Positions 1 to 49,521 of a stretch of 49,521 nt of DNA are shown here, one piece after another. Under the pieces are notes generated by a model, which worked only from the letters and a program-made list of their open reading frames with translations, was not told the DNA's origin and ran no database searches. The position numbers and the translations under genes are program-made. Every line of letters begins with the position of its first letter. Position 1 is the first letter of the stretch. The DNA is from Candidatus Altimarinota bacterium (GTDB lineage Bacteria > Patescibacteriota > Gracilibacteria > BD1-5 > UBA6164), in assembly GCA_028696815.1 (NCBI GenBank), contig JAQVGG010000009.1:1-49521 (forward strand), written 5' to 3'.

Positions 1-50
1 AATTCTATAACCTCTTTTTTTGAATAGTTGAGAACCTAAAATTTAGTAAC

Positions 51-82
51 AAAAAAGTGCTTAGCTATGAGCTTAAAGCACC
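51..82 (-). terminator. Rho-independent terminator of tmRNA
   Basis: On the minus strand a GTGCTT...AAGCAC stem is followed by a run of six T, 35 bases beyond the tmRNA CCA end. This is the expected position for its terminator. Confidence 0.75.
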
Positions 83-116
83 TTTCAGTTTTATCAAAAA
101 TGTTGGTTTTTCATTA

Positions 117-562
117 TGGTGGAGCTAACGAGATTTGAACTCGTGTCTCGGAAGGCCAAGGAAACACATCTACTATTATAGTTTATTTTGATATTCTTTT
201 ACATATAAAACAAACAAAAAGTATAAAAGAAGACTAAATCTATCGGTACTTATAGGTACAAGACTTTGTCAAAACCGATCCTATAAGACTTGAATGGATA
301 ATCTATAAAATTCTTCAAGTGAAAGATTATAGATTTTGTAGCAGGCCAGTCGGCACTCATCAACTTGTGAAGGCTACTGTTGTGCAAGATTTATTATGCA
401 ACAACGAAAGCTGGAGTTAAAGCATTTTTAAATGCAGTTAAGCCACCTTGAATTCTTGTTTTAGCAATTATGCTTGTTTATGATTGATTGAGGAAGGCAT
501 AAACATCTCCCTAATAGCATATAACCCGGACGATTCTCCCGATAGAAACCATAAATAGCCCC
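117..562 (-). ncRNA. ssrA: tmRNA (ssrA), trans-translation RNA
   Basis: Transfer-messenger RNA rescues ribosomes stalled on broken mRNA and adds a degradation tag. The 5' end starts GGGGCUA and pairs over seven base pairs with the 3' UAGCUCC; discriminator A and CCA are encoded. The T-loop (GAACUCGUUAGC region) lies next to the 3' end. The tag frame runs from a GCT resume codon at 465 to tandem TAA TAA at 396-391. It encodes 23 residues beginning AKTRIQGG and ending TPAFVVA, a normal hydrophobic degron end. No TGA occurs in the tag; its two Gly codons are GGT and GGC. The resume codon is inferred as the only Ala codon that opens a frame to the tandem stops with a plausible tag; the pseudoknots were not modelled. 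Confidence 0.93.
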
Positions 563-570
563 GTAATTTA

Positions 571-597
571 ATTATATTTGAAAAACTTATTTTTCAA
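571..597 (-). promoter_or_regulatory. Sigma-70-type promoter of tmRNA
   Basis: On the minus strand TTGAAA (597-592) and TATAAT (576-571) are separated by 15 bases. The -10 box ends 8 bases before the mature 5' GGGG of the tmRNA. Confidence 0.6.
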
Positions 598-600
598 AGT

Positions 601-632
601 AAAAAATAAAAAAGTTGCTATGCAACTTTTTC
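601..632 (-). terminator. Terminator of uvrB
   Basis: The stem AAAAGTTGC/GCAACTTTT with a 3-base loop is followed on the minus strand by a T-rich tail. It lies about 160 bases beyond the uvrB stop. The stretch 633-794 between them shows nothing else. Confidence 0.65.
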
Positions 633-794
633 ATCAATATAATACTAACTTATTTTTCTGTTCAAACAGATAACATAATTTTAAAATTTTCAATAAATAT
701 TTTTAAAGCATCAATACATAACTTAATTACAAATTAAAAAACAAATAGATTATAAAAGATATAACCTATTTATCAAATACATATTTTTTACTTA

Positions 795-2957
795 TTATTT
801 TTTTCTTGGTTTTTTTAAATCTACAATTGCATCTCTAAGCTCTGCTGCTTTTTCATAATCCATATTTGCAGCTGCTATATCCATTTCCAATTCAAGTCTA
901 GCTATCTCTCTTTCTACAGATTTTTTATCAAGAGCACTATAATCTCTTTTTGTTTTATTTGATTTAAGTCACATATCTTTGATTTCACTAAAAACTGTTT
1001 TCGGAGTTATACCATTTTCTTCATTATATTTTGCTTGTAGGTTTCTTCTATAATAAGTTAGATTTATAGCTTTTTTCATAGCTTGTGAAACTATTAATCA
1101 ATCAGTATTACAAAATTTTCAATTATCAACTATAAAAAGTCCGTCTTCATCTTTTTGTAATATCTTGTCTCATGATTTTTCTTTTACTATTGCATCTTTT
1201 CAATCAAATTCAAATCTTTTTAATTGTTCAGAGTACATATAAACCTTACCATTTTCATTTCTAGCAGCCCTTCATATGATTTGGATAAGAGAAGATTCAC
1301 TTCTAAGAAAACCTTGTTTATCAGCATCTAATATACAAATCTTACTTACTTCTGGTAAATCAAGACCTTCTCTAAGTAAGTTTACTCAAACTATTACATC
1401 TATTTTTCATTCTCTTAATTCTTTTAGAGTTTCAAGTCTCTCTAAAGTCTCAATTTCACTATGAAGATATTTTACTTTTACTCAGTTTCAAAGTAAATAA
1501 TCAGTTAATTCTTCACTTGATCTTTTTGTAATTGTTGTTATCAATATCCTTTCATTTTTTTCTACTACTTCAGATATATGTTTCATGATATCATCAACCA
1601 TAAATTCCATAGGTCTAAGTATGATTTCTGGATCTAGAAGTCATGTTGGTCTCATCATTTGAGGAACTATTCTAGTATTTTCATCGGCTTTCCAAACTCA
1701 ATCAACTATTGGGTCAAAATTGTAAAATGCTTCTGGATTATTTGTACTTTTTTCTATATCGTATTTACCTGGAGTTGCTGAAACCGCCACTACTTTTTTC
1801 ATTTTTGCCTCAAATTCATCAAATTTAAGTGGTCTATTATCCATAGCACTTGGCAATCTAAAACCATTTTCTACTAGATTTACCTTTCTTGCTCTATCAC
1901 CTGCATACATTCAACCAATTTGACTAAAAGTCATATGCGATTCATCAACAAGCATCAAATAATCATCTCCAAAATAATCCATAAGAGTTGCTGGAGCAAC
2001 TCATGAAGTTCTACCATCTAAGTACCTAGAATAATTTTCTATACCATTTACATATCATACTTCTTGCATCATTTCTAAATCGTATTCTACCTTTGTTTTC
2101 AGTCTTTCATATTTGAGTACATCACCTATACTTTGAAAATAAGCAAGTCTTTCTTCTAGTTCTGCTTTTATGTCTGGTACTATTTTTTCTATTTCATCTT
2201 TTGTTGTAACTGTATGTTTTGCTGGAAATATAGTTACTTCTTTATGGTATTCATATATTTCCCCTGTTAGATAATTTCTACTTGTTATTTGACTTACTTC
2301 TTCTCACCAAAATTCAACTGTAATAACAGTTTCACTACTTGCTGGATAGATTTCAAGTACATCTCACATAACGAGAAAATTACCTGGTTTAAAATCATTA
2401 AATGATCTCTTATATTGCATACTTACTAATTTTTTAAGTAAGTCTTCAAGTATATAATTTTCTCAAACACACAAATCAAATGTTGCATCACTATATGCAC
2501 TTATATCTCAAATACCATAGATACAAGAAACTGAAGCCACTATTACTACATCTCTACGAGTCAATAAATCTTGAGTTGCAGCATGACGAAGTCTATCTAT
2601 TTCTTCATTGATTGTCGCCTCTTTTTCTATATATGTATCTGTTTTTGATACATAAGCTTCTGGTTGATAATAATCATAATATGATACAAAATAATGTACT
2701 GCATTATTTGGAAAAAATTCTTTAAATTCTTGAGCAAGTTGAGCAGCTAAAGTTTTGTTATGAGCTATAATCAAAGTTGGTTTATTTATCTCTTTTATTA
2801 TATTTGCCATAGTAAATGTTTTACCACTTCAAGTTACTCACCAAAGAGTTTGAAATTTATGTCAGGCATTTATAAAACCAGTCAATTGATTTATAGCATT
2901 TTGCTGGTCAGGACTTGGTTTGTATTTTGATTGTAAATTAAATAAATTTTCGCTCAT
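795..2957 (-). CDS. uvrB: Excinuclease ABC subunit B (UvrB)
   Basis: UvrB is the damage-verifying DNA helicase-like subunit of UvrABC nucleotide excision repair; it is loaded by UvrA and then recruits UvrC. It has 720 codons when TGA is read as Gly (usual length about 660-680). Seen in order: Walker A GVTGSGKT at residues 40-47; the damage-binding beta-hairpin with [10 protein letters not shown] at about 95-105; the Walker B/DEAD-like DESHM at 338; and a C-terminal UVR motif rich in EKAAELRD, the UvrC contact. It ends in tandem TAA TAA. The start is the ATG giving [19 protein letters not shown], the family N-terminus. The cytosolic protein stands alone, bounded by terminators on both sides. 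Confidence 0.97.
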
Positions 2958-3018
2958 TTCTTATATTTTTATATGTTTAAACAATAGTTTGAAGTATAAT
3001 TATTTTTAAAATAAATAC

Positions 3019-3048
3019 AAAAAAAACTAGAATAATCTAGTTTTTTTT
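3019..3048 (-). terminator. Terminator of the prepilin gene
   Basis: The stem AAAAAACTAGA/TCTAGTTTTTT with a short loop has a T-run on the minus strand. The stop codon of the upstream prepilin gene overlaps its first bases. Confidence 0.75.
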
Positions 3049-3940
3049 ACTTTATAGAAATCTTATCTGAAATCAAAGTATTTAACATGATTTTTGCATC
3101 TTTTAAAGTTTCACTACTATTTAAATCTTTATTTAAAAGATTATTTATTATAGATTTATTTGATAAATCAGTATCTTTATATGCCTTTTGTAAGTTTTCA
3201 ATAAATTTTAACTGATTTATATCTTGATTTAAATCAGAAATATTTCAATTAAAGATTTCTATATTTGAAGTATTTAAAAATCTATTTTTTACACTTCAAT
3301 AAACACTATATTTACTATCAACAAAATTTGCAGGTAGATTATAAAAACCATCATAAACAAATAAATTTTGATTTGATATTTCTTCTAAATCTAAAACTGT
3401 TTGATTATTTGTTGTAATAGATGGAGATGCAAGTGCTAAAACATTATTTCATGATATAACTTTTACAAATTGTCCATTATAATTTCATCTAATAAATGCA
3501 GTTGTAATAGATTCTCATGCATTTGCTTGAGGAAAAGTAGAAAGAGTAAATTTATCATTTTCTAAAAAACCTCATATTTCATATTCTTTACCATCAGAAG
3601 TAACAGAATATGAATACTCTAATTTAGTTAATGGATCTTTTGGGTTTTTATTAATTAATCATTTTAGATCTGATATAGTTGCATTTCAAAATGTTCATTG
3701 TCTAAAAATAATTTCTGTTCAAACTTTTATCTCTACTGGATTTGTAATTTGTGGTAATTTTCAAGTATTTATTTTATTTATATCTATAGCTTTTTTTATA
3801 TTTACTAAATCTGTAAGTCTCAAAGAATCTCTAGCATCAGAAGAATATCACATATAACTTATAAGTCATATAGTTGATAAAATAATTAAAATAGTAACAA
3901 TTACTACTAATTCTACCAATGTAAAAGCCTTTTTAATCAT
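3047..3940 (-). CDS. Type IV prepilin-like protein
   Basis: A 297-residue protein with a class III (prepilin) signal: MIKKA followed by FTLVELVVIVTILIILS, the hydrophobic N-terminal helix with Glu at +5 that anchors and polymerises pilins and pseudopilins. The residue before the predicted cleavage site is Ala rather than the usual Gly. The region after the helix (SDARDSLRLTDLVNIKKAI) resembles GspG/PilA-type CPR pilins. The rest is a Ser/Asn-rich globular domain I do not recognise. It probably sits in the membrane or is assembled into a pilus. No assembly genes are adjacent. It is divergent from the next gene. Confidence 0.85.
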
Positions 3941-4068
3941 AAATCTTATTTAAAATTATTTTATTGAATATAATAAATATTTATAAAAAATCAAAAAAGT
4001 ATTTAAAATATTTTCATATAAAGAAAAAATATGTTAAAATAAGATAAATAAACTTATAAAGAAAGAAT

Positions 4069-4911
4069 ATGTCTAGAAAATTTAAATGATTTTTATTAAA
4101 AGTTTTTGGCTTAACTACAATAATAGTAGTTACTTTTTCAGTATGAATAAATTTGCTTAGTGCAAAAGAAACACTTGACTTAAATAATGTAACAGAGCAA
4201 AAAACAAATAAAGATATTTATGAAAACACAAATAATTCTAAATTATGAAAAACTTGAGTAGCAATAACTACAAATATTGGTATAAGATATAAACAAAGAA
4301 CAGAAATACCAGCAACAATTTATAAAGATGTTTTTTCAGTAAATAGTTTAATTTTAAACTGAGAAACTTGAAGTGAAGAGCTTATAGCTTGAAATATGAT
4401 AATTTTAGAAGAGTATAAAAATGTACTTAAAACTGATATTAAATGATTACTTGCCAATTCTAGAAATAGAGCAGAAACTCTTGATGCTATCATAGGACAA
4501 TTAGAATTTAGATATGAAAAATCTGTAAAACAAATAATGTCCTTAAATGAACAAAAAAATATATTTTCAAGAGAAATGGTGGAAGCAAACGCTCAAACTG
4601 AAGTATTAAAAACAAAGATAAATACTGATTATAAAAATAGAGATGCAAAAGCAAGTAAGGAAAATATAAATAATTATCTAGAACAAAAAAATAAATACAA
4701 TTATGCTAGAACTTATGTTATCTACATAAATCAATTTTTAAAAGAATATGCATTATTAAATGATTATAACAAAAAATTACTTGATACTCTTATAAATAAT
4801 AAAACAGCAATAATAAAAGAAGCATATGTGGTTATACCTGATACTTGAGTAAGTCTACTAAAAGAATTTGATTTACTTTATGATGAAAATGAATATAAAT
4901 CTCAAAAATAA
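4069..4911 (+). CDS. Unknown membrane-anchored coiled-coil protein
   Basis: A 280-residue protein, function not recognised. MSRKFKGFLLKVFG is followed by a hydrophobic stretch (about residues 15-34) that acts as a signal anchor or signal peptide. The remainder is Lys/Glu/Asn-rich and predicted largely helical or coiled coil (about 110-250), with no cysteines or catalytic motif. A TAAAAT -10-like box lies at 4035-4040. It is followed by its own terminator. It probably lies outside the membrane. Being divergent from a prepilin gene could link it to the cell surface, but this is only context. Confidence 0.75.
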
Positions 4912-4942
4912 AAAATGTGATTAAAATCACATTTTTTATTTT
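4909..4942 (+). terminator. Terminator after the 4069 gene
   Basis: The stem AAAAAATGTGATT/AATCACATTTTTT begins at the stop codon and is followed by a T-rich tail. Confidence 0.8.
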
Positions 4943-5004
4943 TTGAATTTACATTTTTTAATATATCTTATAATATATATCAAATTTATTGATAAATTAA
5001 TAAA

Positions 5005-6009
5005 ATGTTAAGATATTTAAATAAAGAGAAATATTTAATAATAACAATATTATTATTAATCTACTCGTCCATAATAACAATAATATTTTTAGATAAAAAT
5101 ACTATAAAAGAAATAAAAAACATTGAAATAATTGATAGAAATTATTTTTCAGATAATATAATCTTAAATGATTATTCTAGTGCAAAATTTAAATTAAAAG
5201 AAGAGTGAATCAATATTATAAAATCAATAAGAAATCTACACAATATAAAAAACCTGATTTGATCTGAGTCAAAATGAAAAGAAGTTTGTGCAGGTTATAT
5301 ATGGGAACTTAGCAAAATTCTTTGGTGAGATGAAAGTCCATATCATATCTGAATGATGAATCAAGAAACAAAGGTTCCAGCAAAAGCATGGGAATTACCA
5401 TATTATTATGAATTCTTTTGATGAAAGATTATGATTGATTTTTCAAATGATTTTTCACTAAAAGAAAAAAATTATCGGGAAAAAATAGATATAGATAAAC
5501 TAAAAATATTTTTTTGAAATGCATTTACTGAAAAGTCTCTACTATGAGATATATGATTTTTGTATAAAGATACTCAATATGCTAACTTTTTGGATTGACG
5601 GTCTTCAAATTCTCACATCACAAAAAATATGTGAATATCAAAATTTGAAATAATTTTAAAATCAGAACAAGATTTATGAAATCATTTATGATTAATTTGA
5701 GATAATCTTTGATGTGATAAAGAAGTATTTTCTAAGATAAATAATTTATTATCTTATTATAAAATATATTTAAACTGAAAACAAATCATTCTAAAAGATA
5801 ACTATTTTTATTATTTAGAAAATTGAAATCAATTATGAGATAAGGTACAATTTAAATATCTAGATAAGATAATTTATGAAGATATTATAGTAACTCATTT
5901 TTTTGAGTCAATTTCAAGAGTTGATTCATTATTTCAAATGACATGTAAATGAGATTTTTTACCCATAAATATAATATCTATAAACTCAAGATTTATAGAA
6001 AAAAAATAA
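5005..6009 (+). CDS. Unknown membrane-anchored protein, possible Cys/His enzyme
   Basis: A 334-residue protein, not recognised with confidence. Residues about 10-30 form a single hydrophobic helix (IITILLLIYSSIITIIF) with the bulk outside the membrane. A VCAGYIWELSK segment (Cys near residue 94) and a later SNSHITKNMGI segment (His) are laid out like the Cys and His blocks of NlpC/P60 or CHAP amidases. I see no firm match, so this is a weak suggestion. It is very rich in Trp, Tyr, Ile and Asn, and uses many TGA glycines. It lies between two hairpin terminators, so it is probably monocistronic. Confidence 0.7.
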
Positions 6010-6041
6010 AAAAAAATGTGATTTTAAATCACATTTTTTTA
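6008..6041. terminator. Bidirectional terminator between convergent genes
   Basis: The stem AAAAAATGTGATTT/AAATCACATTTTTT lies between the + gene ending at 6009 and the - gene whose stop is at 6039-6041. It is A-rich on one side and T-rich on the other, so it can serve both strands. Confidence 0.8.
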
Positions 6042-7109
6042 TACACTTATAAATGGAGAAAATATAAATCTATTATTTATATTTTTTATAAAATCATCTC
6101 TTAAAAAATCTAGATTAAGTTCACTTCTATAGCCTGCATTTCATCTTTGAATCATATTGTATCAAACAGTTTTCACCTTATAATATATATCGTACCTATT
6201 ACATGTTCTAGGACATATATCATCAGTTGCATACATTCATCTAGCTGGATTTTCTATAGCACTAGTATCACAAAGTCTACCAGTAAATATAAGAGCCCAA
6301 GGATAATATAGATCAATACCAACTTCTCAAAATCTAGAATTATCAAACAAATCTTCTCTTTTTTCCATAAAATCTAAAGCAACTCTATCTACACCATATT
6401 TATTTAAAAAACTTCTAAAGACATCTAAACTAACTTCACTACTATTATAAAATCTCATTTGCCACTTTACTATCTCCTCTCTGAGTTTTAGTTTTTCTTG
6501 TTCTGTTTTATTTTTTATAAGTTCTCCTGCTGGATGAGCTTCATAACCATAAGTATCAATAAGTGGAGTTTTTAAAATCTTATGAATTACTCTACCAAAT
6601 ACAGGTTTTAGATTTGTATATTTTTTATTTAATAATCTCAAAACTCAAAAATCATTTACTACAACTTCAATAGGATTTTTTATCTTTAATTCATTTAAAA
6701 ATGATAATCATTCTTCTAGTCTTTCAAGCATTTTATCTCAAACATAAGGAGTTACAAGAGTAAAACTTCTCACTTTATGTGGAGGAAAATTTTTGTTAAA
6801 TATATGAAACTTTTCAATTGCATCTTCTAGTTCTTTTTTAGTTGGAGTTAAATATTCACAATTGTCACTTCCATAATAAATACCTCAAATCTTGTTAAAA
6901 GCATCAACTCAAAATCTCTTTTTTATCTCTCTAATTCACATAAAATTTACCTCATATTGAGGTGAAACAGTTGTAGCCAATTCACCTGGAAAATTTTCCA
7001 TGAAAAAAGAAGCAAGTTCTCTATCTTGTTTTCACATAGACAATAACTTCCCTTTATTTAATAAATCAAAATATTCTAAATTTGTACCAATATGTATAAA
7101 AATCTCCAT
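6039..7109 (-). CDS. Peptidase U32-like / TIM-barrel protein
   Basis: A 356-residue protein. A central block (EVVVNDFGVLRLL, then KPVFGRVIHKI) resembles the barrel strand and 'P-lGR-l' motif of U32-family (collagenase-like) proteins. A C-terminal ICPRTCNRYDIYYKVK block contains two cysteines. There is no signal peptide, so it is probably cytosolic. Members of this broad family include RNA hydroxylation and ubiquinone O2-independent hydroxylation enzymes, so no substrate is assigned. It is the last gene of a minus-strand run; repeat copy D lies in the gap upstream. Confidence 0.6.
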
Positions 7110-7206
7110 AATAAAAAATATACTTTTAAAATAAATAATTATTTTTAATCTATCCTATAAAAATTGAAACCATAGTTAAGATTAAGTTAAGCAAAAAATG
7201 TAGTCT

Positions 7207-7244
7207 TCCCTCCCTAAAATTAGGGAGGGAATTCAAGGGTGGGT
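7207..7244. repeat. GC-richer palindromic repeat, copy D (variant)
   Basis: TTCCCTCCCTAAAATTAGGG followed by AGGGAATTCAAGGGTGGG is a strong stem (CCCTCCCTAA/TTAGGGAGGG) in otherwise AT-rich intergenic DNA (7110-7261). It is related in style, not identical, to the repeats at 10238, 11189 and 27879. Confidence 0.7.
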
Positions 7245-7261
7245 TATTTTAAAAAACTAGC

Positions 7262-7660
7262 TTAATAAACAAAATCTACTCTTATTTTCTTATTTCAAAA
7301 TCTATCTGAAATTTCTACTTCTCTGATAGAAACTACTTCTTCAAAATCTTTAAATCTATCATATATTTCATCAAATGAAACTTCTTCTCATTCAAAAGTA
7401 GCAAGCTCATAAATACCATCTTCATAAGCTAGATTTATTATTTCTACTTTTTCTTCACTAGATATAGATAAATCATAAGTTTTCATTTCTCATACACTAG
7501 AACTTATATATTCAAGTAATTCTTTACTTGTTTTTACTTCTGTTTCTCAGAAAACAAAAACTATCTTATCTCCAGTTTTAGAAATACTTTCAACAAAGTC
7601 AAAATCTAAATCTATTTTTCTATTACCATTCAAGGTAAAATTTCATGCAAATATATTCAT
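7262..7660 (-). CDS. Unknown small acidic protein
   Basis: A 132-residue acidic protein I do not recognise (MNIFAGNFTLNGNRKIDLDF... to ...NKKIRVDFVY). It is rich in Glu, Asp, Ser and beta-branched residues, with no signal peptide or membrane helix, so it is probably a cytosolic alpha/beta protein. It starts 36 bases after the yvcK-like stop in the same orientation, so is likely co-transcribed with it and galU. Confidence 0.75.
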
Positions 7661-7696
7661 AATTAAATTATTAAAAATTAAGATTTTAAAGTCTTT

Positions 7697-8896
7697 TTAG
7701 TAGAAAAATATCTTAGATAAAACATCAACAATTTTTTCTTTTGAATGTTTATAAAAACTATTTTTATCAAGTAAATCACTTTCTAAAACAACTATTTTCC
7801 TTCTTTCAAGTTCCTTTTTTTCTCAAGATGACAAAAATAAATAATCTCATCCTTTTACTGAAATGTCATTTTTAAATTCTTCAATTTGTTTTTCATTTAA
7901 ATCTAATTTTTTATTATTTATAACGAAAAAATCTATCCTTCTTCATAAAAATCTCTCTATTTTATTTACAAAATCAAGTTGAGTCAAACCTGTTGTTTCT
8001 CATCATTTATTTGTAGAATTTCATATATAAATAAGCTTTGCTTTAGATTCTCTAATAGAATCACTAACTCAACCAATTATAAAGTTTGAGATAATAGAAG
8101 TAAACAAATCTCATGGTCATATTATTATAAAATCACTCTCTACAATTGAATTATGCACATCACTATTATGAGTTGCATCAAGAGAGCATTCCATAAGTTC
8201 TAAATCAGCTATTCAAGAATTATAATTTGCTACATTTGAAATCCTATCTTGACTTTCAATAATCTCTCAATTTCATAAAATAGCTCTAATATAAGCTTTC
8301 TTTGTAGTAACAGGAATAACTTTTGAATTTACTTCAAGTAAAAAATGCATAAAACTTATCATCTCATCATAATCTTTTTCTAGATTATAATACAAATTTG
8401 CCATCAAAATATTTCAAAACTTGTGTCATTTTATACTACTTTTAAGTGGCAATTTAAATGAAAAATAACTATTAAATTTATTTTTTAAAAAACTATACAA
8501 ATCTCATCTTTTAAATTCAAACTCTTCAAGTTCAGATTTAAAAATAGAAGCTTTTCAAAAAAACAAAAGTTCCTTATTTGCTTGCCTAAATAAATCAAAT
8601 ATATCAAATTTTGATATATTTTCTTCATTTAAAAATGTATATTCAAAAATAAGTTTAAAATATTCTCTATAAGTAGAATTTGAAAGAGAGAAAAGACATC
8701 TTCTTAGATCTCATGGAGGTGGTAAATGAAGTCATAATTCTTCTTCAAAAGCTCTCATAAGTTCTCAAGTTGTCCTACCATCATCACTCATAGAAACTAT
8801 TGAAGTTATCTCTATTTTATCTCAAAGTATAGTAAATAATCAATCTAGTAAATTTGATTGACCATTTCATCATCATATTGTCGTTACTTTTTTCAT
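7697..8896 (-). CDS. YvcK/CofD-like protein (gluconeogenesis factor family)
   Basis: A 399-residue protein of the UPF0052/CofD fold. Its N-terminus KKVTTIGGGNGQSNLLDGL (nucleotide-binding GGGNGQS, residues 8-14), followed by SIVSMSDDGRTTGELM and PPPGDLRRCL, matches the family blocks 'GGGTG', 'VADDGGSSGRLR' and 'PPGDIRNCL'. Family members (YvcK in Bacillus and Mycobacterium) bind UDP-sugars and are needed for wall homeostasis on gluconeogenic carbon; CofD transfers phospholactate in F420 synthesis. With GalU directly upstream and no F420 genes seen, the YvcK role is the more likely. Its ATG overlaps the galU stop by one base, implying translational coupling. Confidence 0.85.
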
Positions 8897-9765
8897 TAAT
8901 CTATATTTAAAGACTTTATAAATTGTTTAAGTTCTTCTTTTACTTCATCGTTTTTAAGTCAATAAGAAATTGTAGCTTTTAAAAATCAAATCTTACTTCA
9001 AGTATCATGCCGAGTTCATTTTACTCTAACTCAATAAACATCTTTTTCCTTTCTCATAGATTCAAAAGCATCTATTAATCTAGTTTCTCCATCACTATGA
9101 AGAGACTCTGATTTTTCAAGATAATCAAAAATATCTGGTGTTAAAACATATTTTCATATATTACCATTTCTTGATTTAGTTGCTTCTGCTTTTGGTTTTT
9201 CCATAAATCTATCAACTTTGAAAATATCTTCAGTAGAAGATGATTCAAGTATACCATAACTTCACATTCTTTCTTCTGGAACTTGAAAAGAACAAATAAC
9301 TGAAGAATTAGTTTTTTCATATGCATCTACTAATTGTCTAGCAGCTGAAATTTCATTATCTATAATATCATCTCAAAAAAGTACTAAAAATGGTTCATTT
9401 CATATAAGATTTTTTGTTCTAAGAATAGCATCTCAATCTCATTTTGGATATGGTTGTCTTACATAAACTATATTTGCCATACTATTTAATCATTTTACTG
9501 TTTTTAAATAATCAAATTTTCAGCTTCTATCAAGTCTTTCTTCTAGTTCAAAATTTGAATCAAAATGGTCTTCAATTGCTCTCTTACTTCTTCAAGTAAC
9601 AATTATAATATCTGTACAACCAGCTGAAATTGCTTCTTCAACTAGCATTTGCATAACTGGTTTATCTATGATTGGAAACATCTCTTTTGGTAGTGCTTTT
9701 GTTGCTGGAAGAAATCTAGTTCACATTCAAGCAGCAGGAATAACACATTTTTTTACTTTTTGCAT
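8896..9765 (-). CDS. galU: UTP-glucose-1-phosphate uridylyltransferase (GalU)
   Basis: GalU makes UDP-glucose from UTP and glucose 1-phosphate for surface glycans. The 289-residue length is typical. The N-terminus [19 protein letters not shown] holds the nucleotide-binding GxGTRxLPxTK signature, followed by [26 protein letters not shown] carries the metal-binding Asp pair region, and VDRFMEKPK is the sugar-binding 'EKP' block. The C-terminus TRHDTGSKIGFLKA is also conserved. It is cytosolic. It is coupled to the YvcK-like gene by a TAATG overlap. A long palindromic repeat fills its upstream region. Confidence 0.95.
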
Positions 9766-9799
9766 AAATTCAATTATTATAAAACATTAATAGAAAGAT

Positions 9800-9900
9800 T
9801 TAATTTATCTATTTTTCTGAAACAAACGAAAACTGTCTCCTGTCCCAATCTACGATTGGTCCCTGTTTTTGAGTTTGTGAAAAAAAATTAGATAAATTAA
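9800..9900. repeat. Imperfect palindromic element, family 2, copy 1
   Basis: Outer arms TTAATTTATCTA and TAGATAAATTAA flank an inner palindrome centred on CCAATC/GATTGG, with AACGAAAACTGT on one side and CCCTGTTTTTGA on the other. The core recurs in opposite orientation at 35680-35762. It lies between the ferredoxin stop and the galU start. Confidence 0.75.
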
Positions 9901-9912
9901 TTTTCAACAAAT

Positions 9913-10197
9913 TTAATAAATAGTTTTTAAGATTATGTCTTCATCTTTATTTATAACTCATGCTATACAAGTCATAACTTCATCATCTCAAAGAGGAAAT
10001 CATGGTTCTCATCTAAAACTTTTTTGCACGTTATCACTACCAGATTCTATTTGGCACATACATGCTCAGCAAATACCTGTATGACAAGCATAAGTTATCT
10101 CTATTCATTCATCTTGTAATTGACTTAAAAGTGTTTTATTTATATCAGCATCAATTACTTTGATTATTTCTCATGAAGCATTTTTTATTATTATCAT
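9913..10197 (-). CDS. 2Fe-2S ferredoxin, plant/adrenodoxin fold
   Basis: A 94-residue cytosolic electron carrier. Cys38, Cys43, Cys46 and Cys77 (YACHTGICGACMC ... VMTC) form the C-x4-C-x2-C-xn-C pattern that binds a [2Fe-2S] cluster in the beta-grasp ferredoxin fold. Three of the glycines around the cluster loop are TGA codons. No reductase or partner gene is adjacent. It lies between metG and galU on the same strand with repeats on both sides, so co-transcription is uncertain. Confidence 0.9.
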
Positions 10198-10237
10198 AAT
10201 TTTATATAAATTTAATTTTTCTATATTTTCTTGTTTT

Positions 10238-10273
10238 CCCCTCTCCCCTTGGGAGAGGGTTAGGGTGAGGGCT
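10238..10273. repeat. GC-richer palindromic repeat, copy A
   Basis: CCCTCTCCCCTTGGGAGAGG followed by GTTAGGGTGAGGGCT. The stem CCTCTCCC/GGGAGAGG is GC-rich against an AT-rich background. Its last 25 bases are identical to copy B inside metG. It ends exactly at the metG stop codon (10273-10275). Confidence 0.85.
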
Positions 10274-12003
10274 TATTCTAACTCAAATTTTTCAAATAAG
10301 ATAGGAGCTTTTTCTTTTATATCAAATACAACTTTTTCAGCTCTCAATGTTTTTAATTCTCAAGCTTCAAGTCTAGTTTTATAATCTTTTAAGTTTAGAG
10401 AATCAAAAACTTGAGTCATTTTTTCTGGAAAAAATGGATAAAGATTAAGAGAAACTTGCCTAACTCATTCACAAATAGTATACATGATTTCTTTTACTTC
10501 TTCTAATTTACTTTCATCTTTCATAAGAGTCCAAGGTTCTTTTTGAGTTACATATAGATTTAAAGCATCAAGAAATTTAAAACTTAAATCTAATGCTAAT
10601 TTTAAATTATAATTAAACATATATTTATCAAAATTTTCATAATAATGATAAATTAAAGAACTTATTGAACCATCCATCTTTTCAATTATAGTATTTCATT
10701 TATAATCTATAGATCATGAAATAGATGATACAGAAAAATTTAATCATTTAAAAACTCATAATAATTCATCTGAAACTTTTGAATCTAAACCATTTTCTAA
10801 CTCCATTTTCATAGTCAAAACAACAGCTCTATTTAGCAAATTTCAAAAATTGTTTGCAAGTTTTGCATTATAAGTAAGAATTGCTTGTTTTTGATCAAAA
10901 TCTCAATCTTGACCTATGTTAAAACTAGAAAGAAGATAAAGAGTCAATAAATCTTTGCTATATTTTCAACTAAACTCAACTGGATCTATAGCATTTCAAA
11001 GTGATTTTGATATCTTTTGACCATCAACTGTAAAATAACCAGTTGTAAGTACATTTTTTGGTAGTTCATATCAAGCACTAAGTAACATAGCAGGCCAATA
11101 AATAGCATGAAATCTAATAATATCTTTTCAAACTACATGTAAATCAGCTGGCCAAAAATCCATTTGATTATGAAATTCTTGTTCTATTCCCTCTACCTTT
11201 GGGAGAGGGTTAGGGTGAGGGCTATATTTACAAACTGTCACATAGTTAAATAAAGCATCATACCAAACATATGTTACTTGACTCTCATCAAAAGGTAATT
11301 TAATACCAAATTTATTTGTCTCTCTACTTATAGAAAAATCTTCAAGTCATCTATCAACAAAAGCTATAACTTCATTAAATCTATCTTGAGGTACAACAAA
11401 ACTTGGATTTTCTTTATAAAAATCTTTAAGTTTTTGTTCGTATTTTGATAATCTAAAAAAGTAGTTTTTTTCTTTTAGAGTTTGAGGTTCTTTTAAGTGA
11501 TCAGGACAAACTTTTACTATATTAGAGCTTGGTTTTACCTTATCTGTTATAGGAAAAGTTTCTTTTGTTGTTAGGTTCATATAAACCAAATCTTCATCTT
11601 TTTTGAAACTTTCACAACCAACACAATACAGTCATTCATACTCACCTTCATAAATATCTCAATTATCAAATGATTTTTGTAATACTTCTCTAACAAGTTT
11701 ATGATGTCTAGCTTCTGTTGTTCTTATAAAATCTGTGTAATTTATTTTTAATCAATCCCAAACATTTTTATGTTCTGCAGCCATTTTATCAAGATAAGGC
11801 ATGATTTCCATACCTAATTCATTGGCTTTATCTAGAGCTTTTTGACTATTTTCATCTACTCAAGTACTAAATTTAACTTTTTTTCAACTTATTTTTTGGT
11901 ATCTAGCTATACTATCAGCAATAAGTGAACTATATGCATGACCAATATGTGGTATACCATTTGTATAATAAATCGGTGTTGTTACAAAAAAATTGTTTCT
12001 CAT
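10273..12003 (-). CDS. metG: Methionyl-tRNA synthetase (MetRS)
   Basis: A class I synthetase charging tRNA-Met. It has 576 residues, a short MetRS without a C-terminal tRNA-binding appendix. Signatures: HIGH (HIGH at 19-22, after TTPIYYTNGIP); the connective-peptide zinc-type region with CVGCESF and CPDH; [34 protein letters not shown]; and the KMSKS variant KISKS starting near 330. An in-frame repeat-derived insert of about 12 residues (SPHPNPLPKVEG, about 261-272) sits between the VWYDALFNY and WPADLH blocks. That is a surface-loop position, so the enzyme is probably still functional. Because metG is essential, I read the gene as intact. Confidence 0.96.
11189..11223. repeat. Palindromic repeat copy B, inside metG in frame
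   Basis: CCCTCTACCTTTGGGAGAGG followed by GTTAGGGTGAGGGCT lies in the metG reading frame and shares its last 25 bases with copy A. It is translated as SPHPNPLPKVEG on the minus strand. Confidence 0.88.
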
Positions 12004-12100
12004 TTTATATTCATTTAAATATCAAAGTAAATTTGATTTAGATTTTACATAAAAATGATTTTAAGTAAAGAAAAAACTAAAAAATATTACCCCTTAAAAA

Positions 12101-12129
12101 TTGCTTTTAATCAAAGAAAATGTTAAAAT
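12101..12129 (+). promoter_or_regulatory. Promoter of the DUF1538 gene
   Basis: TTGCTT (12101-12106), 17-base spacer, TAAAAT (12124-12129), 26 bases before the ATG. Confidence 0.6.
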
Positions 12130-12155
12130 TTAATAAATATTTTTAAAGCATTTTT

Positions 12156-13709
12156 ATGAATCTAATTTTTAGTAATTTTCTGAAATTTTTAAAAGAATCT
12201 ATTAGAGATTTAACACCTATAATATTAGTTGTAGTTTTTTTTCAATTAGTAATAATACAAACAATACCAGAAAATTGGCAACAAACTACTTTATGAATAA
12301 GTATAGTAGCACTTTGATTAAGTATTTTTTTGATGTGATTAAAATATGGTATTTTTCCTATTTGAGAAAAATTAACTAATAGTTTTGCAAATAAAAATTC
12401 ATTTTATCTTTTATTATTATTCTGATTTTTGATAGGTTTTTCTACATCTATGGCAGAACCAGCTTTATATGTCATAACACATAAAGCAAATATAATAAGT
12501 AATTGATTAATAGACCCTTTTATACTTAGACTTATAATTTGAGTTTCTGTATGATTTGCAATAAGTATATGAATTTTTAGTATATTGAGAGGTATACCTA
12601 TACATTATTTAATAATAATTTGATATATATTTGTATTATCTATTACTTATTTTACTCCAAGAGAAATAGTATGACTTGCTTATGACTTATGATGAGTAAC
12701 AACTTCTACAATTACAGTTCCTCTTGTAGTAGCAATATGAATATGAGTTTCTGCTATTTCAAAGCATAAAAATCTTTTTTGAAATTGATTTTGACTTATA
12801 GCTTGTGCAGCACTTATACCTATGTTTTCAGTACAATTATATGGTATATATATTTACAATTTTGCTTGAAATGAAAGTATATTGATAGAAACAATAAACG
12901 AAGTTAAAAAAACTAGTATTTTTTCTTCTTTATTTGAAGTTATAAGATGAGTTATACCTATAATTTTAACTATCTCATTTTTTCAATACATAATACTTAA
13001 ACAAAAAATACCAAAGGAAGAATTAAAAAATATAATACTATGATTTATAATGGTTATATTTTGATTATATTTTTTCATACTTTGACTTGAAATGTGATTG
13101 TTTAATTTATGAGAACAAATGGCATTTCAATTAACTGCACTAAATAATAATCTAATAATATATATTTTTGCATTTTTAATTGGATTTTCTACTACTATGG
13201 CAGAACCAACTTTGATAGCAATTGCAAATAAAGCAAGTGAAATATCAAGTTGAAAAATAAATGCATTTATACTTAGAATATTTGTTGCTCTATGAGTTTG
13301 AATATGAATAACAATCTGAGCATATAGAATAATTTATTGAGATTTTATTCATTATTATATAATTATTTGATATTTAGTAGTTATATTTTTAACACTATTT
13401 TCTCCAAAACACATTATTCCTATTGCATATGATAGTGGTTGAGTTACAACTTCTACTATTACAGTACCACTAGTTGCAGCACTTTGATTATGACTTGCTA
13501 CAAATATACCTGGTAGAGATCCTATGATTGACTGATTTTGACTTATAGCATTTGCTTCATTATTTCCAATAGCGAGTGTACTTACTTATGGTATAATAAC
13601 AAAATATATTCAAATTAGAATAAGACCAAAATATGAAGATATTCTTATTCATGAAGAAGTTGAAATAGAAACAAAGAAAAATTTAATACAAAAAATATTT
13701 AAAAAATAA
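12156..13709 (+). CDS. DUF1538 family membrane protein (two repeats)
   Basis: A 517-residue polytopic inner-membrane protein built of two homologous halves about 250 residues apart. Each half has an 'IGFSTSMAEPAL/IGFSTTMAEPTL' motif (Glu101 and Glu350), then 'LRLIIGVSVGFAISIGIF...', then 'DLGGVTTSTITVPLV/DSGGVTTSTITVPLV', then a 'DGFGLIAFASLFPI' block. These are DUF1538 hallmarks. The duplicated acidic and Gly-rich motifs look like an inverted- or tandem-repeat transporter, but the substrate is unknown. Dozens of membrane-helix glycines are TGA. It has its own promoter and terminator. Confidence 0.9.
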
Positions 13710-13737
13710 AAAACATAGCTTAGCTATGTTTTTTATT
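13708..13737. terminator. Shared terminator of convergent genes
   Basis: AAAAAACATAGC/GCTATGTTTTTT lies in the 10-base gap between the DUF1538 gene and the Ste24-like gene and contains the stop codon of the latter (13720-13722). Confidence 0.8.
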
Positions 13738-14973
13738 TTTATTTATAAATTTATCAAGAGCATGCAATCTTTTTAAAACAGTTGGATGACTATAATGAAA
13801 AAATTCATAAGCTGGATGTGGTCTAAGATTTGATAAATTATTTCTAGATAATTTTATAAGAGCACTTTTTAGTTTATTTGCTTTATAGTGTTTTGCAGCA
13901 TAATGATCAGCTTCATATTCATTTTTTCTTGAAAGTATATTTCAAATAACTCAAAAAATAATTGAAATTGGAGTAAAAAGTATACCAAAAGCAAGTAATC
14001 ATAGAGCAAAAGCACTTACATTTCATCAAAGAGCATATGAAACTTCTCCATATCATAAAGTTATTCAAAGCACATAAAACATAATTCATGTTTGAACTAT
14101 ACTAAAAGAAAGCATTTGAAGAGTATGTTTTTTCTTATAATGTCCTATTTCATGAGCCAAAACAGCTACAAGTTCATTGTTTGTAAGATCTTTTATAAGA
14201 GTATCATATAAAACAATTCTTTTTTTAGGTCAAAATCATGAAAAATAAGCATTTGCTTTACTTGATCTCTTACTACCATCTATAACATAAATGTTATCAA
14301 GTTTAAAACCTACACTATGAGCAAAAGCTTCTATTTCATCTCTAAGTTTTCATTTTTCAAGTGGAGTTTGTTTATTGAAAAGTGGCACAATCAAGCTACT
14401 ATAAAACATCATCATAAATACTGAAAATACTGTAATCAATATCCATGCATAAAACCAAAAATCGTTTTTAGTTATAGTATATATCCAAGTTATTATAGCT
14501 AGTATTATACCTCAAATAATAAATGAAAGTAATAATCATTTTACAAAATCTAAAAAGAAAAGTTTCTTTGTCATCTTGTTAAAACCAAATTTTTCTTCTA
14601 TAACAAAAGTAGAATAATATGAAAAAGGCAGAGAAATTATACTTTGAACAAAAGCTATGATTCAGAAAAAATACAGAGTTAAAAGTATGGTATTTTGAGT
14701 AAAGTTCATAAGATAATTATACAAACCTCAAAAAACTCAAAACAAAAGTAATAAAACTGTTATATTGAATGTAATTATATCACTTATATTTCAAAATCTA
14801 TATTTAGCAGATTCATAATCCATAGACTTTGCATATTTTTTTTCATCATATATTTCTTCTAACTCTTTTGGTAATTTGTTTGACCATCTTGTTGTATTTA
14901 GGTACGAAAGTGTTTTACTTAAAACAAATTCAAAAATAATAAGCCCAATAATAACATAAAAAATATATTGCAT
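13720..14973 (-). CDS. Ste24/CAAX-type M48 membrane metalloprotease
   Basis: A 417-residue integral membrane zinc protease. [10 protein letters not shown] (His274 first zinc ligand, Glu275 catalytic) and [12 protein letters not shown] (third ligand Glu) are the HExxH...ExxxD signature of M48. [26 protein letters not shown] and [11 protein letters not shown] are typical of Ste24/CAAX protease 1. Membrane helices are visible at about 1-20, 65-95, 105-125, 145-205 and 290-355. In bacteria without prenylated CAAX proteins it probably degrades membrane proteins, as HtpX does. It stands upstream of a shared terminator. The start at ATG 14973 lacks a Shine-Dalgarno. Confidence 0.92.
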
Positions 14974-14992
14974 ATAATTTTAAAATAATTAA

Positions 14993-16456
14993 TTAAATCT
15001 TTTCTAAAAAACTTCTATCTCTAGTATCAACTATCTTGTATCACAATAAAATTAATTCATCTCTTAGTTTATCAGCAAGTTCAAAATTTTTGTCTTTTTT
15101 TGAATTATTTCTAGCCTCTAATTTTGCTAAAATTTCAAGAGGTATTTCTTGGCTTATAACTACATCAAAATCTATTATACCTAAAACTTGGTTAAATGTT
15201 CTAAACATATCTAAAGCGCTATTTAACTCAGAAACTGAAAATAATTTTTCTCTTATACCTGTGTTTAAAAACTTTATAAAATTATGCATTACAGCAAGAC
15301 ATTCTGGTATATTGAAATCATCTTCTAAATGATACATATATTCATGAATATAATCTTGCATAGTTTCTCTAAAATCTCTAGAAACCATTGCATTATTATC
15401 AGTATTTTCTATTTCCCTATTTATCTTTTTTATAAGTTCATCTATAGAATTTATAACAGTTATGTTTGATTCTATTTTATCAAAAGTAAAATTTACCTCA
15501 CTATTGTATTTAGCATTCATAAAAGATAACCTTATAGCTCTATACAAAACACTAGGGTTAATTGAACTAAATTTTTCTTCTAAATCTTTTAATCTATAAA
15601 AATTATTTGCACTTTTTGCCATCTTTTTACCATCAACCATAAGATGACCACTATGCAACCAATATTTACTAAATTCTTTTCTAGTACAACTTTCACTTTG
15701 TGCTATTTCGTTTTGATGATGAGGAAAAATCAAATCTACCCCTCACATATGAATATCAATTTGTGCTCCAAAATATTTCATATTACAAGCACTACATTCT
15801 ATATGCCAACCTGGTCTTCATTTTAAAACTACTTCTTCTCATTTTATTGTAAATTTTTCATTCCAAAAATTTACTCAATCACTTTCTTTCCAAGCTTTCC
15901 AAAGTACAAAATCAGCTACATTTTCTTTATCATATTCATCACTATTTACTCTAGCTCAATGTTGTAAACCACAATTACACATATCAATTCAAGCTAAATT
16001 TCAGTATTTTTTAAATGTTTTTACATCAAAATAAATACTTCAATCTTCTCAAAGATAAGCATGGCGTCTATTTAACATAGTTTGTATCATCCTAACCATT
16101 TCTGGGATAAGAGTAGTTACAGGAACTATCTCATCTGCTGGAATTATATTTAATTTTTTTATATCTTCTATAAAAATTTTAGTGTATTTTTGAGTAAAAA
16201 AAATCAAATCTTCTCAAGCTGATATACTATCTCTAATTGTTTTATCATCAACATCTGTAATATTCATAACAGTTTTAACATTGTATCCTAAAAATCTAAG
16301 AGTTCTTACAACTATATCCTCAAAAACAAAAGTTCTCAAATTTCAAATATGAGCATAATTATAAACAGTAGGCCCACAATAATAAACTTTTACTTCTCTA
16401 CTACTAAGTGGTTTAAATTCTTCTATTTTTCTTGTTTTTGTATTATTAATTAACAT
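14993..16456 (-). CDS. cysS: Cysteinyl-tRNA synthetase (CysRS)
   Basis: A class I synthetase charging tRNA-Cys; 487 residues. [15 protein letters not shown] carries the first zinc ligand (Cys27) and the HIGH motif (36-39, HIGN). [25 protein letters not shown] (zinc Cys) and [16 protein letters not shown] (zinc His) follow in family order. KMSKS is KMAKS starting at 278. The C-terminal helical domain ends SFLEKI. It is intact despite TGA at the glycine of HIGN. It starts three bases after the stop of the small ferredoxin gene, so they share a transcript. Confidence 0.97.
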
Positions 16457-16459
16457 ATA

Positions 16460-16693
16460 TTATTTTTTAATTTTTTTAAATAAAATTTCACTTGCTTTAA
16501 GTGGATTAACTTTTGTATGAAATTCACTATCAAAATATACATTTGGTCATTCACTACATTTTCACATACAAAGAGTTTCTTCTATTTCTACATCTTTTAG
16601 ATTAAATCTATTTACATCATTTTGTAATCTAGATATTATATAATTACTAAATTTTTCACTACAAAGTTTTCATTTACATACTCTTATTTTCAT
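16460..16693 (-). CDS. Thioredoxin-like 2Fe-2S ferredoxin (NuoE-like)
   Basis: A 77-residue protein with Cys6, Cys11, Cys42 and Cys46 (VCKGKLC ... CMGKCSEGPNV), the C-x4-C ... C-x3-C pattern of the thioredoxin-fold [2Fe-2S] ferredoxin family that also includes the NuoE C-terminal domain. It is a stand-alone domain with no Nuo or hydrogenase genes nearby. It is an electron carrier with unknown partners, or a vestigial regulatory subunit. It is the first gene of the cysS transcript. Confidence 0.85.
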
Positions 16694-16771
16694 AATAATT
16701 TATTATTTATATAATAATAGTGACATTATATAGACAAAATAAAACAAAACAAAAAAAAGTTTAAAAAAAAT

Positions 16772-16798
16772 TTGCTTATAATTTTTTTTTCATATAAT
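16772..16798 (+). promoter_or_regulatory. Promoter of tRNA-Phe
   Basis: TTGCTT (16772-16777), 15-base T-rich spacer, TATAAT (16793-16798); the tRNA begins 17 bases later. Confidence 0.6.
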
Positions 16799-16815
16799 GA
16801 ACAAGCACAAGATAA

Positions 16816-16890
16816 GCCGGGGTAGCTCAGTGGTAGAGCAGGGGCCTGAAAAGCCCTGTGTCGGTAGTTCAATTCTACTCTTCGGCACCA
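16816..16890 (+). tRNA. tRNA-Phe (anticodon GAA)
   Basis: The cloverleaf is clear by hand: acceptor GCCGGGG/CTTCGGC, D stem GCTC/GAGC, anticodon stem GGGGC/GCCCT around the loop CTGAAAA with anticodon GAA, T stem GGTAG/CTACT with TTCAATT, discriminator A and encoded CCA. It is 75 nt long and the only tRNA in the window. Confidence 0.96.
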
Positions 16891-16901
16891 TTATAAAAAA
16901 T

Positions 16902-16931
16902 AAAAACACTAGATTAATCTAGTGTTTTTTC
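16902..16931. terminator. Terminator after tRNA-Phe
   Basis: AAAAACACTAGATT/AATCTAGTGTTTTTT forms a perfect stem with a T-run, 11 bases past the CCA. Confidence 0.85.
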
Positions 16932-16945
16932 ATTAAAAACATAAT

Positions 16946-16975
16946 AAAAGAATAAAAGTGAACTTTTATTCTTTT
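16946..16975 (-). terminator. Hairpin terminator at the PBP stop codon
   Basis: A 14-base perfect inverted repeat AAAAGAATAAAAGT/ACTTTTATTCTTTT with a 2-base centre overlaps the stop codon (16966-16968) of the transpeptidase gene. It is AT-only apart from four pairs, so it may be a weak terminator. Confidence 0.55.
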
Positions 16976-19287
16976 ATTTCTTTTTTAGGAATCTTATAAT
17001 AATCAAAAAGATATTTTGCGATATCTGAAAATATATGTCATGAAGTTTCTCATCCATATGCACTTGTTCTAATTCTCTCAAGTTTTACAATTATAGTAAA
17101 TTTTGGATCTTCTATTGGTCAAAATCATGCAAATGTTCAAATAGTTGATCAAACTCAATTTTCATATCATCATTTATATGAAATTTGAGCTGTTCAAGAT
17201 TTTGCAGCTAAGGCATATCATGGAACCTTTCAATTTCAAGCAACTCAATTTTCTACTCAATCATAAAGCATCATAGAAACTATTTTTGAAGTCGATTCTT
17301 TTATAACTCTTCTTTGTTCTTCAGTTTTATAAACTACCTCTCTACCATCAGGATAAATAATCTTATCTATGATCTTTGGTTTAACATAGATTCAACCATT
17401 TGCTATGACATTGTAAGCTGAAGCAACTTGAAGTTGAGTTGCAGATATTCATAATCAATAACTACGAGAAAAAAGTCATGATTGAGACCATTTTTCCCAA
17501 GGATCAGTTTTTGAAGTAACCTCTCATTGTAAATCAACTCATGTCAATTTTCAAAATCAAAAATCTTCTAAATATTGATAAAAAATAACCTTACCCAATC
17601 TTTGAACTATTCTAATCATTCATACATTACAAGAATAATTTAATGCATTTCAAAAAGTATGATATCACTTACATTTTTCAGAAACATTTGAAATCTTATA
17701 TTTATCTATTTCTATAAATCAATTATCTTGATACATAGAATTTTTGTTTATCTCTCAAGTATCAATTCAAGCAGCTACTGTTATAGTTTTCATTACAGAA
17801 CCTGGTTCATAAAGTGCAGAAATTATATCATTTTGATAAACTCAAGCTCAAAAACTATTTTTATATTTATACTTAACAAGTGCCATATCTCACAACTCTT
17901 CTCTGCTTGCTTCTCTAAGCAAGATTTCTTTATTATCATAGATAAACTTTGTTCCATTTTTATTATCTTCAACAAATATAGGAAGTCATAATAAATCAGT
18001 AGATGGATTTGGAAATTCACTATATCTTACTTTTTCAAGCTCATATACATCTCAAAAATTATTTAAATCATAAGTTGGATAATTTGCCATTGCAATAACA
18101 TTTCAGGTTTTAGGATCCATAACTATCACACTTCATTTGTTTGCTCTATATTTTTTAACTCAATCTTCAAGTAATTGTTCAACCTTTCTTTGTACATTTC
18201 TATCAATTGTAGTTACAATCTCTACTCATTCTCAAATCAAATCTTCTTGTTTTAATGAAATAGGATCAATAATCCTACCATTTATATCCTTTCTACTTAT
18301 TATTTCTCAATTATTTCATTTTAAAATATCATTAAAATATCACTCAATTCAATAATTTCATTTTCAAGAACCATCAACAAATCATATAACCTGAGATGCT
18401 AAATTTCATTCTGGATAATATCTACTTGGTAATGGATTTAATATAAAAAATCCATTTATTGATTTATCTTTTGTAAGTATTCACCTACTTATAGCCTCTT
18501 TTTCATCTTTTATATATTCTAGAATATATTCTGAACTACTTATTGAAAGCTTATTTATTATAGGAATATATCTCAAATCTCTTTTCCTAGTTAGATTTTT
18601 TAATCTTTCTTCATTTGTTCAAATTATTTTTGAAAGTTCTTTTATATTTTCATCACTATCATTAAATTCTTCTGGATTTATGTAAAGATATTTTTCTCAT
18701 GGATACAATCCTGTGATATTCAAATTTTTTATTTGATTTATTTCAAAATTTGTTAATTCTTTATCAATCATAACACTTGTAACCTTGGTTTGAACAAGCT
18801 TAGAAACAACCTTTTCCTTTAATAAATCTTTTATAAATTTTTCTTCAAAGGCAAAATTTTCTATATCTAAAACTCTAAGATATTTCAATAAATTATTTTT
18901 ACAAACAGTTTGTTTTTTATTTAAACATAATTCATTATAAACTATATCAATTAAAAAATCAGATAATTTTTGTTTATCTCCTTCTATTTGTGGATCAACT
19001 GCTAAATCATATAAATGAAGTGAAGTTCATAAAACTGTATTTTTTTCTCAACCTGAAATAATTGTTCATCTATTTACTGGAACTGATACTTTTCATATTT
19101 GTTGAGAATCTGCAAGTCAATTATAATATTCATAATCCATAACAGTATATGAAAAAAGTGTTTTTACTATAGTTAGAAAAAATAAAACAAAAAATAAAAT
19201 TATGGTATTCATTGAAGACCATCTTTTTATTATTTTTCTAAATTTATAATTTAATACTATTTTTTCTAAAAAGTCTAATTTTAACAT
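16966..19287 (-). CDS. Penicillin-binding protein 2 / FtsI-type transpeptidase
   Basis: A class B PBP that cross-links peptidoglycan outside the membrane. It has 773 residues, long for the class (580-700) because of a large N-terminal non-catalytic region. A single membrane anchor spans about 28-47 after a basic cytosolic stretch. Catalytic motifs: SxxK in YEPGSVMKT (Ser497), SxN as SCN (552-554) and KSGT (Lys696), whose Gly is a TGA codon. Gene context cannot decide between elongation (PBP2/MrdA) and division (FtsI/PBP3); SEDS partners are not present. The ATG lies 2 bases after the MurL-like stop, so translation is coupled. Confidence 0.93.
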
Positions 19288-19289
19288 TT

Positions 19290-20639
19290 TTAATTTTTTA
19301 TTAATTTTTTAATATTTTCTGGTATTATATCATCATCAGATATTGTAGCAAATTTTTCTTCCAAAGATTCAAAATATGTTTTATCATATTTTGTTAAAAT
19401 ATTTTTTCTAAAAATATCCAATAAATCACTATTTTTTCATTTATAAAAATCTAGTGATTTATAAAAAGCAAGAACAACTTCTTCTATTTCTCAAACACAT
19501 TCAAAAGGTTTGATTCAATCAATTCAAAGTAATTCTAAAAAAGTTTTTTGTATAGATGATTTCAAAAATAAATCTTCTCAAAAGATAGAAATAATCTCTT
19601 GCTCTGTTAAATAAGGTCTCAAAATAGTAAAAACAAAAGCACATTTAGGACAAGAATTACACCATATAGTTTGTTTTAATCTTTTGTTTTCATCAATCTT
19701 AAAATTGTTATTACAACTACTAAAAACTCAAAAAAAATCTTTTAGATTTTTTGAAAAATATTCTGCGATTTTTAATTCATACCAGCCTCTAAGAATAGAA
19801 AAATATTTTATATCACTACTCAAATAATCATTTACATAATTTCAAAAATCTCTCTCAAAATCCAAACTTTTACTCCATTGATGATTTATCTCTAATCATT
19901 GCCAAAATGTATTTCATGAATTAGCTGATTTTTCATTTGATAAAACTATATATTTATAATTATAAATATATGATGCAAATAAAAGACAAAAAGCTATTAT
20001 TCAAGTAATAGGAACATGTCAGTTATAATTTCATAAATTATTTAAATCAAGTAAATTTTGACTTATCTTTCTCTTTATAAAATAAATATCTTTTTTAAGT
20101 AATCTTGCACAATTTTCTTTAATTGAATCAGTTTTTCAAAAAACAACTAAATCATAATCTAGATTATTTTTTCTAAATAAATCTATAGAAACAAGCGAAT
20201 CTTTTCAACCTCATAAAGCAATAAAAGATTTTTCAACAACTTCAAAATCGATTTTTTCATGTCTTAATTCTGAATCATTTATAAAATTAAATAAATTTTG
20301 AGGCTTTATATCATTTGTATACAAAAATTCTCATAATCAATTTTTATAAAATTTTTGCCAAAACTCTATTTGATTTGAATCTAAAAATCATGATTTAACA
20401 TATAAATTTTTAGTTGGAAATGATTTATAATAACTGATTCCAAGAGCTATATGAAGAGAAAATAAAAAATTATTAATTATATCATCGTCTAAAATATCTC
20501 TTACAAGAAATTTTTCACTAAAAAAATCTATTTCCTCTTGGAAGAAATAGTTTTCATCAAAACTATATTCAAAACTAGCTTTTAAAGTTTGCTTGTCAAA
20601 GCTAAAACTTTCAAAATAAAATGAATTAAATTCTCTCAT
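19290..20639 (-). CDS. murL: MurL-like UDP-MurNAc-L-Ala-L-Glu epimerase
   Basis: A 449-residue PP-loop (adenine nucleotide alpha-hydrolase-like) enzyme. It contains the ALGGGKDSLVS ATP motif (143-148 GGGKDS), then SNEKSANSGNT, then INHQWSKSLDFE, then SILRGWYELKIAEYF, SSCNN and WCNSCPKCAFVF. These match in order the blocks I know from MurL of Xanthomonas, which epimerises the terminal L-Glu of UDP-MurNAc-L-Ala-L-Glu to D-Glu. Two CxxC-like cysteines near the end may bind metal. Coupling to a transpeptidase gene supports a wall role. Family assignment is from recalled motifs, not a search. Confidence 0.82.
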
Positions 20640-20713
20640 AAAAATAGTTCTCTAAATAACTATATGTATAATAGTTTTTATTGTTAAAATTTCAAATTTA
20701 AGTTTAAGTAAAA

Positions 20714-20742
20714 TTGCATTCAAAATGAAAATATGATAAAAT
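20714..20742 (+). promoter_or_regulatory. Promoter of the tandem ClpX gene
   Basis: TTGCAT (20714-20719), 17-base spacer, TAAAAT (20737-20742), 30 bases before the ATG. Confidence 0.6.
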
Positions 20743-20772
20743 AAAACCAAGTTTAATTTTTAACTAATTTTT

Positions 20773-22929
20773 ATGTGAGCAAATGATTTAAAATTTTCTT
20801 GATGATTATCTGCAGTTGCAAGTCGCTTAACTCAAAAAGATATAGAGGAATATAGAACTCTTTTATGGGAAGTTTATCCAAATGCAAAACCTGATGAAAT
20901 TAATATATTAATTGATATTATTAATAAATGAACTTTAGAAGATTTTTTAAAAGTAAAAGAAGCAGTTCTAAAAAAGGTTCCTATTACAGAAATTATTGTA
21001 GACTCTATATATTCAGATGTATTTAGGATAGTTAAAAAATTTAAAAATCAAGAAAATAGTATTCCAAAAGTAGTTGAACCAAAATATGAAACTCCTAATA
21101 AAGAAGTTGATTGGGCAGATCCAAGAAGTATAAAATGATATTTAGATAAATATGTTTCAGGACAAGAAGAAGCTAAAAAAGTTTTATCTGTAGCATTTTC
21201 AGATTATATAAGTTATGGAACTACTTCTCATAGTTTGCTTATATGACCAACTGGAACTGGTAAAACTTATATATTAAAAGTACTTTGTGAAGCCGCTTGA
21301 ATTCCCTTTGTAAAAATTTCTATGGCAAATGTAACGAGTGCTTGATATAAAAATGAGAATCTATCAGAGAAAATGCAGGTTTTAAGATGAAAAGAAAGAG
21401 CTATAGTTTTTTTAGATGAATTTGATAAACTTTCACCAACAGAAGAATGAAGATGAACACAGTGATTTACAGAAAGATTGCAAAAAGAATTATTATCTTA
21501 TTTTTCTTGAGACAAAATTGAATGAATTGATTCTTCAAAATTTTTAATAGTTACTGCTTGAGCCTTTAACTGATGATTTGGACAACAATCACTTGCAAGT
21601 ATGATACAAAAAAGATTATGATGAAATAAATCTAAACTTGATGAAAGTGAAGTTTTATCACAAGTTACAAATGATGATTTAGTGAGATATGGAATAATGC
21701 CAGAACTTGTTTGAAGACTTGCAAATAAGACTGTTTTAGAACCTTTAGACGAAGAAGCACTTTATAAAATACTTGCTCATACTGAGAATTCTATTTTAAA
21801 ACAAAAAATAAAAGATTTTGATAAAATGTGAATAACTTTAGAATTTGAAGATGAAGCAATAAGACTCATTGCTAAAAATAGTGCTAAATGAGTTTGAGCA
21901 AGATGACTTGAAAGTATTATAAATGAACTAACACAAAGGTATTCTTTTAATAGAGCTGATTATAAATGAAAAAAAATCACCATAACTCCAAATGAAGTAG
22001 AAGAGTTAATGAAAAAAGAAGTTAAATTTGAAAAAGTTGATGATATAGAAGTTGATTGGACAAGTCCTAAAAGTATAATGGATTATATGAACTTTTATGC
22101 TATTTGACAAAATGAAGCAAAAAAATCACTATCAACAAGTTTTATGCTTTATAATAAAAAGCTTGCCAATCCTGACTTACCATTACCACAACCAAACTCT
22201 TTGCTTATTTGACCTTCTTGAAGTTGAAAAACTTATTTAGTAGAATTGCTTGCAAAAAAAGCTCAAATTCCGGTTTCAAAAATAAATTTAGCTGAATGAA
22301 TAAGTGTTTGAGAATTCAGAGCAAGGCTTGCTGATTTAGCTTATAATTGAAAATGAATTGTATTTTTAGATGAAGCTGATAAAGTATTACTTGATGCATA
22401 TTCTCCTCTTAAAAAAGAACTTATATCTTGTTTAGAAAATTGAGAAGCAAATGGAATTGATTTATCTTGAATTATGTTTGTATTGGCTTGAGCGTTTCAA
22501 TGATTATTTGATAAAAAATCTGAAGATTCTTGAAATTCTATTTGATTTTGAGCAGATATTAATAAACCAAAAAATTATACTTGAATAGAAGTAAATATGG
22601 ACAGTTTAATTGAGGCTTGAATTCCAATTGAAATACTTGGAAGAGTACCAAATATAGTTCTTCTTCAAGCACTCTGAGTAAATGAACTAATTGAAATGAT
22701 GAAAAAACCTTGATCAGAACTAGAAAAATTTATAAATTATTTCAAATCTGAAAATGTTGAATTAGTTATTGAGGAACCAGTTTTAACTATAATAGCTACA
22801 AAGGCAAAAGCCAAACTTTGAGCTAGAAGTATAAAACCTATTTTATCAAAACTTTTTAATAGATTCATACAAGATATTGAAAGTTATAGATGAAAAAAAC
22901 TTGAAATTCAAAGTGAAGATATTAATTAA
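20773..22929 (+). CDS. Tandem double-ClpX AAA+ unfoldase-like protein
   Basis: A 718-residue cytosolic protein with two ClpX-type AAA+ modules in one chain and no N-terminal zinc-binding domain (no CxxC in the first 100 residues). Module 1: Walker A GPTGTGKT 158-165, Walker B VFLDEFDK (Asp215/Glu216), pore loop SAGYKNE (Tyr192), sensor region TAGAF, arginine finger in ELVGRL, sensor 2 GARGLES. Module 2: Walker A GPSGSGKT from 480 (all three Gly are TGA), Walker B VFLDEADK (533/534), LAGAF, a SIGFGADI loop (IGF 590-592), finger in EILGRV, sensor 2 GARSIKP. Module 1 lacks the IGF tripeptide and module 2 lacks the aromatic pore residue (GISVGE). Both look ATPase-competent. ClpXs normally have one module of about 420 residues, so this is an unusual duplication; HslU is excluded by these motifs. 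Confidence 0.9.
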
Positions 22930-22955
22930 AATAATAAATAAGTAAATCATTAAAT

Positions 22956-22983
22956 TTGCAAAACAAAAAAATATTTATATAAT
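22956..22983 (+). promoter_or_regulatory. Promoter of rpsO
   Basis: TTGCAA (22956-22961), 16-base spacer, TATAAT (22978-22983); the leader of about 68 bases runs to the ATG at 23058. Confidence 0.65.
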
Positions 22984-22991
22984 CCCATTTG

Positions 22992-23055
22992 TTGATTTAC
23001 TGGTGTATTTTCCGGTTTACTCAATAAAATTATTTTATTTTCGTAAAAATACGAA
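22992..23055 (+). promoter_or_regulatory. Structured 5' leader of rpsO (candidate S15 autoregulatory site)
   Basis: Three successive stems: TTGA...ACTGG/CCGGT...TCAA (22992-23024, with a G-U pair and internal loop), AATAAAA/TTTTATT (about 23023-23039) and TTCGTA/TACGAA (23040-23055). The last ends 2 bases before the ATG. S15 autoregulates through leader structures in several phyla, so this is a plausible but unproven S15 site. Confidence 0.45.
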
Positions 23056-23057
23056 CT

Positions 23058-23327
23058 ATGACAGTTACTAAAGAAGTAAAAAGCAAATTAATTGCTGATT
23101 TTGGTGCAAAAAAAGGTGATACAGGTTCTAGTGAAGTTCAAATCGCTATATTAACTGCACAAATTGAAAACCTAAAAGAACATCTTTTAGAACATAAAAA
23201 TGATAATCACTCAAGAAGAGGTATATTAATTATGGTTGCAAAAAGAAGAAAATTACTAGCATATTTAAAAAGAAAAGATGCAGTAAAATACAATGAAGTT
23301 ATTGAAAAATTAAACTTAAGAAAATAA
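23058..23327 (+). CDS. rpsO: 30S ribosomal protein S15
   Basis: An 89-residue primary 16S rRNA-binding protein that organises the platform of the small subunit. [51 protein letters not shown] and [13 protein letters not shown] are the classic S15 blocks and the length is standard. It contains no in-frame TGA: its four glycines are all GGT, unlike its neighbours. It ends TAA TAA TAA. It has its own promoter and structured leader. Confidence 0.99.
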
Positions 23328-23331
23328 TAAT

Positions 23332-23366
23332 AAAAAAGAAACTTTTAAAAAAAGTTTCTTTTTTAT
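23332..23366. terminator. Shared terminator of rpsO and the Rel gene
   Basis: AAAAAAGAAACTTTT/AAAAGTTTCTTTTTT with T-runs on both strands; the Rel stop (23363-23365) lies at its right edge. Confidence 0.85.
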
Positions 23367-25606
23367 TGTTTAATTATTTCTCAAATTTCTCATGAAATAA
23401 GCTTATCTTTAAATTGAATTTTTATCCTATCCATAAATCTATCAACTATAAGATAATCATAATCCAATACACTAAGACCAAGATTAATTTGTGTTTGAAG
23501 ATTTCAAATCTTATTTGTATTTATAGAATCAACATTTATTCACATATTATAAATAATGTCACTCAATTCTTTTAATACTCAAATTTGATTTTTTACTATA
23601 AGTTTTATATTTACTATTAAAGATTCTTCCTTTTCTCAATCTATATAAGCTGGTAATAATCTATCCTTGTTAACATCTTTTAGTATCTTACAATTTCTCC
23701 TATGAATTGTAAAAATTCATTTATTATTAATATGAGCTACTATATCATTTGTAAGTTTTCTTCTAGAACAATAACAAAGCTTATAATCAAGTCATACTTC
23801 TCATCATATAATTAAATTCTTTTTCAGATTTTTTTGTTCATCTGATTCTTCAATTGTCTTTTCATAAGTTTTTTTATTTCATCAAATAGATGTTTCTAAA
23901 GCATTTTTATCTTTTAAATTAAGAGGAGATCACTTTAATATTTTTTTAATTAATGATGCTGGGGGCATAGAAAAATCACCTATTTGTTCAAGCAAAAGCA
24001 ATCTTTCTTCCATATTTAGATTTTTTCAATCAAGGGTTTTCAAAATAGTTAAATCCTTATCTATCTTTCAAAGTCATGCTTTTTCTAAATACTTACTCAT
24101 TATTTCCTTTCATCTTTCTCTATGAAGTTCTTGATCTTCTTTTTTTAAGGTAGCTTTTATCCTATTTTTTGCCTTTATTGTTTTTACAAATCAAATCCGA
24201 AATGGATTTGGTCTTTTATTTTTATCAACTACTATCTCAACTACATCTCAATTATGTAACTCTTTATCAAGTGGGTAAACACTATTATTTACTTTTGCAA
24301 TAGAAATATGATTTCAAAGTTCAGTATGAACAGCATATGCAAAATCTATTGGAGTAGATCCAGATGGTAAATTTATATGATCTCATTTTGGAGTAAATAC
24401 ATAGATTCTATCTTTAAAAAAATCTACTTTTAAACTTCATACAAATTCACTATCTCAAATATTATTAACCAAATCTTTAAGTTCTTTAACCCAATCTATA
24501 TCAGTTGCTATATTACTTCATTTTTCTTTATATTCAAAATGTGCAGCAACTCATAAATCAGAATATTCCTTCATCTTATAAGTTTTAATCTGAATTTCTG
24601 TAGGTTGTCTTCTATCTGCTTTAAAAAGTCACATTATACTAGTATGAAGACTCTTATATCAATTTGGTTTTGGTAAAGCAATATAATCTTTAAATCTTTT
24701 AACTAAAGGAGTCCAACTACTATGTATAATTCATAAAACCCTATAACAATCTACCTCATTTTCAACCATAATCCTTATACCAAATAAATCAAAAAGTTCA
24801 TTTGCATTTGTTAATCATTTTTTTATTAATTTTTTATGAATAGAATAAATTGATTTTACTCTATAATCTATTTCATAATTTTGTATACCATTAGTTTTTA
24901 ATAAATTATCTATTTCTTCTTTTACTATTCTTACAAAAACTTTTCTTTGTGGTTCTAACTCTCTAAGTTCTTTTTTTAACTTTTTATATGAATCTGGATC
25001 AAGAATCTTAAAACACTCTTCATCAAGAGAATTTTTAAAATGATAAAGTCATAATCTATCAGCAATTGGTGAAAATATATTTAAAGTTTCTAAAGCTATT
25101 TTTTCTCTTTTATCTTTTCTAGGATGATATTTTAAAGTTTTCATATTGTGAAGTCTATCCGAAAGTTTAACAAAAATAACTCTCAAATCTTCTGCCATTG
25201 CTACCATCATTTTTCTCAAACTACCAACATCCCTTTCTTCTCATTTATATCTTATCTTTGAAAGTTTTGCTAATCATTCACATAAGAAAGCAACTTCTTC
25301 TCAAAATTCATTTTTTATATCATCAGCTGTTTTTGGAGTATCTTCTATAACATCATGTAAAAGACAAGCTTGAATAGTATAAATATCTGGTTTTAAATCA
25401 AGTAATATTAAGGCTGCTTCAACAGGATGACTTATATATGGTTCACCTGATAATCTATTTTGTCATTCATGAGCTTCACGAGCATAAAGATAAGCTTTAA
25501 AAACTTCATTTTTTATATAATCATAATTAAGATTTCTCATATACATAGAAACCTTTTTTACAATAAATTCAACATTTTCATCTATTTTTATATATCTACC
25601 AGTCAT
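23363..25606 (-). CDS. rel: RelA/SpoT homologue, bifunctional (p)ppGpp synthetase/hydrolase
   Basis: A 747-residue stringent-response enzyme. Order of domains: HD hydrolase with [12 protein letters not shown] and HDVIEDT (His84-Asp85) and later [11 protein letters not shown]; synthetase with [21 protein letters not shown] and PKPNGYKSLHT; TGS with [29 protein letters not shown]; zinc-finger/RIS-like region with CYCSRRKL...HRRNC; and a C-terminal ACT domain. Because the HD His-Asp is intact it should both make and hydrolyse (p)ppGpp, as expected for the single long RSH of a small genome. The ATG at 25606 gives [14 protein letters not shown]. Confidence 0.96.
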
Positions 25607-25685
25607 ATTTTTTTAAAAAAATGTAATTATAATTGGCATAATATCACATATAAAAAATTTGTAAAGAGTTAGTTTAAATATTTTC

Positions 25686-25713
25686 TTGTCATAATTAAAA
25701 AAAAAGATAATAT
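25686..25713 (+). promoter_or_regulatory. Promoter of the 25747 prepilin gene
   Basis: TTGTCA (25686-25691), 16-base spacer, TAATAT (25708-25713), 33 bases before the ATG. Confidence 0.5.
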
Positions 25714-25746
25714 ATACGAGTATTTATTAAAATAATATTTATTTTT

Positions 25747-26523
25747 ATGAAAAAATTACAAAATAGAGCTTTTACTCTTGTAGAATTATTAGTAGTTATA
25801 ACTATATTGGCTATTATATCAGTAGTTGCATATCAAAATTTTTGAAGTGCTGTTTGAAAAGCAGTTTCTGGTAGAAAAATACAAGATATTTCAACTATTG
25901 AAACTTCTCTTAGTCAATACAAGATAGATAAAAATTATTATCCTACTGTTGATACATATAATAATACTACAAATATGTGGTGATATAGTTCTTGAACTAC
26001 TGCAAATATATCTAATACTCTTATTGTAAGTAAAACATGAGAAGAAGTCACAGCAATTAATAGTGCAAATTGATGATGAATTGTTTATGGAACTTGAACT
26101 TGGAATACTATTCAAATATGAGCAAAATGAACTATATCTCAAGAAACACTATGAAAACAATATTTAACAAAGGATTTATATGATCCAGAAATCTGAGATA
26201 TAAAAGTATGAAGTAAAAAAATGATTGATAGTTGAATTGGAAGATATGTTTATGCAGTTTTTAAAAAACCTTTACCAAGCGATACTACTTGGTGAACAAA
26301 TAATAAAACATGAACTTATTATAATATAGCATATACTATTAAAAAAGAAGGAAGTGATATATATCTAACTAAAATTGTTTGAGACTATGATGAAAAATCA
26401 TGTTTTGATGATTCTAGTAAATGTAAAAAAACATTAATAGGTTTAGATGATTGACAAGAACAAACAAGTAGTAATACAAGTAATGTAAATCAATGAATTC
26501 CTTACCCTGTTGATTGATTTTAA
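25747..26523 (+). CDS. Type IV prepilin-like protein
   Basis: A 258-residue protein. MKKLQNRA precedes FTLVELLVVITILAIISVVAYQ, the prepilin helix; Ala is at -1 and Glu at +5. The remaining domain is Gly/Thr/Ser-rich (most Gly are TGA) with a Cys pair (CFDDSSKC) near the end, suggesting a disulphide-bonded D-region as in type IV pilins. It probably forms, or decorates, a surface pilus. It is monocistronic, with its own promoter and terminator. Confidence 0.88.
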
Positions 26524-26553
26524 AAAATCTGAGATTAATCTCAGATTTTTTTT
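26522..26553. terminator. Shared terminator of prepilin and methyltransferase genes
   Basis: AAAAAATCTGAGATTAATCTCAGATTTTTTT is a perfect stem. The stop codon of the minus-strand methyltransferase (26535-26537) is in its centre. Confidence 0.85.
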
Positions 26554-27206
26554 ATTATACTTATAAAGTTTTTATTAGTTTCAAATGCTCTATTTTCTAT
26601 AACTTCAAATCCAGTTTTTTCAAATAAATAATCTAATTCTTTTAAAGAAAAGCAATGGTAAAATCTAGCATATTCAGAGAAATATATATTGTAATCTATG
26701 CTTCAAAACTGATTCTCACTATTTTCTATAATATCATTTTTATATTTTTCATCATTAATGAGAGAATTTAAATACCAATTTGTCATTAAAATTATTCAAT
26801 TTTTTTTCAATAAATTTTTAGCTTTTTCTAATACTTCAATTCTTTCTTCTATTGTTTGAAGATGATGAAAAGATGCGATAAAAAATATAAAATCAAATTT
26901 TCTATCTTTTATTTGATTTATAGATAGCATATCTAGTACTAAAAAATCCTTGTTATTATAAGATTTTTTTGCTTCATCTATCATAAGAGATGATAAATCA
27001 ACTCATAAATAATTTATTTTTTCTATATCAAAAATATCTCAAAATTGTTCTAACAATCTACCACTTCCACAACCTATATCTAAAAAATCTTTATTTTCAA
27101 AATCACTTAAATAAGAAGAAATAAAATAATCTATTTCTTCCCATTTCATATTTTTTCTAGATTTAGAAAAATTTTTTGCTATGTTATCATAATCAACTTT
27201 AGTCAT
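26535..27206 (-). CDS. SAM-dependent methyltransferase, class I
   Basis: A 223-residue protein. DFLDIGCGSGRLLEQFG is the SAM-binding motif I; YLGVDLSSLMIDEAKK is motif II with the acidic ribose-binding Asp; FDFIFFIASFHHLQTIEERIEVLEKAKNLLKKNGIILMTNW covers motifs IV-VI, as in the Methyltransf_11 family. The HHL after the motif IV strand is common in tRNA-modifying members such as TRM9/ALKBH8-like enzymes, but the substrate is not assigned. The last codons ATC TGA GAT TAA show that TGA is translated inside the terminator hairpin. Confidence 0.85.
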
Positions 27207-27229
27207 TTACAAATTAATAAATATAAAAA

Positions 27230-29005
27230 TTACATTTTATTTGGCATTTCAATACCTAATATAGAAAAAGCATCTTTTAAAGTAATAGTAAAAAGTTTCA
27301 CCATTTTTAATCTCAATATCTTTTTTTCAAAATCATCTTCATTTAATATATGAACTGCATTGTAAAAACTATTAAATGTTTTAGTTAAATCATAAGCATA
27401 TTTACAAAGAATATGTGGCATATTTTTATTAAAAGTATCAACTAATACTTCCCTATAACTTCATAATTGTTTTACTAATTCTATTTCTTCTAAACTTTCA
27501 AAAATAGAATTTACTTTCATATCAAAATTTTCTCAAAAATTTTCTATTATACGAAGTGCTCTAACATAAGCATATTGTATATATGGACCACTATTTCATT
27601 CAAAAGTCATAAATTCATCCCAATCAAAGATCATATCAGTTTCTCTAGATTTCTTTAAATGACCATATTTTATAGCTCAAATTCATATAATCTTACTAAG
27701 TTCATTTAGTTCTTTTTTATCTAAATCATCTCTTTTTTCTAAGATGATTTTTTTTGCTCTAATTTCTGCTTCATCAAGTAAATCTCAAAGTTTAATTATA
27801 TTTCATTTTCTAGTAGAAAAAGCTCATTCTTTTCATGAAATAAATCAATTGAAAGCATGAAATAACTCTGTAGCTACTTCTCTCCCTTTGGGAGAGACTG
27901 AGTGAGGGATTAACCATCAAGCATTTTTAGCTATTTCAAAAGCTTGTTTAAAATGAAGTTGTTGTCTTACATCTACAAAATAAACTATTTTTTCTGGAGT
28001 CCAATTTGAAGTTCTATATTTTATACAAGCAAGATCACTAGCTAAATAGCCATGAGTTCAATCTCTTTTTTGCAATATACAACTTGGTAATTTATCATTT
28101 TCAAAAATAACTCAGACAGAACCATCTTCATTTTGAGTTGCAATTCATTTAGAAATTAATTCAACAACTATAGAATGCATATCAAAAACTAAATCGGGAA
28201 AATCTTCCATTTTTGGAAGTCATAATCACTCATAAAAACTTTCCCCTATATTGTAATCTGGTTTTACATTCAGTCTTGCTAAGTTTTTATTCATAGCTTC
28301 TATAGAGTATTTTGTAAATTTTGACCAAAGTTCTATAGATTCAGGATTTCATTCTGATAACAATTTAAATTCATCTCTTGTTTTTTGCTCTAAATCAGAA
28401 TCATTTTCTATTTCAGAAGTAATTTTAACATAAAGCTCAAGTAAATAATCAACAGCATTTTCTTTTAATTTATTTTCATCTCACCATAATTTATAAGCAG
28501 TAATTAGCTTACCAAAAATAATTCCCCAATCCCCTATATGACTATCAGAAATCACATCATAACCAAATTTTTTATATATATTTATCATAGCTTGACCTAT
28601 GTTTGGTGTACACATATGACCTATATGAAGTGGTTTTCAAACATTTGCTCATATATAATCAACTATTATTTTTTTCCCATTTCAAATATAGCTAAATTGA
28701 GATGAAAAATCTAGGTTATATAATTCAAAAAACTTTTTAGTAAATATATCTTTTGAAACTTTTATATTTACAAAAGCACCTTCACTACTTACATCAGTTA
28801 TTTCAGAAATAGTTTTTAATAAAGGTAATATTTCACTAGCTATTAAGTTTGGATTTTTTTTCAATTCTCTAGATAAGATCCCACAATTAAAAGCAAAATC
28901 TCACATTTCCTTCTTTGGTGGAATAGTCAAATTTATATCATATAATTCTATAGAATAATTTTCTTTAATTAATTTTAATATATCTTGTTTTAAAGCTTTT
29001 TCCAT
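27230..29005 (-). CDS. argS: Arginyl-tRNA synthetase (ArgRS)
   Basis: A class I synthetase charging tRNA-Arg; 591 residues. The N-terminal Add-1-like domain is followed by VDYIGANVGKPLHIGHM (HIGH at 127-130), SDSHIGDWG, HGYLASDLACIKYR, VDVRQQLHFKQAFEIAKNAGW, the degenerate KMSKS loop FSTRKGNII, and the anticodon-binding domain with PYIQYAYVRALRI. The C-terminus GIEMPNKM is the family end. An insert translated as LIPHSVSPKGRE (about 365-376) is encoded by a palindromic repeat just before the conserved FNGFISG segment. It is probably functional because the frame is intact. Confidence 0.96.
27879..27909. repeat. Palindromic repeat copy C, inside argS in frame
   Basis: TCTCTCCCTTTGGGAGAGACTGAGTGAGGGA: stem TCTCTCCC/GGGAGAGA, then a TGAGGG motif as in copies A and B. 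It lies in the argS frame and is translated as IPHSVSPKGRE. Confidence 0.8.
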
Positions 29006-29107
29006 TTTCTCATTATTTTAAATAAAATCTAGCAATAGTATACAAAAAAAAAATAAAAAATAAATATTTTTTACTTTTTTTAAAAGTTATTTTTATTTAA
29101 CATTTAA

Positions 29108-30445
29108 CTATATAAATAATAAGTTAAATATAAAAAATAATGCTCCTGATAGAAATGCTACAACAGGTACTGTTATAAGCCAAGCAGCTACTATTTTTTT
29201 AAGCATTGATCTTTCAACAAAACATTCTTTTTTCTTATGTTCTCTTTTATGAAGATATTCTCTTAAAAATCATACTCAAAATACTCAACCTATAGCTATA
29301 TGAGTAGAACTTACAGGTAATCATAATTGACTTGCAAGTATAACTGTAAGTGCCGCTGATAATGCTATACAAAATGCTCTTACTTGATCCAGCTCTGTTA
29401 TTTCTCAACCAACTGCTTTTATAAGTTTTGGTCAGAATAACAATAATCAAAATGATAATCAAGTTCAACCTAAAAGCATTATCCAAAAAGGAATACCTAC
29501 ACTTCAAGAAATAGAAGAATTGATAAGTGAATCATAAATAGCTGCAAGTGGTCAAATTGCATTTGCAACATCATTTGATCAATGAGCAAAAGTAAGAAGT
29601 ATAACTGAAAAAATAAGTGGTATATTAAACAATCTAGCCATAGACTTTCTATCGTTTGAAAGTCTAGATGAAATCTTTGATAAATATGCTCTAAAAGAAA
29701 AATAAGTTATAAATCACAAGATAAGTCAGATATGTGATGCTTCTATGAAGTCTAATTTAACAATATTTTTTAATCATTTTAATATAATATAAGTTGTAAA
29801 AGCCCATATCATTATAGACACAAAGAATGGAACCCACTTTTTTGCTTGTACAATCTTATCCTTTTTATGTAAGATTAGATGTTTAATAAAAAATAAAAAT
29901 AAAGCCGCAACTATTCATCATAATATAGGAGAAATAAACCAACTAGAAACTATCTTTCACATAGTCTCCCATGAAACAATTCATATTCACATTGCAGCAA
30001 TTCATGCTCACATAACTCAACCAACAATAGAATGTGTAGTTGAAACTGGTGCTTTAAAATATGTTGCAAAATTGAGCCAAAGAGCAGCAGAAAATAATGC
30101 AGATAACATTATAAACATAAAAATAGTATAATCTCATATTTGAGATATATCTATAATACCATCTTTAATAGTTTTTACAACTTCTCAACCAGCAATAACA
30201 GCTCATGCAAGCTCAAAAATAGCTGCAATTATAATAGCTTGTTTTAGAGTTAAAGCTCCAGATCAAACAGCAGGTCAAACACTATTTGCAACATCATTTG
30301 CTCATATGTTAACAGCCATATAGATACCAAGAAAAACTGCAAACAATAAAAAAGCATTAGCGGTCGTTCATAAATCTGATCATACAAATAAATGAACTCA
30401 TACTAATGCTGAAACTATATACAATGTAAATAAAAAATATTTCAT
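29108..30445 (-). CDS. Pit-family inorganic phosphate transporter
   Basis: A 445-residue inner-membrane permease that imports phosphate, typically metal-phosphate/H+ symport. Two copies of the PHO-4 signature are present: NIGANDVANSVGPAVGSG (from Gly48) and HGSNDVANAIGPLAAI (from about 289). The paired STTHSIVGGVMGAG and SSTHIAIGGVFGVG blocks are the second half-repeat motifs. About 10-12 membrane helices are visible, with a cytosolic linker around 180-260. It ends with TAG. No PhoU-like gene is next to it. Stretch 30446-30656 is AT-rich with no gene. Confidence 0.95.
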
Positions 30446-30656
30446 ATATTTTTTTAGAAAGTAAAGAAATTTATAATACTTAATAGATAATCAAGTATAA
30501 ATACATTGTAATTAGAGTTATTTAAAGTCAAAAAACAATATATTTACAAAAATATTTTTATATTTTTAAGATTAAAAATTGACTATTTATATTTTTAAAA
30601 TATAAATAGAAATATTAAATATATAATTAAATATATTAAAATTAACTATAACAAAT

Positions 30657-31826
30657 ATGTCAAAAACAATAGAATTAATTAATAAAAATAAATCTTATAT
30701 AGGAAATATAAAAATCACAAAAAATAATCTAAATTATATAAAAAATATAGTAAATAAGTTAAATAAAGAAAAAATAATAATAATTTCTTGAATAAAAAAT
30801 GTTTGAAAAACTCAAGTAATATCAGAAATGATTAAAAAAACTAAAATTGAATCAAATTTTTTTTATTTTAATAATAATCTAGACAATGTAAATATCATAA
30901 AAAATGATATTGATTTAAAAAATATGATAAATATAGAGGTTAACTTTAACAAAGATATAAAATATATATTTTTACAAAATATAAGTAAGATAGAAAATAT
31001 AAAAGATCTAATAATTTATTTATATAAAAGTGACTTCAAAGTTATACTTATATGAAATGATATAAAGATACCAAATATACAAGAAATAGAAATAAAAAAT
31101 AGTATAAATGAAGATATAGAAAAAGATATAATTTACTGAAATTTATGAAATACATACTATTTAAATGATACAAATTTTAAAAAAGAATATATTAACCTTA
31201 TAAAAGATAATATACTTTTAAATCAAATTTTTTGTCTAAAATCAGTAAAAAATATAAATTTATATAACTTAATAATAACAAAATTAGCACTTTTAGAAAA
31301 AGATATAAGTTTAAGAGAGTTTCATAGAGATATAGAAAAAGTAAATAATATATCACTAGTAACAATGATGGATTATATAGATTTTTCTATACAAGAAAAA
31401 ATAATAAAAAGAGTAGAGTTTTTTGATTTCAAAACAAATACTATAAAAGTTAATAAAGTAAGATACTATTTTTGTGATAATTGATTTAGGAATTGTCTAA
31501 CAAATTTTGATTTAAGTAGACAATTATTAATAGAAAATATAATTTTTGTATTACTTAATTATAATAATTATAATATTTATACTTGAGTTAATTGAGTTTT
31601 TGAAATAAATTTTTATGCAAAAAAAGAAGACAAAGAAATAATAGTTTATTTATCAGAACAAAAAGAAAAAAATAATATAAAGAAAGAAATTAAAAAACTA
31701 CAAAAAATAGCTGGAACTATAAAAAAATATTTGGTGGTAGAAAAAGAAACTAAGTATAATTTCAAAGAAACTACTTTTGGTGATGTTGAGATAGTTACGA
31801 TAGAAGAGTTAATAAAAAAAATTTAG
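30657..31826 (+). CDS. ATPase of the AAA_14/DUF4143 type
   Basis: A 389-residue protein. The P-loop is GIKNVGKT (45-52; both Gly are TGA). KYIFLQNISKIENIKDLI is the Walker B position, but the usual FLDEIQ is replaced by FLQNIS, so catalytic acidic residues appear lost or shifted. The C-terminal half has VRYYFCDNGFRNCL and LLIENIIFVLLNYNNYNIYTG with an EINFYA block, the hallmarks of DUF4143 (a nuclease-like fold). Family members are linked to toxin-antitoxin and mobile functions but the role is unknown. Strikingly rich in ATA, AAT and AAA codons. Confidence 0.8.
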
Positions 31827-31850
31827 AAGCTACGCTTCTAAATTTTTTTA
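31819..31850. terminator. Shared terminator of ATPase and membrane-protein genes
   Basis: AAATTTAGAAGC/GCTTCTAAATTT with a 3-base loop and T-run. The ATPase stop TAG (31824-31826) is inside the left arm, and the opposite gene's second stop is at the right edge. Confidence 0.85.
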
Positions 31851-34067
31851 TTAAGTTTTTGGAGTTTCGTTTTTAAAGAAATCTGGATCTTTAGCTTCTA
31901 ATTCATCAATTAAAGTTTTAATTTTTCCATCATTATTTAATCATAAAGCCCTTAATTCAATTATAAATTCTTCTTTTGTAATTTTTCATTTATATCATCA
32001 TTGTTTTATTCATTGTGAGTATAATTGATCAACTAAAGAATTTTTAGAGTCTATATCTCATTTATATATAAATGAATCTAAATTACTTTCTTTCATTGTT
32101 ATGTTAATAGTTTGATTTCATTCTAATCAAGTTGGTATTGTTTGTAAATTTTTAGCATCTTTTACAGCTCTTTTAATTGCATCAGGATTAATTTTTCAAT
32201 TATTTTCTGGTAATATACCTATAAATTGTGGTCACTTTGACTCAACTTTTTCATAAATTTTAGCAACTTTATCTAAAGAATTAATATCAGTTGCTTTTTC
32301 AATTTTTAATTCTTTTAGAAATTCTGGATTAATTTTTGAAACTAAATCAAATAATGCTTTTTGAGATGCAGTATTTGCAAATAAATTTTTTTCATCTCAA
32401 TTTGCATTTCTAATAATTTCTTGCATTAATGCTGCTTGTTGTTGAGGAGTTTGAGCTGTAATAATTTTTGATTGCAAATCTTGATTTGTTTTAGTAACTT
32501 GGTCATTTCAAAAAGGAGTCTTATCTAAAAATTTATTTGCTCTATCTGTACTATATTGTGATATTTTTCACTCAACTCAGCTTGCAACAGTTTGTAAACT
32601 CTTCATACTTTGCCCACCAAAAACAGGAATATATTGTGGAGCTTTTGTAACAAGACCTCAAACTTGTGTACCAAATGCATGAAGTGGTTCAACAATAGCC
32701 TTTGTAATATCATTTGATCTAAGTGCTGCCATAAGAACTCACCATAATACAACTATACCAAAGATCTTCATAATAAGTGTTCCAATAACTCACATACCTT
32801 TATTTGATATATTATCAAAAAATCAAGTAACATTTTTTGGATTTGAAGGACTTCATATTATTTTTAGAGAAAATTGTCATACAGTTAAAGTTTGTTCTCA
32901 ATTTTCACCTTGTGGTTCATCTAATTTAACAGTATTTATATCCTTATAATCTCCATTATAAGACATACCATTTCATGCAGCATATATAAATAACAATCAA
33001 AAACTTAATGCAAGCATTGTATAAACTGGTACAAATGCCAATGATATAAACTGTTTAACATTAAATTTATCAAAAAATTCTCATCATCAACTTGTTTTAT
33101 CAAAAAAATACATAAGTCAAAAGATAGGTGCCATCATCATGTACATCCATATATAGATTCATCTAACCATCAAAACAAGTCACATTGCAATAATCAGAAT
33201 CGAATAAACTACTATAAATAATACATCAAATAATAACTTAACAACTAAATCAGCCATATTAGTTATATTACTAACATCATAATTATTAAGTTTATCCATA
33301 CTTTCAAGTGAAAGTATACCATATGTATAAGTTCAAATAACTCAGAAAATACTATCTACAGATTTATCACTTTTCCTTAATTCATCTAAGCTTATTTTTT
33401 TTCATTTTTCACCTCAACAATCTATAAATGATTTTACCTTTTCCGTTTCTGTTCTATTTTTATTGTCTGGATTTCATAGACTTTTAAAATCTAGAGTACA
33501 TTTTTGTGGTATCTGAGTAGTTGATAATTTATTACTAAATGTACTAAAAGTTTCAAAAGGTAGATTTAATGCAGATATAGTTAATACGGCAGATATAGAT
33601 AATATAAATTGAATAAAAAACCAAGAAAAAGGAACTATCAAAACACCAATTATAAATTTAGGTAGTGCTTGCTTTAATGCATATTTTTCTTGTCATTTTC
33701 AAATGATATTCATAAATGCAATCCAAATAAGGATAAATGCAAATGATAAATAAACAAAATTTGAAACTAAAACCCATATTGATTTAAAATATCAATTTAA
33801 TCAAAACAAACTACCATTTATCCACTCTGGTGATAAAAATACTGTAGATAAATAAGTAAGAATAGATAAAAATAATGTAATTACTGTTGAAAGCCAACCA
33901 ACAAATGAAGCTACCTTTGTTCTAGCATCAGCTAATCTTTGAGCTTCTGTTTTTACAGTTTCAGCAAAAACACTATCACTCATCATAAAAAATAAAGAAA
34001 CACCTACTATGATCCATAGTAAGTTTCTTTTATTTTTAACTATTTTACTTAAAAGTTTAGAAAACAT
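31851..34067 (-). CDS. Large multi-pass membrane protein, VirB6/TrbL-like
   Basis: A 738-residue protein. There is a signal peptide with an AxA-type site (SDSVFA/ETVKTEAQ, about residue 36). Several hydrophobic helices lie between about 48 and 250, then IIAMGLVLMVRWIYMWMYMMMAPIFGLMYFF, then a helix near 450. The C-terminal 270 residues are soluble, Gln/Asn/Lys-rich and helical. This layout resembles the VirB6/TrbL inner-membrane channel subunits of type IV secretion systems and their CPR relatives, but I see no diagnostic motif and no VirB4 or other T4SS gene in the window. It ends with tandem TAA TAA. Substrate and role unknown. Confidence 0.6.
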
Positions 34068-34179
34068 AATTTATATTGTTAAACTTAAATGTTAGATTTT
34101 AACTGTTTATAGAGAAAAACCTTTTAAACTAAATAAATCATATCATAAATTATTTTTTCTTGCAAAAAATTGAAAATAA

Positions 34180-34205
34180 AAAACTCTAGATTTTATTCTA
34201 AAGTT
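34180..34205 (-). terminator. Terminator of gatB
   Basis: CTTTAGA/TCTAGAG stem followed by TTTTTT on the minus strand. The gatB stop TAG is in the left arm. Stretch 34068-34179 shows nothing else. Confidence 0.6.
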
Positions 34206-35631
34206 TCTTTTTTAATAATTCATTAAATATTTTTGGATTACCTGCTCATTTTGAAGCTTTCATACATTGACCAACAAAGAATCAAAATATATTTTGATTT
34301 CAAGCTCTATAATCAGCAACTTGAGTTGCATTATCAATTAAAACTTGATCAACAATTGCTTCTAAAGCTCAAGTATCATTTTTTTGTCTCAAATTATTTT
34401 CGTCAATTATTATATCTGCTTCTCAACCATTATTAAATAATTCTTCTATAACTTGTTTACTATTTGTACTTGATAATTCATCATGATTTACTAAATCAAT
34501 AACTTTTGCAAGTTCTTTTATATCAAATCTTAAATCAGATATATTTTTGATTGTTTCACTTTCATTCATCATTGCAAGTAAAACAGTTGTTATATATGAA
34601 CAAGATTTTTTAGCATCTCAAGTTAAATCAACTAGTTTATCAAAATATTCACTTAAATCTCTATCAAAAGTAAGTATTCTAGCATCGTCCTCACTTAATT
34701 TGAAATTATTTAAATATCTAAGTCTTTTTTCTATAGGTAATTCTGGAATTTGTTTTCTTGCTTCTTCAATAAATTCATCACTTAAAACAAGAGGAAGTAA
34801 ATCTGGTTCTGGGAAATATCTATAATCCATAGCATCTTCTTTACTTCTTTGTGTAGTTGAAGTACCAGTATCATCATTCCATCATCTAGTTTCTTGATCT
34901 ACAACTCAACCTTTTTCAATTATATTAATTTGTCTTTTTACTTCATGTTCTACTACTCTACCAATTGCAGCAAAAGAATTTACATTTTTTGTTTCAGTTC
35001 TAGCTCATAGCTTATCACTTCATTCTGGTGCTACAGATATATTTACATCACATCTTAATTGTCATTTTTCCATATCAGCATCAGAAACTCCAGTCGCTCT
35101 AAATATCTTTTGTAATTCTTTTAAAAATTCCATAACTTCATCCTTGTTATGAAAAACTGGATCAGTTACTATTTCCATAAGTGGACTTCAAGCTCTATTA
35201 AAATCAAGAAGTGTTTTCCCTCAAGCATGAATTAGTTTTCAAGCATCATTTTCTAAGTGCATATGATGTATAGCAAAAACCCTTTCTTCTCAATTAACCA
35301 AAGTTTTTACAGAACCTTTTCATACTATTGGTTCATACATTTGAGTTATTTGATACGCAGTTGGGTTATCAGGATAAAAATAAGTTTTTCTATCAAATTT
35401 TGAAACTTTATTTACTTCACAGTTCATAGCCATACCTCAAATAAGTCATAGTCTAACTACTTCTTTATTTAAACTAGGAAGCATTCATGGAAATCACATA
35501 CAAACAGAACATACATTCATATTTGGTTCTTCTGCTAGTGCAACTGCATTTTTACAAGAACAAAACATCTTAGTTTCAGATTTAATTCTTACATGTATTT
35601 CAAGTCATATAGTTGGTATATATTTAGTCAT
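34198..35631 (-). CDS. gatB: Asp-tRNA(Asn)/Glu-tRNA(Gln) amidotransferase subunit B
   Basis: GatB is the tRNA-binding kinase/transamidase subunit of GatCAB, which converts misacylated Glu-tRNA(Gln) or Asp-tRNA(Asn). It has 477 residues, the normal size. [74 protein letters not shown] and [19 protein letters not shown] are PET112 signatures. CxC and CxxC (FCSC ... CSVC) are the zinc ligands. The C-terminal YqeY-like tail ends [13 protein letters not shown]. gatA and gatC are not here, so the complex is encoded at separate loci. Confidence 0.96.
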
Positions 35632-35838
35632 CTTAATTTGTATCTTAAATTTTATTAATAAAAATATTTTTAGTTTCCTTAAATTTCTTCCATAAATTCA
35701 AAAACAGGGGCCAATCATAGATTGGGATTTAAACAGTTTTCGTTTATTACTGAAAATTAAGAAAACTATTTATATTTTTATTTATATTATATTTATATCT
35801 AAATATATTGATTTTTCAACAATTTTTTTTAATTTTAC
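35632..35838. other. Gene-free interval of 316 bases (35632-35947), left part
   Basis: Between divergent gatB and the HPF-like gene. It holds the family-2 palindromic element, the HPF promoter and otherwise AT-rich DNA; I see no ORF or RNA gene. Confidence 0.6.
35680..35762. repeat. Imperfect palindromic element, family 2, copy 2
   Basis: Inverse orientation to the 9800-9900 copy. It shares (as reverse complement) AAACGAAAACTGT, TCCCAATCTA, GATTGG and CCCTGTTTTTGA in order. The outer arms CTTAAATTT/AAAATTAAG are also inverted. The inner centre is CCAATCATAGATTGG. Confidence 0.75.
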
Positions 35839-35866
35839 TTGCTTTAAATTTTTAATATGATAAAAT
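35839..35866 (+). promoter_or_regulatory. Promoter of the HPF-like gene
   Basis: TTGCTT (35839-35844), 16-base spacer, TAAAAT (35861-35866). The 5' untranslated region is about 75 bases. Confidence 0.6.
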
Positions 35867-35947
35867 ATCTATTGTAAAAAGTAATTAAATAATGAGCCTT
35901 ATAAAAATATTTAATACTTTTTAAATTTATATGATAATAAGTGAATT

Positions 35948-36250
35948 ATGGAAATACAAGTAAAAATACATGTAAATGCAGAAGAAGCAAAAGAAGTTAC
36001 TGAAAGATTAGTTAAACATAACTTAGAAAATAAATTAGATAACTACTTAAAAAAATTTAGTACCAAAGATGATGCTGAGGGAACTATCGAAGTAAAAGTT
36101 GAAAAAAATAAAAAAGATTTATTTGATTGAGTTATATCAGCTACTCTTGATTGACATTCATTCAGATATGAAAGAGAAGATTATAAAAATTTAGATGATT
36201 TATTAAATCACTTATTTGACCATTTCAAAGAAGATTTATCTACTAGATAA
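35948..36250 (+). CDS. HPF/RaiA-like ribosome hibernation factor
   Basis: A 100-residue protein of the short HPF/YfiA type, which sits in the ribosomal decoding channel during starvation. MEIQVKIHVNAEEAKEVTERL, then DAEGTIEVKVEKNKKDLFDGVISATLDGHSFRYERED, then NLDDLLNHLFDHFKEDL gives the beta-alpha-beta-beta-beta-alpha pattern; the usual DMYAAID helix is replaced by NLDDLLNHLF. Similarity is by pattern, so other double-stranded RNA-binding-like folds remain possible. Its glycines are one GGA and two TGA. It ends TAA TAA. Confidence 0.75.
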
Positions 36251-36251
36251 T

Positions 36252-36287
36252 AAAAAAGAATTTGTTTTAAAAACAAATTCTTTTTTA
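36252..36287. terminator. Shared terminator of HPF-like and hemW genes
   Basis: AAAAAAGAATTTGTTTT/AAAACAAATTCTTTTTT; the hemW-like stop (36285-36287) is at its right edge. Confidence 0.85.
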
Positions 36288-37397
36288 TATTATCTCTCAA
36301 AGTATGTAATCCATAAAAATAACTCAAGCATCACTTAAAACTATTTTTTTATCTTTTTTATAAAGTAGATTATTTTCTATAAAGTAATTTATTTTTTTTA
36401 TATCAAGTTTTTCTAAATCTGATTCTTCTATTCAAGATGTTCTAAGAGAAAACATTATTTTTTCTAAGAATAAATCTTGCATATTTAATCTTTCTTTTAT
36501 TATATTTTTTTTGGCATAATAATCTATAAAAGATTCACTATTTGAAAAACGAATATCACCTAAAAATCAATGTGCTCATAATCAAAATGCAAATGTTTCC
36601 TTATGAGTCCAATATCAAATATTATGTTTACACTCAAATCAAGGTTTTGAATAGTTTGAAATTTCATACCTTTTAAATCATTTTTCTTCTAAAAATTTCT
36701 TGATTGAAATATATTCTAAACTAAAAAAATCATCTTTTAATCATAGATTTTTCCAAGTATTTGGATAAATTATATTATCAAATTTTGAATTTTTTTCTTC
36801 TGGAATATCATAATATTCCTCAAGCATATAAACAGAAATATGTTTTATAAAATCATAATTTTTAAGTAAATAATCTATATTTTGGATTATCTCTCCTCAT
36901 TTTACATAAGGCAATCAAATAATAAAATCTATAGAAAAGTTTGAAAATCATATTTTTTTTATAGTATCCAAAGCTCCTATTATATCTCATTTACTATCTC
37001 TTCATATCTCCAAAAGTGATTTTTCATTCAATGTTTGAAGTCATATACTTATCCTATTAATTCAAAGATTTTTCCATCAAATTATATTTTTTATGGTTAT
37101 ATTTGAAGGAGTAGTTTCTATAGATATTTCTATATTTTCAGAAAAAATAAATTTACTTTTTAAAGCATTAAATATCTGAATAAATTGATTTATTGATAAT
37201 ACTCATGGTGTTCATCAACCAAAATAAATTGTATCTAATTTAACATTATCTATTTTTGTATCCAATATTTCTTTACATAAAAAATCTACATAATTTTGTA
37301 TTTTTAATTTTGAAAATCAAGAAAAAGATGCAAATCTACAATACTTGCATTTACTATTACAAAACGGAATATGTATATAACAATTATAAATTTTCAT
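36285..37397 (-). CDS. hemW: HemW-like radical SAM protein
   Basis: A 370-residue cytosolic 4Fe-4S radical SAM protein. IHIPFCNSKCKYCRF holds the cluster cysteines Cys13, Cys17, Cys20; TIYFGGGTPGVLS is the SAM-binding GGGTP; ETTPSNIT, NRISIGLQTLNEKSL and FSIDFIIGLPY follow, as in coproporphyrinogen-oxidase-like HemW, a haem chaperone. The C-terminal HemN_C region (GLGAHGFLGDIRFSN) is present. No haem pathway genes are seen, so a HemW role rather than HemN is preferred, and the true partner is unknown. Confidence 0.88.
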
Positions 37398-37412
37398 AAT
37401 ATTTATTAAATT

Positions 37413-37438
37413 AAGACCGGTTTTTAAAAACCGGTCTT
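37413..37438 (-). terminator. Strong hairpin after the solute-binding protein gene
   Basis: A perfect 13-base palindrome AAGACCGGTTTTT/AAAAACCGGTCTT between the solute-binding protein stop and the hemW start. The following T-run is poor, so it may act as a terminator, attenuator or RNA 3' stabiliser. Confidence 0.55.
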
Positions 37439-37442
37439 ATAT

Positions 37443-38804
37443 TTATTTATTTTCACAATTAGCAGATAAATCAGAAAAAGTACTTAATTTATTAAATTTA
37501 CAAAATAATGAATCTTTAAAGCTATTAAAATTTTGTTCACTAATTATTATATTATCTAACAATGAAATAATTTCTCTGTCATAAATATTTTTTATAGCTT
37601 TATCAAAACTAGATAACTCATATGAATCATTGTAAAAATCTCTTAAAATAACATTAAAATCCGGATCTATTTTTTGATCTAATTTTTCAGATTCCAAAGA
37701 AAGTAATGCTGGTAAATAATAAGTAAAATAAGATAAATATGAACTTGCTCAAGCATCACTATACAAATAAGATATAAAAGCATTTGCCAGATCTAAATTT
37801 TGAGTATCTTTATTTATAACAAAATAATTATAATTAATTAAAGTTTTTCATCAAGCAGAAAAATAATGTGGAAAAGGAACTGCTTGAAGCATAGATTTAC
37901 TAAATCAACTTTCCTTGATATCCTTTACCATACTTGGAAATCATACAATCATTAAAACTTCTCACCTTGAAAAAAGATATATAGAATTTCTTTTTGTATC
38001 TTTTAATTCTTGATATCTTTCATTATATCAATTATATCAAGTAGTATCACCATAAAGTAAATATGCTCAAAAAGCAGATTTAAAAACATTTGTATTTAAA
38101 TTTCATAATCAAGTAACTCATCACTCAAGCATAAAAAATTGAGTAATAATATCACTAGCATTTAAGACAGTTGAACCATTTCATATTCAAATAGGTATAA
38201 GATCATCATATTTATTCTTCAAATCTGATATAACATTATTCATAGTTGATATATTATCTAAATCAGTACTTTTAACATATCTTCTATTATAATAAATTCA
38301 TAAAGTTTCATATCAAACTGGTAATCAAATAACATATTCTTTTGAAACATTACTTTCATCTGTATAAACAGATATCAAATCATCTCCAAAAACTCATTTA
38401 TATTTCTTCCTAAAATCATTTGGATTTATTATATTTGGATCTAATCATAAAACTTGATCAGAAAATACACTCTTTTTTTCTGAATTATTTAAAACAAATA
38501 AATCAGGTCAATTACCAGATGATAATGCAGACATCAATGTATATGTATAATCTTCATATGAATTAAAAGCTTCTACTATTATTTGTTTATTTTTGTATGC
38601 AGGATAGATTTTTTTAAATCATTCAATAAAATCATTTAATGACTCAATTTTATCTCAAACTATCCAAATTTTAAATTCATCAGTTCAATTTTTTGTATTA
38701 TTACTATTATCAACACTATTCATTGTAACCAATAAAAATATTATTGATAATAAAATAATTACTCAAATAACAGTAAAAATTATTTTGTTTTTGTTAAATT
38801 CCAT
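37443..38804 (-). CDS. Extracellular solute-binding protein, family 1
   Basis: A 453-residue protein with an N-terminal membrane helix (about 7-27, IIFTVIGVIILLSIIFLLV) instead of a lipobox, so it is anchored outside the membrane. DFIEGFKKIYPAYKNKQIIVEAF, YTLMSALSSGNGPDLFVL, GLPVGYETLGIYYNRRYV and DLANAFISYLYSD are the blocks of sugar-type ABC substrate-binding proteins. No permease or ATPase genes are adjacent, so partners are elsewhere or it works alone as a binding protein. It follows the HIT gene by 6 bases and is probably co-transcribed. Confidence 0.85.
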
Positions 38805-38810
38805 CTTTTC

Positions 38811-39128
38811 TTACATATTAGATAATAAATGTAAATGCAAATGCATAACTTCTTGTCATCCTGCTTTTCATACATTAAAATGTAGCTTATATCATCAAGT
38901 TATTCATAAATCTGATGATACTTTTTTAGCAACAAAAAACATATTTGCAATCAAATCTCTATCATCTTCTTCTAGGTGATCTATGGTTTCAATTTCTTTT
39001 TTTGGTATAATAAGCAAATGAATTTTAGCTTTTGGATTAATATCTTTAATAACTATTATATCATTTGTTTCATATACAATTTCACTAGGGATTTCCCTAT
39101 TTATTATTTTTGTAAAAATAGATGTCAT
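38811..39128 (-). CDS. HIT-family (HINT-like) nucleotide hydrolase
   Basis: A 105-residue protein. SIFTKIINREIPSEIVYETNDIIVIKDINPKAKIHLLIIPKK is the HINT N-terminal block, and HLHLHLL at 96-102 is the histidine triad whose middle His attacks the alpha-phosphate of AMP-amidates. The normal 'GxSVxHLHxHLLGG' end is shortened to HLHLHLLSNM. Its stop is 6 bases before the solute-binding protein ATG, and its ATG follows the upstream stop by one base (TAATATG). Confidence 0.93.
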
Positions 39129-39129
39129 A

Positions 39130-39384
39130 TTAATAATTTACTTCATTAAAATATAAATCCTTGTTATCAAAATTTAGAGTTTTAGTTATATTATCATCTA
39201 AAAACAAAATAAGTACATATCAAATTATAGATAAAATAATAAGTAACGCTAATAATATCTGAGTCACTTTTTCTATATAATTTGAAAAATTCTTAAATTT
39301 ATATGCATGTATCTTAGCAACTATAAAAAATCACCATACTATTACTAAAAAAAGTGTATAAATTCAAAGGTACATTAGTTTCAT
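39130..39384 (-). CDS. Small two-helix membrane protein
   Basis: An 84-residue protein, not recognised. Two hydrophobic helices (about 3-22, LMYLGIYTLFLVIVWGFFIVA, and 41-60, LLALLIILSIIGYVLILFL) flank a short basic loop, with an acidic tail. It is first in a transcript with the HIT and solute-binding protein genes, its stop being one base from the HIT start. Confidence 0.7.
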
Positions 39385-39439
39385 AAAGATATTTTTAATT
39401 TTTAAAAATCTTAAAAACATTATATCTCAGATTTTTTAT

Positions 39440-39468
39440 TTGCAAATTTTAAAATAGTTTGTTATAAT
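39440..39468 (+). promoter_or_regulatory. Promoter of the 39502 gene
   Basis: TTGCAA (39440-39445), 17-base spacer, TATAAT (39463-39468), the closest match to consensus in the window. Confidence 0.65.
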
Positions 39469-39501
39469 GAATTAAATAAATTTAAAATATAAAAATAAAA
39501 T

Positions 39502-39879
39502 ATGGCTGAAATTAATCATAATTGAAAAAAATATATTGTTAGTGATGAAATGCAAGCACAATACAATGAATTAATAAAATTGATTTTAGAGACAGAATCA
39601 ATGGATGATGATGAAAAACAATATTGGTTTGATATTATGCCATCAATGACAAATGATCAAATTGATAGACTTTTTAATATATTGGATACTGAAAAGAAAA
39701 AATTAGAAGCTTTAGAAGAAAAATATCAAACTGAAATTAAAAAATTAAACGAAAAACATTTGATTGAATGGCAAGAATTTCAAATGAAAGATTCAAAACA
39801 AAAAATACAAGCAGCACAAGCAAATGAAAAAGATGATGGTGATGCTGATGATGTATTAAAAATGTTAAATGATTTATAA
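39502..39879 (+). CDS. Small coiled-coil protein, unknown
   Basis: A 125-residue acidic protein. The first part (QYNELIKLILETESMDDDEKQYWFDIMPSMTNDQIDRLFNIL) is helical with alternating acidic residues. Residues about 60-105 form a Lys/Glu coiled coil (EKKKLEALEEKYQTEIKKLNEKHL). The C-terminus DGDADDVLKMLNDL is acidic. There are no membrane helices or catalytic motif. I recall similar 'DEKQYWFDILPSMTPEQ' sequences in CPR genomes but no function. It has a near-consensus promoter, so is perhaps well expressed. Confidence 0.75.
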
Positions 39880-39882
39880 TAT

Positions 39883-39919
39883 TAAAAAAACTAAAAACAA
39901 TATGTTTTTAGTTTTTTTA
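39883..39919 (+). terminator. Terminator of the 39502 gene
   Basis: AAAAAAACTAAAAACA/TGTTTTTAGTTTTTTT stem just past the stop, ending in a T-run. Confidence 0.8.
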
Positions 39920-39929
39920 ATATTTAAAA

Positions 39930-39961
39930 TAAAAAGTACTTATAAGTACTTTTTATTTTTT
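39930..39961 (-). terminator. Terminator of rpoBC
   Basis: AAAAAGTACTTA/TAAGTACTTTTT with a T-rich tail on the minus strand, 5 bases beyond the rpoC stop. Confidence 0.8.
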
Positions 39962-39965
39962 ATTT

Positions 39966-43988
<4,023 letters not shown>

Positions 43989-44029
43989 TATGATTATAAT
44001 TAGAGATTTAAAATTTTATTATTCCATTA

Positions 44030-47485
<3,456 letters not shown>

Positions 47486-47613
47486 ACAAAAAGAGTTAAA
47501 AAAATAAAAATAGGAGGACAGGAATTACACAATCATTTTTATCCTTTTTAAAACAACACTAAAAATGCCCTACTTTGTCAGAAAAACACAATCAAAAGTA
47601 GTGCAACACTTGG
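47486..47613 (-). promoter_or_regulatory. rpoBC leader with a hairpin
   Basis: A leader of about 125 bases before rpoB. It contains CTACTTTTG/CAAAGTAG (47570-47601) around a 15-base loop. No small ORF longer than three codons is evident. Confidence 0.4.
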
Positions 47614-47641
47614 AGTATAAGTATAAAAGCCAAAAAATCAA
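47614..47641 (-). promoter_or_regulatory. Promoter of rpoBC
   Basis: On the minus strand TTGATT (47641-47636), 16-base spacer, TATACT (47619-47614); a second TATAC lies just upstream in the spacer. Confidence 0.5.
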
Positions 47642-47689
47642 ATAAAATTTGATTTTTTTAAAAAAGTATTTACAAAATGTAAATACTTT
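47632..47689 (-). terminator. Double terminator after the LamG pilin gene
   Basis: Two adjacent stems: AAGTATTTACA/TGTAAATACTT (47663-47689) and AAATCAAAT/ATTTGATTT (47632-47660), each with a T-run on the minus strand, isolating rpoBC from the pilin gene. The second overlaps the proposed rpoBC -35 box. Confidence 0.7.
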
Positions 47690-47697
47690 AAAAATAA

Positions 47698-49410
47698 CTA
47701 TTTATTTGGAAAATTATATAAAGGTAATGTAAAATTTTCACTGTATCTTGCAACTCATTTTGTTATACGGAGATTATCCAAGTAAAATTGAGCAAAACTT
47801 GTATTTAGAAAAAAATCATGTACTCATATAACAGGTCTATTATTTGAAAATATATAATTGCTTGAATCTGTTCATGTAACTTCAAGTTGTCAATCTATAT
47901 AAGCTCTTATAATATTTCAATCTCTTACAATTGAACATAAATGCCATTCTCAATCATCAATTCTTTTTGTTCATGCAATATCTCATCAACTTAATCAGGC
48001 AAGTCTTAATGCTCAAATTTGAGTTCATCAATATCATCAAAATGTTACATGTAATCAAGTAGATGAAGGAGCTCTAAATCATAATATAAATTGATCTTGT
48101 CATGGGTTAGATTTTATCCAAAAATCTATTGTAAAATCTCAAGTTCAAAAACTTAAATCTCAGTTATTTCATATTTGCACATAATCTCAAGAACCATCTA
48201 AATATAAACTTCAATTTCAAAATTTTGGACTATTTGAAAGTATTTTTGAATCTCAAAATAAATTATATGTATTTGTTTTTTCATCTAAAACTGTTCTACT
48301 TCAATCTAATCAATCAAAATAACTCATTAATACTACATTATTCCAATAAGGATCACTACATTGTCAATCAACTACTGTTTCTCAATCATTACAATTTACT
48401 AAAGGGATACTTCATCATCCACTTGAACTTCATCACTCTTCATTTGTATTACTACTCAAAGATACATCCTTACTATTTAATCATCATTGTCTGTTACTAA
48501 TAAGTGCATCTAGTACTACTTCTCAGTCTGATGATGCTATATCTTGATATAGATTTCATAGTGTACTCTCTACTCATGTATAGTATGATATTATATTCTC
48601 TCATACCTTTGTCTTTATTGTTTCATTACTTAAATCTTCTATTGTTCATTCATACAATAATAAGCTTGTCTCTCATCCATTTACATCTGTATTTTGTATT
48701 GCTCCATTCTCATAGATCTCTTCTGCTGTTACTACAAATCATTCTCACAATATTCATGTATTTATCTTCTCTATTATATTTCCTGGTAGGTTTGTCTTAT
48801 TATTTATTGAAAACAAACTTCTTCTCTTTTGTTCTGTTATTGTTTGTAATTCTGTTATACTTGGATCTGTTGTTATTAGTGTTGGTACTCATAGTATCTT
48901 TATTGTATTTCAACTTCTTATTGATATTATCTTCTTATTATAATTTCAGCTTATATAGGCTGTATATCATTCACTATTTGCATTTGCTTGACTTATTATA
49001 TTCACTGCTCCATTATCTGCATTCTCCAATATTGTTCACATCTCATATTCTTGTCTATTGTTTGTTAATCCATAGGCATAGTATGTATCTGTTAATGGAT
49101 CTCTTGGTGATGGATTTATTCTCTCTACTTTTCTTCTTACTTCTTCTCAAAATTCTCACATATACCATGCTAGGCTTCAACTATATGTTATATTAACTAC
49201 ATTATCTGGTTCTGGGTAATGATTATTTTTTAGGTAGTACAATTCTAGTACTTTCTTCATACTTCCTAAATCACTTAATCTCTTACTATCTCTTGAATTT
49301 GATGCATATCCATTTAAGCTTATAAATGCTATTGTTGCTAGTATTGCTAGTATTGTTATTACTACTATTAGTTCTACTAGGGTAAATGCTTGGTTTTTAT
49401 TTTTATTCAT
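47698..49410 (-). CDS. Prepilin-like protein with C-terminal LamG domain
   Basis: A 570-residue surface protein. MNKNKNQA is followed by FTLVELIVVITILAILATIAFISLNGYASNSRDSKRLSDL, a prepilin signal (Ala at -1, Glu at +5). Residues about 75-310 form a Ser/Thr/Asn/Gly-rich region with no known fold. From about 365 a concanavalin/LamG domain is seen: VVLMSYFDGLDGSRTVLDEK, SSLYLDGSGDYVQIG, DFTIDFGI, GEWHLCSIVRDGNIIRAYIDGQ, and the typical end LDNLRITKGVARYSENFTLPL. LamG_3 domains bind carbohydrates or proteins, so a pilus-tip adhesin for attachment to host cells is the inference. The middle part uses A-ending codons unlike the rest. Confidence 0.9.
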
Positions 49411-49425
49411 AGTTTTTAGTTTAAA

Positions 49426-49458
49426 ATAAATACTAATAAGTAAATTATTAGTATTTAT
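49426..49458. repeat. 14-base perfect inverted repeat upstream of the LamG pilin
   Basis: ATAAATACTAATAA / TTATTAGTATTTAT with a GTAAA centre, 16 bases upstream of the ATG. It is a candidate operator or 5'-UTR hairpin. The remaining stretch 49459-49521 shows no gene. Confidence 0.65.
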
Positions 49459-49521
49459 AAGAGTTTTACAAGTGTTTTTTTGGTTTTGGATTGATTTTTA
49501 ATTGTTTTTAGGTTTAATTTT

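Follow-up and report, generated by a model that had tools for sequence, protein, structure and literature searches.

Unfoldases that form a single ring, such as ClpX, and those that form a double ring, such as ClpA and ClpC, have so far been treated as distinct designs. In the E. coli complex the ClpX residues I268, F270 and V274 fill the clefts of ClpP, and the ClpP substitution R192K blocks ClpX binding (PMC7112951). The RKH loop, which touches substrate in E. coli ClpX, is said to be confined to enzymes of the ClpX family (PMC7112951). Covalently linked ClpX has been engineered (Martin et al. 2005, as cited in PMC7112951), and in engineered single-ring ClpX residues 62-424 are joined by 6-residue linkers, the span between modules being made up of 17 C-terminal residues, the linker and residue 62 (PMC7112951). 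A natural double ClpX, or ClpX together with Gracilibacteria, was not found in the open-licence papers searched.

The tandem clpX-like gene

The window analysed here is a stretch of 49,521 nucleotides from a Candidatus Altimarinota bacterium, whose genome assembly (G000) comprises 1.19 Mb in 41 contigs with a completeness of 98.8% and a contamination of 6.2%. The tandem clpX-like gene (20773..22929, + strand, as are all its features below) encodes 718 residues and ends with the stop codon TAA at 22927-22929. The double-ClpX reading frame described by the first-pass annotation was recovered exactly, as a single open reading frame under NCBI code 25 only, in which TGA is read as glycine. TGA accounts for 46 of the 54 glycine codons of the gene and shatters the frame under table 11. 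Use of this code is indicative of the Gracilibacteria/SR1 branch of the candidate phyla radiation. A search for further two-module ClpX proteins returned one, a full-length orthologue with 85% identity at the same rpsO-murL junction in an independent genome of the same family (G003; L019, 1495-3633, - strand). Nei-Gojobori dN/dS values between the two orthologues are 0.08 for module 1 and 0.16 for module 2, and both modules are under purifying selection. An assembly chimera or artefact is ruled out by the presence of the orthologue in an independent genome and by the divergence of the two modules, which are only 33% identical to each other. The recurrence of the protein, together with dN/dS values well below 1 in both modules, likewise argues against a chance reading frame.

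ATPase motifs and loops of the two modules

Both modules are of the ClpX-type AAA+ class. Module 1 spans residues 113-414 (21109..22014), with a large and a small domain, and is separated from module 2, residues 428-718 (22054..22926), by a connector of 13 residues (415-427; 22015..22053) of which 415-422 are of low confidence in the structure model. The Walker A motif of module 1, GPTGTGKT (158-165; 21244..21267), and its Walker B Asp-Glu pair (215-216; 21415..21420) are evident in both sequence and alignment. Alignment places the arginine finger of this module at R315 (21715..21717), equivalent to E. coli R307, and its sensor-2 residue at R377 (21901..21903), equivalent to E. coli R370. Similarly, sequence and alignment identify Walker A GPSGSGKT (480-487; 22210..22233) and the Walker B Asp-Glu pair (533-534; 22369..22374) in module 2, with the arginine finger R624 (22642..22644) and the sensor-2 residue R685 (22825..22827) located by alignment. 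These elements are aligned and intact in both modules of both orthologues, in agreement with the two complete ATPase modules proposed earlier.

The pore-1 loop GYKNE of module 1 (21343..21357) aligns as SAGY192KNE with EAGY153VGE of ClpX, Tyr192 thus occupying the position of E. coli ClpX Tyr153. In module 2 the former pore-1 loop GISVGE (509-514; 22297..22314) aligns as GIS511VGE, where Ser511 replaces the tyrosine and no aromatic residue is present. The IGF tripeptide shows the opposite distribution. It is found in module 2 only, as I590-G591-F592 within the putative ClpP-docking loop SIGFGADI (589-596; 22537..22560), and module 1 carries a 9-residue deletion at the equivalent position. The positions that pack against ClpP in E. 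coli, I268, F270 and V274, correspond to I590, F592 and I596, the third anchor being Val in the orthologue. The residues of module 2 agree with the ClpX majority in only 33% of alignment columns, and its longest run matching that majority is SIGFGA (589-594), which exceeds any run in the Walker motifs or the ATP site. In the model of module 2 the docking loop is the sole loop of low confidence. The first-pass annotation had assigned the pore-loop aromatic to module 1 alone and the IGF to module 2 alone; both assignments hold, and none of the alignments named beforehand as contrary evidence, among them a pore aromatic in module 2 or an IGF in module 1, was obtained.

The alignments add two losses to that earlier observation, namely the RKH loop in both modules (~15 residues each) and the pore-2 loop in module 2. 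Lacking the pore-1 aromatic, the pore-2 loop and the RKH loop, module 2 has thus lost, as judged by alignment, all three known substrate-contacting loops, and it retains the ATP site and the putative ClpP-docking motif. By the same alignments module 1 has kept the predicted gripping tyrosine and lost the dock.

Profile scores and predicted structures

The ClpX profile is the best match for both modules (166 bits for module 1 and 124 for module 2), followed by HslU (117 and 54 bits) and ClpA (34 and 28 bits). The whole protein falls below the curated cut-offs of all three families, with 278 bits against 359 for ClpX (NF003745), 155 against 362 for HslU (TIGR00390) and 64 against 993 for ClpA (TIGR02639); as a control, E. 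coli HslU scores 792 bits against its own model. ClpX is also the best structural match for the predicted fold of module 1 (Z 30.3, rmsd 2.9 Å over 287 residues) and of module 2 (Z 26.3, rmsd 2.7 Å over 274 residues), a likeness that is partly built in because ClpX alignments fed the models. The whole-chain model has a mean pLDDT of 74, and the model of module 2 by itself reaches 82. The models represent single chains, and with a pTM of 0.45 the orientation between the modules in the whole-chain model is unreliable.

The N-terminal domain

Residues 1-112 (20773..21108) form the N-domain, a predicted four-helix bundle with helices at 21-34, 40-52, 55-66 and 71-92 in the structure model. The zinc-binding domain of ClpX is absent, since these residues contain no cysteine, and the ClpX profile match begins after the position of the zinc domain. 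When the segment was scanned alone, no Pfam match rose above noise, the Clp_N repeat domain being among the families that did not match, and no PDB sequence match went beyond noise. The replacement of the zinc domain by about 110 unrelated residues, as previously suggested, is therefore borne out by the absence of cysteine and of a Pfam family. The comparisons were made with sequence matches only, and the domain may have an already known fold. Apart from its first ~22 residues it evolves fast, with 56% identity and a dN/dS of 0.70 between the orthologues.

Distribution and genomic context

A survey of 48 genomes of the family with a two-sequence profile found the tandem gene only in G000 and G003, and a sample of 338 genomes of the class added just one divergent single-module protein, in G566. 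The ClpX family model, run against 147 relatives, matched the two tandem genes alone and detected no ordinary ClpX, and ClpP was found in 131 of these relatives. Within the phylum sample (380 genomes) only G164, G183 and G200 (L100-L102), all members of one family, have an ordinary ClpX. ClpX is thus nearly absent across the phylum sample, whereas ClpP is common in the class of G000. The check for a normal clpX and clpP in G000 itself gave one clpP and, by ClpX profile search, no hidden ordinary clpX. The same genome encodes proteins named from sequence as ClpB, ClpC and FtsH; its ClpC has an IGF loop in the second module, and its ClpP retains Ser, His and Asp and lacks the R192 of E. coli.

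The single-module protein of G566 (L130, 1492-2769, - strand) is a ClpX-like ATPase with a non-zinc N-domain of ~110 residues. It has neither the pore-1 Tyr nor the IGF, has lost most of the RKH region, and has its sensor-2 Arg replaced by Asn.

In both G000 and G003 the tandem gene lies exactly between rpsO (ribosomal protein S15, named from sequence; 23058..23327, + strand) and a murL-like gene, so named by resemblance only (19290..20639, - strand). In many relatives, for example G021, these two genes are directly adjacent, and in G029 an unrelated gene of 488 residues occupies the same place beside murL. In this family the rpsO-murL junction (window 20640-23057; L103, 2007-3473) looks like a hot spot for insertions. 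This arrangement is consistent with the tandem gene having been gained, at a site prone to insertion, by the shared ancestor of G000 and G003, loss from the other relatives being a possible alternative. A second murL-like copy in G000 (C40:54951-56231) has ~50% identity to the murL-like gene beside the tandem (window 19290-20639). It may be a paralogue or belong to the 6.2% bin contamination.

Origin of the two modules

The tandem probably arose by internal duplication, after which module 2 diverged faster than module 1. This origin is favoured by a tree in which the two modules form a clade (support 95/92), by the VDWxxPxSI start and the RKH-loop loss common to both, and by the module 2 profile, which scores module 1 higher than every ClpX tested. 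The duplication is likely rather than certain, because the branches are very long and the support drops to 61/86 when the divergent G566 protein is added. The earlier proposal of duplication followed by division of labour is accordingly strengthened in its second part, where the motif split goes further than claimed, with three loops lost from module 2 and IGFGA kept, and stands in its first part as a favoured origin with that reservation.

No donor of the tandem gene was identified, and phages, plasmids and viral contigs yielded single-module matches only. Small ClpX-like ATPases of phages (phrog_5534) were considered as a source and rejected. A grouping with support 83/87 was obtained with a long-branch warning and the profile scores disagree with it: the phrog_5534 profile scores the tandem modules at 64-67 bits and ordinary ClpX at 68-89, which argues against any special kinship. 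A viral contig protein of 772 residues that resembled a double ClpX (L112, 1582-3900; IMGVR_UViG_3300028948_000703) was also set aside, as it appears to be ClpX with an intein. The apparent intein, of several hundred residues, lies within Walker A (GGSGTGK|A...VVTHN|TFTIQ). The contig matches L010-L012 are ordinary ClpX or Lon.

Proposed mechanism and alternative readings

The best explanation as a whole, to be held tentatively, is a ClpX-derived tandem unfoldase for ClpP in which module 1 grips the substrate and module 2 docks the protease, in stacked rings. A division of labour between gripping and ClpP docking is supported by the motifs of the two modules. Six chains would stack as two rings in the manner of ClpA and ClpC. 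The helical N-domain, placed where ClpX has its zinc domain, would recruit substrates or adaptors; the module 1 ring, distal to ClpP, would grip and pull the substrate through its Tyr192 pore loops; and the module 2 ring would bind and hydrolyse ATP, dock ClpP through I590, F592 and I596 of the IGF loop and hand the substrate chain into ClpP. Docking to ClpP is probable in view of the conserved loop. The two stacked rings are slightly favoured, because the N-domain is followed first by the gripping and then by the docking module, as in ClpA and ClpC, and because the connector, at 13 residues, is shorter than the ~24 residues that separate the equivalent points of engineered single-ring ClpX. 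Against this explanation stands the lack of an aromatic pore loop in module 2, unlike the ClpP-proximal ring of ClpA and ClpC, which has such loops. Against any role with ClpP stand the missing R192 of the G000 ClpP, a position at which ClpPs vary, and the ClpC of the same genome, which could be the sole ClpP partner. It is conceivable, although doubtful, that a ClpX-less lineage acquired ClpX, doubled it and rebuilt the two-ring plan of ClpA and ClpC, with a gripping ring and an ATP-driven ClpP dock that has no pore loops.

Module 2 could instead be a regulatory, weakly hydrolysing docking platform with module 1 as the sole motor, an arrangement compatible with either ring layout. The loss of all three substrate-contacting loops and an evolutionary rate twice that of module 1 agree with such a platform, but Walker A, the Walker B Glu534, R624 and R685 are intact in both orthologues and this reading is somewhat unlikely. 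Alternatively, three of these double chains might close into one pseudo-hexameric ring with alternating modules, where three Tyr loops would grip and three IGF loops would dock ClpP. Engineered single-chain ClpX rings do function with ClpP (PMC7112951), and for another AAA+ ATPase, Msp1, dimers that have been linked assemble as trimers of dimers (PMC12793716). The arginine finger and sensor 2 retained by both modules would also permit mixed interfaces. However, the connector has about half of the span used in the engineered ring and the number of docking loops would fall from the usual six to three, and fewer IGF loops strongly weaken ClpP binding; such a ring is considered unlikely. It is also quite unlikely that the protein is a ClpX-like remodelling ATPase that acts independently of ClpP and retains the IGF as a relic. 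This role is possible because the ClpC of G000, with its own IGF, could serve ClpP alone and because the ClpP of G000 lacks the R192 contact, and it agrees with the disappearance of the zinc domain and the RKH loops and with the single-module ClpX-like ATPase of G566, in which the IGF loop is missing and little of the RKH region is left. It is opposed by the conservation of SIGFGA, the least altered part of module 2 and the same in the two orthologues, and by the conservative Ile/Val exchange at the third anchor.

Comparison with known systems

The tandem protein represents a natural ClpX-type motor with neither zinc domain nor RKH loops. It provides a test case for the emergence of two-ring machines from one-ring ones, and allows a direct test of whether the ClpP-proximal ring requires pore loops. 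It resembles ClpX (NF003745 / TIGR00382) in fold, ATPase motifs, the pore-1 Tyr of module 1 and the IGF of module 2. It is nevertheless not classed as ClpX, because it has two modules per chain, with the motifs split between them, lacks the zinc domain and the RKH loops, and scores below the curated cut-off. HslU, which has an I-domain, no IGF and HslV as its partner, belongs to the same AAA+ unfoldase clade and shares the absence of a zinc domain; its profile matches module 1 (117 bits) and module 2 (54 bits) less well than that of ClpX. The small phage ATPases of phrog_5534 also have a ClpX-type module without zinc domain or RKH loop, but are single-module proteins and have no IGF loop. Engineered linked ClpX likewise carries several ClpX modules per chain, although these are man-made, identical and separated by a longer span. 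With ClpA and ClpC the protein shares the order of an N-domain, a first AAA+ module and a second AAA+ module with a ClpP loop. In contrast, both of its modules are ClpX-type and its N-domain has no Clp_N match, so that by sequence it is neither ClpA nor ClpC. If the proposed functions of the two modules hold, it would work like a ClpX or ClpA/ClpC motor.
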